NCBI RefSeq assembly: GCF_031178195.1
Contig: NZ_JAPSJL010000008.1
Coordinates: 1 to 64,000, forward strand
Origin: Zhihengliuella sp.
GTDB lineage: Bacteria > Actinomycetota > Actinomycetes > Actinomycetales > Micrococcaceae
Direction: 5' to 3'
Length of the DNA: 64,000 nt
Notes under the pieces: generated by a model
Databases searched by the model: none
Told to the model about the DNA's origin: nothing
Seen by the model: only the letters and a program-made list of their open reading frames with translations
Shown: in pieces, positions 1-64,000 of the stretch
How the letters are laid out: every line of letters starts with the position of its first letter
Numbering within the stretch: the first letter of the stretch is position 1
Made by a program: the position numbers and the translations under genes

Positions 1-41
1 TATCAACAAACTTGGCACACTATTGAGTTCTCAAACAACAG
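1..41 (-). promoter_or_regulatory. rRNA operon leader with boxA-like antitermination element
   Basis: Read on the minus strand the window edge gives TGTTGTTTGAGAACTC followed by AATAGTGTGCCAAGTTTG. This matches the conserved leader that precedes 16S rRNA in Micrococcales, including the boxA-type antitermination motif. No rRNA sequence lies to its right, so the operon should begin just left of base 1 and be transcribed leftward. I infer the 16S gene; it is outside the window. Confidence 0.7.
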
Positions 42-499
42 ACACCCCGGACTACCACAACCAGGACCATTCATCCCGACCGCTTCGCTCCGAAGCAACT
101 CGAATACCTTACCCGCATCCCCCCGCCAATGCAAACCGCAGAACCTGCGACCCGCACCACACCGGAGAACCCGCAACCCCCTTTCCCCGCCACCATTCCC
201 AGGGCGTTCGAGAACACCCGCCGAAACGGTTCAGAGAAAAAGGAAAAAGGATTCCGCCACCGCTTCGATCCTCAGCCCCGGATCTCTCCGTGCTGTCCTC
301 GTCGCGACGACTCGAAATACTCTACACAGAAACCAGCACCCCGCAAAATCGGGCGGCCACCCCCTCCCGCGGGCCTCTCAGCCGCGCCATTCCGGGGATT
401 TGGGCCGCTCTGCCGGTCGAGACGGGGCCCGGCGGAAAATGCGTACTGCGTCACATCGCTCCCTTCTCCGCCGGCTCTTCCGGCGCAGTCGGGAAACGT
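42..499. other. Intergenic region upstream of the rRNA operon
   Basis: These roughly 460 bases lie between the panC stop and the rRNA leader. They are less GC-rich than the flanking genes, with A-rich runs near 230-250, and the overlapping ORFs lack coding character. The rRNA promoters should be here on the minus strand. The only promoter-like pair I found is weak (TTTGCG, 18 bp, TAGAGT, read near 350-315), so I do not assign a promoter. Confidence 0.4.
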
Positions 500-1489
500 C
501 TATCGGACGCCGTCGGTGAGTGGCATGTTGTCGATGAGTCGGACGGAGCCGACACGGGCGGCCACCAGGGCGAGGGCCGTTCCCGTGAAGGGAGTGTCCT
601 GGCAGTTGAAGGCGAGCACCTGGAGCGTCTCGGGATCGACGATCTCGAAGTAGTCGAGCTCCACTCTCGGCTCGGAGGCGATGAGCGCGACGGCGTCGTC
701 CGGCTGCAGGGGGAGCCGGGACTCGGCGCGCTCCTTCATGAGGAACAGCGCCCGCGACAGGACGAGGGCCGCCTCGCGGTCCTCGTCCGTGAGGAACTGG
801 TTGCGGCTCGACAGCGCCAGCCCGTCCTCCGCCCGGACGATCGGCACCGGCCGGATCTCCACCGGGTAGGCGAGGTCCTTGACCAGTCGCTGCACGATAG
901 CGAGCTGCTGCGCGTCCTTCTGCCCGAAGTAGGCGCGGTACGGGGTCGGCACGGCCGTGGCCGCCTCCGGATTCCCGTAGTGGAGGAGTTTGGCGACGAC
1001 GGCGAGCATGCCGTCGAAGTGTCCCGGGCGGGACCGCCCCTCGAAGCGCGCGCCCAGATCCCCGGCGGAGACGAGCACCCGCGGAGTCCCGTCCGGATAG
1101 ACCTCGTGCTCCTCGGGGGCGAAGACGACGTCGGCGCCGGCCTCCCCGGCGAGCGCCGCGTCGGCGTCGAGCGTGCGCGGGTACCGCTCGTAGTCCGCCG
1201 GGTCGTCGAACTGGAGACGGTTGACGAAGACCGTGACGACGACGACGTCGTTCTCCGCGCGGGCCTGCCGGATGAGCGTCGCGTGCCCGGAGTGGAGGGC
1301 GCCCATGGTGGGCACGAGCCCGAGCGACACCGGTTCCGCGCCCTCCTCGCCCACCCGACCGGCGGCCTCCAGCAGCTTCCGCGAGGCCGTCTTCAGCTCG
1401 GCGACCGTGCGGACGATGCGCGGTGCCGGTCCGGGGACACCGCTCTCACTGGCTCGGGCGGACTGGGCGGGGCGCGGTTCCGTGTTCAC
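500..1489 (-). CDS. panC: Pantoate--beta-alanine ligase (pantothenate synthetase)
   Basis: PanC condenses pantoate with beta-alanine using ATP, the last step of cytoplasmic pantothenate synthesis before coenzyme A formation. The protein (329 aa, slightly longer than the usual 280-310 because of an N-terminal extension of about 30 residues) carries the family motif [10 protein letters not shown] and the nucleotide-binding segment FGQKDAQQL. The predicted start is a GTG four bases after the stop of the upstream DUF2520 gene, so it is probably translated from the same long minus-strand transcript as the fol genes. It is the last gene of that block; downstream is the rRNA operon upstream region. 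Confidence 0.95.
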
Positions 1490-1493
1490 GGCG

Positions 1494-2363
1494 TCAGTCT
1501 AGGAGGTCGAGGATCCCGTCGGCCTGCGCCCGGGTGAGGCGTCCGCGGTCCACGGCCCGCAACGCGGTGGCCCGCGCCATCGCCTGGTAGGCGAGGCGGA
1601 CGTCGTCGTCCTCGGCGCGGAGGGCCTCCCCGTGCGCGGCGACGGTGCCGGTGTCCCCCCGGGCCACCGGACCCGTGAGGGCGCTCTCCCCGGAGGCGAG
1701 CGCGTTCTCCAGCGACGCCCGCATCAGCGGGGCGAGGACGCGGTCCGGCCGCTCCACGCCGACGGCGCCGAGCATCTGGGCGGCCTGTCCGGCAATGGTG
1801 ACCAGGTGGTTGGAGGCGTGGGCGAGCGCCGCGTGGTAGCGGACCCGGTCCTCCTCGGCGACGACGACGGGCTCGGCGCCCATCTCCACCACGAGCGCCT
1901 GCGCGATGGGGAGCATCATGTTGTCCGCCGTGACCCCGAAGACGCAGTCGGACAGGCGCGCGAGGTCCATCGACAGGCCGGTGAACGTCATCGCGGGGTG
2001 GATGGCGAGCGGGACGGCCCCCGCCGCGCGGACCGGCTCGAGCACTCCGACGCCGTAGCGGCCCGCGGTGTGCACGACCAGCTGCCCGGAGCGCCAGTGG
2101 CCGCCGTCGGCGAGGCCCTGCACGAGCGGGCCGAGCTGATCGTCCGGCACGGCGAGCAGGACGAGCTCGGCCCGCCGCAGGATCTCCGGGATCTCGAGGA
2201 CCGGGGCCCCGGGCAGCAGGGTCTCGGCGCGGTCGCGCGACTCCTCGGAGACGGCGTGCACGCCCACCACCTGGTGCTCCGCGGCCCGCAGGGCGTAGCC
2301 GAGCACGGCGCCGACCCGCCCCGCGCTCACGATCCCGATGCCGAGGCGTCCGGGCTTGCTCAT
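1494..2363 (-). CDS. Rossmann-like and DUF2520 domain protein
   Basis: The 289-aa product begins [20 protein letters not shown], a nucleotide-binding Rossmann fold with the glycine motif near residues 9-16, and is followed by a helical DUF2520 domain. The family resembles pantoate/ketopantoate reductases and pyrroline-carboxylate reductases and is habitually encoded next to panC in actinobacteria. A dehydrogenase role in pantothenate supply is plausible but not shown. The ATG overlaps the TGA of the preceding PH-domain gene (ATGA). The ORF track extends this frame to 826 aa through the neighbouring gene; that extension is spurious. Confidence 0.85.
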
Positions 2364-4126
2364 CGCTCTCCTTCCGCGACGGGGCCGCGCTGCGGGGCAC
2401 CGTACGGGTCGTCGTCCAGCCAGTGGTCGTGGTCGTGCAGGTGCCGCGCCTCGGCCGCGCGCTCGGCCTGCTCGAGGAAGAACCGGCGCGCCTCGGCCGC
2501 TCCCGCCTGGGTGATGGCCGGATGCACCGGCCCGTCCGTGGTCACCAGGGAGACGTCCGCGACGCCGCGCCAGCGCTCGAGCGGCCCCTGGGTCAGGCGG
2601 ATGCCCTGGGTCCGCTCGTGCGGCACCATGAACAGACTGCGGACCAGGAACCCGGACCGGGCGAAGACGGCCGTGCGCGTGACGGTGTAGCCCTGCCGGC
2701 TCCATGCGAACGGTGAGAGGAGGCGGGCCGTGCGCGGCGACGTCGTGAAGCCCTCCCCCGTGCCGCGGCCGGCGATACCGGCGTCGATCAGCTCCAGCGG
2801 GCGGTCCGTGCCGGGGTTCGGCAGGATGATCGCCAGGACGTTCAGCACGTCCTGACGGGTGCCGACGGGCAGGACGGTGGACCGGGCGGCGCTGCCGCCG
2901 GTGGCCTCGCCGTACCCAGCGACGTTGACCGTGACCTTGTGCCACCCGAACAGCTTCCAGATCACGCCCTGCGTCACCTGCACCGCCTGCACGCGGCCGG
3001 GCGGGACGGTCTGGTGGTGCGTGTCCAGCAGGCCGTAGCTCATGCGCAGGCCGTCCGGGCTCACGCCGGCCCGGAAGTTGAAGCCGTTGGAGAATTCGGT
3101 CCACAGCCACGGCAGGATCCCGAAGAGACCGGGCACGAGGTACACCGTCCGGAACGCCCCCTCCGTGAGGACCTCCCCCACGATGCCGCCGGCCAGGGCC
3201 GCGAACACGAACCAGAGCCACGGGCTCACCAGCAGCGACAGGACCAGACGGCCCGGCGGGACGCGGACCAGGACGTTCTCCGGCGCCTCGAGGTCTGCGT
3301 CGGTCAGCACCGGGGCGGCACCGGTCGTACCGGCCACGGAGGTCCCGGGATCCGGCAGCGTGCCCGCGGGAGCGACGTCGTCGGCCCCGGCCGGCGGCGC
3401 GCCGCCCGCCCCGGTGCCGGACGGCGACTCGGCGGGGCGGGCCGTCCCCGACTGGGCGGCGCGCAGACCCCCGGCCCGGGCGAGGATCCGATGGCGCAGC
3501 CGCTTGGCCTCCGCGAGCTTGAGGTAGGACAGCTTCATGGCGGTGCTGCCGCCGTCGGCGACCTCGAACTTGAGCTCGCCCAGGCCCGTGATCCGGGCGA
3601 CCAGGGGCTGACCGATGTCGATGGCCTGGACGCGGTCGATCCGCGCCTGGCGCTGCTGGCGGAAGAGGATGCCGGAGCGGACGTTCACGTGTCCCTCGGT
3701 CACCTGGTACTTCGTGAACCGCCAGGACAGGAAGAACCCGAGCAGGATCAGCAGCAGCACCCCGAGGGAGATACCGACGACCCAGAGCAGGCCCTCCTGG
3801 GTCGCGGCGAGCTCGGCCGGATTCCACGTCCCGGACTCCTCGGGCTCGTCGCCGCCGATGCCGGTCAGGTCGGAGAACAGGTTCTCCGCCCACGACTGCC
3901 CGAAGAAGTAGACGATCGCCACCAACGCGATCCAGCCCCGCACGAGGGGCGAGATCGGATGCACCCGGTGCCACTCGTCCGCGGCGTCCGTGAGAGCCGG
4001 GTCGGCGGAGGCCCCCGGCGGGTCCTCGGCGGCGTTCTCTGGAGCGCCCTCGCGGGCGCTCCTTCCGGGAGGCACGACGGCGTCCTCGTCAGGGGGCACG
4101 ACGGCGTCGGGGTCCTGGTGGCTCAT
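2360..4126 (-). CDS. Large bacterial PH-domain membrane protein (YdbT-like)
   Basis: This is a 588-aa membrane protein of the bPH2/YdbT type. An acidic, proline-rich N-terminus of about 50 residues precedes paired hydrophobic segments (around GWIALVAIVYFF and LLWVVGISLGVLLLILLGFF). A PH-like stretch follows with SGILFRQQRQARIDRVQAI, and then a second membrane pair and further PH-like repeats. These proteins are thought to act at the membrane; their molecular function is unknown. I chose MSHQ as start because its ATG overlaps the stop of the upstream short PH protein, whereas the 702-aa track ORF reads back into that gene. A long Pro/Ala/Gly linker lies between the first two PH repeats. Confidence 0.85.
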   Translation of the reverse strand: MSHQDPDAVVPPDEDAVVPPGRSAREGAPENAAEDPPGASADPALTDAADEWHRVHPISPLVRGWIALVAIVYFFGQSWAENLFSDLTGIGGDEPEESGTWNPAELAATQEGLLWVVGISLGVLLLILLGFFLSWRFTKYQVTEGHVNVRSGILFRQQRQARIDRVQAIDIGQPLVARITGLGELKFEVADGGSTAMKLSYLKLAEAKRLRHRILARAGGLRAAQSGTARPAESPSGTGAGGAPPAGADDVAPAGTLPDPGTSVAGTTGAAPVLTDADLEAPENVLVRVPPGRLVLSLLVSPWLWFVFAALAGGIVGEVLTEGAFRTVYLVPGLFGILPWLWTEFSNGFNFRAGVSPDGLRMSYGLLDTHHQTVPPGRVQAVQVTQGVIWKLFGWHKVTVNVAGYGEATGGSAARSTVLPVGTRQDVLNVLAIILPNPGTDRPLELIDAGIAGRGTGEGFTTSPRTARLLSPFAWSRQGYTVTRTAVFARSGFLVRSLFMVPHERTQGIRLTQGPLERWRGVADVSLVTTDGPVHPAITQAGAAEARRFFLEQAERAAEARHLHDHDHWLDDDPYGAPQRGPVAEGER

Positions 4127-4662
4127 AGGCCGGCCAGCCTCGCCTCGCCGCGGGCGGAGAGCTGCTCGCGCAGCCTGGCCCCCTCCTCCTCGGGAACCCC
4201 GGGGATGGTGGCCGTCACGGACGAGGACGCGGTGTGCAGCTCGACCTTGCAGAGCCCGAACGCGCGGTCCAGCGGACCGGCCTGCACGTCCACGTACTGC
4301 ATCCGGCCGTAGGGGACCACCAGCAGGCGGCGGAAGAGGATGCCCTGCTTGACCAGCAGGTCCTCGTGCCGCTCCGCGTAGCCGATGGCCCGCACCTGGC
4401 GCGGAGTGATCGCCAGCCCGATGAGGAACCACAGGAGGACGACGCCGGGGACGGACCAGGCCAGCCACCCGGGGTAGCCCGCCCAGACGCCGGTGGACCG
4501 CAGGACGAGCGGCACCGAGAGCACGCCGACGACGACGACCATCCAGACGGCCCCGCTGATGAGGCGGACCGTGATGAGCTTGTCCGACACCGGCAGCCAG
4601 TCGACGCCCTCCGGATCCACGGCCTGGTCAGGCGCCTGCCGGGAATCCTTCTCCGCGTTCAT
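4123..4662 (-). CDS. Small bacterial PH-domain membrane protein (YdbS-like)
   Basis: The roughly 180-aa product has two adjacent membrane segments near the N-terminus (VWMVVVVGVLSVPLVL and the WLAWSVPGVVLLWFLIGLAI region), then a bPH2 domain with QGILFRRLLVVPYGRMQYVDV. It pairs with the larger YdbT-like protein downstream, the usual arrangement for this family, and the two genes overlap as ATGA. I prefer the MNAEKDSR start at 4662 over the track start at 4737; it overlaps the end of the DUF3180 gene by 35 bases. The function is unknown beyond a membrane-associated role. Confidence 0.85.
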   Translation of the reverse strand: MNAEKDSRQAPDQAVDPEGVDWLPVSDKLITVRLISGAVWMVVVVGVLSVPLVLRSTGVWAGYPGWLAWSVPGVVLLWFLIGLAITPRQVRAIGYAERHEDLLVKQGILFRRLLVVPYGRMQYVDVQAGPLDRAFGLCKVELHTASSSVTATIPGVPEEEGARLREQLSARGEARLAGL

Positions 4663-5245
4663 CCGTGTCCCCCAGGTTCGCCGCCGGGTCGTCCGGCGGA
4701 AGCTTGCAGAATTGTTCCACCACCCATCCCACCACACTCATGACGACGCCGGCGCCGAGCATCACCCAGGCGGTGATCACGGTGGCGGAGGCGGGCGCCA
4801 TGGCCCCGAGCAGGTCCACCAGGACGCCGCCGTGCCAACCGCCCACCACGGAACCCGCGTAGGCCACGGCCTGCGCGAGGATCAGGGTGCGTGCCGCGAG
4901 CAGCGGGCTCATCTCGACCGGGTCCCGACGGGGGGCGGGCCTGCGGTCGGACTGGCCGCGGTCCTCGGAGCCCGGGCCCTCGGGAGCACGCCCGGCCGCG
5001 GCCTGCTCGGAGGCGGCCTGACGGCGGCGCTCCTCGGCCCAGCGGCGGCGCTGCGCCTGCACGGCGCGCACGCGCAGCCCGAGGACCAGGACGATCAGGG
5101 TGGCGGCGCCGACGGTGATCAGGCTGGTCGGGTGCAGGACCGGCGCCGGGGCCGAGTGGGACGCGGCGATCAGGCTCGCGCCCCAGCCCAGAACCGCCGC
5201 GATGACGGCGGTCAGGCCGAGCCCGGCCGGGCGGATCTGGTTCAT
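4628..5245 (-). CDS. DUF3180 domain membrane protein
   Basis: The 205-aa protein has four predicted membrane segments: an N-terminal pair (around LGLTAVIAAVLGWGASLIA and ITVGAATLIVLVLGL), a charged Arg/Gln/Pro-rich cytoplasmic loop, and a C-terminal pair (LLAARTLILAQAVAYAGSVV and TVITAWVMLGAGVVMSVVGW). This layout and its position immediately after folK are diagnostic of DUF3180, a family confined to actinobacteria with no known function. It starts eight bases after the folK stop and is part of the same minus-strand operon. Confidence 0.85.
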   Translation of the reverse strand: MNQIRPAGLGLTAVIAAVLGWGASLIAASHSAPAPVLHPTSLITVGAATLIVLVLGLRVRAVQAQRRRWAEERRRQAASEQAAAGRAPEGPGSEDRGQSDRRPAPRRDPVEMSPLLAARTLILAQAVAYAGSVVGGWHGGVLVDLLGAMAPASATVITAWVMLGAGVVMSVVGWVVEQFCKLPPDDPAANLGDTDERGEGFPAGA

Positions 5246-5252
5246 GCGGCGG

Positions 5253-5771
5253 TCAGTCCCCGTACTCGTCGGCCTCGACGTCGTAGAGGGAGACGTCGTC
5301 GCGGTCCGAGGCCTGCTGCGCGAGCTCCGCGACGCTCTGCCCGGCGAGCGTGGCCTCGGGGTCCATCCAGGCCCAGGGCTGCAGGACGAACGCGCGCTCG
5401 GCGGCCCGGGGGTGGGGCAGCGTCAGGTCGTCGTCGTCCAGGGTCAGGTCGCCGTAGGTGACGATGTCGACGTCGAGCGTGCGCGGGCCCCAGCGGACCT
5501 CGCGGGTCCGCAGGTGCTTGTCCTCGACGTCCTGGCAGTGGGCCAGCAGCTCGTAGGGCTCGAGCGTGGTCTCCACCTCGAGCACCATGTTCAGGTAGTC
5601 GGGCTGGCCCTCCGGGCCGCCGACCGGCTTGGTCTGGACCACCTCGGAGACCTGCAGCAGGCGCACCTGCTGGTGGGCGATCAGGTCGCCCACGGCCAGG
5701 GAGAGCGTGTCGCTCCGCTCGCCGAGATTGCTGCCCAGCGCCAGGAGGCACTTCACTGGTGTCCGGCTCAT
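5253..5771 (-). CDS. folK: 2-amino-4-hydroxy-6-hydroxymethyldihydropteridine diphosphokinase
   Basis: FolK transfers pyrophosphate from ATP to 6-hydroxymethyl-dihydropterin in folate synthesis, producing the substrate for FolP. The 172-aa sequence shows the family hallmarks: LALGSNLGER at the N-terminus, YLNMVLEVET, and the signature RWGPRTLDVDIVTYGD, followed by LPHPRAAERAFVLQPW. Its ATG overlaps the stop of folB (ATGA), so translation is probably coupled. It sits in the standard folE-folP-folB-folK order. Confidence 0.96.
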   Translation of the reverse strand: MSRTPVKCLLALGSNLGERSDTLSLAVGDLIAHQQVRLLQVSEVVQTKPVGGPEGQPDYLNMVLEVETTLEPYELLAHCQDVEDKHLRTREVRWGPRTLDVDIVTYGDLTLDDDDLTLPHPRAAERAFVLQPWAWMDPEATLAGQSVAELAQQASDRDDVSLYDVEADEYGD

Positions 5772-6169
5772 GCTCGCGTGCCTGCTTCCCGCTCCCGATG
5801 GATGCTGATGCTGACGTCCCCGAACGGCACCGGGATCGGCGCCTGGGGCTTGTGCACGGTGACATCGACCGCCGAGACCGTCCGGAAGACTGCCAGAATC
5901 GCATCCGCGATGCCCTGGGTCAACGTCTCGATGAGGTCGTGCGGGCCGCCCTCGATCCGGTCCCGGACCAGCTCGGCGGCCTTCCCGTAGTCGGTGGTCA
6001 GCGCGAGGTCGTCCGCTGCGGCGGCGGGGCGGATGTCCGTGTGCAGGACGAGGTCCACCACGAACGGCTGGCCGTCGCGCTTCTCATGGTCGAACACCCC
6101 GTGGTGGCCGGTGGCCGTGATGCCGGTGAGGGCGATCCGGTCCCGCGCCGCGGGTGCGGCCGCGCTCAC
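5768..6169 (-). CDS. folB: Dihydroneopterin aldolase
   Basis: FolB converts dihydroneopterin to 6-hydroxymethyl-dihydropterin plus glycolaldehyde. The 133-aa product contains ITATGHHGVFDHEKRDGQPF, the conserved N-terminal segment with the active-site glutamate region, then TTDYGKAAELV and the LIETLTQGIADAIL helix. I chose the GTG at 6169, which overlaps the folP stop as GTGA and gives the normal family length; the 178-aa track ORF starts inside folP and is an over-extension. Translation is likely coupled to folP. Confidence 0.93.
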   Translation of the reverse strand: MSAAAPAARDRIALTGITATGHHGVFDHEKRDGQPFVVDLVLHTDIRPAAAADDLALTTDYGKAAELVRDRIEGGPHDLIETLTQGIADAILAVFRTVSAVDVTVHKPQAPIPVPFGDVSISIHREREAGTRA

Positions 6170-7191
6170 GCGGTTCCGCCGGCGGGAACGCCCGCGGCCG
6201 GGTCCGCCTCGCGCTGGCCGCCCTCCGCCTGCCCGTCGCTCTGGGCCGGGCCGCGCTGGGAGTCGTGGATCCCGTCCGCGCCGGCGCCGCCGCCGCTCAT
6301 CCACGCGGTGGCGACCTTGACGGCGTCGTACGACGCCGGGACGTCGTGCACGCGCACGGCCCAGACACCCGCGGCGGCCGCGAGGGCGCTCGTGGCGGCG
6401 GTGGCGTGGTCGCGCTCCTTGGGTGCGGCGGGCGTGCCGCCCTGGGACAGCAGTGCGCCGAGGAACCGCTTGCGGGACGTCCCGATGAGGACCGGGTGGC
6501 CGAAGTCGGAGAACTCGCCGATGCGGTGCAGCAGCTCCCAGTTGTGGTGGGCGTTCTTGGCGAAGCCCAGGCCCGGGTCCACGATCAGCTGCTCCGGCTG
6601 GACGCCGGCGTCGAGGAACGTCCGGCGCAGCCCGGCGAGCTCGTCCCTCACCTCGGCCACGACGTCGTCGTAGTCCGCGTAGTCGCTCATGTTCTGCTGG
6701 TCGCCTCGGCGGTGCATGAGCACGTACGGCACGCCCAGCTCGGCCACGAGGGCCGGCATCTCCGGCTCGTGGGTGAGCCCGGAGACGTCGTTGATCAGGT
6801 GCGCGCCCGCCTCGACGGCCGCCCGGGCCGTGCCGACGTGCATGGTGTCCACCGAGACCACCGCGCCGGCCTTCACGAGCGCCTCGATCACGGGGACGAC
6901 GCGCTTGCGCTCCAGCTCGGGGTCGATGAACGCGGCGCCGGGGCGCGTGGACTCCCCGCCCACGTCGATGATGTCCGCTCCGGCGTACATCATGCGCAGC
7001 CCGTGCTGGATGGCGTCGTCGACGGAGACGAACTCGCCGCCGTCGCTGAAGGAGTCCTCCGTCACGTTGAGCACGCCCATGACGAGGGTGCGTCCCACGG
7101 GCAGGTCACCGAACTTCTTGACCCTGGACGGACGGACGACGGGCAGCGGACTGGTGGCCGGACCGGTACCGGGGACGGCTCCGAGGTTCAT
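6166..7191 (-). CDS. folP: Dihydropteroate synthase
   Basis: FolP joins 6-hydroxymethyl-dihydropterin diphosphate to p-aminobenzoate, the step inhibited by sulfonamides. The 341-aa protein has the two family signatures, MGVLNVTEDSFSDGG and DIIDVGGESTRPGA, plus the SVDTMHVGTA, LINDVSGL and GTSRKRFLG motifs of the TIM barrel. The C-terminal 40 residues are a low-complexity Gly/Gln/Ala-rich tail beyond the usual domain end. It begins 21 bases after the folE stop, with a purine-rich AGGAG-type sequence in the gap. Confidence 0.95.
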   Translation of the reverse strand: MNLGAVPGTGPATSPLPVVRPSRVKKFGDLPVGRTLVMGVLNVTEDSFSDGGEFVSVDDAIQHGLRMMYAGADIIDVGGESTRPGAAFIDPELERKRVVPVIEALVKAGAVVSVDTMHVGTARAAVEAGAHLINDVSGLTHEPEMPALVAELGVPYVLMHRRGDQQNMSDYADYDDVVAEVRDELAGLRRTFLDAGVQPEQLIVDPGLGFAKNAHHNWELLHRIGEFSDFGHPVLIGTSRKRFLGALLSQGGTPAAPKERDHATAATSALAAAAGVWAVRVHDVPASYDAVKVATAWMSGGGAGADGIHDSQRGPAQSDGQAEGGQREADPAAGVPAGGTA

Positions 7192-7212
7192 TGCTCTCCT
7201 ACCGGGTTGGGG

Positions 7213-7815
7213 TTACTTGCCGAGGATGAGGCTCATGGCCTCGGCGCGCGTGGCGGATTCGAGCAGCTGCCCGCGCACGGCTGACGTGACGGTGCGGGCT
7301 CCGGGCTTCTGGACGCCGCGCATGGACATGCACATGTGCTCGCACTCGACCACCACGATCACGCCGCGCGGAGCGAGGTGCTCCACCAGCGCGTCCGCGA
7401 TCTGCGTGGTCAGGCGCTCCTGGACCTGCGGCCGGCGGGCGTAGAGCTCCACCAGACGGGCCAGCTTGCTCAGGCCCGTGACCTTGCCGTGCTCGCCGGG
7501 GATGTAGCCGACGTGGGCGGAGCCGTGGAACGGGACCAGATGGTGCTCGCACGTGGAGTAGAACGGGATGTCCTTCACCAGCACGAGCTCGGAGTGGTCG
7601 ATGTCGAACGTCGTGTCCAGCAGGTCCCCCGGCCGCTCGTGCAGGCCGGAGAAGAACTCCGCGTACGCCTTGGCCACGCGCTTGGGCGTGTCCAGCAGGC
7701 CGTCGCGGTCCGGGTCCTCGCCGATCGCCTCGAGGATCTCGCGCACGGCGCGCTCGATCCGCGGCTGGTCGACGACGAAGCCGGCCGACGGATCCGTCTC
7801 TAGGTTCTGAGTCAC
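7213..7815 (-). CDS. folE: GTP cyclohydrolase I
   Basis: FolE converts GTP to 7,8-dihydroneopterin triphosphate, the first folate step. The 200-aa protein contains the zinc/catalytic segment [13 protein letters not shown], the HVGYIPG loop, the RPQVQERLT stretch and a C-terminal SAVRG motif, all typical of the type IA enzyme. Length matches the family. The gene follows ftsH but is separated from it by about 200 bases containing two strong back-to-back hairpins, so folE probably has its own promoter and leads the fol-panC operon. Confidence 0.96.
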
Positions 7816-7867
7816 AACGACGATCCTAACGAAGTCTGGGTGCCGGCTGCTCGCCGGGTGCGGGTAC

Positions 7868-7945
7868 GCGGCAGGCGGGGCACCCCGGGGGATGCCCCGC
7901 CTGCCGCGACGACGGCGGCGTGACCGGGGCCACGCCGCCGTCGTC
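7868..7945. terminator. Two abutting hairpins between ftsH and folE
   Basis: Two perfect 15-bp stems lie end to end. The first (7868-7907) pairs GCGGCAGGCGGGGCA with its complement around a 10-base loop. The second (7908-7945) pairs GACGACGGCGGCGTG with its complement around an 8-base loop. There is no T-tract, as is usual in GC-rich actinobacteria. They most likely terminate ftsH transcription before folE. Confidence 0.65.
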
Positions 7946-8018
7946 CGTCCTCCGCGGCCGTCGTCATGCGACGCCGCAAAGCGTCACGGGCGGGCCGACG
8001 GGGCGGTCCGGTCCCGGG

Positions 8019-10103
<2,085 letters not shown>

Positions 10104-10302
10104 GTTCGGGGTCCGTCCCCGTCCCTCCTGATCGGACTTCACGCGGCAGCCGTTCTCCGGGCCGTCGACGCGATCGAATCGATGCGTCGGCCTGCGGGGC
10201 CCGAGCCCTCCAGTGGCGATGCACCGCTTCCTAGCTTTGCACTCACCACTGTTCGACGCACAACGGAGCCCGAAAGTTCCCTGAGGGCGTAGCGGGCACG
10301 GC

Positions 10303-10342
10303 AGGAGCCGGGCACCGTCCTCGTCGACGGTGCCCGGCTCCT
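10303..10342. terminator. Strong hairpin between hxlA and ftsH
   Basis: A perfect 17-bp stem, AGGAGCCGGGCACCGTC paired with its complement around a six-base loop, lies about 50 bases past the hxlA stop and ahead of ftsH. It should terminate the hxlBA transcript and insulate ftsH from it, with no T-tract visible. Confidence 0.7.
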
Positions 10343-10392
10343 GTGCGTGCGGCTCGAGTCGGGCGCGCCGGCCCGGTCCTGGAGGCCTGGGG

Positions 10393-11019
10393 TCAGTTCA
10401 GTTCGCCCTGGAGGGCCGCGGCGGCGAGGGCCGGGTCCACGGCCCCGTAGATGGCGCCGCCGGCCACGGCGACGTCGGCTCCGGCGGCCTGGACGGCCGC
10501 GATGGAGTGGATGTTCACGCCGCCGGCGACCGAGAAGCGCACCTCGGAGGCGACGCCGGCCTCGAGCAGGGTGGTGAGGCTGAAGCCCGGCTGGGCCTGC
10601 TCGTCGAGTCCGGCGTGGAACTCGACGAACTCCGCACCGAGCTCCACGACCTGGCGGGCGCGGGCGGCCTTGTCGGCGACGCCGATCAGGTCCACGACGA
10701 CGCCCTTCCCGACCTCACGGGCGGCCTCGACCGCGCCGCGGATCGTCGAGTCGTCCGCCGTGCCGAGCACGGTCACGAGGTCGGCACCGGCCTCGAAGGC
10801 GATCCGCGCCTCGAGGGCGCCGGCGTCGGCCGTCTTGAGATCGGCGAAGACGATCTTGTCCGGATGGGCGTCCTTCACGGCGCGGATGACGCCGAGGCCC
10901 TCGCTCTTGATGAGCGGGGTGCCGAGCTCGATGATGTCCACGTGCGGGGCGACCTTCTCGGCGAGGGCGAGCGCGTCGGCGGTGGTCAGAAGGTCGATGG
11001 CGACCTGGAGTTTCGTCAT
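10393..11019 (-). CDS. hxlA: 3-hexulose-6-phosphate synthase
   Basis: HxlA (HPS) adds formaldehyde to ribulose 5-phosphate to form hexulose 6-phosphate, the entry reaction of the ribulose monophosphate pathway, used for C1 assimilation or formaldehyde detoxification. The 208-aa protein belongs to the OMP decarboxylase superfamily: [10 protein letters not shown] at the N-terminus, [13 protein letters not shown], the metal-site segment [19 protein letters not shown], and the phosphate-binding loop SVAGGVN with [10 protein letters not shown]. It lies 46 bases downstream of hxlB and ends ahead of a strong terminator, so the two form a small operon. Confidence 0.93.
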
Positions 11020-11065
11020 ATCAGTTCCTTTGGTGAGTGGGGGATCCCGGGGATGGGCGGATGGT

Positions 11066-11707
11066 TCATTCGAGGTTGGCGTGCCGCGTCCACAGCTCCT
11101 CGGCGGCGGCGCCGCTGCGCTGCCAGAGGGCGTGGAAGACGGCGTCGCCGGTGAGCATCACCGTCTGCTCGAAGAGGCTCCCGGCGTACTGCGCGGACGC
11201 GGTGCCGCCGTGGTCGGTCTTCGCCGCGGCCTCGACGGTGATCGTGCAGGCCGCCATGCGCCCCACCGGCGAGTCGGCCGCCGTCGTCAGCGCGACGACG
11301 ACGGCGCCCTCGCCGGCCGCGGCGACCGCGGCGCGGACCACCGAGCCGGTGGTCCCCGATCCCGAGGCGACGACGAGGACGTCGCCCGCGCCGATCGACG
11401 GCGCGGTGGCGTCCCCGACGACGTGCGCCGCGAGGCCGAGGTGCATGAGGCGCATCGCCAGACCGCGCAGGGCGATCCCGGACCGCCCCTGGCCGAAGAC
11501 GAAGACCCGGCGCGCCCCCTCGATCAGATCGGCCGCCTCGGCGAGCGAGGCCGGGTCGAGGGCGCGGACCGCGCCCACCGCCTCAGCCGCGACGAGGTCG
11601 AGCGCGACCTGCTCGGGTGACTCGACCGTCTGCACGGTGTCGACGGGGTGCACGGTGTCGACGGGGTGCACGGCGTCAACTGTCTGCTCAGCGTCAACAG
11701 TCTGCAC
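11066..11707 (-). CDS. hxlB: 6-phospho-3-hexuloisomerase
   Basis: HxlB (PHI) isomerises hexulose 6-phosphate to fructose 6-phosphate, completing formaldehyde fixation with HxlA. The SIS-fold core shows VFVFGQGRSGIALRGLAMRL, an ASGSGTTGSV sugar-phosphate loop and a C-terminal helical segment. I choose the GTG at 11707 (213 aa), preceded by GAAGGAG four bases upstream; the track ORF continues antisense to the next gene. The first 30 residues are an unusual tandem repeat of five six-residue units (VQTVDA, EQTVDA, VHPVDT, VHPVDT, VQTVES) that precedes the normal domain. Confidence 0.9.
   Translation of the reverse strand: MQTVDAEQTVDAVHPVDTVHPVDTVQTVESPEQVALDLVAAEAVGAVRALDPASLAEAADLIEGARRVFVFGQGRSGIALRGLAMRLMHLGLAAHVVGDATAPSIGAGDVLVVASGSGTTGSVVRAAVAAAGEGAVVVALTTAADSPVGRMAACTITVEAAAKTDHGGTASAQYAGSLFEQTVMLTGDAVFHALWQRSGAAAEELWTRHANLE
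11618..11707 (-). repeat. Five 18-nt in-frame tandem repeats at the start of hxlB
   Basis: From the GTG start codon, five consecutive six-codon units follow the pattern GTG-CAS-MCN-GTY-GAC-RCN. Units 3 and 4 are identical at the nucleotide level. The repeat is coding and adds about 30 residues to HxlB, so gain or loss of units would keep the frame. Confidence 0.75.
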
Positions 11708-11793
11708 GGGGCTCCTTCCAGCAGTGCGTGTGGGTGCCGATCCATCCCATCGCAGGCGCGGGCCGCGGGAACCCGCCCGTTGCGCCGGATCTG

Positions 11794-11809
11794 CTACCCG
11801 AATGGGTAG
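11794..11809. promoter_or_regulatory. Dyad CTACCC-GAAT-GGGTAG, predicted LuxR-type operator
   Basis: A perfect 6-bp inverted repeat with a 4-bp spacer lies between the divergent hxlB and the HATPase-LuxR gene. Its centre is 42.5 bases upstream of the ATG at 11844. A TACTGT -10 element six bases before that ATG suggests a leaderless start, so the dyad overlaps the -35 position, the classic site for an activator. TACCC/GGGTA half-sites suit NarL/LuxR-type regulators. The binding protein is inferred. Confidence 0.55.
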
Positions 11810-11843
11810 GCCGCGGCGGGTGGGGCGTCCATACTGTTGAACC

Positions 11844-13151
11844 ATGAGTTCGCTTCGGCTCCAGACCCTGCCCGACGACGGCGCCGACCACGGGGCGCGG
11901 GACGCAGCGGGTGCCGCGCAGCTGCGGCTGGCACTGGCGGTGGCCCGGATCGTGGAGGCGCCCCTGCGGGAGATCGCCGCCGCGCTGAGCGACGCCGTCG
12001 CACTGGCGCTCCCGCACCGGGCACTGGTGATCCTCACGGAGGACTGCACGGGGCGCCCCCAGAAGAAGGCGGGCGATCCCGCGATCACCGAGCGGGTGAC
12101 GGTGCTGGAGATGGACGCGATCCGCCGTCGGCTCCGCGACGGCGAGGAGATCGCCACCGCGACGCTCGCCGGCGGGGAGCAGCAGGTGCGGGCCTGGGAG
12201 GCGGCCACCGGGGCGGTGCTGGCGCTGTGCGATCCGGGGGCGGCCGAGGGGCCGTCGGTGCGCGAGACGGTCCAGGCGGTCTGGGAGATCACGGCGACGT
12301 GCATCCGGCGGCAGGTGGCCGGGGCCTCGCCGGCGGACCTGGTCGACTCGAATGCGGTCTCCAGGGAGCGCGTCCGCGTGACGACGGAGCTGACCGAGCG
12401 CCACGCGACGGACCTCGAGTCGCTCCTGGCGGTCCTGCGCAGCCGGGACCTGGACGACCGGCGGACCAGGACGGCGGCGACGGAGCTGGCGTCGTCGGCC
12501 CTGGTCCGGACCCGGACCGCCAACGACGTGATGATGGCCCTCTCCGAGGAGCCGGTGGTCGGCGCGTTCTCGCGACTGCGCACGGACCTGCGCCCGCTGA
12601 CGCAGTACGGTCGCCTGGACGTCCAGTTCATCGAGCCGCCCGCCGAGGGCCGGGCGCTCCCGGGCGAGATCGCCTACGCGGCCCGGTCGATCGTCCGCAG
12701 CGCGGTGCTGGCCATGAACGAGCAGGAGGACATCACCCGGGTGCGGGTGCAGTGGGACTGCGACGGCCGGAACCTGCTGATCAACATCCGCGACGACGGT
12801 CCCGGGCGGCTGGACGCCGGCACGCCGGGCCTGCACCAGGCGCAGGCCAACGTGGCGGCGCTCGGCGGCGCGGTCGGCGTGAAGCGCGTCCCCGGCTGGG
12901 GGACGGAGCTCGATGTGACGCTCCCCATCGACGCGCCGCGCGCCGGGGCGGCCGGCGAGTGGGACCTGGCGCCCCGGGAGCTCGAGGTGCTGCGCCTGGT
13001 CGTGCGCGGCCGGAAGAACCGGCAGATCGCCGAGGAGCTGTTCATCAGCGAGAACACGGTGAAGTTCCACCTCACGCAGATCTACCGCAAGCTCGGCGTG
13101 GGGTCCCGGTCGGCCGCGGCGGCCGCCGCCGCGGCCGGCGGACTGGCGTGA
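11844..13151 (+). CDS. One-piece histidine-kinase-ATPase and LuxR-HTH transcriptional regulator
   Basis: The 435-aa protein combines an N-terminal sensory-like region (residues about 20-170, GAF-like spacing but no motif I can name) and a dimerisation helix. It continues with an ATPase-like segment (NIRDDGPGRLDAGTPG resembling the HATPase G1 box, then GWGTELDVTLP). The C-terminal LuxR/GerE helix-turn-helix reads LAPRELEVLRLVVRGRKNRQIAEEL. There is no receiver domain and no clear phospho-accepting histidine, so it is not an ordinary two-component pair. Divergent from hxlBA, it likely regulates those genes and itself through the CTACCC dyad. Signal unknown. Confidence 0.75.
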   Translation: MSSLRLQTLPDDGADHGARDAAGAAQLRLALAVARIVEAPLREIAAALSDAVALALPHRALVILTEDCTGRPQKKAGDPAITERVTVLEMDAIRRRLRDGEEIATATLAGGEQQVRAWEAATGAVLALCDPGAAEGPSVRETVQAVWEITATCIRRQVAGASPADLVDSNAVSRERVRVTTELTERHATDLESLLAVLRSRDLDDRRTRTAATELASSALVRTRTANDVMMALSEEPVVGAFSRLRTDLRPLTQYGRLDVQFIEPPAEGRALPGEIAYAARSIVRSAVLAMNEQEDITRVRVQWDCDGRNLLINIRDDGPGRLDAGTPGLHQAQANVAALGGAVGVKRVPGWGTELDVTLPIDAPRAGAAGEWDLAPRELEVLRLVVRGRKNRQIAEELFISENTVKFHLTQIYRKLGVGSRSAAAAAAAAGGLA

Positions 13152-13204
13152 CGGCGGGCGGTGCGAGCAGTCCGGGGTGTCGCCGCGCGCAGGACGGCTC
13201 GACG

Positions 13205-13243
13205 GCGGAGCGCCGCCGCCGGGGACCGACGGCGGCGCTCCGC
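13205..13243. terminator. Bidirectional terminator between the LuxR-type gene and the monooxygenase
   Basis: A 14-bp perfect stem (GCGGAGCGCCGCCG with its complement, 11-base loop) lies between two convergent genes and can serve both transcripts. Confidence 0.65.
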
Positions 13244-13282
13244 TGAGCTGAATTCCGCTGTGCCGTGCTCTGCTCCGGCCGA

Positions 13283-14335
13283 CTACTCGGCGGCGTTGAA
13301 GACGGGCACCACGTGCTCGATGAACAGCTCGAGCGACCGCTTCTTCTCCTCGTGGGTGAGACCGTTGTCCGACCAGAGGCTGAACTCGTCGATGCCGAGC
13401 TCCTCGTAGCGGCGCACCCGCTCGATGACTTCCTCCGGCGTGCCGATGACGGCGGACTTGTGGAGCGCCTCGGGCGCGAACTCCGGCTTGTCGGCGAACG
13501 CCTCGGCGGGCGTCGGCTCGAGGAAGCCGTTGACCGGCGTCGTCTTGTTCATGAACCAGGCGTGGAACGTGCGGTAGTACCGCTGGACGGCCTCCGCGGG
13601 ACGGCGCCAGCCCTCGGGGTCCGCCGCGTCGTGCACGTGGGTGTGCCGGAGCATCATGAGCTCCGGGCGGGAGACCTCCGGGTGGGCCTCGACCGCCGTC
13701 TCGAACTTCCGGACGAGGTCCTCGACCTCCTCGTCGCCCTTCATCAGGGGCGTGACCATGACGTTGCAGCCGTTGGCCACGGCGAAGTCGTGCGACGCCG
13801 GGTCCCGGGCCGCGACCCACATCGGCGGCGTCGGCTGCTGGACCGGCTTGGGGACGCTGGTCGACGTGGGGAACTGCCACACCTCGCCGTCGTGCGCGTA
13901 GTCGCCCTGCCACAGTTTGCGCACCGCCGGGACGAGCTCCCGCAGGTGCTTGCCGCCCTCGGCCGCCGGGAGCCCGGGCGCCAGCCGGTCGAACTCGAAC
14001 TGGTGCGCGCCGCGGGCGAGGCCGACCTCGGCCCGGCCGCCGCTGATCACGTCGAGCAGGGCGGTCTCGCCGGCGACGCGGATCGGGTTCCAGAACGGAG
14101 CGATGATGGTCCCCGCGCCGAGCCGGATGGTGGACGTGCGGGCGGCCAAGTAGGCGAGCTGGGGCATCGGGCTCGGCGAGACCGAGTACTCCATGGCGTG
14201 GTGCTCGCCGATCCAGACGGTACCGAATCCGCCGGCCTCGGCGAGGAGCACGAGCTCGGTGAGGTTCTCGAAGGCCTGCTGGTGGCTGACCTCGTCGTCC
14301 CATCGCTCCATGTGCACGAAGAGGGAGAATCGCAT
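13283..14335 (-). CDS. LLM-class flavin-dependent monooxygenase
   Basis: This 350-aa bacterial-luciferase-like protein should use reduced flavin supplied by a separate reductase to insert oxygen into an organic substrate. Family features include MRFSLFVHMERWD, FGTVWIGEHHAMEYSVSPSP, the LGAGTIIAPFWNPIRVAGE segment, GRAEVGLARGAHQFEFDR and a C-terminal IGTPEEVIERVRRYEELGID. I start at the ATG preceded by AAGGAG, two bases after the tautomerase stop; the 862-aa track ORF is an artefact. The likely reductase partner is encoded at 18927 in the divergent arm. By class it corresponds to the oxygenase of trigonelline- or pyridine-type ring opening; the substrate is not established. Confidence 0.85.
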   Translation of the reverse strand: MRFSLFVHMERWDDEVSHQQAFENLTELVLLAEAGGFGTVWIGEHHAMEYSVSPSPMPQLAYLAARTSTIRLGAGTIIAPFWNPIRVAGETALLDVISGGRAEVGLARGAHQFEFDRLAPGLPAAEGGKHLRELVPAVRKLWQGDYAHDGEVWQFPTSTSVPKPVQQPTPPMWVAARDPASHDFAVANGCNVMVTPLMKGDEEVEDLVRKFETAVEAHPEVSRPELMMLRHTHVHDAADPEGWRRPAEAVQRYYRTFHAWFMNKTTPVNGFLEPTPAEAFADKPEFAPEALHKSAVIGTPEEVIERVRRYEELGIDEFSLWSDNGLTHEEKKRSLELFIEHVVPVFNAAE

Positions 14336-14337
14336 GG

Positions 14338-14562
14338 CTAAAGCTCCTTTGCTCTGGTGTTCTCCGCCGAGGCCGCCTGGCGCTCGGCGATGGTCCTGTC
14401 CGCCTTGGACCAGTGCGAGGCGGGCACCTCGCGGATGATGACGGTGGTGTTCTCGGGCAGGGCGCCGACGGTCTCCTCGGCCGCCCGGTGCAGGGCGGTC
14501 ACGAGGCGGCGCAGGTCCTCGGCGGTCCGACCCTCGGCGATGGAGACGTCGATCAGCGGCAT
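14338..14562 (-). CDS. 4-oxalocrotonate tautomerase-family protein
   Basis: This is a 74-aa tautomerase-family protein whose N-terminal proline after the initiator Met (MPLIDVSIAEGR) is the catalytic base in the family. Residues TVIIREVPASHWSKAD match the usual beta-hairpin and active-site region, though it is somewhat longer than 62-residue 4-OT. It sits between the aldehyde dehydrogenase and the monooxygenase with 2-4 base gaps. Keto-enol tautomerisation or Z/E isomerisation of a ring-opened intermediate are both possible roles. Confidence 0.85.
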   Translation of the reverse strand: MPLIDVSIAEGRTAEDLRRLVTALHRAAEETVGALPENTTVIIREVPASHWSKADRTIAERQAASAENTRAKEL

Positions 14563-14565
14563 GCG

Positions 14566-16047
14566 CTAGCTCCTCAGCGTGAACGGATCCGCGACGGGAC
14601 CCTCGTCGGTGTTGATCCACACGCTCTTCAGGCGCGTGTACTCGTGCATCGACTCGAGGCCGTGCTCGATCCCCACGCCGCTGGACTTGAAGCCCTGGCG
14701 CGGCGACATCGGGGACATGGCGCGGTACGTGTTGACCCAGACGGTCCCGGCGTCGAGCCGCCGCGCCATGCGGTGCGCCCGGGCCAGGTTCTGCGTCCAG
14801 ACGCCGGCGGCGAGGCCGTACTGCGTGTCGTTGGCGAGGGCGAGGACCTCGTCCTCGGTGTCGAACGGCATGACGGCGGCGACCGGGCCGAAGATCTCCT
14901 CGCGGACCACGCGCATCCCGTTGTCGACATCGGTCAGGACGGTCGGCTCGAAGAAGTAGCCCGGCAGGCCGGTCTCCGGCCGCGACCCGCCCGTGGCGAT
15001 CCGCGCACCCTCGTCCACGCCGAGCCGAACGTAGGAGGACACCTTGTCGAGCTGGTCCTGGAAGGCCAGCGGCCCGAGCTCGGTGGCCTCGTTCTTCGGG
15101 TCGCCGATGACGATGCTCCGGGCGCGCGCCGCGACCTTCTCCAGGAGCTCCTCGTAGACGGAGCGGTGCGCGAACACGCGGCTCCCGGCGATGCAGGTCT
15201 GCCCCGCGGCCGCGAAGATGCCGGCGACCACGCCCATCGCGGCGTTGTCCACGTCGGCGTCGTCGAACACGATGTTGGGGCTCTTGCCGCCGAGCTCCAG
15301 CGTGCAGCCGATGAACCGCGAGGCCGTGGAGGCCGCGATCCGGGCTCCTGTGGCCGTGGATCCGGTGAACGAGATCTTGGCGATGCCGGGGTGGTCCACG
15401 AGGGCGGCGCCCGCCTCCGCGCCCAGCCCCGTCACGACGTTGACGACCCCGTCCGGGAAGCCCGCCTCGACGGTCAGCTCCGCGAAGCGCAGGATGGTCC
15501 GCGACGTGTACTCGGACGGCTTGATCACCAGCGTGTTCCCCGCGGCGAGCGCGGGCGCCAGCTTGGAGGTGGTGAGCGTCAGCGGCGAGTTCCACGGGGT
15601 GATGGCGCCGACGACGCCGAGCGGCTCGCGCTGCGTGTAGTTGAGGACCTGGATGGAGCTGGTGGGGATCTGGCTGCCCTGCACCTTGTCCGCGAGGCCT
15701 GCGTAGTAGTAGAGGTACTCGGGCAGCCCGGTCAGCTGGCCGCGCATCTCGCGCAGCAGCTTCCCGTTGTCCTCGGTCTCCTGCAGGGCCAGCTCCTCGG
15801 CGTTCGCGGCGACCAGGTCGCCGAGGCGGCGGAGCAGGTGGCCGCGCTTCGTCGCGGAGAGGTCCCGCCACAGCGGGTTCCGGAAGGCCTCGGCGGCAGC
15901 GGAGACGGCGCGGTCGACGTCCTCGGACGTGCCCCGGGCCGCCTCGTAGAGGACCTCGAGGGTCGCGGGGTTGGTGCTGGTGAAGTACTCGCCGCCGGCG
16001 GGGGCGGAGGACTGCCCGTTGATGAAGTGGTCGTAGCGCTCAGTCAT
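14566..16047 (-). CDS. NAD(P)-dependent aldehyde dehydrogenase of the catabolic cluster
   Basis: This 493-aa ALDH-superfamily enzyme shows GAITPWNSPLTLTTSKLAPALAAGN, the cofactor segment ISFTGSTATG, the catalytic glutamate in LELGGKSPNIVF and the catalytic cysteine in GQTCIAGSR, followed by the C-terminal EEIFGPVAAVMPF. It resembles the semialdehyde dehydrogenases of ring-cleavage pathways, such as hydroxymuconic-semialdehyde and trigonelline-pathway types. Its start overlaps the end of the alpha/beta hydrolase by eight bases, so both belong to one operon. A role in oxidising the aldehyde released by the monooxygenase is inferred from context. Confidence 0.88.
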   Translation of the reverse strand: MTERYDHFINGQSSAPAGGEYFTSTNPATLEVLYEAARGTSEDVDRAVSAAAEAFRNPLWRDLSATKRGHLLRRLGDLVAANAEELALQETEDNGKLLREMRGQLTGLPEYLYYYAGLADKVQGSQIPTSSIQVLNYTQREPLGVVGAITPWNSPLTLTTSKLAPALAAGNTLVIKPSEYTSRTILRFAELTVEAGFPDGVVNVVTGLGAEAGAALVDHPGIAKISFTGSTATGARIAASTASRFIGCTLELGGKSPNIVFDDADVDNAAMGVVAGIFAAAGQTCIAGSRVFAHRSVYEELLEKVAARARSIVIGDPKNEATELGPLAFQDQLDKVSSYVRLGVDEGARIATGGSRPETGLPGYFFEPTVLTDVDNGMRVVREEIFGPVAAVMPFDTEDEVLALANDTQYGLAAGVWTQNLARAHRMARRLDAGTVWVNTYRAMSPMSPRQGFKSSGVGIEHGLESMHEYTRLKSVWINTDEGPVADPFTLRS

Positions 16048-16795
16048 GCTCGGTGCTCGATTCTTCGATGAAGTGGTGGATGGTCTCGGCGAGTTCGCGG
16101 GGCGCCTCCACCGGCAGCATGTGCCGGGCGCCGGGGACGACGACGGCCCGCGAGCCGGCGATGCGCTCCGTGAGGCGGTGTGTCATCTCCGGCGTGGACC
16201 CGGGGTCCGACGCGCCGGTGACGTTGAGGGTGGGCTGCCGGATCCGGCCCAGGTCCGGGCCGATCTCGGCATCGCCCCACGCGAAGACGCCGTAGGCGGC
16301 CAGGAACGATTCGACGTCGTTCCCCAGGAGCACGGTGCGCGTCCGCTCGACCGTGTCGGCGTCGACCGAGGTGCCGGCGGGGTACCAGCGGTCGATCGAG
16401 GCCTCGGCGGCCGCGTCGAAGTCCGCCACGGCCTGCTCGAGCCGGGCGAGCACGGCGGCGCGCTCCGCCTCGGTGCGCCGGCAGACCGAGCTGACGTTCA
16501 CCAGGCTGGCCACGCGGCCGCCGTGGCGGACGGCGAGCGCCTGGCCGATCAGCGCACCGAGCGAGAAGCCCACGAGATGGGCCCTCGGTGGCAGCCGGTC
16601 GGCGACGTCGTCCGCGTAGACCGCGAGATCCGCCGTCCCCCGCCAGGGCGGTCGTTCGCCGTGGCCGGGCAGGTCGAGCGCCAGGACCTCGCGGTCGGAG
16701 AGGCGGCCGAACTCCGTGCGGAATCCGTCCCACACCGTCCGGTCCAGGCCCACCCCGTGCAGCAGCACCAGCGGCGTCGGCTCGTTCCCGGCCAC
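16040..16795 (-). CDS. Alpha/beta hydrolase
   Basis: This 251-aa alpha/beta-fold hydrolase has the oxyanion-hole segment VLLHGVGLDRTVWDGF, nucleophile elbow GFSLGALIGQ with the serine, a likely acid in the LNVTGASDPGSTPEMT segment and histidine in GARHMLPVEAPRELA. Related enzymes cleave enol-lactones, amides and (acetamidomethylene)succinate-type intermediates in ring degradation. Position directly before the aldehyde dehydrogenase supports a hydrolytic step after aldehyde oxidation. Five bases separate it from the upstream AA_synth gene. Confidence 0.87.
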   Translation of the reverse strand: MAGNEPTPLVLLHGVGLDRTVWDGFRTEFGRLSDREVLALDLPGHGERPPWRGTADLAVYADDVADRLPPRAHLVGFSLGALIGQALAVRHGGRVASLVNVSSVCRRTEAERAAVLARLEQAVADFDAAAEASIDRWYPAGTSVDADTVERTRTVLLGNDVESFLAAYGVFAWGDAEIGPDLGRIRQPTLNVTGASDPGSTPEMTHRLTERIAGSRAVVVPGARHMLPVEAPRELAETIHHFIEESSTEHD

Positions 16796-16800
16796 GACTG

Positions 16801-17352
16801 CTACTGCTCCGTGCTCAGCGGCGCGAGGCGCTGCTGCGGCCGTCCCTGCGCCGCCGCCGCCAGCGCGATGACGATCTCGCCCGGATGCGGCGCATCGGCC
16901 AGCCGGACCTCGATGGTCTGGTGGTGCGAGCGGACCGTGGCGTCGGTCTTGTGCTTGAGGGGAATGTCGAAGACGACGCCGGCGGGGCCGCGCTTCTCGA
17001 CGGCCGGCAGCAGGGTGGTGGCCTCGGCGGCCTTGCGGAAGTGGTCGCCGAACTTCAGGGTGTGGATCAGCGCGGAGCCGTGCTCGACCTCTCCGTTCAG
17101 GCCCACGATCGCGGCCTTGCCGTACGCCTCGACGGGCTCGCCGAGCGCTTCGATAACCCGTGGCGCGAGGAGGGCTCCGACGTCGGACGCCACGGCGTCG
17201 ATGCCCGCCGTGAGGTCCTCGACGAACCCCTGGCCGTCCCAGGGGTTCGGGATCACGGCCGCCACGACGGCGACGCGCGCGACGGTCTCGACGGGCCGGC
17301 CGCCCTCGGTGTGCGTCTCTTCGACGATGGTCACGATCTTGCGCGGGTTCAT
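16801..17352 (-). CDS. AA_synth (DUF1185) family protein, copy 2
   Basis: This 183-aa product of the PF06684-type 'amino acid synthesis' family has conserved stretches RKIVTIVEETHTEGG, VIPNPWDGQGF, EAYGKAAIVGLNGEVEHGSALIHT and HKTDATVRSHHQTIEVR. The biochemical activity of the family is not established to my knowledge. It is paralogous to the gene upstream and overlaps it as ATGA, so the two may form a heteromer. The shared HGSALIHT and R-S-H-x-Q-T motifs are candidate active-site residues. Confidence 0.8.
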   Translation of the reverse strand: MNPRKIVTIVEETHTEGGRPVETVARVAVVAAVIPNPWDGQGFVEDLTAGIDAVASDVGALLAPRVIEALGEPVEAYGKAAIVGLNGEVEHGSALIHTLKFGDHFRKAAEATTLLPAVEKRGPAGVVFDIPLKHKTDATVRSHHQTIEVRLADAPHPGEIVIALAAAAQGRPQQRLAPLSTEQ

Positions 17353-17963
17353 GCTTCTGCTCCTTCGAGGATCGCCGAGGTCACGGCGGGGTCCGTGGTC
17401 CGGTCGCCGATCCGCGGGTGCGGACGGGGGCCGGTGGACGCGGCGGCCACGACGACGATCTCGTCGGGTGCGGGGCCGTCGCTGACGCGGGTGGTCATGG
17501 TCTGGTAGTGGCTGCGTGTGGCCGCGGCCGTCTTGTGCCACAGGGGCACGGTGAGGCTCTGGCCGGCATCGGCGCGCTCGTCCGCGAAGCAGAGGATCGA
17601 GGTCCCCTCCAGGAATTCGCGCACGAGGTTGCCGAAGTAGGGGGTGTGAATGAGGGCGCTGCCGTGCTCGATCTCGCCCGCGGTCCCGACGATCGCGGCC
17701 TTGCCGAAGGCCTCGATCGCGTCGACTCCCCCGAGCCCCTCGATCAGGCGTGCGGAGACGATGCGCGCCAGCTGCGGCGCCACCCGCTCCGCCTCGGCGG
17801 AGAGGTCCTGGTCCGGGCCGGTCCCGTGCCATGGATTCCGGATGACGACGGCGACCGAGGCGCGGGTGGCCGGCACTGCCGGCGCTGCGCCGGCCTCCAG
17901 GAGGACCTCCTCCTGGAGGTAGACGACCTTGCGGACCTCGGGGAGGCCGGTGCGGGGGGTCAT
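17349..17963 (-). CDS. AA_synth (DUF1185) family protein, copy 1
   Basis: This 204-aa paralogue of the next gene keeps the same core: IRNPWHGTGPDQDL, EAFGKAAIVGTAGEIEHGSALIHT, and WHKTAAATRSHYQTMTTR. It has a slightly longer N-terminus (VRKVVYLQEEVLLEAG). The tandem arrangement with a four-base overlap suggests co-translation and subunit pairing. It lies 129 bases downstream of the GntR regulator and is probably on its transcript. Function unrecognised; position within a ring-degradation-type operon suggests hydrolase or isomerase chemistry on an intermediate. Confidence 0.8.
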   Translation of the reverse strand: MTPRTGLPEVRKVVYLQEEVLLEAGAAPAVPATRASVAVVIRNPWHGTGPDQDLSAEAERVAPQLARIVSARLIEGLGGVDAIEAFGKAAIVGTAGEIEHGSALIHTPYFGNLVREFLEGTSILCFADERADAGQSLTVPLWHKTAAATRSHYQTMTTRVSDGPAPDEIVVVAAASTGPRPHPRIGDRTTDPAVTSAILEGAEA

Positions 17964-18092
17964 GCGTGAGCTCCTCTCCGGCGGTGCCGGGGGCGGGGCG
18001 GTGCTGGAAGGCTCATGCCTGTCCTTTCGAGCCGACGGGGTCGGCGGTACGTGGTGTCTGGAGTGGGCGGGGCCGCGCGGCGGCGGGCTTCC

Positions 18093-18785
18093 TCAGAGGA
18101 GCGAGGACTCGTGGGCTGTGGCCGAGTCGGTGAGCAGCTCCCGCGAGGAGGCGTACACGTGGTTGCGCATGGCGGCCTCGGCGCCGAAGTGGTCCTTGGC
18201 CATGATCATGTCCAGGACAGCGCGGTGCTCCTCCGTGGAGGTCCGGATCCGGCCCGGGTGCTCTGCCGTGCGCACCACCATCCGGTGGTAGGCGAGCTGG
18301 TTCATGAGCCGGTCGTAGTGCTCCACGAGCTTGCGGTTGTCCGAGCCACGGATGATCGTCCAGTGGAACTCGTGGACGAGGGAGGCGTACCGCTCCGCGT
18401 CCTGCTCGGCCGCGGCGACCACCGAGTCCTCGACGTTCCGCTCGAGGACGTCCAGTTCCGGCACGGGGCCCCGGCGGGCCAGCAGCCCGGCCGCCAGCCC
18501 CTCCAGACCCTCCTTGAGCTGGAAGAGCTCGACGATCTCGCGGCGGGTCGGCTCCCGGACGAAGGTCCCGACCTTCGGGCGGATCTCGACGAGGCCCTCG
18601 TGCTGGAGCTGCTTGAGCGCCTCGCGGATCGGCGTCCGGCTGACGCCGAACTCCTCGGCCAGGAGCACCTCCGACAACGGTGCCCCCGGCGGATACTCCC
18701 CGCCGAGGACCAGGCTGCGGACGCGGTCCAGGAGCGTCCCCTGCTCCGCTGGCCGTGGGAGAGCCTCAGTCACGTTCTCTTGCAT
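18093..18785 (-). CDS. GntR-family (FCD-domain) transcriptional regulator
   Basis: This 230-aa regulator has an N-terminal winged helix-turn-helix (SEVLLAEEFGVSRTPIREALKQLQHEGLVEI) and a C-terminal helical FCD ligand-binding domain whose metal ligands plausibly include the His residues in VHEFHWTII and EEHRAVLDMI. FadR-type FCD proteins usually repress catabolic operons until a carboxylate effector binds. The gene is first in the minus-strand operon. A 26-bp palindrome is centred on its own ATG, and the promoter (TTGACG-18-TACGTT-7-ATG) implies a leaderless transcript. Autoregulation and control of both arms are therefore likely. Confidence 0.9.
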   Translation of the reverse strand: MQENVTEALPRPAEQGTLLDRVRSLVLGGEYPPGAPLSEVLLAEEFGVSRTPIREALKQLQHEGLVEIRPKVGTFVREPTRREIVELFQLKEGLEGLAAGLLARRGPVPELDVLERNVEDSVVAAAEQDAERYASLVHEFHWTIIRGSDNRKLVEHYDRLMNQLAYHRMVVRTAEHPGRIRTSTEEHRAVLDMIMAKDHFGAEAAMRNHVYASSRELLTDSATAHESSLL

Positions 18786-18797
18786 GCAACAGAACGT
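18772..18797. promoter_or_regulatory. 26-bp palindromic operator centred on the GntR start codon
   Basis: ACGTTCTCTTGCATGCAACAGAACGT is palindromic at 12 of 13 base pairs. Its axis falls between the first two bases of the GntR start codon, and its right arm overlaps the gene's -10 element. TTGCATGCAA cores suit FadR/FCD-type regulators. A degenerate copy lies at the divergent gene (18915-18940). Assignment to the GntR product is inferred. Confidence 0.75.
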
Positions 18798-18822
18798 ACG
18801 TCAGTCATCCGGACCTCGTCAA
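18785..18822 (-). promoter_or_regulatory. Promoter of the GntR-to-monooxygenase operon, leaderless
   Basis: On the minus strand TTGACG (18822-18817), an 18-bp spacer and TACGTT (18798-18793) are followed by seven bases and the ATG. The spacing puts the transcription start at the start codon itself. There is no Shine-Dalgarno sequence upstream of the ATG. Confidence 0.65.
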
Positions 18823-18889
18823 GCATTCCTCCGAAACTGCTGGTATTCAGCGACTTACGGCGTGAGACGGGCCGAGTTCCGCAACGCTC

Positions 18890-18927
18890 TTGACGCGACG
18901 TTGTGACTGGCATTACGTTCTCTACCA
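18890..18927 (+). promoter_or_regulatory. Promoter of the flavin reductase-BCCT operon, leaderless
   Basis: TTGACG, an 18-bp spacer, TACGTT and seven bases lead to the ATG at 18927. The -35, -10, spacer length and distance to the start codon are identical to those of the divergent GntR promoter. The transcript would start at the ATG. Confidence 0.65.
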
Positions 18928-18940
18928 TGCAACAGACATT
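18915..18940. promoter_or_regulatory. Second, degenerate GntR operator on the flavin-reductase start codon
   Basis: ACGTTCTCT-ACC-ATGCAACAGA matches 20 of the first 25 positions of the primary operator and is likewise centred on the start codon. Its own dyad symmetry is weak, so affinity is probably lower. Confidence 0.5.
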
Positions 18941-19871
18941 AGCTCCCTCCCTGACATCCGCCTGGATCGACGCCTGGAACGACGGCGACGTCGCGACCTT
19001 CCGGAAGGTGGTGACCGACGACTACGCGCGCGTCAGCCGCTCGACCGGCACGTCCCACACGCTCGAGCAGATCCAGGAGGACATCTCCGCGATCCGCTCG
19101 GGATTCCCCGATCTGACCACCCGGATCGACTCCGTGGTCGAGGGCGAGGACCAGGCCGTCATCTTCTGGACGAGCGTCGGGACGCACACCGAGGCCTTCC
19201 TCGGGGTTCCCCCGACCGGCCGCCGCGTGGAGACGCGGGGCTGCAACCACGTGCGCCTCGCCGACGGGCGGATCCAGCGCGAGGAGGTCACGTGGGACAG
19301 CTCCGAGCTCCTGCACGCCCTCGGCGTCCGGCACCTGAGCGACGCCGCTCCCCAGGCGACCGACGTCGTCGTCGACGACCTCTCCGGCGAGCCGGACCCG
19401 GACGTGATGAAGACGTTCAACCGGCAGTTCGTCACGGGCGTCACCGTGGTCACCACCCGCGACGGGGAGACGCCGAAGGGCCTGGCCGTGAACGCCTACG
19501 CCTCGGTGTCGCTCGAGCCGCCGCTCGTCATGGTCTGCGTGCAGAAGACGTCGTCCACCTACCCGGCCCTCTTCTCCGGGACCCACCTGGGGATCAACAT
19601 CCTGGGCACCGACCAACGGGATACTGTTGCTACTTTCGCGTCGAAGACCGCGGACAAGTTCGCCGATCTGGATTGGCACGCCGGCCCCCACGGAAGTCCG
19701 CTCATCGACGGCTCGCCGGCCTGCATCGAGGCCGAGATCCGCGAGCGGTTCCAGGCCAAGACCCACACGGTGTTCATCTGCCGCGTCCGCCATGCCGAGG
19801 TCTCCGAGGCCAGCCCGATCGTCTACAAGGCCGGTCGCTTCTTCGACAGCGACGACCTCCAACCGCTCTGA
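18927..19871 (+). CDS. SnoaL-like domain fused to a flavin reductase domain
   Basis: The 314-aa protein has two parts. Residues about 5-135 form a SnoaL/ester-cyclase-like NTF2 fold (SAWIDAWNDGDVATFRKVVTDDY, then GTHTEAFLGVPPTGRRVETRG). Residues about 155-314 are a flavin-reductase domain (FNRQFVTGVTVVTTRDGETPKGLAVNAYASVSLEPPLVMVCV and GINILGTDQRD). The reductase half should supply reduced FMN/FAD to the LLM monooxygenase. I prefer the ATG at 18927 over the upstream GTG at 18903 because the promoter -10 lies between them and the operator is centred on this ATG. The SnoaL half is an unusual addition to such reductases. Confidence 0.83.
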   Translation: MQQTLAPSLTSAWIDAWNDGDVATFRKVVTDDYARVSRSTGTSHTLEQIQEDISAIRSGFPDLTTRIDSVVEGEDQAVIFWTSVGTHTEAFLGVPPTGRRVETRGCNHVRLADGRIQREEVTWDSSELLHALGVRHLSDAAPQATDVVVDDLSGEPDPDVMKTFNRQFVTGVTVVTTRDGETPKGLAVNAYASVSLEPPLVMVCVQKTSSTYPALFSGTHLGINILGTDQRDTVATFASKTADKFADLDWHAGPHGSPLIDGSPACIEAEIRERFQAKTHTVFICRVRHAEVSEASPIVYKAGRFFDSDDLQPL

Positions 19872-19921
19872 CCCAGCTCAGGGCACCCCTTCACTCGCCG
19901 AACCAAGAACTGGAGAACACC

Positions 19922-21511
19922 GTGGTCCAACAGAGCTCCCCGCCGGCCGAGGCCCAGGCCCGGGCTTCCGCACGACGGCCCGCCATCGGCGGAGTCATGT
20001 ACGCCTCCGTCGGGCTCATCGCGGTGTTCGTCCTCTGGGCGTCCATCTCCCCGGAGAGCCTCGGCTCCGCCATGGGCTCGTCCATGGCCTGGGTCGCCGA
20101 GACCATCGGCTGGAGCTATCTGGTGGTCCCGCTGCTGTGCATCGGACTGCTGGTCTACCTCTTCTTCAGCCGGTACGCCGACGTGCGGCTCGGATCCGAC
20201 GACGCCCGGCCCGAGTACAGCACGTGGTCCTGGCTCGCGATGATCCTCGCCGCCGTCATGGGCATCGGCCTGGTCAGCTACGGCGTGGCGGAACCGATCT
20301 CCCACTTCATGGCGCCCCCGCACGGCCTCGCCGAACCGGAGACCATGGACGCCGCCGTCCGCGCCCTGCAGTTCAGCTACTTCGACTGGGGGCCACACGC
20401 CTGGGCCGTCTTCGGCGTCTTCGGGCTGGCCATCGGCTACTCCACGCACCGCAAGGGGCGCCCGGGCCTCGTGTCCCCAATGCTGCGGCCCGTCCTCGGC
20501 CGGCTCGTGGACGGCTGGTTCGGCAAGGCGATCGACGTGTTCGCGGTCATCGCCACGCTGTTCGGCACCACCACCTCGCTCGGCCTCGGGGCCTCGCAGA
20601 TCAACGAGGGACTCGCGCGGACGTTCGGGCTGCCGAGCGGCCTCAGCATGCAGATCGTCATCATCGCGGTGATCACCGTGCTCTTCACCGTGTCGGCGCT
20701 GACCGGCGTCAGCCGAGGCATCAAGTACATCAGTCAGACGACCATGGCCGCGTCCATGATCATGGCCCTGTTCGTCCTGTTCGCCGGACCCACCAACTTC
20801 GTCACCAATCTGTTCTTCCGCTCGGTCGGCCGCTACTTCAACGACTTCTTCGCCATGAGCCTCACGACGCCCACGACGCCGGCGGACATGGAGTGGATGC
20901 AGTGGTGGACGTACTTCATGATGGCGTGGTGGCTCAGCTGGGGCGCCTTCGTCGGCATCTTCCTCGCGAAGATCTCCCGCGGCCGCACCATCCGCCAGTT
21001 CGTCGCCGGCACGCTCGGCGTACCGACTCTGGTGTTCTTCGCCTGGTTCGCGATCTTCGGCGGGTCGGCCATCAACTTCGACCTGCAGGGCGCGGGCATC
21101 GGCGCCGCGACCACGGAGAACATCAATTCCGCGTTCTTCTCGCTCCTGGACCAGCTGCCGCTGACGCACTTCATGTCGATCGTGACCGTGCTGCTGGTGG
21201 TCCTGTTCTTCATCTCGGGCGCTGACTCCAACACGTTCGTCCTGAGCACCCTGTCCTCGAACGGGGACCTGAATCCGCGCAAGCCCGTGCTGACCCTGTG
21301 GGGCGGGCTGACCGGCCTCTGCGCCGTGCTCCTGCTGATCGTCGGGGGGCTCAACGCATTGCAGCAGGCGGCCATGCTCTCCGCCCTGCCCTTCACCATC
21401 ATCGTCGGACTGCTCGGCATCTCGCTGGTGATCGAGCTGCGCCAGGACCCCGAGTTCAAGCTCCTCCGCCGGGCCCGGCTGCGGGAACTGGTGGCCCGGG
21501 ACCAGGACTGA
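19922..21511 (+). CDS. BCCT-family betaine/choline/carnitine-type transporter
   Basis: This 529-aa secondary transporter with about twelve membrane segments has typical BCCT features: GIGLVSYGVAEPISHF in the fourth segment region, FSYFDWGPHAWAVF, and the aromatic-rich WWTYFMMAWWLSWGAFVGIFLAKISRGRTIRQF signature. The family imports quaternary or sulfonium zwitterions such as glycine betaine, choline, carnitine or related betaines. The GTG at 19922 has GGAG nine bases upstream and gives the correct N-terminus; the 873-aa track ORF runs out of frame through the flavin reductase. It follows that gene by 50 bases and likely imports the substrate of this cluster. Confidence 0.9.
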   Translation: MVQQSSPPAEAQARASARRPAIGGVMYASVGLIAVFVLWASISPESLGSAMGSSMAWVAETIGWSYLVVPLLCIGLLVYLFFSRYADVRLGSDDARPEYSTWSWLAMILAAVMGIGLVSYGVAEPISHFMAPPHGLAEPETMDAAVRALQFSYFDWGPHAWAVFGVFGLAIGYSTHRKGRPGLVSPMLRPVLGRLVDGWFGKAIDVFAVIATLFGTTTSLGLGASQINEGLARTFGLPSGLSMQIVIIAVITVLFTVSALTGVSRGIKYISQTTMAASMIMALFVLFAGPTNFVTNLFFRSVGRYFNDFFAMSLTTPTTPADMEWMQWWTYFMMAWWLSWGAFVGIFLAKISRGRTIRQFVAGTLGVPTLVFFAWFAIFGGSAINFDLQGAGIGAATTENINSAFFSLLDQLPLTHFMSIVTVLLVVLFFISGADSNTFVLSTLSSNGDLNPRKPVLTLWGGLTGLCAVLLLIVGGLNALQQAAMLSALPFTIIVGLLGISLVIELRQDPEFKLLRRARLRELVARDQD

Positions 21512-21524
21512 TTGAACTCATGGC

Positions 21525-21579
21525 GCGGGACCGCGTGCCGCGTCAGCCCTCCAGGTGCTGGCGCGGCACGCGGTCCCGC
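21525..21579. terminator. 18-bp-stem terminator overlapping the thioesterase 3' end
   Basis: GCGGGACCGCGTGCCGCG (21525-21542) pairs perfectly with 21562-21579. The right arm encodes the last residues of the convergent thioesterase gene, so one hairpin serves both the BCCT transcript and the thioesterase transcript while being partly coding. Confidence 0.65.
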
Positions 21580-21965
21580 TCGTATGTGATCTCGGTGTAG
21601 CCGTGCGGGGCGGGCTGCCCGTCCTCGCCGAGGTTGACGAACACCAGCTTCTCGATCGTCAGGATCGACTGGCGCGTGAACATGTTCCGGACCTCGGCCC
21701 GCATGGTCAGGGACGTGCGACCGAAGTGCGTGGCGGCCAGCCCCATCTCGATCAGGTCGCCCTGCTGGGCCGAGCTGACGAAGTTGATCTCCGACATGTA
21801 CTTGGTCACCGCGCGCCCGTTGCCGAGCTGGATGATCGCGTAGATCGCCGCCTCCTCGTCGATCCAGCGCAGGAGCGAGCCGCCGAAGAGCGTGCCGTTC
21901 GCGTTGAGGTCCTCGGGCCGGACCCACTTGCGGGTGTGGAATGAGATGTCGCCGTTCTCTGGCAT
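21543..21965 (-). CDS. Acyl-CoA thioesterase, hotdog fold (YciA-like)
   Basis: This 140-aa single-hotdog protein has the family pattern VRPEDLNANGTLFGGSLLRWIDEEAAIYAI, with the catalytic-site Asn/Gly region and acidic residue, then INFVSSAQQGDLIEMG. Such enzymes hydrolyse acyl-CoA esters in the cytoplasm. It is convergent with the BCCT gene and stands alone, so a link to the neighbouring pathway is not evident. Length and start (MPENGDISFHTRKWV) are normal for the family. Confidence 0.87.
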   Translation of the reverse strand: MPENGDISFHTRKWVRPEDLNANGTLFGGSLLRWIDEEAAIYAIIQLGNGRAVTKYMSEINFVSSAQQGDLIEMGLAATHFGRTSLTMRAEVRNMFTRQSILTIEKLVFVNLGEDGQPAPHGYTEITYERDRVPRQHLEG

Positions 21966-22112
21966 GGGTCGCCTGTCCTTCCGCCGTGGCCGGGAGGGCG
22001 GCGATCCGCCGCGGACACCGTTCCGGCCGCCGGATTCCTCACCCTAGCCATTGCCGTCCGGCCGCGGCAGACCCTGCGCGGGAGATCACAGCCGCAGCGG
22101 AACACCACGACG

Positions 22113-22158
22113 GGCGAGGGGTACGACGGCGGTGCGCACCGCCGTCGTACCCCTCGCC
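22113..22158. terminator. Loopless 46-bp perfect palindrome downstream of the pectin esterase
   Basis: GGCGAGGGGTACGACGGCGGTGC is followed immediately by its exact complement (23-bp arms, no loop). It lies 19 bases beyond the esterase stop codon and should form a very strong RNA hairpin terminating the pectinase transcript. It also lies upstream of the thioesterase start. Confidence 0.65.
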
Positions 22159-22176
22159 GAACGTCGGGCCCGCGAC

Positions 22177-24054
22177 CTATGCGTAGCTGAGCAGCGCGGT
22201 GCTGTCCGCCGGGGTGCCCGCCAGTTGGGGCGCCCAGCCGTCGGCGCCCCCGAGGTACCGCGCCGCGGTGTACTCCGCCGCCTCCGCGACGGAGAGCTGC
22301 GGCCGGTCCGCGCTGACGGCCGAGCCCGGGCCGCTGTTGTGGAACTCCGCGAAGCGGGCGTCCTTCCAGGAGAAGCCGCTCATGTCCGTCCACGGCGAGG
22401 CCTTGATGTGTGCCCCGAGACGGGAGTCGCGCACCAGGACCTGCGCGATCGCGTCCGGGTCGCCGCCCGGATGCCACGGTCGGCCGAGGTGCACGGTGCC
22501 GCGCGAGGCCGGCGAGGTGAACTCGCAGCCGTCGAACAGGTAGCCGTGCTGGATAGACTGGTCCACGCTGTTCGCAGTGACGTACCCGTTGTTCGCCTCG
22601 CCGCGGTCCAGCGAGACGATCCGGCAGGAGTCGAACACGGCGGTGCCGCGGCCGAAGATGAAGTCAACGTCCCCCTCCACGTAGCAGGAGTCGAAGAGGA
22701 AGCGCGCCTGGACGCCCGTGTCCGGCGAGTTCACGTAGAGCGTGTCCTGGTTGCCCAGGCAGCGCACGTTGCGCAGCACCGAGTAGTCGCCCGCGAGCCG
22801 CAGCGCGACCGCCTGGCGGCTGGTGATCTCCGGGTGCGCGTCCTCGTCGAAGTCGTTGGCGAACGTCAGGTTCTCCGCGTGGAAGTAGGCGGCGTCGACC
22901 CGGATGGACGTGCTGCCCGTGGTCCCGTACGTGCCGCCGTCCGGGTGCGGGGTGCCGGACGCATTGTTGTAGACCAGTACCGTGTCCTCCGGCGTCGAGC
23001 CGAGGCCGAGGAACGTGACGCGCTGCTTGTCCGAGCGCACGCGGACGACTTCGCGGTACTCGCCCGGCTGGATCCGGATGACGGTGCGCGTCCCGCTGTA
23101 GGACGGGACGGCGTCGACGGCGGCCTGCACGGACGTGTAGTCACCGCTGGGGCCGACGTCGAGGATCCGCACCTCGTCCACGGGCCGTTCCGGCGGCCAG
23201 TAGGTCTCGGTGAGCGGGTCGATCTCCATGTCGAGGCGCGTGAACCAGCTACCCGGCGTGATGCCCTGCGCCACGAGGTCGCGGGCCACGAGCCGGGCTA
23301 CGGCGAGCGCGCCGACCGCGTGGAAGTGCGTGTTGTCCTCGCTGCCGTCAGGGAACTGGGGGTGCTCGCCGGGGGCGAGGTGCAGGAAGTGGGACAGGGT
23401 CCCCTCCGGCCCGAGCTGCTGCCACAGCCGCAGCGACAGCTCGGTCAGGTCGACGAGCGGCGTGCCCGTCGCCTCGGCGAGCTCGCGCATCGCCCGCGGG
23501 TACTCGCTGTGGGACGTGCGGGCGTTGCCCGCCGCGTCGAATCGGCGCCGCTCCACCGGGGTGACCAGGACGGGGTCCGCCCCACGCGAGTGCGCTCCGT
23601 CGATGTAGCGGGTCAGATACTCCTTGTAGGTGGTGTCCGGGTCGGTACCGCGGTTCGGGTCGGTCGTCTTGGAATCGTTGTGCCCGAAGGAGATGAGCAG
23701 GGTGTCTCCCGGCTGCATCAGGGGCAGCACGGTGTCCAGCTTGCCGGCGTCCGCGAAGCTCTTGGACGAGGCGCCGGACCACGCGTAGTCGAACACGGAT
23801 GCCTTGCCGCCGGTCAGCAGCGGCAGGGCCTGGCCCCAGCCTGTGCGGGGGCGCAGACCGTGCTCGTAGGCGCTGGCCGTCGAGTCCCCGACGACGAACA
23901 CCACGGGGTCGCGGCGCGGGGCGGCCGACGTCGAGGCCGTCGTCGGGGCGGCGGGCCCGGCCAACGCGCCCTGGGCGCCGACGAGGACCGCGGAGCCGGC
24001 GGCCAGGCCGAGGGTGCGCAGGATGGCGCGGCGGGAGAGCGTGAGGACGTCCAT
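22177..24054 (-). CDS. Secreted two-domain pectin esterase (CE12-like plus CE8 pectin methylesterase)
   Basis: The 625-aa exported protein begins with a twin-arginine-type signal (SRRAILRTLGLAAGSAVLVG). Residues about 50-260 are an SGNH hydrolase resembling rhamnogalacturonan acetylesterase, with GDSTAS, FGHND and a C-terminal DNTHFH catalytic pair. Residues about 300-600 form a right-handed beta-helix pectin methylesterase with VQAAVDAVPSY, GNQDTLYVNSP, the catalytic aspartate in DVDFIFGRGTAVFD and LGRPWHPGG. Deacetylation and demethylation by one chain would prepare pectin for the pectate lyase encoded just upstream, whose stop overlaps this ATG (TGATG). A single gene carrying both esterases is uncommon. 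Confidence 0.9.
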   Translation of the reverse strand: MDVLTLSRRAILRTLGLAAGSAVLVGAQGALAGPAAPTTASTSAAPRRDPVVFVVGDSTASAYEHGLRPRTGWGQALPLLTGGKASVFDYAWSGASSKSFADAGKLDTVLPLMQPGDTLLISFGHNDSKTTDPNRGTDPDTTYKEYLTRYIDGAHSRGADPVLVTPVERRRFDAAGNARTSHSEYPRAMRELAEATGTPLVDLTELSLRLWQQLGPEGTLSHFLHLAPGEHPQFPDGSEDNTHFHAVGALAVARLVARDLVAQGITPGSWFTRLDMEIDPLTETYWPPERPVDEVRILDVGPSGDYTSVQAAVDAVPSYSGTRTVIRIQPGEYREVVRVRSDKQRVTFLGLGSTPEDTVLVYNNASGTPHPDGGTYGTTGSTSIRVDAAYFHAENLTFANDFDEDAHPEITSRQAVALRLAGDYSVLRNVRCLGNQDTLYVNSPDTGVQARFLFDSCYVEGDVDFIFGRGTAVFDSCRIVSLDRGEANNGYVTANSVDQSIQHGYLFDGCEFTSPASRGTVHLGRPWHPGGDPDAIAQVLVRDSRLGAHIKASPWTDMSGFSWKDARFAEFHNSGPGSAVSADRPQLSVAEAAEYTAARYLGGADGWAPQLAGTPADSTALLSYA

Positions 24055-25454
24055 CAGCGATCACCCTCCGGGCTTCCGGCGGTGAGGATGGGTCCGGCCG
24101 TGCGCTCGAGCAGCGCCGGCAGCGCCTGCGGGGCGTGGACCGTGGTGCGCAGCTCCGGGGTCCACGACGTGTCCACGGCGAGCTGCTGGGAGGCGTCGAC
24201 GGAGGCGTTGTGGGCGGCCAGCAGATCCGTCCTCTCCCCGTCCACCAGGTTGTTCGCGGTGTAGATGCCGGTGCCCCGCCAGTTCTTGATGACGCTGGAG
24301 GCCTCGACGCCCTCGATCGCGTTGTCGGTGACGTGCAGGTGGGACTCGGCGCCGGCGCCGAAGAGGTAGCTGTACTCGACCGGTGCGTCGTCGGTGGAGA
24401 CGAAGTGGTTGTTGTAGACGTCGACCTGGCCGTAGCGGACGCGCGGGGCGCGCTGGCCGATGTCCTCGAACACATTGTGGTGGAGGGTGACCTTCAGCTT
24501 CCCGGGGTCGCCGCGGGTCGGCGAGTCGGTGGAGCCGATCAGCATCAGCTTGTCGTGGTCCTCGAACCGGTTGTAGGACATGGTCACGTAGTTGGAGCCG
24601 TTGGTGACGTCGACGGCGCCGTCGTGCATCTGGAAGGGGCGGCCGAAGTACTCGGGGAGCTCGTCGTCGAAGTTCGGCGCGTCGGTGAACGTGCTGTGGT
24701 CGATCCAGACGTTGGTGGAGCCGTTGATGACCTGCAGCAGGTCGTACTCGCTGTTCCAGCTGCCGGTGTCGCCGTCGGTGGGGTCCCAGGCGGGGAAGCA
24801 GTCCTTGGAGTCGCTGATGGTCAGGTTGCGGACGATCACGTTGTGCTCGCCGTTGATGCGGAGGGCGGCGCCCGTGATGCCGCTGTCCGGGTCGGCCCCG
24901 ACGAGGGTGGTGTTGCTGGGGATGTCCCAGCGGATGTAGTCCTGCTGATGGCTCGCGGCAGCCTGCCGCGCCTCCTCCTGCGGCCCGGCGGGATCCTCCT
25001 CCCAGCCCCAGACGGCGGGGTCGTAGGCGGCGAGGTAGGCCTCGAGGCTGTACCCGGTGCCCCCGGCGTAGGCGTCGCAGGTCTGCGGGGCGCCGCCGGC
25101 GTCCTCGCTGGCGTCGATGACGCCGTGGACGCGGATGATCTTCTCGTCGTCGCCGGCCTCGAGGGCGGCGAGCAGCTCGGCCCGGAAGTCGACGTCGTAC
25201 ACGCGGTCCGCCGCCGCGGCTGCTCCGCCGGTAGTGCCGCCGTCGGCCGAGGCCCAGCCGTCGCCGTCGGGCAGGACCTGCCGCTCGAGCGGCGTGCGGG
25301 CCGTCTGGCCCGTCGGGTCCGCCTGGGTGCTGGGCGCCCCCGTGGCGGCCGCGGCGCCCGTGCCGAGGAGGGCCGCCGCGAGGAGGACGGCCGCCGCGGT
25401 GCGGGCGGGATGGATGGGAGTGCCGTGCGTTGCCGTGCTGCTTCGCCGTGCCAT
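24054..25454 (-). CDS. Secreted pectate lyase (PL1 family)
   Basis: This 466-aa exported lyase cleaves de-esterified homogalacturonan by beta-elimination. A signal peptide of about 40 residues (TAAAVLLAAALLGTGAAAATGAP) precedes a parallel beta-helix with VWIDHSTF, a calcium-site segment DGAVDVTNGSNYVTMSYNRF and the catalytic-arginine region APRVRYGQVDVYNNHF. The C-terminal part continues the helix stack without a carbohydrate-binding module. It is translationally coupled to the downstream esterase. A LacI-type AAGCGCTT palindrome about 115 bases upstream suggests sugar-responsive repression, but no LacI regulator gene lies in the window. Confidence 0.92.
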   Translation of the reverse strand: MARRSSTATHGTPIHPARTAAAVLLAAALLGTGAAAATGAPSTQADPTGQTARTPLERQVLPDGDGWASADGGTTGGAAAAADRVYDVDFRAELLAALEAGDDEKIIRVHGVIDASEDAGGAPQTCDAYAGGTGYSLEAYLAAYDPAVWGWEEDPAGPQEEARQAAASHQQDYIRWDIPSNTTLVGADPDSGITGAALRINGEHNVIVRNLTISDSKDCFPAWDPTDGDTGSWNSEYDLLQVINGSTNVWIDHSTFTDAPNFDDELPEYFGRPFQMHDGAVDVTNGSNYVTMSYNRFEDHDKLMLIGSTDSPTRGDPGKLKVTLHHNVFEDIGQRAPRVRYGQVDVYNNHFVSTDDAPVEYSYLFGAGAESHLHVTDNAIEGVEASSVIKNWRGTGIYTANNLVDGERTDLLAAHNASVDASQQLAVDTSWTPELRTTVHAPQALPALLERTAGPILTAGSPEGDR

Positions 25455-25567
25455 GGAGGGTCTCGTCTCTTTCCGTCGTTGGAAGGGAAACTGCGGCGCT
25501 CCAGCGGGCCGACGAGCGGTGATGTGACCCCCGTCACCGGAAGAGCGCTGCTCAGGAACCTAACAGC

Positions 25568-25575
25568 AAGCGCTT
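25568..25575. promoter_or_regulatory. LacI-family operator core AAGCGCTT upstream of the pectate lyase
   Basis: GCAAGCGCTTTCC contains the CG-centred palindrome AAGCGCTT typical of LacI-family sites, located in the promoter region of the minus-strand pectinase operon. The cognate regulator is not encoded here. Confidence 0.4.
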
Positions 25576-25619
25576 TCCCAGCGGGAGGGTCGATGCCTGA
25601 TCGGTACGGCACGAGTCCC

Positions 25620-25832
25620 TCAGGGTTCGTCGTCCACCCACTCCAGAATGTCGCCCGGCTGGCACTCCAGGACCCGGCAGATGGCCTCGAGCGTGCTGAA
25701 CCGGATGGCCTTGGCGCGGCCGTTCTTGAGGACCGCGACGTTCGCCGGGGTCAGGCCCACCCGCTCGGCGAACTCGCCCACCGGCATCTTGCGCCTGGCC
25801 AGCTCGACGTCGAGCCGCACGACGATCGCCAT
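25620..25832 (-). CDS. Small XRE-family helix-turn-helix regulator
   Basis: This 70-aa DNA-binding protein is almost entirely a Cro/CI-type helix-turn-helix: MPVGEFAERVGLTPANVAVLKNGRAKAIRFSTLEAICRVLECQPGDIL. The C-terminal CQPGDIL motif is typical of the group that partners DUF2975 membrane proteins. Its ATG overlaps the stop of the upstream DUF2975 gene, so the two are co-translated. The pair probably forms a membrane-linked regulatory module; the signal is unknown. Confidence 0.88.
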   Translation of the reverse strand: MAIVVRLDVELARRKMPVGEFAERVGLTPANVAVLKNGRAKAIRFSTLEAICRVLECQPGDILEWVDDEP

Positions 25833-26329
25833 CAGATCACCCCTTCCATGTCGGTGCGCAGACGGGTGGCCTGGCGCAGCAGGGCGCGCATCACGAGCAT
25901 GAGCAGGAAGAGGACCAGCCCGCCGAGCCCGACGACGCCGATCGCGATCACCAGGCCCGGAGCGACCCCGTCGTCGGAGCCGAAGTACGCCACGAGCCCG
26001 GCGAAGAGGCCGAGGCAGCCCCAGAGGACCAGTGCGACGGCGATCGCCCACAGGATGCCGTCCACCCAGCGGAACGCACTCTCCGAGAAGATCTCGCCCT
26101 CCTTGACCATGGAGAGCAACCGCCAGGTGCATCCGAGGACCACCTGGACGCAGAGGATCTCCACGATGAAGAACGCGATGAAGGGGATTCGCAGGGCGGC
26201 GGCGGGCGTTCCGTCCTCGCCCATGTCGTGGAACTGGCCGGGGACCATGAGGCACTGCGCCACCAGGAGGCCCGCGAACAGCAGGACCATGAGCACGCGG
26301 AGCGGCGTGACGAGTCGGTTGTCGATCAT
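25832..26329 (-). CDS. DUF2975 membrane protein
   Basis: This approximately 165-aa protein has four membrane segments: LRVLMVLLFAGLLVAQCLM, IPFIAFFIVEILCVQVVLG, ILWAIAVALVLWGCLGLFAGLV and LVIAIGVVGLGGLVLFLLMLVM. FSESAFRWVDGILWAIA is the typical DUF2975 loop. It is paired with the XRE regulator downstream. I start at ATG 26329 rather than GTG 26347 because a promoter-like TTGACT-17-GAGAAT lies six bases ahead of the ATG, which would give a leaderless message. Function unknown. Confidence 0.85.
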   Translation of the reverse strand: MIDNRLVTPLRVLMVLLFAGLLVAQCLMVPGQFHDMGEDGTPAAALRIPFIAFFIVEILCVQVVLGCTWRLLSMVKEGEIFSESAFRWVDGILWAIAVALVLWGCLGLFAGLVAYFGSDDGVAPGLVIAIGVVGLGGLVLFLLMLVMRALLRQATRLRTDMEGVI

Positions 26330-26335
26330 GGGTTG

Positions 26336-26372
26336 ATTCTCGATCACAACCTATCGAAAGTCAACAGATAGT
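26336..26372 (-). promoter_or_regulatory. Promoter and inverted repeat ahead of the DUF2975-XRE pair
   Basis: On the minus strand TTGACT, 17 bp and GAGAAT are followed by six bases and the ATG. CTATC-(11 bp)-GATAG forms an inverted repeat around the -35 region and could be an operator for the small XRE protein. Confidence 0.4.
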
Positions 26373-26376
26373 CTTC

Positions 26377-26931
26377 TCAGATCGCTTCTGCCGGACTGGC
26401 TACCTCGAGGACGGCTCGGATGTAGTCATCGCCGAAATCGACACGCGTCAAATGCCTGAACTTCACCTTCGTGAGGTAGTCATTCCAAGTACAGTCCGGA
26501 TCGATCATCCTCACCAGGATCGATTTCTGCCCCACCTCGGTCGGCGCCGCGATCCACAGCATGTCCGGCCGTCGGGCCTCCTCATGCAGAGCCAGGGCGG
26601 GAACCTGCCGTGCGATGCCGGCGAGGAACCCTGCGGGATCACTGAGGTCGAGGGGGCCGGCCGGCGCGGACGGCGGCCAGGTGTGGCCCGTCCGGAGGGC
26701 CGGCAGGAACGTGGGATCGACCTTGACCCGGCGGATGTCCTCGAGACGCAGGAGCGTGAACCCGTCGAAATAGGCAGCGTCCCGCAATGATGCGAGCAAG
26801 ACCCAACGCGCTCCGATATCGAGCACGATGCCCTCCACCCGCTCCTGCGGATCGAACCGGCGCCTGACGGCGACCGGCACTTGCTCGGCCGCCGACCGCC
26901 GCAAGCGAGCGCGGATCTTCTGAGGCGACAT
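26377..26931 (-). CDS. Hypothetical protein, unrecognised
   Basis: I do not recognise this protein of about 185 aa. It begins basic (MSPQKIRARLRRSAAEQVPVAVRRRF), then contains a beta-rich core with VEGIVLDIGARWVLLASLRDAAYFDGFTLLRLEDIRRVKVD, reminiscent of an Sm/SH3-like barrel. A GTG six codons upstream (26949) is an alternative start; the ATG has a purine-rich stretch before it. Base composition looks clearly less GC-rich than the flanking genes. It pairs with another hypothetical gene upstream on the same strand. Confidence 0.65.
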   Translation of the reverse strand: MSPQKIRARLRRSAAEQVPVAVRRRFDPQERVEGIVLDIGARWVLLASLRDAAYFDGFTLLRLEDIRRVKVDPTFLPALRTGHTWPPSAPAGPLDLSDPAGFLAGIARQVPALALHEEARRPDMLWIAAPTEVGQKSILVRMIDPDCTWNDYLTKVKFRHLTRVDFGDDYIRAVLEVASPAEAI

Positions 26932-26998
26932 GCTCTTCTTCACCGCCACATCGTCCCATGAGCCAAGCGGCTACTGGCCGTCGTCTCAGACTCATGAA

Positions 26999-27424
26999 CT
27001 AGTGCTCGGTAAAGGTGAACGTGCTTCGACGCAGTCTCCAACGTCGAGCGCTGGTCTCGATCGTCAGTGTAGGGACCGGACGTCGTCGAATGAGACTTGG
27101 CCGGTAGGTGATCTGGGCTTCCGCCCGCAAATAAGCGAGGACGAGATGAGCGAGTTCGCGAATCTCGTCCGCCTTCTCCTCTTCGTCGTCGCCATAGTCG
27201 AAGAGAATTGCACCGACATCCAAGTCCAGGATCCGAGCATCGAACCATTCGTAGGTGGCGCGCAGCTCAGCACGCCGAACCCGCCCATCGGGGCCTGCGT
27301 GTGCGCTCAGCTGGAGGCCGTGCATATGCGAGGAGTCGGACGCGAGGTCCTGCCAGGTCACGGGCTCGCCATCGAAGACCTCGGCCACAACCCGGTGCAG
27401 GAGTTCTCGGATGTTGATGGTCAC
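26999..27424 (-). CDS. Hypothetical acidic protein, unrecognised
   Basis: The 141-aa product resembles no family I can name. It has no membrane segment or signal; a mixed N-terminal half (MTINIRELLHRVVAEVFDGEPVTWQDLA) leads to an acidic stretch (FDYGDDEEEKADEIRELA) and a basic C-terminus. The start is a GTG. Like its downstream neighbour it is less GC-rich than the surrounding genes, which suggests a separate origin. The two genes are about 70 bases apart and may be co-transcribed. Confidence 0.6.
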   Translation of the reverse strand: MTINIRELLHRVVAEVFDGEPVTWQDLASDSSHMHGLQLSAHAGPDGRVRRAELRATYEWFDARILDLDVGAILFDYGDDEEEKADEIRELAHLVLAYLRAEAQITYRPSLIRRRPVPTLTIETSARRWRLRRSTFTFTEH

Positions 27425-27469
27425 GGCTCAAGCTTGGCACGGGTTTCGGCGACTCCGGCCAGAGAACGA

Positions 27470-27536
27470 CCATCGACGTCGCACTCCTGCAGGCCTCCGG
27501 GGCCGGAGGGATGCAGGAGTGCGACGTCGGTGGTTC
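27470..27536. repeat. Long intergenic palindrome (22-bp arms plus inner stem)
   Basis: CCATCGACGTCGCACTCCTGCA pairs with TGCAGGAGTGCGACGTCGGTGG (one G-T pair), and the loop itself contains CCTCCGG-GG-CCGGAGG. It lies between a hypothetical gene and the hpt stop. The arm core GTCGCACTCC-GCA resembles the 21-nt repeats at 63369-63518, suggesting one dispersed repeat family. It could also act as the hpt terminator. Confidence 0.65.
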
Positions 27537-27619
27537 ACGGCTGCACGGCTGCGACGCCGATGAAGCGCAGCTGCAGGATCACGACCTCGATGCCGCGGTC
27601 GCGGCCGGGCCGCGGACGC

Positions 27620-28171
27620 CTACTGGTAGACGTGCGGCGCGAGCGTGCCGATGAAGTCCAGGTTGCGGTACTGCTCGGCGAAGTCGAGCCCGTAGCCCAC
27701 CACGAACTCGTTGGGGATGTCGAAGCCGACGTACTTCACGTCGATGTCCACCTTGGCGGCCTCCGGCTTGCGGAGCAGCGCGCAGACCTCCACGGAGGCC
27801 GGGCCGCGGGAGACGAGGTTGGACTTCAGCCAGGACAGGGTCAGGCCCGAGTCGATGATGTCCTCGACGATGAGGACGTGCTTGCCCATGAGGTCCGTGT
27901 CCAGATCCTTGAGGATGCGGACCACGCCAGAGCTGGTGGTGCCGGAGCCGTAGGAGGAGACGGCCATCCAGTCCATGGTCACGTGCGAGTGCAGCGCGCG
28001 GGCCAGGTCGGCCATGATCATCACCGCGCCCTTGAGCACTCCGACGACCAGCAGGTCCCGGCCCTCGTAGTCCTTGTCGATCTGCGCGGCGAGCTCGGCG
28101 ACTTTCGCGTCGATCTCTTCCTTGGTGTACAGCACATGCGCCAGATCGGCGCTGACGTCATTCGAATCCAC
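27620..28171 (-). CDS. hpt: Hypoxanthine phosphoribosyltransferase
   Basis: Hpt salvages hypoxanthine and guanine to IMP and GMP using PRPP. The sequence shows [20 protein letters not shown], the PRPP-binding signature [17 protein letters not shown], a flexible-loop [10 protein letters not shown] segment, and [17 protein letters not shown] near the C-terminus. I choose the GTG at 28171 (183 aa), which has AGGAG eight bases upstream; the track's 206-aa version adds an unsupported N-terminus. It follows tilS as expected, but ftsH, its usual downstream neighbour, is 17 kb away. Confidence 0.95.
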
Positions 28172-28276
28172 GAACGGGCTCCTGAAGTGTCGGGTGTCCC
28201 GCTCCGGCGCGGTGGCCGGGCGGGCGGCGGCTACACCCAAGGTTACCGCGCGGCCCGGACCGGTTCCGTCTCGCCC

Positions 28277-29542
28277 TCAGGCCGTGACCGGGACGCGGCG
28301 GAGGACCAGCACCGGCCCCTGGAACCCGTGCCCCCGTCCGTCGCGCACGCGGTACGCGGCGACGTGGCCGGCGAGCTGCACGGGACCCGCCGATCCGCGG
28401 CCCACCGCGAGCCGCTCCAGCGCCGCGGTGCGCTCGAATGTCGGTGCCTCCCCGCCCGCAGCGCGGACGGCGAGGCGCAGGACGCGCGGCCGCAGCGCCG
28501 CATCGAGATCCCGCACCGCGGGCAGACGGAGCACGACGTCGCCGCTCGCCGGAGCGCCCGTGTCCGATCGGCTGCCACCCGGCGGAAGGCGGAGTCCGGC
28601 GAGCGCCTGCTCGGCCTCGGCGTCGAGGTGGTCGGCGTCGGCCGCGGCGAGGGCCGCAGTGCGGGCGAGGTTCGCGGCCACGCCGCCGCCCAGCTCCCGC
28701 TCGAGGTACGGAAGGACGTCGAGGCGGACCCGGTTCCGGAGGGCGTCGCGCTCGGCGTTCGTCGGGTCGTGCCAGACCTGCAGCCGCTCGTGGGCGCAGA
28801 TCGCCTCGGTGTCCGCGCGCCAGAGGCCGTCTGCCCGGCCCTCCGTCCCGGCCGGAGCCGAGCCGGCGTCCCCCCGGGAGGGTGTGCCGAGGAAGGGGCG
28901 CAGGAATCGCCCGCGCCGGGCGGGAATGCCGGCCAGGGAGCGCGTCCCGGACCCGCGCGCCAGCCCCAGGAGGACCTGCTCGGCCTGGTCGGAGAGGGTA
29001 TGGCCGGTGAGCACAGCGACCGGCGGCCCGGGCTCGGCCGTCTCCCAGCGCCGCGCTGCCGCCTCGAGCGCGGCGTAGCGGGCGGCGCGGGCCTGCTCCT
29101 CCGTCCCCGGGGCCGGCACATCGACGGCTAGGACCTCCACCGGGGAGAGGCCTCTGTCCGTGAGCTGGTCGGCGGCTCGCCGGGCAGCATCGGCGCTGCC
29201 CGCCTGGAGTCCGTGGTCCACCACCACGGCGCCGGCCGCGAGCCGTCCCCTGCTGGCCAGGAAGGCGCAGGTGACGGCGAGCGCCAGGGAGTCGGCTCCC
29301 CCGCTGCAGGCCACGAGCACCCGCGGGGGCTCGATGCGCGGGGAATCGGAGCGCTGGGGCTCGCGACGCAGCGGCTCGAGGCTCGTCGGTTCACGACGCG
29401 CCGGCGGTGTGGCCGCGGGCCGGGGCGCGTCGTCGTCGTACCGGTAGTCGTCCCGCTGGGCTTGCGGCAGCTGCCAGGCGGCCACGGCCTCCCGGACGGC
29501 GGCCCGCGCGGCAGCGAGCTGGGGCGGCAGGTTCCCGCCCAC
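28277..29542 (-). CDS. tilS: tRNA(Ile)-lysidine synthase
   Basis: TilS converts C34 of the CAU-anticodon tRNA-Ile to lysidine, making it read AUA. The 421-aa protein has the ATP pyrophosphatase PP-loop [17 protein letters not shown] near residue 75 and the adjacent [11 protein letters not shown] motif. The third conserved motif reads [20 protein letters not shown], where the family usually has two aspartates (DDQAET); the first is replaced by Ser and the T by Gln. A charged Arg/Glu/Pro-rich extension of about 40 residues precedes the PP-loop. It is adjacent to the metalloprotease gene (one base apart) and hpt. Confidence 0.92.
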
Positions 29543-29543
29543 G

Positions 29544-30593
29544 CTAGGCCTGCATGCGGTCGACCCACTCCTGCGGGTGGTGCAGCTCGTGCTCGGTGGG
29601 CAGGTGCTCCGGGCGCTCCCACACCCGGTTGAACCCCTCCATGCCGATCTGCCGCACCACCGCGGAGACGAACTTCTGGCCGTCGGCGTACTGGCGCATC
29701 TTGGCGTCCAGGCCGAGGACCCGGCGGAGCCAGTTCTCGATCGCCCCGCGGTCCGCGCCGCGGCGGGCGAAGCGCTGGCGGATGGTCTTCACGCTGGGAA
29801 CGATCGAGCAGTCGACTCCGTCCATGACCACGTTCGCGTGGCCCTCGAGCAGGCTCATCACGGCGGTGAGGCGACTCATGATCTCGCGGTCGTGCTCGTC
29901 GCGGATGAGCTCGGTCAGGGGCGTCTTCTCGGTGAAGAGGCGGGTCAGCCGCTCGCCGAGGCTGTCCGCCTTGCCCAGCATGCCCTCGACCAGCTCGGCG
30001 ATGCTGCCCAGGAGGTAGTCGCGCAGCCAGGGGGCGGCCGCGAACTGGACCCGGTGGGTCTGCTCGTGGAGGCAGACCCAGAGCCGGAAGTCGGCGGGCT
30101 CCACGTTGAGCTCGCGTTCGACCTCCACGATGTTCGGGGCGACCAGCAGGAGCCGGCCGGCCTCGGGCAGGTGGGGGCGCTTCAGGGGCGCGAACGGATC
30201 GAACTGGCCCAGCACCTTGGAGGAGAGGAAGGAGAGGATGGCGCCCATCTCCGCGCCCGTCGCCCGCGCGGTGACCGCCGCGGAGGTGGCGCTGAGCTTC
30301 TCCGAGTGCTTGGCGGCGGCCTCGCGCAGCGGGCGGTCGATGATCGCCTCGAAGCTGTGGACGTTCGCCCGCGCCCAGCTGGCCCGGTCGACGATCAGCA
30401 CGTCGGAGTCCCGCAGGTCGCGTGCCGCCTCCAGCCGGGTGATCTCGTGGACGTGCCCGACGGCGGCATCGGCGTGGCGGCGCAGGTCCGCCACCACGGC
30501 GCTCGCCTCGGCGGGAGTGAGCTTGGGGCCGGGGGTGCCGAGCGTGGCGGCCGTCTTCGCGGCGAGCTCCCAGTGGATGAGGCGGTGATCCAT
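29544..30593 (-). CDS. Zinc-dependent metalloprotease (zincin, DUF2342/COG5282 type)
   Basis: This 349-aa actinobacterial protein has the zincin motif HEQTHRVQF (HExxH) near residue 180, preceded by LWVCLHEQ, and a downstream [12 protein letters not shown] that supplies the distal zinc-binding histidine/glutamate region. It is consistently found between dacB and tilS. It was once labelled a coenzyme-F420-associated protein, but its substrate is unknown. No signal peptide is visible, so a cytoplasmic role is likely. Confidence 0.88.
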
Positions 30594-30839
30594 GGGCCCA
30601 TCCCATCACGGATGGAACCCCGTCGCTACGCGCAGCGGGCCGGCGGGAGGCCCCGACGGTGGCACCCGGGCACCGACTGATCGAGCCTGGGAGATCGCTG
30701 AACGATCCGCCCGCTCCCCTTTCGACGAGCGGCTGCCCCTTGTTAGCGTCCGGAGGGTACGCGGAAAGCACGCAGGGCGGCCGGCCCTGGGCAGAACGGC
30801 GTCGGCGGCCTGCGACCCAGCGAGAAGAGGAGCAGTGCC

Positions 30840-31262
30840 ATGAACGATCTCATCAGCAGCATGCAGGCGACGCACCCCCGCGAGTTCACGGTGGGCGGCT
30901 CCGCAGTGGATCCGGCAGCTCTGGCCGAGTGCCTGGCCGCCTGTGTCGAATGCGCCCAGACCTGCACCACCTGCGCGGACGCCTGCCTCTCCGAGGACAT
31001 GGTGGCGGACCTGGTGGGTTGCATCCGCCTCAACGCGACCTGCGCGGACATCTGCGCCGCGACCGCCTCGGTCCTGTCGCGGCGGCCGGAGGGCGACGCA
31101 GCCTACCTGCGCTCGCTCCTGGAGGCCTGCCGCGACGTGTGCGAGCGCTGCGCCCAGGAATGCGGCAGCCACGCCGAGATGCACGAGCACTGCAAGGTCT
31201 GCGCGGAGGCCTGCCGACGCTGCGCCAAGGCCTGCGCGGACCTGCTCTCGGCACTGGGTTGA
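30840..31262 (+). CDS. Cysteine-rich four-helix-bundle protein, probable copper storage protein (Csp-like)
   Basis: The 140-aa protein contains 18 cysteines in helical spacing: ECLAACVECAQTCTTCADAC, GCIRLNATCADIC, EACRDVCERCAQEC and CKVCAEACRRCAKAC. This pattern matches the four-helix-bundle copper-binding (Csp1/DUF326) family, which binds many Cu(I) ions with Cys lining the bundle core. No export signal is visible, so it would be a cytosolic store. It is transcribed opposite to its neighbours inside the dacB-tilS block; GAGGAG precedes the ATG. Confidence 0.87.
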   Translation: MNDLISSMQATHPREFTVGGSAVDPAALAECLAACVECAQTCTTCADACLSEDMVADLVGCIRLNATCADICAATASVLSRRPEGDAAYLRSLLEACRDVCERCAQECGSHAEMHEHCKVCAEACRRCAKACADLLSALG

Positions 31263-31302
31263 GCGCGGCAGTGCAGCCTACCCCGCACCCCAGCGCCACC
31301 AG

Positions 31303-32673
31303 CTAGAGCGTCGTCAGGGCCGCTGCGGCGCGGTCGAGCTCCGCTCGGGCGGCGCCCAGACTGCCGGGCACGTCCCGGGCGAAGAAGGAGAAAGCCACCA
31401 GGCGGCCGTTCTCCGTCACCGCCAGACCCGTGAGGGTTACGACGCCGGCCAGCGTGCCCGTCTTGGCGCGCACCCGTCCGAGCGTCTGCTCCGTGCCGAG
31501 GCGGTTGGCCATGGTCCCCGTCGCGCCGGCGATCGGCAGCAGGTAGCTGACGTCGCGCAGGTCCTCGTGGCCCGCCGTGGTCACGGCGGCCATCATGAGC
31601 GCCAGCTGCTCGGGTGTCACCTGGTTGGCCGCCGCCAGCCCGGAGGCGTCGACGATGCTGGCCCCGGCGGTGTCGATGCCCATGCGTTCCAGCGCGCGGT
31701 TCAGGCCGTGCGCGACCCCGCCGAAGCTCGCCGGCTGGCCGAGCTCGATCGCGACGAGGCGCCCCAGCGTCTCGGCCACGTAGTTCTCCGAGTGCTGGGT
31801 CATCACCTCCACCATCTCGCCGATGGTGGGTGAGACCAGCCGGGCCAGTGGCTCCGCCGACTCCCCGCGGTCACCGCGGACGACCTCGGCGACCACCCGG
31901 CCCTCGCCCAGCTCGGCGGCCAGGGCGTCGCGGAAGGCTAGCGCGGCGGTCATCGCGGGGTCCGAGACGCGCGGCGCACCGGACGCGGCCGAGGCGCGGG
32001 CGGCGAACATGGCGATCGGCATCACGGGCGCGATGTTGTTGCTGGTCAGGAGTGACTCGTCCCAGTGCGGGCTCAGGGTGCTGCCGTCGAACAGGGTGTC
32101 CTCCAGCACCACCTGCACCGGCCCGGCCTCCCCGGAGTCCGGCCCCTCCGGCAGGGCCGCAGCGGTGTCGGCGGCCAGCACGGCCAGGCGCTCGGGCGTC
32201 AGCAGCACGTCGCCCCCGCCGACCAGCACGACGTCGCCCGCAGCGGAGTACGTGGACGTCGCCACGGTGCGGTCTTCGCCGAGGACGCTCAGCGCAGCCG
32301 CCGCGGTCAGCGTCTTCAGGCTCGACGCCGGCGTGCCGGGGTCGTCTCCGCTGCGGGAGAACACCTGGTCGCCGCTGGCGACGTCCACGACGGACCCGGT
32401 GACGTGGCCGGCCGCGGCCGGGAAGCTCTCGAAGACGGGGCCCAGCGCGGCCTCGGCGTCCTCCGCCGTGACCGGATCCTGCCCGAGCGGCGGGGCGACC
32501 GTGACCTGCACCGCCCCCACGGTGGGCAGGTCCTCCTGCGGGACCAGCGGCGTCGTCCGCGTGAGCACGGCCGGCGCCAAGTGGAGGAGATTGATCACCA
32601 GCAGGGCCACCACCAGGAGGACCATGAGGGCGAGGCCCGCGGCGCGGAGGCGGCGGCTGGACTTGCGACGCAT
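31303..32673 (-). CDS. dacB: D-alanyl-D-alanine carboxypeptidase/endopeptidase (PBP4, S13 family)
   Basis: DacB trims peptidoglycan peptide side chains outside the membrane. The 456-aa protein starts with a basic segment and membrane anchor/signal (AAGLALMVLLVVALLVINLL). It then has the S13 motifs: active-site serine and lysine in TPASSLKTLTAA, the SxN motif in QHSENYVAE and the KTG box in RVRAKTGTLAG. I start at MRRKSSRR (32673); the track ORF extends 40 residues into the ppa promoter region. It is divergent from ppa, the conserved actinobacterial arrangement. Confidence 0.92.
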   Translation of the reverse strand: MRRKSSRRLRAAGLALMVLLVVALLVINLLHLAPAVLTRTTPLVPQEDLPTVGAVQVTVAPPLGQDPVTAEDAEAALGPVFESFPAAAGHVTGSVVDVASGDQVFSRSGDDPGTPASSLKTLTAAAALSVLGEDRTVATSTYSAAGDVVLVGGGDVLLTPERLAVLAADTAAALPEGPDSGEAGPVQVVLEDTLFDGSTLSPHWDESLLTSNNIAPVMPIAMFAARASAASGAPRVSDPAMTAALAFRDALAAELGEGRVVAEVVRGDRGESAEPLARLVSPTIGEMVEVMTQHSENYVAETLGRLVAIELGQPASFGGVAHGLNRALERMGIDTAGASIVDASGLAAANQVTPEQLALMMAAVTTAGHEDLRDVSYLLPIAGATGTMANRLGTEQTLGRVRAKTGTLAGVVTLTGLAVTENGRLVAFSFFARDVPGSLGAARAELDRAAAALTTL

Positions 32674-32805
32674 CGGCGGCACCTCGTGATCGGCGGGACT
32701 TCGGGCGGGCGGGCGGCGCAATATACGCTTGCCATAGCACTTAAACACTAGTCCCGCGGGCCGCTGCCCCACGACTGCCCCGCGGAGCCACATCTAGGAG
32801 AGCCG

Positions 32806-33330
32806 ATGAGCCACGACGTCACCATCGAGATCCCGGCGGGATCGCGCGTCAAGTACGAGATCGACCACGAGACCCACCGCCTGCGGCTGGACCGCGTGCT
32901 GTTCACCTCGATGCAGTACCCGACCCACTACGGATACTTCGAGGACACGCTGGGCGAGGACGGCGACCCGCTGGACGCGATGGTGTGGATCCCGGGCGTC
33001 GACCTGATCCCCGGCGTGATCGTCGAGTCGCGCCCGATCGGCGTGTTCAACATGACGGACGACGGCGGCGGAGACGCCAAGCTGCTGTGCGTGCCGACGG
33101 ACAAGCGGTTCGACCACATCCGCGAGCTCGAGGACGTCGACGAGTGGCTGATCAAGGAGATCGAGCACTTCTTCACGCGCTACAAGGACCTGGAGCCGGG
33201 CAAGTGGGTCAAGGCCGAGGGCTGGCAGGGCCGCGAGGCCGCCGAGGCCGAGCTGGCCGCGTCCGTGGAGCGGTTCGACCGCCTCGGCGAGGAGTCCGAG
33301 GAGGACGAGCCGCAGGGTCGCGACGTCTGA
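32806..33330 (+). CDS. ppa: Inorganic pyrophosphatase
   Basis: Family I soluble pyrophosphatase hydrolyses PPi to two phosphates, pulling biosynthetic reactions forward. The 174-aa sequence carries the signature [13 protein letters not shown] with the metal-binding aspartates, [13 protein letters not shown], and a C-terminal [19 protein letters not shown]. Length is typical of bacterial hexameric enzymes; the acidic tail EESEEDEPQ is an extension. GGAG precedes the ATG. A clear hairpin terminator follows. Confidence 0.95.
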
Positions 33331-33370
33331 TCGACGACGGCGACGACGGCGCGTCCTGATCGACGGCGTA

Positions 33371-33399
33371 GGGCGGTCCACCGGTTCGGTGGGCCGCCC
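33371..33399. terminator. Terminator after ppa
   Basis: GGGCGGTCCACCG pairs with CGGTGGGCCGCCC (one G-T pair, three-base loop), followed by TTCGT, about 40 bases beyond the ppa stop. Confidence 0.7.
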
Positions 33400-33445
33400 T
33401 TCGTCGTCTCGGCCGCGCTGCTCGCCCCGGGACGGGTCGGGTTTA

Positions 33446-34129
33446 ATGGATTCGATGCCCTCCGTCCCGCTCCCGCGTCCGTCCCGGCGGCCGCGTCCGC
33501 GCCTGGTCCCGATGACGCCGCTGCAGCAGCTGCGCGCGCCACGCAAGCCGCTGCGCCTGCTGAACCTGACCCTCGGGATCGTGGTGCTGGGCATCGGCGT
33601 GGGCCTGTTCGTGCGCGCGGGGTTCGGCCTCTCGCCCTGGGACGTCCTGCACCAGGGCCTCAGCAGGCTGCTTCCCATCAGCTTCGGCACCGTGATCGTG
33701 CTGCTGGGGCTGCTGATCCTGCTGCTCTGGATTCCGCTGCGGCAGTGGCCGGGGTTGGGCACCGTCGTGAACACCTTCGCCGTCGGGCCGATCGCCGACC
33801 TGACGATCGCCCTGATGCCGCCGATCCACGGGCTCGGGTGGCAGGCCGGCGCCATGGCGCTGGCCACCGTCCTCGCGGCCTTCGGCACCACGCTCTACAT
33901 CGGGGCGCAGTTCGGCGGCGGTCCTCGCGACGGCCTCATGACGGGGCTCCACTTCCGGACCGGGCTGAGCGTCCGCGTCATCCGCACCCTCATGGAGCTC
34001 ACCGCGCTGGCCGTCGGCTGGCTCCTGGGCGGCGTGGTCGGCATCGGCACCGCGGTGTTCGCCCTGTCGATCGGGCCGCTCTGCCAGCTCTTCTTCCGCT
34101 GGACCGTCGTGGACCTCGAGCGCCGCTGA
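33446..34129 (+). CDS. YczE-like membrane protein, copy 1
   Basis: This 227-aa membrane protein has five or six segments (LLNLTLGIVVLGIGVGLFV, GTVIVLLGLLILLLWIP, and three C-terminal ones) and the YczE-type motifs GLSPWDVLHQGLS, IPLRQWPGLGTV and GPRDGLMTGLHFRTG. The function of the family is unknown; members are commonly encoded beside YczR-type MocR regulators. It converges with such a regulator here and shares most of its sequence pattern with the second copy at 35676. A nearby ATG at 33455 is an alternative start. Confidence 0.82.
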   Translation: MDSMPSVPLPRPSRRPRPRLVPMTPLQQLRAPRKPLRLLNLTLGIVVLGIGVGLFVRAGFGLSPWDVLHQGLSRLLPISFGTVIVLLGLLILLLWIPLRQWPGLGTVVNTFAVGPIADLTIALMPPIHGLGWQAGAMALATVLAAFGTTLYIGAQFGGGPRDGLMTGLHFRTGLSVRVIRTLMELTALAVGWLLGGVVGIGTAVFALSIGPLCQLFFRWTVVDLERR

Positions 34130-34160
34130 CCCGACGGGCCGGTCAGTGGCGCCGGCCGGC

Positions 34161-35615
34161 TCAGCCGGCGACCTCCTCCCAGGCCTCCGCGATGCGCGGG
34201 AGCGCCCACTCGAGCTCGTGCCCGGCCTGGGCGAAGGGGATCCGCATCCAGTGCTCCAGCCCGTGGTCCTCCACGGCGAACATCGAGCCCGGCGCCAGCA
34301 GCACGCCGCGCCGGCCCGCCGCCGCGGCCAGGGCCGTGGACGCCGGCCGCGGCAGCTCGAACCACAGTGAGAGGCCGCCGGCCGGCCGGCGCGCCCTCCA
34401 CTCCGGCAGCAGCTCCGCCGCCCGCTCCAGCACCAGGTCGCGGGTGGCCCCTAGACGCGCCCGCGTCTCCGGCAGCAGGTCGCTGCCGCGTTCCAGGAGC
34501 CGCGCGAGCACCAGCTGGTCCAGCACCGGGGCGCCCAGGTCCAGCGTCATGCGCATCCGCGCGAGGCCGCCGACCAGCGCGTGCGGTGCCCGGATCCAGC
34601 CGAGCCGCAGCCCGCCCCAGTGGGACTTGCTGGCACTGCCGATCGTCACGACGTCGTTGGAGAACCCGGCCATCGGGCGCACGTCGGGCTCGTCGTCCAG
34701 CCACAGGCGCGCGCACGTCTCGTCGACGATCCCCGTGGCCCCGGCCCGCCGCAGCTCCCCGGCCCACCGTTCGCGCACCTCGTCGGAGGCGAGCGTGCCG
34801 ACCGGGTTGTGGAAGTCCGGCAGGCAGAGCATCGCCCGGGCGCCGCTGGAGCGCAGCGCGCCGGCGACGGCGTCCACGTCCGTGCCGTCGGCACCGATGG
34901 GCACGGGCGCGACGCGCACCCCGTGGTGGCGCAGCGACGTGACGCTGTTGGGGTACGTGGGGCTCTCGGCCAGTGCGACGGCGCCCGGCTTCAGCAGGAG
35001 CCGGGCGGCCGCAGCCACGCCGGCCAGGGCGCCGGCGGTCACGAGGACCTGCCCGGCGTCCGTCGGCACGCCGCGGCGGGTGTAGTCGGCGGCGATCGCC
35101 TCGCGCAGCGCCGGGACGCCGAGCGGGAAATAGCCCATGCCGCTGATATAGGCGGGCAGCTCGTCGAGGGCCTCCTGATAGACGGCGGCCAGCCCCACCG
35201 GGGCGGAGGGCGCGGCGCAGGTGAGGTCGACGCCGGTGGGCTCGCCGACGCCGTCGTACGCCCCCGAGGCGCCGCCGCGCGGCCCGAAGCCGCCGAGCGG
35301 CAGGGGCTCCGCGCCCCCGACGACGGGGCCGCCCGGGACGCGGGCGATGGTCCCGGCCCCGACGTGGGCGCTGGCGTAGCCGCGGTCGCGCAGTTCGGCG
35401 TACGCGCGGGAGACCGTGGTCCGGCTGAGGCCGAGCGTGCTGACGAGCTGGCGCTCGCTGGGCAGCGCGGTGCCGTGGATGATGCGGCCGTTGGCGATGA
35501 GCTGGCGGATGGAGTCGGACAGCCACGCGTAGGCCGGCCGCGCCGCATCGGGCTCGCCGAGCATCGCGGCGAGGCGGCCGCCGCCGAGGCGACGGGCGGG
35601 TGTGATGGTGGCCAT
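34161..35615 (-). CDS. MocR-type PLP-dependent transcriptional regulator (YczR-like)
   Basis: The 484-aa protein fuses an N-terminal GntR winged helix-turn-helix (SERQLVSTLGLSRTTVSRAYAELRDRGYA) to a fold-type I aminotransferase-like domain. The PLP-binding lysine is in GSASKSHWGGLRLGW, with DFHNPVGT upstream. MocR proteins sense PLP or amino-derived ligands. Its genomic pairing with YczE-like membrane proteins on both sides identifies it as a YczR-type regulator. The ATG at 35615 is preferred over the TTG used in the track. CAGAAT six bases before the ATG may be a -10 of a leaderless promoter. Confidence 0.9.
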   Translation of the reverse strand: MATITPARRLGGGRLAAMLGEPDAARPAYAWLSDSIRQLIANGRIIHGTALPSERQLVSTLGLSRTTVSRAYAELRDRGYASAHVGAGTIARVPGGPVVGGAEPLPLGGFGPRGGASGAYDGVGEPTGVDLTCAAPSAPVGLAAVYQEALDELPAYISGMGYFPLGVPALREAIAADYTRRGVPTDAGQVLVTAGALAGVAAAARLLLKPGAVALAESPTYPNSVTSLRHHGVRVAPVPIGADGTDVDAVAGALRSSGARAMLCLPDFHNPVGTLASDEVRERWAGELRRAGATGIVDETCARLWLDDEPDVRPMAGFSNDVVTIGSASKSHWGGLRLGWIRAPHALVGGLARMRMTLDLGAPVLDQLVLARLLERGSDLLPETRARLGATRDLVLERAAELLPEWRARRPAGGLSLWFELPRPASTALAAAAGRRGVLLAPGSMFAVEDHGLEHWMRIPFAQAGHELEWALPRIAEAWEEVAG

Positions 35616-35632
35616 GGAGCCATTCTGCTGCA

Positions 35633-35657
35633 ATTGGCTATTTTTTCAAGGTCCAAT
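35633..35657. promoter_or_regulatory. ATTGG-N15-CCAAT inverted repeat between the MocR gene and YczE copy 2
   Basis: In the 60-base divergent intergenic region the pair ATTGG and CCAAT flank an AT-rich tract (CTATTTTTTCAA). It is the only obvious operator-like element for the MocR regulator and lies over both divergent promoters. Confidence 0.45.
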
Positions 35658-35675
35658 CGCGAGCAGAGTGGAGGC

Positions 35676-36389
35676 ATGGCACAGACGACCCACCCGAGGC
35701 TCCTCCCGCTGACCCCGCTCCAGCAGCTCCGCGCCGGACGGCTCCCGCTGCGACTCGTCAACCTGTTCGTGGGGCTCACCCTGTTCGGCGCCGCCATGGC
35801 GGTCTTCATCCGCGCCGGCCTCGGCCAGGCGCCGTGGGACGTCCTGCACGTCGGGCTCAGCACGCGGCTGCCCCTGAGCATCGGCACCATCATCATCCTG
35901 CTCGGCTTCGTGGTCCTGCTGCTGTGGATCCCGCTGCGGCAGTGGCCCGGCCTCGGCACCATCGCCAACGTCCTGTGGCTCGGCGTGGCCGCCGACCTCA
36001 CCCTGTGGCTGGTGCCGCCCATCGAGGGCCTCGGCTGGCAGATCGCGGCCATCGGGGCGGCGCTGGTGGTCAACGGCATCGGCGGCGCCCTCTACATCGG
36101 CAGCCAGTTCGGGCCCGGCCCGCGCGACGGCCTGATGACCGGCGTCCACCTGCGGACCGGGATCAGCATGCGCCTGGTCCGGACCGTGGTGGAGGTGACG
36201 GTCCTCGCGATCGGCTGGTTCCTCGGCGGGATCGTCGGCGTCGGGACGGTCGCGTACGCCCTGCTCATCGGTCCGCTCACGCAGTTCTTCCTGCGCTGGA
36301 GCGTGGTCGAGCTCCCCGACGCGACCGTTCCGCCGGAGCACGACGCGACCGCCCGCCCCGCCGCCGAGCCCGCGGCCTGCCGCTTGTAG
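35676..36389 (+). CDS. YczE-like membrane protein, copy 2
   Basis: This 237-aa paralogue of the gene at 33446 shares LTPLQQLRAGRLPLRLVNL, GQAPWDVLHVGLS, IPLRQWPGLGTIAN and GPRDGLMTGVHLRTG, with the same membrane topology and an added acidic/Ala-rich C-terminal tail. GGAG lies five bases before the ATG. It is transcribed divergently from the MocR gene across a 60-base intergenic region, the arrangement expected of the regulator's primary target. Transport or stress roles have been suggested for relatives, but none is established here. Confidence 0.85.
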   Translation: MAQTTHPRLLPLTPLQQLRAGRLPLRLVNLFVGLTLFGAAMAVFIRAGLGQAPWDVLHVGLSTRLPLSIGTIIILLGFVVLLLWIPLRQWPGLGTIANVLWLGVAADLTLWLVPPIEGLGWQIAAIGAALVVNGIGGALYIGSQFGPGPRDGLMTGVHLRTGISMRLVRTVVEVTVLAIGWFLGGIVGVGTVAYALLIGPLTQFFLRWSVVELPDATVPPEHDATARPAAEPAACRL

Positions 36390-36438
36390 CGGCCGGACCT
36401 GGGCGAGCCCGGGCAGACCCGGCTGGCATACTGACGCC

Positions 36439-37035
36439 ATGTACGTGGTGACCATCAACCAGCGGGACACGCGCGCGGCCGGGGACCGCGTCGACGACCT
36501 CGTCCGCGCCCTCGAGGACCTGCCGACGGCGTCCGCGTTCCGGCGCTCGGTGGCCGACGAGGCGATCGGCATCCTGACCGAGCCGGCCGCCGTCGTCACC
36601 GCGGCCCTCACCGCGCTGCGGGAGCGGCGCTGGAACGTCGGCATCGGCGTCGGATCCCTCCACGAGCCGCTGCCGGAGGAGCTCGACGACGTGCGCGGCC
36701 CCGCGATCGTCCACGCCCGGCGCGCGGTCACCGCCGCCCAGAAGATCGGCGAGCGCGTGCCGCTCGTGGTCGCCGGCCCGGACCCGGACCTCGCCGCCGA
36801 GGCCGAGGCAGTCCTGCGCCTGCTGGGCCACCTCGTGGCCCATCGCACCGCGGCCGAGTGGGCCGTCGTCGACCTGCTGGTCCCCGGGGTGCGCGGCCAG
36901 CACAAGGACATCGGCGCGGCCCTCGGGATCACCAGCCAGGCCGTGTCCAAGGCGGTCCTCCGCGCCCAGGCGAAGGAGGAGTGGGCCGCCCGGCCCGCCG
37001 CCGCGCGGCTGCTCGGCCTGCTGCACGCCTCCTGA
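36439..37035 (+). CDS. SatD-like protein with C-terminal helix-turn-helix
   Basis: This 198-aa protein starts MYVVTINQRDTRAAGDRVDDLVRAL and has the central RWNVGIGVGSLHEPLPEEL segment typical of SatD-family proteins. The C-terminus is a sigma-like or MarR-like helix-turn-helix (KDIGAALGITSQAVSKAVLRAQAKEEW). SatD is found in stress/antibiotic-tolerance loci of some Gram-positives, but its mechanism is unclear. The gene stands alone after YczE copy 2, with its own CATACT -10-like sequence upstream. Confidence 0.75.
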   Translation: MYVVTINQRDTRAAGDRVDDLVRALEDLPTASAFRRSVADEAIGILTEPAAVVTAALTALRERRWNVGIGVGSLHEPLPEELDDVRGPAIVHARRAVTAAQKIGERVPLVVAGPDPDLAAEAEAVLRLLGHLVAHRTAAEWAVVDLLVPGVRGQHKDIGAALGITSQAVSKAVLRAQAKEEWAARPAAARLLGLLHAS

Positions 37036-37183
37036 CGAGGCTGCCGGGCCGACGGGCGGGGCCGGTGCGCGCCGGACCTTAAGGAAATCCTCGGAAACCG
37101 CGTCACGATCCGCGGGCCGGGCGCTCTTTAAGGGTGACGCAGCAACCGCCGGCCCCGCCCGGGCCACCACCGCAGGAGACCGT

Positions 37184-37402
37184 ATGTCAGCCACCGCCCG
37201 CCACCTGGCCCCCGCAGCACCGTCCGGCCTCGCGCGCCGCCGGGGCCCGAAGCCACCGGCCGGAGGGTCCGGATCGCCGTCGCAGTGCGGCCTCGTCGCC
37301 CGGCGGATGGTCGCGATCGGCCTCGGCGTCATCGCCATGGGCGTACTGCTCGTCGCCGGCGCGCTCTCCGCCGTCGGGGCACTCCTCGCCACCGCGGTCT
37401 GA
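37184..37402 (+). CDS. Small single-pass membrane protein, hypothetical
   Basis: This 72-aa ORF begins with a basic, proline-rich segment and ends with one membrane helix (MVAIGLGVIAMGVLLVAGALSAVGALLATAV). GGAG sits seven bases before the ATG, which supports translation. No family is recognised. It lies in an otherwise empty stretch between a SatD-like gene and a DUF1761 gene on the same strand. Confidence 0.5.
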   Translation: MSATARHLAPAAPSGLARRRGPKPPAGGSGSPSQCGLVARRMVAIGLGVIAMGVLLVAGALSAVGALLATAV

Positions 37403-37496
37403 GGGCTGCCGAAAGCCTGTCCCACTGGGGACGATCGTGCCTAGACTGGCGGCACCGGCGCCCCCGCGGCGCGCAGCCGACCGCTAGGAGATCCCC

Positions 37497-37913
37497 ATGG
37501 TTCCCGACATCAACATCTGGGCCGTCCTCGTCGCCACGGTGGCGTCGATGGTGGTGGGCATGGTCTGGTACACGCCCAAGACCTTCGGCAGCGCCTGGAT
37601 GCGACTGGCGCGCGTGGAACCCGGGCAGGGGAAGAGCATCGCGGGGCCGCTGATCGTCAGCGCGATCGCCGCGTTCATCACCGCCTGGGTGCTGGCCGGG
37701 TCCGCGTTCATCGCCCAGGAGTTCTACGGCGGGTCGTTCCTAGCCAACACGCTCATCACGGGCGTGATCCTCTGGGCCGGTTTCACGCTCGCCCGATTCT
37801 TCACGCACGACGCGTTCGAGGGCCGGCCGGCCGCCCTGACCCTGCTCAACGCCGCTCACGAGCTCGTCGCCGTGCTGGCGATGGGCCTGGTGATCGGGCT
37901 CTTCGGCGTCTGA
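37497..37913 (+). CDS. DUF1761 membrane protein
   Basis: This 138-aa protein with four membrane segments starts PDINIWAVLVATVASMVVGMVWYTPKTFGSAWM, the defining pattern of DUF1761, and continues with ALTLLNAAHELVAVLAMGLVIGLFG. AGGAG precedes the ATG at good spacing. The function is unknown. It lies just upstream of a TipA-like MerR gene on the same strand but is separated by that gene's own promoter. Confidence 0.87.
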   Translation: MVPDINIWAVLVATVASMVVGMVWYTPKTFGSAWMRLARVEPGQGKSIAGPLIVSAIAAFITAWVLAGSAFIAQEFYGGSFLANTLITGVILWAGFTLARFFTHDAFEGRPAALTLLNAAHELVAVLAMGLVIGLFGV

Positions 37914-37970
37914 GGCCCCCGGGCGCGCGATCCGGTCCGCGCACCCGCCCGGACACCTGCCCGCTCCCCC

Positions 37971-38001
37971 TTGACCTTGACGTCGCGTCAACTTCTACCG
38001 T
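37971..38001 (+). promoter_or_regulatory. MerR-type promoter with 19-bp spacer and palindromic operator
   Basis: TTGACC (37971-37976) and TACCGT (37996-38001) are separated by 19 bp, the lengthened spacing typical of promoters activated by MerR proteins. The spacer contains the perfect palindrome TTGACGTCGCGTCAA (37977-37991). It lies 57 bases before the MerR gene and is probably its autoregulatory site. Confidence 0.7.
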
Positions 38002-38057
38002 GGTGATCACGCCGCCGGAGCACCAGGCGGGAGGGACGAGACGGAAGGAGCGCCGTC

Positions 38058-38894
38058 GTGACGAGCGCGCAGCACGGAGCCGCCGCACACGGTGGAGCGG
38101 ACCGCGAGTGGTCCATCCAGGAGGTCGCCCGGCTCACGGGGACCACCAGCCGGACGCTGCGGCACTACGACGACGTCGGTCTCCTGCCGCCGTCGCGCGT
38201 GGGGTTCAACGGGTACCGCTACTACGACGCCGACTGCCTCCTCCGCCTGCAGCGGATCCTCCTGCTGCGCGGGCTTGGCCTCGGCCTGCCGGCGATCCGG
38301 GAGGCCCTGGACGCCTCGGCGACCGGGACGGCGGCCTCCGCCCCAGGGCGGGCGGCGCAGGCCCGGGCGCTGGACGCGCACCTGGGCGTGCTCCGCGGCG
38401 AGCAGGAGCGGCTGGCGCGGCAGATCGCGTCGGTCGAGCGGACCATCACCACATTGAAGGGAGGTGGCGATCTCATGGCGGACACCATGTTCGACGGGTT
38501 CGACCACACGCAGCACAAGGACGAGGTGACCGAGCGCTGGGGAGCCGATGCCTACCGGGCGCGCGACCGCTGGTGGCGCGGCCTGGGCGACGAGGAGCGC
38601 GCCGCGTGGAAGGCCCGCGTGCGCGAGCTCGGCGAGGACTGGGCAGCGGCCGCCGCGGCGGGCGAGAGCCCGGCGTCGGAGCGCGCCCAGGCGCTCGCGG
38701 CCCGCCACGTCGAGTGGCTGGGCTCCGTGCCCGGCACGCCCGGGGCCGGTGGGGCGCCGGACACGGGCTACATCGCCGGGTTGGCGGATCTGTACGTCGC
38801 GGACGAGCGCTTCGCCGCGAACTACGGCGGCGCCGAGGGCGCAGGATTCGTGCGCGACGCCCTGCTCGAGTGGGTGCGCCGGCACGACGGCTGA
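38058..38894 (+). CDS. MerR-family regulator with TipAS domain
   Basis: The 278-aa protein has an N-terminal MerR winged helix (WSIQEVARLTGTTSRTLRHYDDVGLLPPSRVGFNGYRYYD), a long coiled-coil linker, and a C-terminal TipAS-like antibiotic-binding domain beginning MFDGFDHTQHKDEVTERWG. TipA-type proteins are activated by thiopeptides and other amphipathic drugs. The internal Met at the TipAS start could also yield a short drug-binding form, as described for TipA. The promoter has the 19-bp spacer expected for autoactivation. Confidence 0.9.
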   Translation: MTSAQHGAAAHGGADREWSIQEVARLTGTTSRTLRHYDDVGLLPPSRVGFNGYRYYDADCLLRLQRILLLRGLGLGLPAIREALDASATGTAASAPGRAAQARALDAHLGVLRGEQERLARQIASVERTITTLKGGGDLMADTMFDGFDHTQHKDEVTERWGADAYRARDRWWRGLGDEERAAWKARVRELGEDWAAAAAAGESPASERAQALAARHVEWLGSVPGTPGAGGAPDTGYIAGLADLYVADERFAANYGGAEGAGFVRDALLEWVRRHDG

Positions 38895-38907
38895 ACCCAG
38901 GGGGGAG

Positions 38908-38939
38908 GCCGGGCAGGCCAGGGGCGGGACCTGCCCGGC
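38908..38939. terminator. Hairpin after the MerR gene
   Basis: GCCGGGCAGG pairs perfectly with CCTGCCCGGC around a 12-base loop, 14 bases past the stop codon. Confidence 0.6.
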
Positions 38940-38953
38940 CCGCCCGGCCACAC

Positions 38954-38980
38954 CGAGCGGGCCGAGCGGGCCGAGCGGGC
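38954..38980. repeat. Three perfect 9-bp tandem copies of CGAGCGGGC
   Basis: Three contiguous identical copies lie in the intergenic region between the MerR terminator and the iron-transport promoter. No function is apparent. Confidence 0.6.
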
Positions 38981-39065
38981 AGGGCCGACTATTTAGGGCC
39001 GATCATGCCCGGGATTTCCCCACCGAGTCCATCAATATAGGCGCGCGGGCTTTTCCGTAATCGAC

Positions 39066-39084
39066 TTAGGTTCGGCTAAGCTCG
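39066..39084. promoter_or_regulatory. DtxR/IdeR-type iron box upstream of the ABC importer
   Basis: TTAGGTTCGGCTAAGCTCG matches the 19-bp DtxR/IdeR consensus TTAGGTTAGGCTAACCTAA at 15 positions and contains the inverted repeat CTTAG-N6-CTAAG. It lies 52 bases before the substrate-binding-protein gene, indicating iron repression. Confidence 0.65.
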
Positions 39085-39135
39085 GTCATCGACGCGGGCG
39101 GTCCCGCGGCCTGATTCCGAGCCCCTGGAGCACTC

Positions 39136-40182
39136 ATGAGGATCCGCACCCTCGCCTACGCCGCCCTGACGGCGACCCTGACCGCTGCCCTCGCCGGATG
39201 CGGGGCCTCCGAGCCCGTCCCGGAGGAGTCGGCCGCGTCCTCGGCCGCGGGCGAGGGCGTCACGGAGTACCCCCTGACCATCGACAACTGCGGCACCGAG
39301 GTCACGGTCGACGCCCCGCCGGAGCGCGTGGTGTCCCTGGACCAGAACTCCACCGAGATCCTCCTCTCCCTCGGGCTCGAGGACCGCGTGGTGGGCACGG
39401 CGTCCTGGACGGACCCGATCCTGCCGGAGCTCGAGGCCGCCAACGAGGACGTCCCGCGACTGGCCGACAACGCCCCCACCTACGAGGTCGTCCTCGGCGC
39501 CGATCCCGACTTCATCACCGCCTCCTTCGGCCGCCACCTCAACGAGACCGGCGTCGCCACCCGCGACCGCTTCGCCGAGACGGGCATCGAGACCTACCTG
39601 TCCCCCACCGACTGCGAGGGCGACGTCTCCATCAACGGCGGCGGCACGCGCACACAGCTGCTGGACGTCGAGTCCCTCTACACGGAGATCCGCGAGATCG
39701 CGGCCGTCTTCGACGTCCCCTCCCGCGGCGACGCGCTGGTCGCGGACCTGGAGGAGCGCACGGCCGCGGCGCTCGACGGCGTGGACGCCGACGGTGCGAC
39801 GGTCGCCTTCTGGTTCGCGGACACGCGCACGCCGTACATGGCCGGCGGCTACGGATCGGCGGCGATGCTCGCCGACATGTCCGGCATGGAGAACGTCTTC
39901 GCGGACACCCCCGACGACTGGCCGGCCATGGGCTGGGAGGCCGTCGTCGAGAAGAACCCGGAGGTGCTGGTCCTGGGCGACCTGCAGCGGGCGCGCTTCC
40001 CCGGCGACCTGCTCGAGGAGAAGATCGCGTTCCTCGAGTCGGATCCCCTGACCAAGACCATGGACGCGGTGAAGAACAAGCGGTACATCGCCCTCCACGG
40101 CGCCGAGATGAACCCGTCCATCCGCTCCGTCGACGGTCTGGAGAAGATCGCGGAGTTCTGGAAGGAGCAGGACGCTGGCTAG
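39136..40182 (+). CDS. Iron-siderophore-type ABC transporter substrate-binding lipoprotein
   Basis: The 348-aa lipoprotein has a signal ending in the lipobox LAGC and a FecB/BtuF-like fold (TVDAPPERVVSLDQNSTEILLSLGLEDRVVGTASW, LADNAPTYEVVLGADPDFITASF). It is the first gene of a three-gene importer with a FecCD-type permease and an ATPase. Related actinobacterial proteins are sometimes labelled F420-0 transporters. The DtxR-type box upstream argues for ferric-siderophore (or haem) uptake instead. Ligand not identifiable from sequence. Confidence 0.85.
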   Translation: MRIRTLAYAALTATLTAALAGCGASEPVPEESAASSAAGEGVTEYPLTIDNCGTEVTVDAPPERVVSLDQNSTEILLSLGLEDRVVGTASWTDPILPELEAANEDVPRLADNAPTYEVVLGADPDFITASFGRHLNETGVATRDRFAETGIETYLSPTDCEGDVSINGGGTRTQLLDVESLYTEIREIAAVFDVPSRGDALVADLEERTAAALDGVDADGATVAFWFADTRTPYMAGGYGSAAMLADMSGMENVFADTPDDWPAMGWEAVVEKNPEVLVLGDLQRARFPGDLLEEKIAFLESDPLTKTMDAVKNKRYIALHGAEMNPSIRSVDGLEKIAEFWKEQDAG

Positions 40183-40189
40183 CGCGGTC

Positions 40190-41335
40190 GTGACGGACGA
40201 GGAGAGGACCGGCGTGGCCGGCTCGAACCGGGGCGCGGTCGCGGCGACCGTCGGCGCGCGGAGCACGAACGCCGCCGGCGCCGCGGCGCCGCGCGTCCTG
40301 CGCACGCGACGGCGTCTGCGCACCGCGCTGCTGGGCACCGTCTTCACCCTCGGCGGCCTGGCCCTGCTGGTCCTGTCGGTCGGTGTGGCGATCACGCTGG
40401 GCCCGGCCGACGTCTCGCTCGTCAACGTGCGCGACGTGGTCCTGAACCACCTGGCGGGTGCGCAGATCCCCGTGCGCGTCTCCGAGGACGCGATCGTCTG
40501 GCAGGAACGCCTGCCCCGCGCCCTCGTCGCGGCCGCCTGCGGTGCCGGCCTCGGCCTCTGCGGGGCGATCATGCAGTCGCTGCTGCGCAACCCCCTGGCC
40601 GACCCCTACGTCCTCGGCGTCTCCTCGGGCGCCTCGACGGGCGCCGTCGCTACGGGCGTGCTGGGCCTCGGCGGTGCGGCCCTCGGCCTCTCCGGCGGCG
40701 CGTTCATCGGCGCGCTCGTTGCGTTCGCCCTGGTGCTGGCGCTGGCCCGGATGGCCGGCGGCGGCAACGACCGCGTGGTCCTCGCCGGCGTCGCCAGCAC
40801 GCAGCTGTTCTCCGCGCTGACCTCGCTGGTCGTGTTCGCGTTCGCGGATTCCGACGAGACCCGCGGGGTCATGTTCTGGCTGCTCGGCTCGCTGGAGGGC
40901 GTGCGCTGGGACGACGTCGGGCTCTGCCTCGCCGTCGTCGCGGCGGGGACGCTCATCTGCCTGCGCTACGCCCACGCGCTGGACGCGTTCGCGTTCGGCG
41001 ACGAGGTCGCCTCCTCGCTCGGGCTCAACGTGCGCCGCGTGCGCCTGCTGCTGCTGCTCATGACCGCGCTCATCACGGCCACCCTGGTCAGCGTGGCCGG
41101 GGCGATCGGCTTCGTCGGCCTCGTCCTGCCGCACGCGGCCCGCCTGCTCTTCGGCTCCAGGCACACGCGCGTGGTTCCGGCCACGGCCGTCCTCGGCGCG
41201 ATCTTCATGGTCTGGGTCGACGCCGGTTCCCGCGTAGCCTTCGCCCCCACCCCGCTCCCCGTGGGCGTCGGCACCGCGCTGATCGGTGTGCCGGTGTTCA
41301 TCGCCCTGCTCGCCCGACGCCGGAGGGCCGCATGA
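40190..41335 (+). CDS. FecCD-type ABC transporter permease
   Basis: This 381-aa permease has about ten membrane segments and the family pattern RLPRALVAAACGAGLGLCGAIMQSLLRNPLADPYVLGVSSGASTGAV. The coupling-helix region (GDEVASSLGLNVRRVR) is followed by GAIGFVGLVLPHAARLL. It starts with a GTG seven bases after the binding-protein stop. The N-terminal 45 residues are a hydrophilic Ala/Arg-rich extension. It works with the adjacent lipoprotein and ATPase for iron-chelate import. Confidence 0.92.
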   Translation: MTDEERTGVAGSNRGAVAATVGARSTNAAGAAAPRVLRTRRRLRTALLGTVFTLGGLALLVLSVGVAITLGPADVSLVNVRDVVLNHLAGAQIPVRVSEDAIVWQERLPRALVAAACGAGLGLCGAIMQSLLRNPLADPYVLGVSSGASTGAVATGVLGLGGAALGLSGGAFIGALVAFALVLALARMAGGGNDRVVLAGVASTQLFSALTSLVVFAFADSDETRGVMFWLLGSLEGVRWDDVGLCLAVVAAGTLICLRYAHALDAFAFGDEVASSLGLNVRRVRLLLLLMTALITATLVSVAGAIGFVGLVLPHAARLLFGSRHTRVVPATAVLGAIFMVWVDAGSRVAFAPTPLPVGVGTALIGVPVFIALLARRRRAA

Positions 41336-42138
41336 GCCTCACCGCCGAGAACGTCAGCTGGGAACGCGAGGGCGCGCTGATCGTCGACGGCGTGACCCTG
41401 CGCCCCGAGCCCGGAGCGACCGTCGGCCTGCTCGGCCCCAATGGGTCCGGCAAGTCCTCCCTCCTGCGCCTGATGCAGGGCGTCACCAGGCCGTCCGCCG
41501 GCGCGATCGAGCTGGACGGCGAGCCCCTCTCCTCGATCCCGCGCCGTGCCATCGCGCGCACGGTCGCGGTCGTCAGCCAGCACGCGCAGACCGACATGGA
41601 CATCCTCGTCGAGGATGTCGTGCGCCTCGGCCGGATCCCCCACCGCGGCACCTGGGGCGGCGACCCGGACGCCGACCGCGCCGCCGTCGTGCGCGCCCTC
41701 GAGCAGACCGGCCTGAGCGACAAGGCCGACCGGCTCTGGCACACGCTCTCCGGCGGCGAGCGGCAGCGGGCGCAGATCGCCCGCGCGCTGGCGCAGGAGC
41801 CGCGCGAGCTGCTGCTCGACGAACCCACCAACCACCTGGACATCCGGCACCAGCTGGAGCTGCTCACGCTCGTCACCCGGCTGCCGATGACCACCGTCGT
41901 CGCGATGCACGACCTCAACCTCGCCGCGATGTTCTGCGATCACCTGGTGGTCCTCCACGGCGGATCGGTCGTCGCCGGCGGCACGCCGCGGGAGGTGCTC
42001 ACGCCCGAGCTGATCCGCGAGGTCTACGAGGTGGAGGCGGAGGTCGCGTACGACGACGTCCGCGGCCGCGTGGTCATCTCCTTCGAGCCCGCCGTGCTCG
42101 CCAGCCGCTGCCCCCTGCCCGCCCTGCAGGGGCAGTGA
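41332..42138 (+). CDS. ABC transporter ATP-binding protein (siderophore type)
   Basis: This 268-aa ATPase of the FecE/FhuC class has Walker A GPNGSGKSSLLRLM, a Q-loop in VSQHAQTDM, signature LSGGERQRAQIARALAQ, Walker B ELLLDEPTNHLD and the H-loop in AMHDLNLAAMF. Its ATG overlaps the permease stop (ATGA), so it is coupled. The C-terminal 30 residues extend past the usual domain. It powers the importer encoded by the two preceding genes. Confidence 0.93.
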   Translation: MSLTAENVSWEREGALIVDGVTLRPEPGATVGLLGPNGSGKSSLLRLMQGVTRPSAGAIELDGEPLSSIPRRAIARTVAVVSQHAQTDMDILVEDVVRLGRIPHRGTWGGDPDADRAAVVRALEQTGLSDKADRLWHTLSGGERQRAQIARALAQEPRELLLDEPTNHLDIRHQLELLTLVTRLPMTTVVAMHDLNLAAMFCDHLVVLHGGSVVAGGTPREVLTPELIREVYEVEAEVAYDDVRGRVVISFEPAVLASRCPLPALQGQ

Positions 42139-42275
42139 CGACGCCGCCCGGAACCGGGTGACGGACTCCTCCCAGGCCGCTATGCTCGCCGCACAGGCCT
42201 GACGCCACCCCGCGCACGGCGGATGCGGCGGCCCCGGGCCGGACCAACGGACTCGACCGCCAGGAGGGCCGCGCG

Positions 42276-42632
42276 ATGCCCAGCGATGCCGAACGGAACG
42301 ACGCCGGGGGCGTGGTGCTCCACGCCTCCCACAGCCATCTCTTCCCGGGCGCACGGCTCGCGGCGCCGGGGATCGACGGGCCGCTCGCCGGCGGCTCCCG
42401 CCCTCGATCGCGCGAGGCGCGGATCGTCTTCTCCGACTTCTCGGAGGCCGACGCCGAGCTGAGCCGCCCGGACGACGCGCCCTCCGGCCACCTGCTGCTC
42501 GACGTGGCCGAGTACCGCACGGCGCCCGGCCGGGTGATCTCGGCCCGTGCCTGGCTCGTGGAGCAGCAGTCCACCGGCGGCGACGGCGCGGCGGCGGGGC
42601 TCCGCGTCGTCGCCCGGGCCGATCTCCCCTGA
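42276..42632 (+). CDS. Hypothetical small soluble protein
   Basis: This 118-aa ORF has AGGAGG ten bases before its ATG and codon use like its neighbours. No membrane segment or known motif is visible. The centre EARIVFSDFSEADAELSRPDDAP and the HLLLDVAEYRTAPGRVISARAWLVEQ stretch look like a small beta-rich domain. It lies between the iron importer and argE without an obvious link to either. Confidence 0.5.
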   Translation: MPSDAERNDAGGVVLHASHSHLFPGARLAAPGIDGPLAGGSRPRSREARIVFSDFSEADAELSRPDDAPSGHLLLDVAEYRTAPGRVISARAWLVEQQSTGGDGAAAGLRVVARADLP

Positions 42633-42843
42633 GAGCACCCGGCGGCCGACCGGCGGCAGCACTCGGTGGGCCCCCGCCGGCGGGATAGACTCCGCCGGGA
42701 TCGGACCGGACCGCACGGAGTCGCGGGATGAGGCGTGGAGCACGTTGTGACGTCCGGCTTCCGGGCGGTCTGGGCGCACGACCTGACACGTGTCAAAATG
42801 GTGCGCCTGCGCCCACCCCTGCCCATCTGAAGGAGCTGCAGCC

Positions 42844-44010
42844 GTGACCCACACCCCCGCGAGCCTGGCGGAGATCGAGCGTCTCATCCGGTTCGACACC
42901 ACCAGCCGGGACTCCAACCTCCCGCTCATCGAGCACGTCGTCGGCCGACTCCGGTCCGCCGGCGTGGAACCCACCCTGATCCACAACGCCGAGGGCACCA
43001 AGGCCAATCTCCTGGCTACGTTCCCGGCCGCCGACGGATCGACGCGTGGCGGGACCGTCGTCTCGGCGCACACCGACGTCGTCCCCGTCGACGGCCAGGA
43101 CTGGTCGAGCGACCCGTTCGCCCCCGAGACCCGCGACGGCCGCCTGTACGCGCGCGGCAGCGCCGACATGAAGTCCTTCCTGGGCGTCGCCGTGGCGAAG
43201 ATCGACGACATCGCCTCCCAGCCGCTCGCCGAGCCGATCCACTTCGCCTTCTCCTACGACGAGGAGGTCGGCTGCATCGGCGCGGTGTCCCTCGTGGACG
43301 CGATCGTCGAGGCCGGCCTCGAGCCCACCGGCTGCGTGGTCGGCGAGCCCACGAGCATGCGGATGATCCGCGGGCACAAGTCCGTCAACGTCCTGCAGGC
43401 GCACTTCCGGGGCGTCGCCGCCCACTCGTCGCTGCCCACCGAGGGCGTCAACGCGATCGCGCACGCCGCCGAGTTCGTCCGGTTCGTCCACGGCGTCGCC
43501 GCCGAGTTCGCCCAGGACGGCCCCTTCGACGACGGCTACCTCGTCCCCTACACCACCACCACGGCCAACCGGATCGACGGCGGCATCGCCGTGAACACCA
43601 TCCCCGCCGACTGCACGGTGACGTTCGAGTTCCGCTCGATCGCCGCCGTCGACCAGGAGGCCCTGATCGAGCGCTTCCGCGCCGAGGTCCAGCGCATCGG
43701 CGCGCTCATGCGCGAGCAGGACGGCTCCGCCGGCGCCGAGTTCACGATCGTCTCCACGGCCCCGGGGCTGGAGACGGCCGACGACGCCGCCATCGTCTCC
43801 CGGGTCGTCGAGTGGGGCGCCGACGCGAGCACCGGCAAGGTCACCTACGGGACCGAGGCCGGCCTCTTCTCCCGCGCGGGCATCCCCACCGTGGTCTGCG
43901 GCCCGGGCGACATCGCCCAGGCGCACGCCCCCGACGAATTCATCGAGCTGGACCAGATCGCCCGGTGCGAGTCCTTCTTCGACCGCCTCATCGCCGCGCA
44001 CCGCGCCTAA
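42844..44010 (+). CDS. argE: Acetylornithine deacetylase, M20 family
   Basis: This 388-aa M20 metallopeptidase-type deacetylase removes acetate from N-acetylornithine, or from a related N-acyl amino acid. Zinc-binding motifs are visible: SAHTDVVPVDGQDWSSDPF, YARGSADMKSF with the bridging aspartate, the catalytic pair in YDEEVGCIG, and a C-terminal GPGDIAQAHAPDEFIE carrying the last histidine. The lid domain contains AHSSLPTEGVNAI. I start at the GTG preceded by AAGGAG; the track start at 42790 lacks support. An MFS transporter follows 11 bases later, so the pair may serve catabolic uptake as well as biosynthesis. Confidence 0.88.
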   Translation: MTHTPASLAEIERLIRFDTTSRDSNLPLIEHVVGRLRSAGVEPTLIHNAEGTKANLLATFPAADGSTRGGTVVSAHTDVVPVDGQDWSSDPFAPETRDGRLYARGSADMKSFLGVAVAKIDDIASQPLAEPIHFAFSYDEEVGCIGAVSLVDAIVEAGLEPTGCVVGEPTSMRMIRGHKSVNVLQAHFRGVAAHSSLPTEGVNAIAHAAEFVRFVHGVAAEFAQDGPFDDGYLVPYTTTTANRIDGGIAVNTIPADCTVTFEFRSIAAVDQEALIERFRAEVQRIGALMREQDGSAGAEFTIVSTAPGLETADDAAIVSRVVEWGADASTGKVTYGTEAGLFSRAGIPTVVCGPGDIAQAHAPDEFIELDQIARCESFFDRLIAAHRA

Positions 44011-44021
44011 GGAACGGAACC

Positions 44022-45311
44022 ATGACCACCACCGCACCCCTGGAAGTTACGCCCGAGCGGCTCAAGACCGCCAAGAAGGCCGTCATCAGCAGCTCCATCG
44101 GCGCCGCCCTCGAATGGTTCGACTTCACGGTCTACGCCGCGTTCGCCGTCGTCATCGCCGCGAACTTCTTCCCCGCCGAGGGCGAGAACGCCCACGTCAT
44201 CGGACTGATGCAGACGTTCGCCGCGTTCGCGCTGTCCTACCTCATCCGCCCCCTCGGCGCGATGATCCTCGGCAGCTACGCGGACCGCAAGGGCCGCCGC
44301 AACGCCCTGACGCTGACCATGATGCTCATGATGGTCGCGACCCTGATCATGGCGCTGGCGCCCACGTACGACCAGGTGGGCGTGTGGGCCGCCGCCGCGA
44401 TCCTGCTCTCGCGACTGGTGCAGGGCTTCTCCGCCGGCGGCGAGTTCGGCACGGCCACGACGTTCCTGATCGAGTCGGCGCCGCACCGGAAGGCCTTCTA
44501 CGCCTCCTGGCAGATCGCCGCCCAGGGCGCCTCGCTGCTGCTCTCCTCCGCCTTCGGGTTCGCGCTGTACACGTGGATGTCCGAGGAGGACCTGTACGCG
44601 TGGGGCTGGCGCATCCCGTTCTTCTTCGGCCTGCTCGTGGGCCCCGTCGGCCTCTACATCCGCGCGCGGATGAGCGAGACCGAGGAGTTCGTGAACACGG
44701 TCAAGGAGAAGACCCCGCTGAAGACCGTGCTGACGCAGCACCTCGGCCGCACGCTGGCCGGCATCGGGGTCATCGGCGTCGCGACGATCTCCGTCTACAT
44801 GATCTTCTACATGCCGACGTTCGCGATCGAGCACCTCGACGTCCCGGCCACGGCCGGCTACCTCGGCGGTCTCGTCGCCGGCATCGTGATGCTGGTCGGC
44901 TCCCCGTTCGTCGGGGCGCTGGCCGACCGGGTCGGCGCCGGGCGCGTCATGACCGTGTCCGCCCTCGCCGCGCTCGTGCTCGCCTGGCCCCTGTTCGCGT
45001 TCCTGGTCGCGTTCCCGAGCGTGGCGACGCTGGTGGCCGTGATCGTGATCCTCGGCATCGTGATGACGTTCTACTTCGCCCCGCTGCCGGCGCTGCTCTC
45101 CGCGCTGTTCCCGGCGGCGATCCGCGGCTCGGGCCTGTCGGTGTCCTACAACATCGGCGTCACGCTCTTCGGCGGCATCGCGCCGCTGGTGCTGACGTGG
45201 CTGCTGGATGCCACCGGGGTCCTGGAGACGCCGGGCTACTACTACCTGATCATCGCGGTGGTCTCCCTGGTGGGCCTGCACTTCGTGCGGACCCGCTACC
45301 AGGACCGCTGA
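44022..45311 (+). CDS. MFS transporter, metabolite:proton symporter (MHS) type
   Basis: This 429-aa twelve-segment transporter has hallmarks of the MHS branch: GAALEWFDFTVYAAFA in the first helix region, LIRPLGAMILGSYADRKGRRNALT between helices 2 and 3, and RLVQGFSAGGEFGTATTFLIE in helix 4. Relatives import osmoprotectants, dicarboxylates or shikimate. It sits 11 bases after argE on the same strand, hinting at uptake of an acylated amino acid or ornithine-related substrate, but substrate cannot be read from sequence. A strong convergent terminator follows. Confidence 0.9.
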   Translation: MTTTAPLEVTPERLKTAKKAVISSSIGAALEWFDFTVYAAFAVVIAANFFPAEGENAHVIGLMQTFAAFALSYLIRPLGAMILGSYADRKGRRNALTLTMMLMMVATLIMALAPTYDQVGVWAAAAILLSRLVQGFSAGGEFGTATTFLIESAPHRKAFYASWQIAAQGASLLLSSAFGFALYTWMSEEDLYAWGWRIPFFFGLLVGPVGLYIRARMSETEEFVNTVKEKTPLKTVLTQHLGRTLAGIGVIGVATISVYMIFYMPTFAIEHLDVPATAGYLGGLVAGIVMLVGSPFVGALADRVGAGRVMTVSALAALVLAWPLFAFLVAFPSVATLVAVIVILGIVMTFYFAPLPALLSALFPAAIRGSGLSVSYNIGVTLFGGIAPLVLTWLLDATGVLETPGYYYLIIAVVSLVGLHFVRTRYQDR

Positions 45312-45353
45312 CGGGCCGAGACCCGGACGCGCGGAGCAGATCCCCCGACGACG

Positions 45354-45401
45354 GACGCAGGGCCGGTCGATCCCGATTCCGGGGTCGACCGGCCCTGCGT
45401 C
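45354..45401. terminator. Bidirectional terminator between the MFS and HAD genes
   Basis: GACGCAGGGCCGGTCGA pairs perfectly over 17 bp with TCGACCGGCCCTGCGTC around a 14-base loop. It lies midway between convergent stop codons. Confidence 0.75.
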
Positions 45402-45443
45402 TCGTCCGGGCCCTGCCCGCGGCGAGTCGCGGCGATCCTGCGC

Positions 45444-46259
45444 TCAGGCGGCGCGGACCGACTCGGTGAGGATGTCGCGCAGGATGTCGGCGAGTCCGTC
45501 CTCCTCGACCGGGGCCGTCACCTCGTCGGCGACGTCCTTGACCTCCTCGGGGGCCTGGCCCATCGCGACGCCGCGGGCGGCCCAGGCGAGCATCTCGATG
45601 TCGTTGCGGCCGTCGCCGGCGGCGACCGTGACGGACGGGTCGACATCCAGCATGATCCGCAGCTCCTCGAGCGCGGTGGCCTTGCTGACGCCCTGCGCGG
45701 CGATGTCCAGCCACGCGGTCCAGCCCACGGAGTAGGTCACGCCCGCCAGGCCGATGCTGCGGACGGCCTTGCCGAACTCCTCGGCGGTCGAGTCGGTGGA
45801 GAAGACCACCAGGCGCGTGGCGGTGGCCTCCATCATGTCCTCGAAGTCCACGCCGCGGGCCTCGACGCCGAAGCTGGCATCCTGGAACCGCTCCGTGGAG
45901 AGGAACTGGCCCTCGTCGTCCTCCAGGGCGAACTTCGCGGTCGGCAGCGAGTGGCGCAGTGCCTTCAGGGCCGGCGCGGGGTCGAAGGTCTTCCGGTCGA
46001 TGACCTCGTAGGCCTCCGGCAGCGAGGTGTCGATCCGCAGCGTCACGCCGCCGTTGGAGCAGACCGCGTAGCCCTCCTCGATGCCGAGCAGCTCCACGAT
46101 CGGGAGCGTGGCCCCGAGCGAGCGGCCGGTGGAGACCACCACGGTGTGCCCGGCCTCGACGACGGCGCGTGCGGCCTCGCGGACGGCCCCGCTCATGTGC
46201 CCCTCGTGGTCCACCAGGGTCCCGTCCACGTCGAGGCAGATCATCTTCTTGTCATTCAT
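45444..46259 (-). CDS. HAD-superfamily phosphatase (Cof type)
   Basis: This 271-aa HAD hydrolase has motif I CLDVDGTLVDHEG with the nucleophilic aspartate, motif II STGRSLGAT, lysine in GVSKATALEEL and motif IV AAGDGRNDIEM. The Cof-type C2 cap lies between motifs II and III. Such enzymes dephosphorylate sugar phosphates or cofactors. I start at MNDKKMICLDV (46259), which matches the family; longer in-frame starts at 46304 and 46346 have no Shine-Dalgarno support. It stands alone, convergent with the MFS gene. Confidence 0.88.
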   Translation of the reverse strand: MNDKKMICLDVDGTLVDHEGHMSGAVREAARAVVEAGHTVVVSTGRSLGATLPIVELLGIEEGYAVCSNGGVTLRIDTSLPEAYEVIDRKTFDPAPALKALRHSLPTAKFALEDDEGQFLSTERFQDASFGVEARGVDFEDMMEATATRLVVFSTDSTAEEFGKAVRSIGLAGVTYSVGWTAWLDIAAQGVSKATALEELRIMLDVDPSVTVAAGDGRNDIEMLAWAARGVAMGQAPEEVKDVADEVTAPVEEDGLADILRDILTESVRAA

Positions 46260-46441
46260 CTTCCGGTCTTCGGTGCCGGTAGCCAGTGTTTCGATCATCT
46301 CCATAGTGAAGCACTTTCGGACGCGGCGCGCGACGCGCCACGGCACACCACCACCCCGCGGCAGCGGTTCTTCACCGGGGTTTCACCGGCTGCTCGCCGC
46401 CCCGTCCACCGCCGGTCGCGCCGCGGACGGGGCGGGGCGGG

Positions 46442-47995
46442 TCAGCGCTCCTCGGCCGCCGTCGTCAGCGTCTCGCCGCGGAAGAACGCGGGCCGGCGGA
46501 CGTACTGGACCACCATGATGACGACCCCGATGCCCAGCACGGCCATGCCGAGCACGAAGACCAGGCCGAGGCCGAAGAGGTGCGAGCCGGAGCCGTAGGC
46601 GGGATCCATGCTGTCGATGATGGTGGTGAAGAACAGGATCATCAGGATGATCCCGCCGATGCCCGGGCAGAGCAGCTGGAACACGAAGTTCCGCACGGAG
46701 GCCGTGAACGTCCGGCGGAAGTACCAGACGCTCGCGAAGGCGGTGATGCCGTAGTACAGGCAGATCATCATGCCTAGGGCCGTGATGGTGTCCCAGAGGA
46801 CGTTCTCCGAGACGAAGCGCATCACGGCGTAGAAGGCCGACGCGACGACGGCGGAGACGATCGTCGCGTAGCCGGGCGTGAAGAACCGCGGGCTGATACG
46901 GGCGAACTTCGGCGAGATGGCCCCGTAGTGGCCCATGGCCAGCAGGGTGCGCGCCGGCGAGACGAACGTCGACTGGAGCGAGGCCGCCGAGCTGGAGAGC
47001 ACGGCCAGCGAGACCAGCCAGGCGAACGGGCCGAGCACCAGGTGCGAGAGGTGGAAGAAGACGTTCTCCTGGATCTCCTCGTTGCCCAGGCCGTACTCGC
47101 CCGTGCCGACGCCGGCGAAGGCGATGAGTGCCACCGAGAGCAGCAGGTACAGGCCCACGATGATGAGGACCGTCAGGGTGGCGGCCTTGCCCGGCGTGGA
47201 CGCGGAGCCCTTGGTCTCCTCGTTCATCGTCAAGGTCACGTCCCAGCCCCAGAAGATGAAGATGGAGAGGGACAGGCCGGCCGCCACGGCGGAGAAGGAG
47301 TCGACGGCGAACGGGTTGAACCACTCGAGGGCGATCGGCGTCGCGTCGAACGCGCTGCCGTCCGCGACGTGCCTGAGCGCGGCGACGGCGAAGACCACCA
47401 GCACGGCGATCTGGAAGCCGACCAGCAGATACTGCACCCGCTGGGTGGTCTGCATGTCGCGGTAGGAGATGGCCGTCGCCGCCGCCATGAACGCCAGACA
47501 GGTGGCGACGTTGATCAGGGGGTTGCTCGTCAGGTCGGCGATCCCCGCGTTGCCCGTGATCTGGGCCAGGAGCAGATAGAGGAAGTCGACGGCGACGCCG
47601 GCGAGGTTGGACAGGACCAGGATGGTCGCGGCGATGAGGCCCCAGCCTCCCAGCCAGCCGATCCACGGTCCGAAGGCCCGGGTGGCCCAGGTGAAGGAGG
47701 TGCCGCTGTCCGGCATGGAGCGGTTGAGCTCCCGGTAGCCGAAGGCGACGAGGAGCATCGGGATGAAGCCGACCAGGATGATGGCCGGGACCTGCAGCCC
47801 GACGGCGGACGCCGTCGGGCCGATCGCGGCCGTGAACGTGTAGGCCGGGGCGATGCAGGAGATGCCGATGACGATCGCGCCGATCAGCCCCACGGAGCCC
47901 GCGCTGAGGCCCTTCTTGCTCAGGCCGCCGGACTGCTCGGCCGGCTCGCCGCCGGGGGCGGGCGCCGCGGCCCGCTGCGCTTCGGTGCTGCTCAT
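46442..47995 (-). CDS. APC-family amino acid/amine permease
   Basis: This 517-aa APC-superfamily transporter has about twelve membrane segments. It opens with GLIGAIVIGISCIAPAYTFTAAIG (family helix 1), RELNRSMPDSGTSFTWATRAFGPWIGWLGGW, and a cytoplasmic MNEETKGSASTPGKAA loop. It is probably proton-coupled uptake of an amino acid or amine. The universal stress protein upstream overlaps it by four bases (ATGA) and the operon is divergent from a PucR regulator, so purine-, allantoin- or amine-responsive control is possible. Confidence 0.9.
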   Translation of the reverse strand: MSSTEAQRAAAPAPGGEPAEQSGGLSKKGLSAGSVGLIGAIVIGISCIAPAYTFTAAIGPTASAVGLQVPAIILVGFIPMLLVAFGYRELNRSMPDSGTSFTWATRAFGPWIGWLGGWGLIAATILVLSNLAGVAVDFLYLLLAQITGNAGIADLTSNPLINVATCLAFMAAATAISYRDMQTTQRVQYLLVGFQIAVLVVFAVAALRHVADGSAFDATPIALEWFNPFAVDSFSAVAAGLSLSIFIFWGWDVTLTMNEETKGSASTPGKAATLTVLIIVGLYLLLSVALIAFAGVGTGEYGLGNEEIQENVFFHLSHLVLGPFAWLVSLAVLSSSAASLQSTFVSPARTLLAMGHYGAISPKFARISPRFFTPGYATIVSAVVASAFYAVMRFVSENVLWDTITALGMMICLYYGITAFASVWYFRRTFTASVRNFVFQLLCPGIGGIILMILFFTTIIDSMDPAYGSGSHLFGLGLVFVLGMAVLGIGVVIMVVQYVRRPAFFRGETLTTAAEER

Positions 47996-48870
47996 GCTGT
48001 GGTTTCCTCGTCGTCGAAGGTCAGTTCGGTCTCCCGCGGCACGATCACCAGCGGGACGGGCAGGGCGCGCAGCATCTTGCCGGCGGTGCTGCCCAGGAAG
48101 ATGCGGCCGCGGGAGGCCAGGCGGGAGGAGCCGACGACGACGAGGTCGCCCGGCTGCCACTCGGCCCGGCGGACGGCGTCCTCGATGCCGCGGCCCGTCG
48201 CGACGGCGACGTCGGTCACCGCCACCTCGGGCGCGGCGGCCTCGAGGAAGCCGCGGACGCGCTCGGCGTGCTCGTTCGCCGTCGCGGCCGCCTCGGGGGC
48301 GGCGGGGTCCTTGGCGTCGAGCGGGACGAGCGAGAGGACCCGCAGGTCGGTGCCGGTCCGGGCGGCGGCCGCCGCGGCCGCGCGCATGACCTCCTCGGCG
48401 CCGGGGCGCAGGCCGACGGCGGCGGTCACGCGCGTCAGGGGCGCCTCGGCCGGCGTCCCGCCCCCAGCGCCCCCGGCCGTGGTCGGTGCCACGGCGACGG
48501 GGACCCGGGAGGCGTGCAGGAGCGAGTTGGCGACGCTCCCGGTGCGCTCGCGCCCGCCGACCACGATCAGCGTGGTGCCCAGTCGGCGGCTCGCCGACAG
48601 CAGCCCGCCGGCGGCCGAGTCCGCCTGCTCCACGTGGGTGCCCACGCGGACGTCGTCCGGCACCGTGCCCGCCGCCTCGGCGAGCCACGACTCTGCGGCG
48701 GTGCGCACGTGCTGCGTGTAGCCGGCGTCGCGCGGCACCAGGGCGCCCCGCTCCGACGTGAGGACCATGACCAGCTCGAGCGTCGCGTCGAGCGCGCGCG
48801 CCAGGCGGACGCCGAGGCGCACGGCGTCGCCTCCGCCCGCGGTATGGGTGTAGCCCACCAGAATCTTCAT
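47992..48870 (-). CDS. Tandem-domain universal stress protein
   Basis: The 292-aa protein consists of two UspA domains: residues 1-145 (MKILVGYTHTAGGGDAVRLG, with GGRERTGSVANSLLHASRVPV) and about 150-290 (TAAVGLRPGAEEVMRAAA, with GSSRLASRGRIFLGSTAGKML). The second ATP-binding loop G-x(9)-G is better conserved. It is co-translated with the APC permease downstream and may modulate transport, a pairing seen in several actinobacteria. MKILVGYTH at 48870 is the natural start; the track ORF begins in the intergenic region. Confidence 0.87.
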   Translation of the reverse strand: MKILVGYTHTAGGGDAVRLGVRLARALDATLELVMVLTSERGALVPRDAGYTQHVRTAAESWLAEAAGTVPDDVRVGTHVEQADSAAGGLLSASRRLGTTLIVVGGRERTGSVANSLLHASRVPVAVAPTTAGGAGGGTPAEAPLTRVTAAVGLRPGAEEVMRAAAAAAARTGTDLRVLSLVPLDAKDPAAPEAAATANEHAERVRGFLEAAAPEVAVTDVAVATGRGIEDAVRRAEWQPGDLVVVGSSRLASRGRIFLGSTAGKMLRALPVPLVIVPRETELTFDDEETTA

Positions 48871-49082
48871 GGGGATGCCTGTCCTCTTCCTCGTCGGCAC
48901 CGGGCCGGGCCGGTTTCCGGCCCGGGGGTCTGTGCGTGGCCCGCTGCCGGCGCCCTGTGATCGGGCGCACCACGCGGGGCACAGGGACGAGCGTAGAGTT
49001 GTGCGGAACACATCTGCGGTGCCAATGTGTCAAAATGAACGACTTTCTTTAGCCAAAACGGCATGACCCGGACGGAGCCGTC

Positions 49083-50687
49083 GTGACCGCGACCCTGCGC
49101 AGCCTCCTGGCGGATCCCGACCTGGGACTCCGCCCGCTGACCGCCCCGGAGGACGGCGGATGTCTCGACACGCCGCTGACCTGGGTCGCGGGAAGCGATC
49201 TGGCGGATCCGACCCCCTTCCTCGGCGTCGGCAACGCCGTCCTGACCACCGGCGCCCAGTTCGGCGGCACGTCGCCGGCGCGGTTCAAGGACTACGCGGC
49301 CCGGCTGCGGGACAGCGGGATCGTGGGACTGGGCTTCGGGACCGGCGTGCTGCGCCCGGACGTGCCGCCGGAGCTCGTGGCCGCGTGCCGCGCGGCCGGC
49401 CTGCCGCTGTTCGAGGTCCCCTACCGCATCCCGTTCCTGGCGGTGATCCGCCGCGTCGCGGACAGCGTCTCGGCGAACCGGCACGCCCGCGAGAGCTGGG
49501 CCCTCGGCGCGCAGCGCGCCATCTCCTTCGCGTCCCTCCGCGCCGACGGCGTGGACGCGAGCCTCGCCGAGCTCGCCCGGCAGCTGGACCGCTGGGTGGC
49601 CCTCCACGACGCGGACGGGCGCCGGACCCACCTGGTTGGGGCCGGCGCGGGGCGGGCGGAGGATCCGCTCGTGGCCGAGCCCCTCGCCGTCGAGGTCTCG
49701 CGCCTGCTGGGGCGCGGTCAGCGCTCCGGATCCACGGTGGTCTGCGACGGCGACGCCCTCGAGTTCCAAACCATCGGCCGTCGCGGCGAGCTCCGTGGCG
49801 TGCTGGTCATCGGCGCCGGGAGCGACGGCGGGGGACGCGACGACGAGGGGGACGACGGAGGAGCGAACGATGGCGGAGCGAACGACGGCGGAGCGAACGG
49901 GGCCCTCGACCAGGCGGCCCGTTCCGTAGTCGCCAGCGTCATCGCGCTCGTGGGGCTCGCCCTGGAGCAGAACCGGGCGCTGAACCGCTCGCGCGCCGCG
50001 CTGCGCACCGGCCTGATGACGGCCCTGCTGGCCGGTGATCTGGCCCTCGTGCGCGACATCGCCCAGCGGATGGGGTCGCCGCTGCCCGCGGAGCCGGTGC
50101 GGGTCCTCTTCTTCAGAGCGCCGGAGGCCGGTCCGGACCGTCTCGACGGCTGGCTGGAGGACGCGATCGCCTCCGCCCCCGGGCGCCTGTTCGGAGCCTC
50201 GCACCGGGACGGCGTCGTGCTCGTGGCCGACGAGGCGGAGGCGCGCCAGGCCCTGCGGGCCGCGCGTCGCAGCCCGGCTACCCACACGGGGATCTCCGAC
50301 GCCGTCGTCTACGCCGAGCTTCCGTCCGGGATCCGGCAGGCCGAGCAGGCCCGGGACCACGCGGAGCTGGTCGGCGCTCCCAGCGCGGCGATCTCCGACG
50401 TCGCCGAGAACGGCATGGCGGGGCTGCTCCCCGAGCTGCGGGCCCGGGAGGTCGCCCGGCGGCTGCTGGCCCCGCTGTCCCGCCACGACGACGGCTCCCA
50501 GCTGGTGGACGACCTGCGCACGTGGCTGGAGCACAACGGGCAGTGGGACCCGGCGGCCCGGGAGCTCGGCATCCACCGCCACACCCTCAAAGCGCGCATC
50601 GGCAGAGCCGAGCGCCTCCTGAGCCTGGACCTGTCCACCTTCGCCGGGCGGGCGGAGGTGTGGCTGGCGCTCCAGGCCGCCGGCTGA
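49083..50687 (+). CDS. PucR-family transcriptional regulator
   Basis: This 534-aa regulator has an N-terminal PucR sensory domain (DTPLTWVAGSDLADPTPFLGVGNAVLTTG), a GGDEF-like central region and a C-terminal PucR helix-turn-helix (DDLRTWLEHNGQWDPAARELGIHRHTLKARIGRAERLLSLDL). The GTG start has GGAG at suitable spacing. It is divergent from the USP-APC permease operon, whose expression it likely controls. A linker at residues about 260-275 is three GGAND repeats encoded by 15-bp tandem copies. The ligand is unknown; PucR relatives respond to purine catabolites, proline or polyamines. Confidence 0.9.
   Translation: MTATLRSLLADPDLGLRPLTAPEDGGCLDTPLTWVAGSDLADPTPFLGVGNAVLTTGAQFGGTSPARFKDYAARLRDSGIVGLGFGTGVLRPDVPPELVAACRAAGLPLFEVPYRIPFLAVIRRVADSVSANRHARESWALGAQRAISFASLRADGVDASLAELARQLDRWVALHDADGRRTHLVGAGAGRAEDPLVAEPLAVEVSRLLGRGQRSGSTVVCDGDALEFQTIGRRGELRGVLVIGAGSDGGGRDDEGDDGGANDGGANDGGANGALDQAARSVVASVIALVGLALEQNRALNRSRAALRTGLMTALLAGDLALVRDIAQRMGSPLPAEPVRVLFFRAPEAGPDRLDGWLEDAIASAPGRLFGASHRDGVVLVADEAEARQALRAARRSPATHTGISDAVVYAELPSGIRQAEQARDHAELVGAPSAAISDVAENGMAGLLPELRAREVARRLLAPLSRHDDGSQLVDDLRTWLEHNGQWDPAARELGIHRHTLKARIGRAERLLSLDLSTFAGRAEVWLALQAAG
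49860..49903 (+). repeat. 15-bp in-frame tandem repeats in the PucR linker
   Basis: Three copies of GGAGCGAACGAYGGC (the last truncated) encode GGANDGGANDGGANG between the sensory and C-terminal regions. They are nearly identical at DNA level and frame-preserving, so copy number could vary. Confidence 0.7.
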
Positions 50688-50706
50688 GCGCGGCGGCGGT
50701 GGAACC

Positions 50707-51993
50707 CTAGAGGACCGGCAGGACCTCGAGGCCGCCGAGGTACGGGCGGAGCGCCTCGGGGACCGTGACGGAGCCGTCGGCGTTCTGGTGCTGCTCGAGG
50801 ATCGCGACGATCCACCGGGTGGTGGCCAGCGTGCCGTTCAGCGTGGCCACGGCGCGGGTCCGGCCCGGCTTGCCGTCGGCGTCGATCTGGCGCTCGCGGA
50901 TGTTCAGCCGCCGCGCCTGGAACGTGGTGCAGTTCGAGGTGGACGTCAGCTCGCGGTACTTGCCCTGCGTGGGCACCCAGGCCTCGCAGTCGAACTTGCG
51001 GGCGGCGCTCATGCCGAGGTCGCCGGCGGCGGTGTCGATCACGCGGTACGGCAGCTCGACCTTCGCGAGCATCTGCTCCTCCCAGGCGAGCAGGCGGGCG
51101 TGCTCGGCCTCCGCGTTCTCGACGGAGGTGTAGATGAACATCTCCAGCTTGTTGAACTGGTGGACGCGGATGATGCCGCGGGTGTCCTTGCCGGCCGACC
51201 CGGCCTCGCGCCGGTAGCAGGAGGACCAGCCGGCGTAGCGCAGGGGCCCGGCGGAGAGGTCCATGATCTCGTCGGCGTGGTAGCCGGCGAGGGCGACCTC
51301 GGACGTGCCGGTCAGGTACAGGTCGTCGCGCTCGAGGCGGTAGATCTCGTCGTCGTGCGCGACGTCGAACCCGGTGCCCTGCATGGTCTCGGGCCGGACC
51401 AGCGTGGGCGTGATCATGGGCGTGAACCCGTTCTCCAACGCCAGATCGAGCGCCATGTTCATCAGCGCGATCTCGAGCCGGGCGCCGACGCCCTTGAGGA
51501 AGTAGAACCGCGAGCCGGAGACCTTGGCGCCGCGCTCCATGTCGATCGCGCCGATGAGCTCGCCGATCTCCAGGTGGTCGCGCGGCTCGAAGCCGTCCGC
51601 GGAGAAGTCGCGCGGCTCGCCGACGTGCTTGAGTACGGTGAAATCGTCCTCGCCGCCGGCCGGGACACCGTCGGCGATGAGGTTCGGGAAGGACCGCTGG
51701 AGCCCCGTCAGCTCCTCCTGGGCCGCATCGGCCGCGGCCTCGGCGGCCTTGACCCGCGAGGCGAGGTCCTTGACCTCGGCCAGGAGGGCCTGCTTCTCCT
51801 CGCCCTTGGCCTGCGCGACCCGCTTGCCGAAGGCCTTCTGCTCGGCCCGCAGCGACTCGAACTCCGCGATCGACTCCCGCCGGGAGGCGTCCGCCGCGAT
51901 GATGCGGTCCACGAGCGACTCGTCCGCGCCGCGACTGCGCTGCGACGCGCGGAAGGCGTCCGGATTCTCTACCAGTTCTCTGACGTCGATCAC
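50707..51993 (-). CDS. serS: Serine--tRNA ligase
   Basis: This class II aminoacyl-tRNA synthetase charges tRNA-Ser (and initiates selenocysteine charging where present). The 428-aa protein has an N-terminal coiled-coil arm ([45 protein letters not shown]), then the catalytic domain with [15 protein letters not shown], motif 2 [21 protein letters not shown] and motif 3 [15 protein letters not shown]. Length is normal. It is convergent with the PucR gene, leaving only a 19-base gap, and divergent from the lipid-kinase-like gene. Confidence 0.97.
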
Positions 51994-52048
51994 GCGTACA
52001 GCCTAGCGAATCGCCGCGCCGCCGGGTCGCCGCCTATAGGCTGAGCCC

Positions 52049-53116
52049 ATGCCGTTCGAAATGGTCGTCATCGTCCTCCTCGTCATCGCGATCGCCCTGG
52101 CCGTCGTGGCCCTGTTCTACGCCCGCTCGGTGGGCCGGCGCATCGCCTCCGCACCGGACGGCCCCGAACCTGCCGCCGAGGCGTCGGATGCGGTCGAGCT
52201 GCCCCAGGGGGCGCACCGCATCGCCGTCATCCTCAACCCGTCCAAGAACAAGGCGGCCTCGGCCAAGCGCCGCCTCGTCGAGGCCTGCGCCAGCGCCGGA
52301 CTGGAGCCTCCCGTCTTCTTCGAGACCACCCCGGACGACGCCGGCTACCAGATGACACGCGACGCCCTCGAGGGAGACTTCGACACCATCATCGCCGCCG
52401 GCGGGGACGGCACCGTCCGCGTGGCGGTCGAGGTCATGACCGGTCACGACAAGGTCATGTCCGTCCTGCCCCTGGGCACGGGCAACCTGCTGGCCCGCAA
52501 TCTGGACATCGACGTGGATGACGACGAGGAGGCCCTCTCCCAGGCGGTCTTCGGCACCGAGCGCAAGGTGGACTCGGCCCGCGTGCGGCTCACCCGGGCC
52601 GACGGCACCGTGGAGGAGAAGGTCTTCGCCGTCATCGCCGGCGTGGGCTTCGACGCCGAGATGATGGAAGCCACGGACAGCGAGCTGAAGGCCCGGCTGG
52701 GCGCCGTCGCCTACGCCGAGGCCGGGTTCCGCCAGATGGCCGGGCACCGCAAGACCGTCCGCATCACGATCGACGACGCCGAGGAGATGGTGGTCAAGAC
52801 CCGCTCGGTCATGGTGGCCAACTGCGGCAAGCTCCAGGGCGGGCTGGTCCTGGCACCCGACGCCGTGATCGACGACGGCCTGCTGGACGTGGTGGTCATG
52901 AGCCCGCGCTCGGTCTTCGGGTGGGGGTGGATCGCCCTGCGCGGCATGCTGAAGCACCGGTCCAAGAAGGACCCGATCATCGACTACTACCAGGGCAGGC
53001 GCGTCACGCTGCGCGTCGACGAGGCGATCGCCGCGCAGCTCGACGGCGACACCGACGGCGAGGTGGTCCGGATGGACGTCGAGGTGCTCCCCGGCGCGCT
53101 CGAGGTTCGCTGCTGA
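52049..53116 (+). CDS. Diacylglycerol/sphingosine kinase-family lipid kinase
   Basis: The 355-aa protein has an N-terminal membrane segment (MVVIVLLVIAIALAVVALFYA) followed by a DAGK catalytic domain with IAVILNPSKNKA, the nucleotide motif IIAAGGDGTVRVAVEV and LPLGTGNLLARNLDI, then the C-terminal beta-sandwich with ANCGKLQGGLVLAPDAVIDDGLLDVVV. It likely phosphorylates a membrane lipid, as in phosphatidylinositol mannoside or recycling pathways. Its position next to serS is conserved in related actinobacteria. The exact lipid is unknown. Confidence 0.9.
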   Translation: MPFEMVVIVLLVIAIALAVVALFYARSVGRRIASAPDGPEPAAEASDAVELPQGAHRIAVILNPSKNKAASAKRRLVEACASAGLEPPVFFETTPDDAGYQMTRDALEGDFDTIIAAGGDGTVRVAVEVMTGHDKVMSVLPLGTGNLLARNLDIDVDDDEEALSQAVFGTERKVDSARVRLTRADGTVEEKVFAVIAGVGFDAEMMEATDSELKARLGAVAYAEAGFRQMAGHRKTVRITIDDAEEMVVKTRSVMVANCGKLQGGLVLAPDAVIDDGLLDVVVMSPRSVFGWGWIALRGMLKHRSKKDPIIDYYQGRRVTLRVDEAIAAQLDGDTDGEVVRMDVEVLPGALEVRC

Positions 53117-53134
53117 GGCCTGCCTGAGCGCCGC

Positions 53135-54082
53135 TCAGGCGTGGCGGGCGCGGAGCTCCTCGATCCACCGGGCGGCGGCGGCGAACGCCTCGTCCGTGTT
53201 GTGCCGCTCCACCGAGGGGCGGTCCACGGGCACCGCGTCCTCGCCGGGCAGCCCGGCGGCCGGGTAGGAGCCGAGGAACCGCAGGTCCGGGCTGATCCGG
53301 TGCAGGCCGGCCAGCGCGTCGGCCATCCGGGCCTCGTCCACGTGGCCGTGGGCGTCGATCGAGAAGAAGTAGTTGCCCAGCCCCTTGCCGGTGGGCCGGG
53401 ACTCGATCCGGGAGAGGTTCACGCTCCGGGCGGCGAACTGCTCCAGGATCCCCATGAGCGCCCCCGGGTGGTCCTCAGGCAGCGGGATGACCACGGTGGT
53501 CTTGTCCGCGCCGGTCGCCGCCGGCAGGGAGCCCGGCCGGCGGACGAGCACGAAGCGCGTCACCGCCTCCGCGTTGTCCTCGATCCCGCGGCGGAGGACC
53601 GTCAGCGGGTACTGCTCCGCGACCAGCGGGGAGCAGATGGCGGCGTCGACGTCGTTCTCCTCCAGCAGGAGCATGGCCCCCGCGGCGGTGGACGAGGACA
53701 GCATGAATTCCGCCTGCGGCATCTCGGCCTCCGCCCAGCGGCGGCACTGCGCCCACGCGTGCCCGTGGGTGGCGACGGTCCGGATTCGGGACGGGTCGTC
53801 GATCCCGTCGCGGGCCACCAGGTCGAAGGAGATCTGGACCAGGGCCTCGGCCACGATCTGCAGCGAGTGGCCGGTCGCGATCGCGTCGAGCGTCGCGGAG
53901 ACGCCGCCCTCCACGGAGTTCTCGATCGGCACCATCGCCGCGTCGGCCGCGCCGGAGCGCACGCGGTCCAGGGCGTTGTCCACGCTGCTGGCGGGGACGC
54001 GCTCGGCGTCCGCGGCCCCGGGGACCTGCAGGAGGGCGGACTCGGTGAAGGTCCCGGCGGGGCCGAGGTACGTGTAGATCAT
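53135..54082 (-). CDS. pheA: Prephenate dehydratase
   Basis: PheA converts prephenate to phenylpyruvate in phenylalanine synthesis. The 315-aa protein has MIYTYLGPAGTFTESAL, PIENSVEGGVSATLDAI and THGHAWAQCRRWAE of the catalytic PDT domain. The C-terminal ACT regulatory domain begins near TTVVIPLPEDHPGALMGILEQFAARSVNLSRIESRPTGKGLGNYFF. The ATG overlaps the rhodanese stop (ATGA); the longer track ORF is spurious. A short 9-bp hairpin (53122-53140) overlaps the stop codon. Confidence 0.94.
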   Translation of the reverse strand: MIYTYLGPAGTFTESALLQVPGAADAERVPASSVDNALDRVRSGAADAAMVPIENSVEGGVSATLDAIATGHSLQIVAEALVQISFDLVARDGIDDPSRIRTVATHGHAWAQCRRWAEAEMPQAEFMLSSSTAAGAMLLLEENDVDAAICSPLVAEQYPLTVLRRGIEDNAEAVTRFVLVRRPGSLPAATGADKTTVVIPLPEDHPGALMGILEQFAARSVNLSRIESRPTGKGLGNYFFSIDAHGHVDEARMADALAGLHRISPDLRFLGSYPAAGLPGEDAVPVDRPSVERHNTDEAFAAAARWIEELRARHA

Positions 54083-54405
54083 CGGATGATGGGATCCTCG
54101 CCGGTCTCGCTCTGCAGCGGCAGGCCGGCCTCGAGCCAGGCGCCGGAGCCGCCGGCGACGTTGAAGGCCGTGTAGCCGTTGACCGTCAGGTACTGGGCCA
54201 CCTGGGCCGAGCGGCCGCCGGTGCGGCAGATGACGTAGGTGTCCTCGTCCGGATCCAGCTCGTCGAGGCGCTCCGGGACCTCGTTCATGGGGATGTGCAC
54301 GGCGCCGGCCGCGTGGCCGGCCTCCCACTCGTAGTCCTCGCGCACATCCAGGACCTTCGCCCCCTCGGGGATCTCGGTCGGCCGGACGGTCTCGAACTCG
54401 CTCAT
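54079..54405 (-). CDS. Rhodanese-like sulfurtransferase
   Basis: This 108-aa single rhodanese domain has VLDVREDYEWEAGHAAGAVHIPMNEVPERL and the active-site loop VICRTGGRSAQVAQYL with the catalytic cysteine. It may handle sulfane sulfur or thiosulfate in the cytoplasm. It precedes pheA with a four-base overlap, so the two are co-translated although no functional link is obvious. I start at MSEFETVRP (54405), which is the normal domain start; the track version is 36 residues longer and unsupported. Confidence 0.9.
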   Translation of the reverse strand: MSEFETVRPTEIPEGAKVLDVREDYEWEAGHAAGAVHIPMNEVPERLDELDPDEDTYVICRTGGRSAQVAQYLTVNGYTAFNVAGGSGAWLEAGLPLQSETGEDPIIR

Positions 54406-54506
54406 TCTGGGCTCCTCAGCAGTCGCTTCTACCGGTTCGACGGTGTCCCCAAGCCTATAGTGGGGAGCGATTGGCCGGCACACCACGGGACAGATCGGGG
54501 AGCCAC

Positions 54507-56057
54507 ATGACACAGGGTCCGAGGCCTGCCGACACCGACGGCGTCACGTCGCTGACGCTGCGCGAGTTGCGGGAGGCGCTGCGCTCCGGAGCCCTCTCCG
54601 CGCGGGAGGCCGCCGGGGCGTTCCTGGGCCGCGTCGCTCAGCGGAACCCGCGGATCGGCGCGTTCACCCGGGTCACCGCCGAGACCGCACTGGACGAGGC
54701 GGCCGCCCTCGACGAGCGCTGGGTCGCCGTCCGCCGCGCCGGCGCCGGCGATCCCGCCGGGCTCGCGCCGCTGCACGGGGTTCCGGCGGGGTGGAAGGAC
54801 CTCTGGGACGTCGCCGGGGTCCCCACCACCTACGGGACCGCTGCGGTCCCGCCGCAGACGCCGGCGGGCGACCACCCCGTCGTCGCACAGCTCCGCGCCG
54901 CCGGCACCGTGAGCCTGGGCAAGACGCAGATCCCGGAGTTCGGGCTGAACTCCTACTCGGAGAACCTCGTGGCGCCGCCGGCGCGGAACCCCCTGGACCC
55001 GGCCCTCTCCGCGGGCGGCTCCAGCGGCGGCAGCGCGGCGGCGGTCGCGGTCCGGATGCTGCCGGCGGTGATCGGGAACGACGGCGGCGGGTCCGTCCGG
55101 ATCCCGGCCGCGGCGTGCGGGCTGGTCGGGCTCAAGCCTGGCTTCAACACCGTGCCGGCGGACCGCTCGGCGCTCGCGGCGAGCGACACCGACGCCGGCG
55201 CCCGGGACGGCGAGCTGTATGTGGACGGCTACGGCGCCCCGCGCTTGGTGGTCTCCGGGCCAATCGCACGCAGCGCCGCCGACGCCGGAGCTCTGATGGA
55301 CGCGTTGATGGGCACGGCGGTCGGCGCAGCCGCCGGGCCGAGACCCGGGAGCCCCGTCGGGCCTCCGGTCGGCGCAGGCCCGTTCGAGCGCGCTGCGCTC
55401 GGGCTGGAGCCGGAGCTCGAGCGCCCCCTGCGGATCGGCGTGAGTCTGACGAGCCCCTTCGAGTCCGTCTATCCGATCAGCGTCTCGGCGCCGGCGCGGC
55501 AGGCGCTGGAGGCGGGCATCCGCGCCCTGGAGGCCGCGGGCCACCGGATCGAGGAGGCGCGCCTGCGCTACGACCCGCGCTACCCGGACGCGTTCCACAG
55601 CGTCTGGACCTCCCGGCTGGCCGACCTGCCTCTGCCCGACGGTGCCGAGCAGGAGCTGACCGGGCTGACCTACCAGTTCCGCCGACGTGCGCTCGAGCGC
55701 ACCGAGGACGCCAAACGTGCCGCCTCCGCCGTGCTCCTGGAGATCGCCCGCGACCTGCGTGCCCAGTGGGGGCGCTACGACGCGGTGCTCACGCCCGCCA
55801 TGGCGCAGACGCCGCGGCCGATCGGCTATTTCACCGGGCCCGATCCGCGGCACGCGGACGGCGACCTGGACTACCGCCTGCAGTGCCAGTACACGCCCTA
55901 CACGTCGATGGTGAACGTTTCCCAACTACCGGCTGGAGTCGTTCCCAGTCTCACGACCGCGGACGGACTGTCGATGGGCGTGCATCTGATCGGCCGCGCC
56001 GGCGCGGAGGCACGGCTGCTGGCGCTGATGGGCCGGATCGAGCGCGAACTGGCGTAA
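54507..56057 (+). CDS. Amidase-signature family amidase
   Basis: This 516-aa enzyme uses the Ser-cisSer-Lys triad: lysine in VPAGWKDLWDVAG, cis-serine in LSAGGSSGGSAAA, and nucleophile serine in GNDGGGSVRIPAAACGLVGLKPG. It hydrolyses small amides; it is not a GatA because no gatB/gatC lies nearby and the C-terminal half differs. GGGGAG precedes the ATG. A low-complexity Gly/Pro insert (about residues 275-305) interrupts the middle. The gene stands alone, divergent from rhodanese-pheA. Confidence 0.88.
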   Translation: MTQGPRPADTDGVTSLTLRELREALRSGALSAREAAGAFLGRVAQRNPRIGAFTRVTAETALDEAAALDERWVAVRRAGAGDPAGLAPLHGVPAGWKDLWDVAGVPTTYGTAAVPPQTPAGDHPVVAQLRAAGTVSLGKTQIPEFGLNSYSENLVAPPARNPLDPALSAGGSSGGSAAAVAVRMLPAVIGNDGGGSVRIPAAACGLVGLKPGFNTVPADRSALAASDTDAGARDGELYVDGYGAPRLVVSGPIARSAADAGALMDALMGTAVGAAAGPRPGSPVGPPVGAGPFERAALGLEPELERPLRIGVSLTSPFESVYPISVSAPARQALEAGIRALEAAGHRIEEARLRYDPRYPDAFHSVWTSRLADLPLPDGAEQELTGLTYQFRRRALERTEDAKRAASAVLLEIARDLRAQWGRYDAVLTPAMAQTPRPIGYFTGPDPRHADGDLDYRLQCQYTPYTSMVNVSQLPAGVVPSLTTADGLSMGVHLIGRAGAEARLLALMGRIERELA

Positions 56058-56201
56058 GGGAACGCCGCAGGTCGGCCGGCACTCCAGCTTCTGAGGTCCT
56101 GCTGACAGCCCATATGCGACGCACGGCATAGAGTCATCTCACAATGTGACACGCATCATAAAAGTATGCGAATGACTTCTGGGTGGCGTTTCATAGGGAA
56201 A

Positions 56202-57671
<1,470 letters not shown>

Positions 57672-57695
57672 CCGCACGCGACACGACGCACCCTC

Positions 57696-57752
57696 ACGAC
57701 GGCGTCGGACCGTCCCCCTCCACCGGAGCCGGGACCGGGCCGGCGCCGTCGT
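57696..57752. terminator. Imperfect hairpin after the peptide transporter
   Basis: ACGACGGCGTCGGACCG pairs with CGGGCCGGCGCCGTCGT (two mismatches), about 25 bases beyond the stop codon. The loop is long and there is no T-tract. Confidence 0.45.
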
Positions 57753-57881
57753 CCTGCTCGGGGAGCCCCCGCCACGTCCTGACCCCACGGCTCCAAGCCG
57801 TCGGGAGTGGCCACTAGACTGCCGGGAACGGGCCCCGCACAGCCGTGCGGGCCGAGGGCAGGCCGCACGGAGGTCGAGCGC

Positions 57882-59246
57882 ATGGAACGGTTCCACCGGA
57901 TCGTCGACGCGGTCCGCCACGAGCTCTGGCCGCTGCCGGCGGTCGGCATCGGCCTGGGCCTGGTCCTCGGCTTCGTCCTCCCGGCAGTGGACGGACGGCT
58001 GCCCGGCGCCCGCACGTGGCTCTCCGACTGGGTCTTCGGCGGCAGCGCCGAGGCCGCCCGGTCCATCCTCGGCACCATCAGCGGCTCGGTCGTCACCGTC
58101 ACGACGCTGACGTTCTCGCTGACGCTCGTAGTGCTGCAGCTGGCGTCGAGCCAGTACACGCCGCGGCTGCTCCGCAAGTTCACCGGCGACCACGTGGTCC
58201 ACGGGACGCTGGCGGTCTTCCTCGGGACCTTCGCCTACTCGCTCGGCGTCCTGCGGACCGTGCGGAACGAGCGCGCCGGGGAGGCGGCCTTCGTGCCCGG
58301 GATCAGCGTGACGGTCGCATTCCTGCTCGCCGTCGTCGTGGTGGTCCAGCTGGTGGTCTTCCTGTCCCACGTGGCGACCTCCATCCGGCTGGAGACGATC
58401 CTCCAGGACGTCGCGGAGGAGGGTCGGGCCGCCCTGCGCCGCGCGTACCGCGGCTCCCGCCCCGCCGACCCGTCGTTTCCCCAGGCCCATCCGGCCGCCG
58501 CGATCCCCGCGAGCGGGACCGGCTTCGTCACGGAGGTCGACGCCGCGTCGATCGCCTCCGCGGCGTCCGGGGGCGGCTGGACGGTCGAGATGACGGTGAG
58601 CCCGGGGGACTTCATCACCGCCGGCCAGACCGTGGGCCTGGTCCGCCGCGCGGAGACCGCGCACCGCCTGACCGGAGACGAGACGGCCGCGGCCGCCGGG
58701 AGCCTGAACGGGGCGATCGCCCTGGGCCGCGAGCGGACGGCGCTGCAGGACCCGCTGTTCCCGGTCCAGCAGATGGTGGACATCAGCAACCGCGCCCTCT
58801 CCCCCGGGGTCAATGACTCGACGACGGCGCTACACTGCCTCCACTACCTGGGCAGCGTCCTGACCGCCGCCGCCGCGCTCGACGTCCGGGACGACCACCA
58901 GTACGACGACGGAGGCACCCTGCGGGTGGTGACGCCACGGCCCGCCTTCCGGGAGATCGCCGGGCTGATGGTGCATGACGCCGTCGCCTTCGGCCGGGAC
59001 CACGTCCACATCCTCTGCAAGGTGTTCGACCTGCTCCACGAGGCCGCCCTGTGCGACACCGCAAACCGGTACTCGTCCGACTTCCACGAGCTGATCGACG
59101 ACCTGGTCGCCGCTCTGGACCCCGCCGACCGCACGCCGCGCGACGCCGAGCGGATCCGCCGCGCCGTCACCGGGGCGCGGGAGGCCGCCGTCGGCCGCCA
59201 CGACCTCCTGGCCGGCGACGTCGCGGAGCGCACCGGCGACGCGTAG
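57882..59246 (+). CDS. DUF2254 membrane protein
   Basis: The 454-aa protein has four membrane segments in its first 180 residues (AVGIGLGLVLGFVLPAV, GTISGSVVTVTTLTFSLTLVVLQLASSQYTPRLL, AVFLGTFAYSLGVLRTV, VTVAFLLAVVVVVQLVVFLS). A soluble domain follows with ISNRALSPGVNDSTTALHCLHYL. The SSQYTPR and SPGVNDSTTA motifs define DUF2254. Its function is unknown; it is widespread in soil actinobacteria. GGAGG precedes the ATG. Confidence 0.88.
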   Translation: MERFHRIVDAVRHELWPLPAVGIGLGLVLGFVLPAVDGRLPGARTWLSDWVFGGSAEAARSILGTISGSVVTVTTLTFSLTLVVLQLASSQYTPRLLRKFTGDHVVHGTLAVFLGTFAYSLGVLRTVRNERAGEAAFVPGISVTVAFLLAVVVVVQLVVFLSHVATSIRLETILQDVAEEGRAALRRAYRGSRPADPSFPQAHPAAAIPASGTGFVTEVDAASIASAASGGGWTVEMTVSPGDFITAGQTVGLVRRAETAHRLTGDETAAAAGSLNGAIALGRERTALQDPLFPVQQMVDISNRALSPGVNDSTTALHCLHYLGSVLTAAAALDVRDDHQYDDGGTLRVVTPRPAFREIAGLMVHDAVAFGRDHVHILCKVFDLLHEAALCDTANRYSSDFHELIDDLVAALDPADRTPRDAERIRRAVTGAREAAVGRHDLLAGDVAERTGDA

Positions 59247-59303
59247 CGGGCCGGGGCGCCGCCACCGAAACAATGCCGCTGAATTGCCCCGCGCCCCTAC
59301 TGC

Positions 59304-59320
59304 CCACGCCGAAGGCGTGG
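59304..59320. promoter_or_regulatory. Inverted repeat CCACGCC-GAA-GGCGTGG ahead of pgm
   Basis: A perfect 7-bp inverted repeat with a three-base loop ends 13 bases before the pgm ATG, where the ribosome-binding site would be. It may be an operator or a 5' leader hairpin; no strong Shine-Dalgarno sequence is visible. Confidence 0.35.
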
Positions 59321-59333
59321 AAGGCTAAGGCCC

Positions 59334-60989
59334 ATGGCTCACGAACGCGCAGGCACCACCGCTCAACCCCAGGACCTGATCGACGTCGACGCCCTCGTCG
59401 CCGCGTACTTCGACACTGCACCCGATCCGGACGACCCGGGACAGAAGGTCGCGTTCGGCACCAGCGGCCACCGCGGCACGTCCCTGAACGGATCGTTCAA
59501 CGAGAATCACATCGCCGCCATCACGCAGGCGATCGTGGACTACCGCAACGGGCAGGGCATCGGCGGGCCGCTGTTCCTCGGCCGCGACACCCACGCCCTC
59601 TCGGGGCCCGCGCAGGACACGGCGCTCGAGGTCCTCGCCGCCAACGGCGTGCACGTGCTGATCGACTCCCGCGACCGGTTCACCCCGACGCCGGCGCTCA
59701 GCCACGCGATCCTCGCCCACAACCGCGGGCGCACCAACCCGGCCCACCATGCCGACGGCGTCGTCATCACGCCGAGCCACAACCCGCCGCAGGACGGCGG
59801 CTTCAAGTACAACCCGCCGCACGGCGGTCCCGCGGACTCGGACGCGACGGGGTGGATCGCCGGGCGCGCCAACGAGTACCTCTCCGGTGGGCTCGCCGGC
59901 GTGAACCGCGTCCCGCTGAAGGCGGCGAAGTCGGCCGAGACCACGGACGGCTACGACTTCCTGGACCGGTACGTGGGCGATCTCGGCAACGTGATCGACC
60001 TGAACGTCATCCGCTCGGCCGGCGTCCGGATCGGCGCGGACCCCATGGGCGGCGCCTCGGTGGACTACTGGGCGGCCATCGGCGAGCGCCACGGCCTCGA
60101 CCTCACCGTGGTGAACGACGCCGTCGACCCCCGCTGGTCCTTCATGACGCTGGACTGGGACGGCAAGATCCGCATGGACTGCTCCTCGCCCTACGCCATG
60201 GCGTCGCTGATCTCCCGCGTCGAGGACGGGGCCGGCTTCGACATCGCCACGGGGAACGACGCCGACGCGGACCGCCACGGGATCGTCACCCCGGACGCCG
60301 GGCTGATGAACCCGAACCACTTCCTGGCCGTGGCGATCGACTACCTGTACCGCAACCGCCCGGACTGGCCGCAGGGCGCGGGCGTGGGCAAGACCCTGGT
60401 GAGCTCCTCGATGATCGACCGGGTCGCCGCGTCCCTGGGCCGGGAGCTGGTGGAGGTGCCCGTGGGGTTCAAGTGGTTCGTGCCCGGCCTGCTGGACGGC
60501 ACGGGGGTCTTCGGCGGCGAGGAGTCCGCGGGGGCGTCGTTCGTCCGGTTCGACGGCAGTCCGTGGAGCACGGACAAGGACGGGATCCTGCTCTGCCTGC
60601 TCGCCTCCGAGATCCAGGCGGTCACCGGCTCCTCCCCGAGCGACCACTACCGCGGTCTGACCGCCGAGTTCGGCTCGCCGTCGTACGCGCGGATCGACGC
60701 GCCGGCGACGCGCGAGCAGAAGGCCTCCCTGGCGAAGCTCTCGGCCGCGGACGTGCCCGCGACGGAGCTGGCCGGCGAGGGCATCACCGCGAAGCTCACG
60801 GAGGCCCCCGGCAACGGCGCGGCAATCGGCGGGCTCAAGGTCACCACCGAGAACGCGTGGTTCGCCGCCCGGCCGTCCGGCACGGAGGACGTCTACAAGA
60901 TCTACGCGGAGTCATTCCGCGGCGACGAGCACCTGGCGCAGGTGCAGGCCGAGGCGAAGGCCCTGGTGGACTCGGTCATCGGCGGCTGA
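59334..60989 (+). CDS. pgm: Phosphoglucomutase (alpha-D-glucose phosphate-specific)
   Basis: Pgm interconverts glucose 1- and 6-phosphate, linking glycogen, trehalose and cell-wall precursors with glycolysis. The 551-aa protein has the phospho-serine loop [23 protein letters not shown], metal-binding [16 protein letters not shown], sugar-binding [14 protein letters not shown] and the C-terminal phosphate loop [18 protein letters not shown]-terminal [17 protein letters not shown] is typical. Length matches the bacterial Pgm subfamily. It appears monocistronic and converges with the aldehyde dehydrogenase gene. Confidence 0.96.
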
Positions 60990-61025
60990 CCGCGGGCGGG
61001 ACTCCGCGGCCGGGAGCGGCCCTGG

Positions 61026-62615
61026 TCAGGCGGGGGATTCGGGGCCGATCTCCCGGTGCCCGCCGGCCGACGGCTCGGCCCCGTCCGCTCCACCGTCGCC
61101 CTCGAGGAGCGACGGTGCTCCGCCCGTCTGCCGCGCGGCGGCGGCCTGCTTCGCCGACCCGGCGCGCACGGTTCGCATGACGTGGGCCTTGCCGCGACGG
61201 TAGGGCGGGTAGGCGATGCGCAGCGTGTCCACCATCGCCGTCTTCGAGAGCACGGGCCGTAGCTGGCTGAACGTCGCGAAGCCGTACCGTCCGTGGTAGC
61301 TGCCCATCCCGGAGGCCCCGACGCCGCCGAACGGCAGTGTCGGCACGGCCACGTGCAGGTTGCAGACGTTGTATGCGATCCCGCCGGCGCGGACCCGGTC
61401 CTCGAATGCGGTGTGCCAGCGGGGCCGGTCGCTGAACAGGTAGGCCGCGAGCGGCTCCGGGCGGGCCGCGATGAACTCGAGGGCGGCGTCGAACGACTCG
61501 ACGGAGAGGATCGGCAGGATGGGGCCGAAGATCTCCTCCTGCATCACCGCGTCGTCGGGCGAGACGCCGAGGAGCAGGGTCGGCTCGATGTACAGCGACT
61601 CCGCATCGAAGTCGCCGCCGACCACCGTCACGTTGGGGTCGATCTCGGCGTCCTCGATGTAGCGGACCAGGCGGTCGAACGCCGCCCGGTTCACGATCCG
61701 CCCGTAGTCGCGGTTCTTCGCCGGGTTCTTCCCGTAGAAGGAGGCGAGGGCGCGGACCAGCTGGGCCGGCAGCCGCTGCGCGTCGGCGCCGACGAGCAGG
61801 ACGTAGTCCGGCGCCGTGCAGGTCTGCCCGGCGTTGATGAACTTCCCGTGCGCGATCCGCCGGGCGACGGCCGCCATGTTCCCGTCGCCGACGACGGCGG
61901 GGCACTTGCCGCCGAGCTCGAGCGTCACCGGGGTCAGGTGCTCGGCCGCGGCGCGGGCCACGATCCGTCCCACCCGCTCGCTGCCGGTGAAGAGGATGTG
62001 GTCCCACGGCTGCTCCAGCAGGGACTGCGCCACGTCCGGGCCACCCTCGACGACGGCGACGACCCGCCGGTCCAGATACCGCGGGACCAGCCGGGCCAGC
62101 AGCGCGGACGTGGCCGGCGCCAGCTCGGAGGGCTTCAGCGCCACCGTGTTCCCGGCGGCGAGGGCGCCGACCAGCGGACTCAGCAGCAGCTGCACGGGGT
62201 AGTTCCAGGCGCCGATGATCAGCACCATGCCCTTGGGCTGCGCCTCCGTCTTGCCCATCGCCGGCTGCAGCGCCAGCGGCACCTTGACGTGCTTGGCCTC
62301 CATCCACTCCGTCAGATAGAGCTGGGCGTGGTGGATCTCGTCCTTGAGCAGCTCCAGCTCGGTCAGCCGCGCCTCCGCGGGGTGCTTCCCGAGGTCGGCC
62401 TCCAGCGCCTCCAGCAGGTCCTGCGTGTTCTCCTCGAGCAACCGGTCCAGGGCGCGCAGCTGCCCGGCGCGCATCCGCCGCGGGTGCATCAGGCGCGTGG
62501 ACCTCGCGTCCTTCAGCCGTGCGTGCACCTCGGCGACGCCGGGCACGTGGGGCGCGCCGGCGTCGGACGCCTCCTCCGCAGGCGGGGCGGGGCGGCGGCG
62601 TGAGAAGAGACCCAT
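61026..62615 (-). CDS. Aldehyde dehydrogenase, class-3-like
   Basis: This 529-aa ALDH has the class-3 style: IIGAWNYPVQLLLSPLVGALAAGN, HILFTGSERVG, LELGGKCPAVVGDGN with the catalytic glutamate, GQTCTAPDYVL with the catalytic cysteine, and EEIFGPILPILSVESF. Relatives oxidise fatty or aromatic aldehydes. An N-terminal 25-residue and a C-terminal 45-residue Gly/Ala-rich tail exceed the domain. It follows the SDR gene by nine bases on the same strand, suggesting a linked alcohol/aldehyde oxidation pair. Confidence 0.9.
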   Translation of the reverse strand: MGLFSRRRPAPPAEEASDAGAPHVPGVAEVHARLKDARSTRLMHPRRMRAGQLRALDRLLEENTQDLLEALEADLGKHPAEARLTELELLKDEIHHAQLYLTEWMEAKHVKVPLALQPAMGKTEAQPKGMVLIIGAWNYPVQLLLSPLVGALAAGNTVALKPSELAPATSALLARLVPRYLDRRVVAVVEGGPDVAQSLLEQPWDHILFTGSERVGRIVARAAAEHLTPVTLELGGKCPAVVGDGNMAAVARRIAHGKFINAGQTCTAPDYVLLVGADAQRLPAQLVRALASFYGKNPAKNRDYGRIVNRAAFDRLVRYIEDAEIDPNVTVVGGDFDAESLYIEPTLLLGVSPDDAVMQEEIFGPILPILSVESFDAALEFIAARPEPLAAYLFSDRPRWHTAFEDRVRAGGIAYNVCNLHVAVPTLPFGGVGASGMGSYHGRYGFATFSQLRPVLSKTAMVDTLRIAYPPYRRGKAHVMRTVRAGSAKQAAAARQTGGAPSLLEGDGGADGAEPSAGGHREIGPESPA

Positions 62616-62624
62616 GGCGTCAGA

Positions 62625-63311
62625 CTACCGGCGGCGCGTGGGGCGCACGGCCAGCGTCTCGACGGTGCCGCGCGGGGGCATGTCGACGGCGGCGCGGACG
62701 GCCGCGGCGACGTCCTCCGGGGCCAGGTAGTAGGCGGCGTCGTACTCCTCGCCCAGCTTCTCCACCAGGCCGTGCTGCATGTCCGTGTCCACGCGCCCGG
62801 GGTGCACGCTGGACACGCGGACGCCATGGCCGCGCTCCTCCTCCCGCAGGGCGTCCGTGAACGCCCGCAGTGCGAACTTGGACGCCGCGTAGGTGCTGGA
62901 CTTCGGCGACGCGGTGAACCCGGAGCCGCTGTTGATGGCGACCACCAGGCCGCCCGCCGCGCGGAGGGCGGGGAGCGCCTGCCGGGTCAGCTCGGCCACG
63001 GCGAAGACGTTCAGGCGGAAGACCCGCTCCCAGGTCTCGTACGACGTCGTCTCCACCGTGTTCCCGTCCTCCACCCCGGCAGAGTGGACCAGGACGTCCA
63101 GGCGCGCCGGCAGGGCCGCGTAGGGCGGGTGCTCGAGGTCGGCGACCCACGGTTCGGCCGACGGGAGCTCGCGCACCAGCGCGTCGACCGCGTCGGCGCC
63201 GCGGCCGCCGACCAGGACGTGGTGCGTGGCGCCGAGGTCGAGCGCGACGGCGCGGCCGATCCCGCGGGTGGCTCCGGTGACGAGGGCGACGGGACGGTCG
63301 GCGGTGCTCAT
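62625..63311 (-). CDS. Short-chain dehydrogenase/reductase
   Basis: This 228-aa SDR has the cofactor motif VTGATRGIGRAVAL, a shortened acidic region, LVHSAGVEDGN replacing the usual NNAG, serine in INSGSGFTASPKS, and the catalytic YAASK motif. The enzyme is probably an NAD(P)H-dependent reductase or dehydrogenase of a small carbonyl compound. I start at MSTADRPVALVTGA; the 320-aa track version reads into the repeat cluster upstream. It is first in a two-gene operon with the aldehyde dehydrogenase. Confidence 0.9.
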   Translation of the reverse strand: MSTADRPVALVTGATRGIGRAVALDLGATHHVLVGGRGADAVDALVRELPSAEPWVADLEHPPYAALPARLDVLVHSAGVEDGNTVETTSYETWERVFRLNVFAVAELTRQALPALRAAGGLVVAINSGSGFTASPKSSTYAASKFALRAFTDALREEERGHGVRVSSVHPGRVDTDMQHGLVEKLGEEYDAAYYLAPEDVAAAVRAAVDMPPRGTVETLAVRPTRRR

Positions 63312-63368
63312 GGGCGCTCCTTCGATGGCGGGACGTGGGTTCCTCCAAGCTACTCGCTGCGCGAGGCT

Positions 63369-63518
63369 CGCGAGATGCCGGTGGAGCACCTGGGCCTCGC
63401 GAGGCGCCGGAACAGCACCCGGGGCTCCGCGAGGTCGCACTCCAGCACCAGTACCCGGCCGTGGCCGGTGCTGGAGTGGCATCTCGCGGCGTCGAACGTG
63501 CTGGAACGCGACCTCGCA
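63369..63518. repeat. Cluster of five 21-nt repeats in mixed orientation
   Basis: Five copies fit CGCGAG-RNSSC-RNNCCAGCAC with some mismatches. Three run forward (63369-63389, 63398-63418, 63428-63448) and two reverse (63468-63488, 63498-63518). Start-to-start spacing within each orientation is 29-30 bases. Copies 3 and 4 face each other and form a hairpin with ACTCCAGCAC/GTGCTGGAGT arms. They fill the intergenic region between the SDR and thiM. The unit core also resembles the palindrome at 27470-27536. Confidence 0.75.
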
Positions 63519-63610
63519 GCCCGGTCGGGGGGGGACACCGCCCCTACGCCCGCGCCCGATGTGACGGCTCCGGAGATGACGCCGCACACGCGGCGGCGTA
63601 CGCTGGATGG

Positions 63611-63688
63611 CACGGCACGGGGTGTCCCCAGAGGACTGAGATCACACCCGCATGCACCTGATCTAGCTAGTACTAGCGGAGGGATGTC
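63611..63688 (+). ncRNA. TPP riboswitch (THI element) upstream of thiM
   Basis: The conserved TPP aptamer segments are all present in order: ACGGGGTG, CTGAGATCACACCCG, then ACCTGATCTAGCTAGTACTAGCGGAGGGATGT. The final GGAGGGATGT both belongs to the aptamer and provides the Shine-Dalgarno sequence about ten bases before the thiM ATG. Thiamine pyrophosphate binding should therefore block translation initiation. Confidence 0.95.
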
Positions 63689-63693
63689 GCTTC

Positions 63694-64000
63694 ATGGAGT
63701 CCATGGCGCCTCAAGACACGTCTGTATCCACCCCCGAGACCACGGCGCCCGGCGCCGCCCGCGACTGGGCCGGCCTGGCCGCGGAGCACCTCGCGGCCTT
63801 CCGGGCGGCGAGCCCGCTGGTCCAGTGCGCGACCAACTCGGTGGTCACCAACTTCACGGCCAACGTCCTGCTCGCCTCGGGTGCCGCGCCGGCCATGGTG
63901 GACGTCCCGGGCGAGGCCGGGCCGTTCGCGGCGATGGCCTCGGCGGTCCTGGTCAACCTGGGCACGCCGATGGACCGGCAGCGCGAGGGCATGCTCGAGG
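63694..64000 (+). CDS. thiM: Hydroxyethylthiazole kinase, 5' part (runs off the window)
   Basis: ThiM phosphorylates 4-methyl-5-(2-hydroxyethyl)thiazole for thiamine salvage. The open frame is absent from the ORF track because it has no stop before the edge. It encodes about 102 residues including [20 protein letters not shown], then [31 protein letters not shown], which match the ThiM N-terminus (the usual motif is CITN-VV-NFTAN). A second ATG three codons in (63703) is also possible. The TPP riboswitch immediately upstream confirms the thiamine role. Confidence 0.93.

Follow-up and report, generated by a model that had tools for sequence, protein, structure and literature searches.

YczR and YczE constitute a widespread pair of a regulator and a membrane protein. 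In Actinobacteria the pair was described by Milano et al. 2016 (PMC4944035), who named the residue positions diagnostic of the YczR subgroup, reported a yczE gene divergent from yczR and gave an operator motif made up of GGCCA, a 12-nt spacer and TGGCC, with an extra direct repeat in some families; duplicated yczE copies are not mentioned in that work. Curated NCBIfam equivalog cut-offs stand at 487 bits for YczR (NF052290) and 205 bits for YczE (NF052291). As to the role of the membrane protein, Bacillus YczE has been credited, in the passage of PMC6457013 that cites Koumoutsi 2007, with acting post-transcriptionally on the synthesis of bacillomycin D, and PMC6677901 remarks that a sulfur-compound transporter may be under YczR control. 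Neither counts as evidence for Zhihengliuella, in which the locus described here carries a yczR gene flanked by two copies of yczE.

The locus occupies positions 33455-36389 of the window, that is, of the whole 64-kb stretch of DNA analysed. A YczR-type MocR regulator on the minus strand (yczR, 34161..35615, 484 aa, 538 bits against NF052290) lies between two YczE membrane-protein genes on the plus strand, the derived paralogue yczE1 (33455..34129, 224 aa, 220 bits against NF052291) and the ancestral copy yczE2 (35676..36389, 237 aa, 239 bits). A first-pass annotation had recognized a MocR regulator flanked by two YczE paralogues; all three genes are confirmed where it placed them, each scoring above the curated cut-off. 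Its interval, 33446-36389, gives the gene positions correctly except at the start of yczE1, which is better placed at 33455 because the ATG at 33446 overlaps a putative -10 hexamer (33442-33447). YczE1 and YczE2 share 61% identity, and a genome search returned no further yczE in the source genome. The gene yczE1 converges on yczR, their stop codons lying 31 bp apart, and yczE2 diverges from yczR across 60 bp. On the left, the inorganic pyrophosphatase gene ppa (32806..33330, plus strand; Pfam PF00719, E 1e-54) fixes the synteny and is a conserved neighbor of yczR in Zhihengliuella, Glutamicibacter and Paeniglutamicibacter. On the right, a 198-aa protein (ORF198, 36439-37035, plus strand) is likewise conserved near yczE2 in these three genera and matches no family in Pfam or NCBIfam.

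YczR joins a GntR winged helix-turn-helix domain (PF00392) to a fold-type-I aminotransferase domain (Aminotran_1_2, PF00155). Judged against the positions named in PMC4944035, it carries the marks of the subgroup, namely the PLP lysine and the pyridine-N aspartate, the D-E-T motif and a glutamate before the DNA-reading arginine; the PLP lysine (within GSASKS) and the DET and SER motifs are invariant in the YczR alignment. Both YczE proteins exceed the equivalog cut-off, and an alignment of 50 YczE proteins that includes both copies retains 38 invariant columns. Their AlphaFold models share the same helix order in a multi-helix membrane fold (pLDDT 94.0 for YczE1 and 89.8 for YczE2). Pfam offers only a sub-threshold match to YitT (PF02588), an identity that was rejected: YczE1 scores 24.2 against a gathering cut-off of 24.3, YczE2 scores 11.9, and neither has a C-terminal DUF2179 match. 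Among solved structures there is no relative of YczE by sequence and no significant match by fold (best E 0.58, TM 0.2), so no mechanism can be transferred to it.

Among the genomes sampled, the sandwich of yczE1, yczR and yczE2 is confined to Zhihengliuella, where it is present in four of five genomes. No other member of a 298-genome Micrococcaceae sample has it; yczE occurs in 189 of these genomes, nearly always as a single copy, and in the few with two or three the copies lie apart from one another (two apparent doubles are each one split gene). For instance, one such genome, G118, carries two yczE genes 9.7 kb apart (contig L234, at about 5716 and 15413). In a 395-genome sample of the class, another 28 genomes have two yczE copies, either far apart or in tandem, and never around a yczR; the tandem pairs leave no room for one. 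Tandem yczE-yczE pairs lacking yczR were seen in three small genomes (L220, L222 and L223; 1.6-1.8 Mb) from one family of the class. None of the named YczR loci outside Zhihengliuella places another yczE next to yczR. Among named loci, the nearest are those of Z. salsuginis KCTC 19466 (88% YczR identity) and of a strain that was deposited under the name 'Kocuria polaris' MS50-16 and groups by genome with Zhihengliuella. The fifth Zhihengliuella genome (L117, labeled Zh2 in the trees) has yczE2 only.

Gene order identifies the newcomer. In Paeniglutamicibacter (L155) and Arthrobacter sp. MYb227 (L130) ppa is followed, after a gap of about 100 bp, by a convergent yczR and its divergent yczE, and the place of their single yczE corresponds to that of yczE2. 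The original copy is thus yczE2, with yczE1 inserted later in the gap separating ppa from yczR. The missing copy in L117 could be taken for the ancestral state, a reading that was rejected because this genome is nested within the genus: a tree of four neighboring genes places the source species first, followed by Zh3, Zh1 and then Zh4 with Zh2, so the absence is a loss. The E1 tree follows the same order, and in Zh2 the region 3' of ppa can be aligned to its counterpart in the sister genome (90%) before it runs into yczR.

Where yczE1 came from is a matter for the phylogeny that the first-pass annotation had called for when it spoke of paralogues arising by duplication, and duplication in the stem of Zhihengliuella is most likely the explanation. 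A 120-row tree unites E1 and E2 in a clade with support 98/83 (88-89/84-90 in smaller trees), supports E1 alone at 100/100 and gives E1 a long stem, 0.92 changes per site as compared to 0.18 for E2. At positions 129 and 136 the two copies have states in common that are rare in other YczE proteins, and no closer relative of E1 was found in any genome sampled. The long stem favors a rival view, in which yczE1 was acquired independently, either by horizontal transfer or through a more ancient duplication followed by losses in other lineages, and merely resembles a local duplicate. Three other placements of E1 are not rejected by the AU test, one outside E2 plus Glutamicibacter (p 0.28), one beyond all single copies from Micrococcaceae (p 0.09) and one in which E1 joins Glutamicibacter (p 0.29), which makes an older origin or an acquisition possible. 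There is a precedent in G118, where the YczR-linked yczE groups with that of Arthrobacter MYb227 and the lone copy with Glutamicibacter, so that the YczR pair looks acquired. Weighed against the E1+E2 clade, the shared states and the lack of a closer relative in the sampled genomes, independent acquisition is nonetheless unlikely. The same event had been named in the first-pass annotation as what would refute duplication; the trees disfavor it, although the AU test leaves the alternatives standing.

The divergent region between yczR and yczE2 contains a predicted YczR operator of 38 bp with three half-sites (35618..35655; AGCCA-N12-TGGCT-N11-GTCCA). The first, AGCCA (35618-35622), and the second, the inverted TGGCT (35635-35639), make up an inverted pair, to which GTCCA (35651-35655) adds a direct repeat. 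With its divergent yczE, inverted pair and direct repeat, this site fits the published YczR motif, and it does so at yczE2 only. Among 178 different yczR-yczE intergenic regions, the first pair of half-sites is found in 124, as compared to 0.6 expected from shuffles, and all three in 91, against 0.01 expected; 89 of the 91 triple sites have identical spacing and span exactly 38 bp. The three-half-site operator is far beyond chance, and it is defined more sharply here than in the published actinobacterial set. Scored with an operator matrix, the source site reaches 45 bits, being itself among the training sites, and the next best site within the window scores -3. A whole-genome pattern search for TTGGCNNTTTTTTNNNNGNCCA with up to two mismatches matched the site at 35618-35655 and nothing else. 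The operator-like ATTGG-N15-CCAAT noted in this 60-bp region by the first-pass annotation is indeed present and belongs to a YczR-type site, but it comprises two half-sites, one part of a longer element. A consensus scan also found one promoter-like site for yczR (35622..35649, minus strand; 0.2 expected), with a -35 of TTGAAA (35649-35644) and a -10 of CAGAAT (35627-35622) 6 nt before the ATG; the stretch from the -10 to the start is conserved in all five Zhihengliuella species. As this promoter-like site lies inside the operator, the arrangement suggests that YczR may control its own transcription.

The region upstream of yczE1 is organized differently. A terminator-like hairpin follows ppa (33366..33404, plus strand; -33 kcal/mol, z -6.0, with no shuffle as good) and separates it from yczE1; it has no T-run, and was hence missed by the terminator consensus scan. 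Downstream of the hairpin lies TTTAAT (33442..33447, plus strand), the putative -10 of a leaderless yczE1 promoter. It stands 7 nt before the start, a spacing typical of leaderless transcripts from actinobacterial promoters. TTTAAT-N7-RTG is kept in all four species with yczE1, and in the window (72% GC) this TTTAAT is the only one on either strand. Read-through from ppa was considered as a source of yczE1 transcription and judged unlikely given the hairpin and the predicted promoter. Z. salsuginis carries a 1.5-kb insert between ppa and yczE1 (L112:5716-7206) with minus-strand nucleotidyltransferase-like and HTH-like ORFs that appear toxin-antitoxin-like by eye.

No YczR operator was found before yczE1 with the operator matrix: the best score is -30 bits versus +45 for the true site, and -14 or lower in the other species. 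By its promoter, yczE1 falls outside the YczR regulon, the genome's sole site being at yczE2. Given its own promoter, the ppa hairpin and the lack of a YczR site, yczE1 should be transcribed independently of both ppa and YczR, and a paralogue that escaped from YczR is the best reading of this arrangement. A remaining tie between yczE1 and YczR, mediated by a degenerate site or by transcripts of the convergent genes yczE1 and yczR colliding, is quite improbable. The convergent layout, the short gap kept in four species and the failure of a consensus scan to find a terminator between the two genes would suit such a tie, but the operator scores argue against it.

Both copies are, by their substitution ratios, under purifying selection. 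Between species within one copy dN/dS is about 0.10-0.28 (0.17-0.26 among yczE1 orthologues), and between yczE1 and yczE2 it is 0.33-0.61. A pseudogene status for yczE1 was rejected, the frame being open in four species with a dN/dS of about 0.2. Twelve well-conserved sites of the YczE family are altered in E1, four of them in E2 too; roughly eight sites that are conserved across the family, E2 among it, are changed in every E1 sequence, which raises the prospect that E1 has a different rather than a redundant activity. The most suggestive of these changes is P147G, next to the invariant GPRDG motif where a short helix begins. In Z. salsuginis, yczE2 (L112:9371-10057) has an in-frame TGA at codon 111, a tryptophan codon in relatives, with the rest of the frame open; this could be a real loss or a sequencing error. 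Together with the absence of yczE1 from L117, it suggests that each copy is dispensable somewhere, and YczE1 and YczE2 are probably partly redundant. That YczE1 took on a different substrate or job after its escape from YczR is a tentative proposal, drawn from the rapid change along its stem and the fixed P147G.

The idea that the two proteins form an obligate hetero-oligomer under YczR as one unit, the strict form of a suggestion made in the first-pass annotation, is very improbable: the adjacent paralogues are retained together in four species under purifying selection, but one genome has yczE2 alone, another has a stop codon inside yczE2, relatives manage with one yczE and no YczR site lies at yczE1. 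Its other suggestion, split functions, is borne out at the regulatory level, with the operator at yczE2 alone and a predicted leaderless promoter at yczE1.

Taken together, the locus is likely a known YczR-yczE pair to which a second, genus-specific yczE was added by duplication, one that lacks the operator, is independent of YczR and is partly redundant. In an ancestor of Zhihengliuella, yczE would have been duplicated, with the second copy landing between ppa and yczR and the original, yczE2, staying under the operator of the divergent promoter. Through its aminotransferase-fold domain YczR would presumably sense a ligand, an amine or a PLP-type compound, and it would control yczE2 and itself. 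The new copy, placed behind the ppa hairpin with no operator, would be expressed from its own leaderless promoter regardless of YczR, and would have changed fast at first before settling under purifying selection. As a result, YczE1 may be present at a constant level and YczE2 at a ligand-dependent one, with partial redundancy between membrane activities that are identical or differ slightly. Positions, synteny, operator, promoter element, selection and losses are features of the sequences themselves; the duplication, the expression pattern, the redundancy and the ligand sensing are deduced from them, and the regulation is what the DNA would predict.

Set against known systems, the sandwich is a real but small, Zhihengliuella-specific variation on a known regulator-target pair and is not surprising in kind. 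It shares with the actinobacterial YczR-YczE regulon (PMC4944035; NF052290/NF052291) a divergent yczR/yczE2, the PLP lysine and aspartate, and an operator of the GGCCA-N12-TGGCC type with a direct repeat; it differs in the extra convergent yczE with no operator and a predicted leaderless promoter of its own. Paeniglutamicibacter (L155) and Arthrobacter sp. MYb227 (L130) have the same neighbors, an S13 peptidase, ppa, yczR, yczE, ORF198 and DUF1761, but no gene between ppa and yczR. Two-copy genomes (G118, G644, G680 and G694) likewise have more than one yczE, at least one of them without YczR; their copies do not surround yczR, the two in G118 apparently resulting from an acquisition and those in the other three forming tandem pairs with no yczR nearby. 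To our knowledge, Bacillus YczE has no MocR partner. It is encoded beside sfp and belongs to the same COG2364 membrane family, the B. subtilis protein matching NF052291 below the cut-off, and differs in the effect on bacillomycin D reported for it (as relayed in PMC6457013). Within Zhihengliuella, one copy with an operator, one without and natural single-copy relatives provide ready-made controls for defining YczR targets and the role of YczE; if YczE1 has indeed become neofunctionalized, the pair is itself a natural comparison for finding that role.
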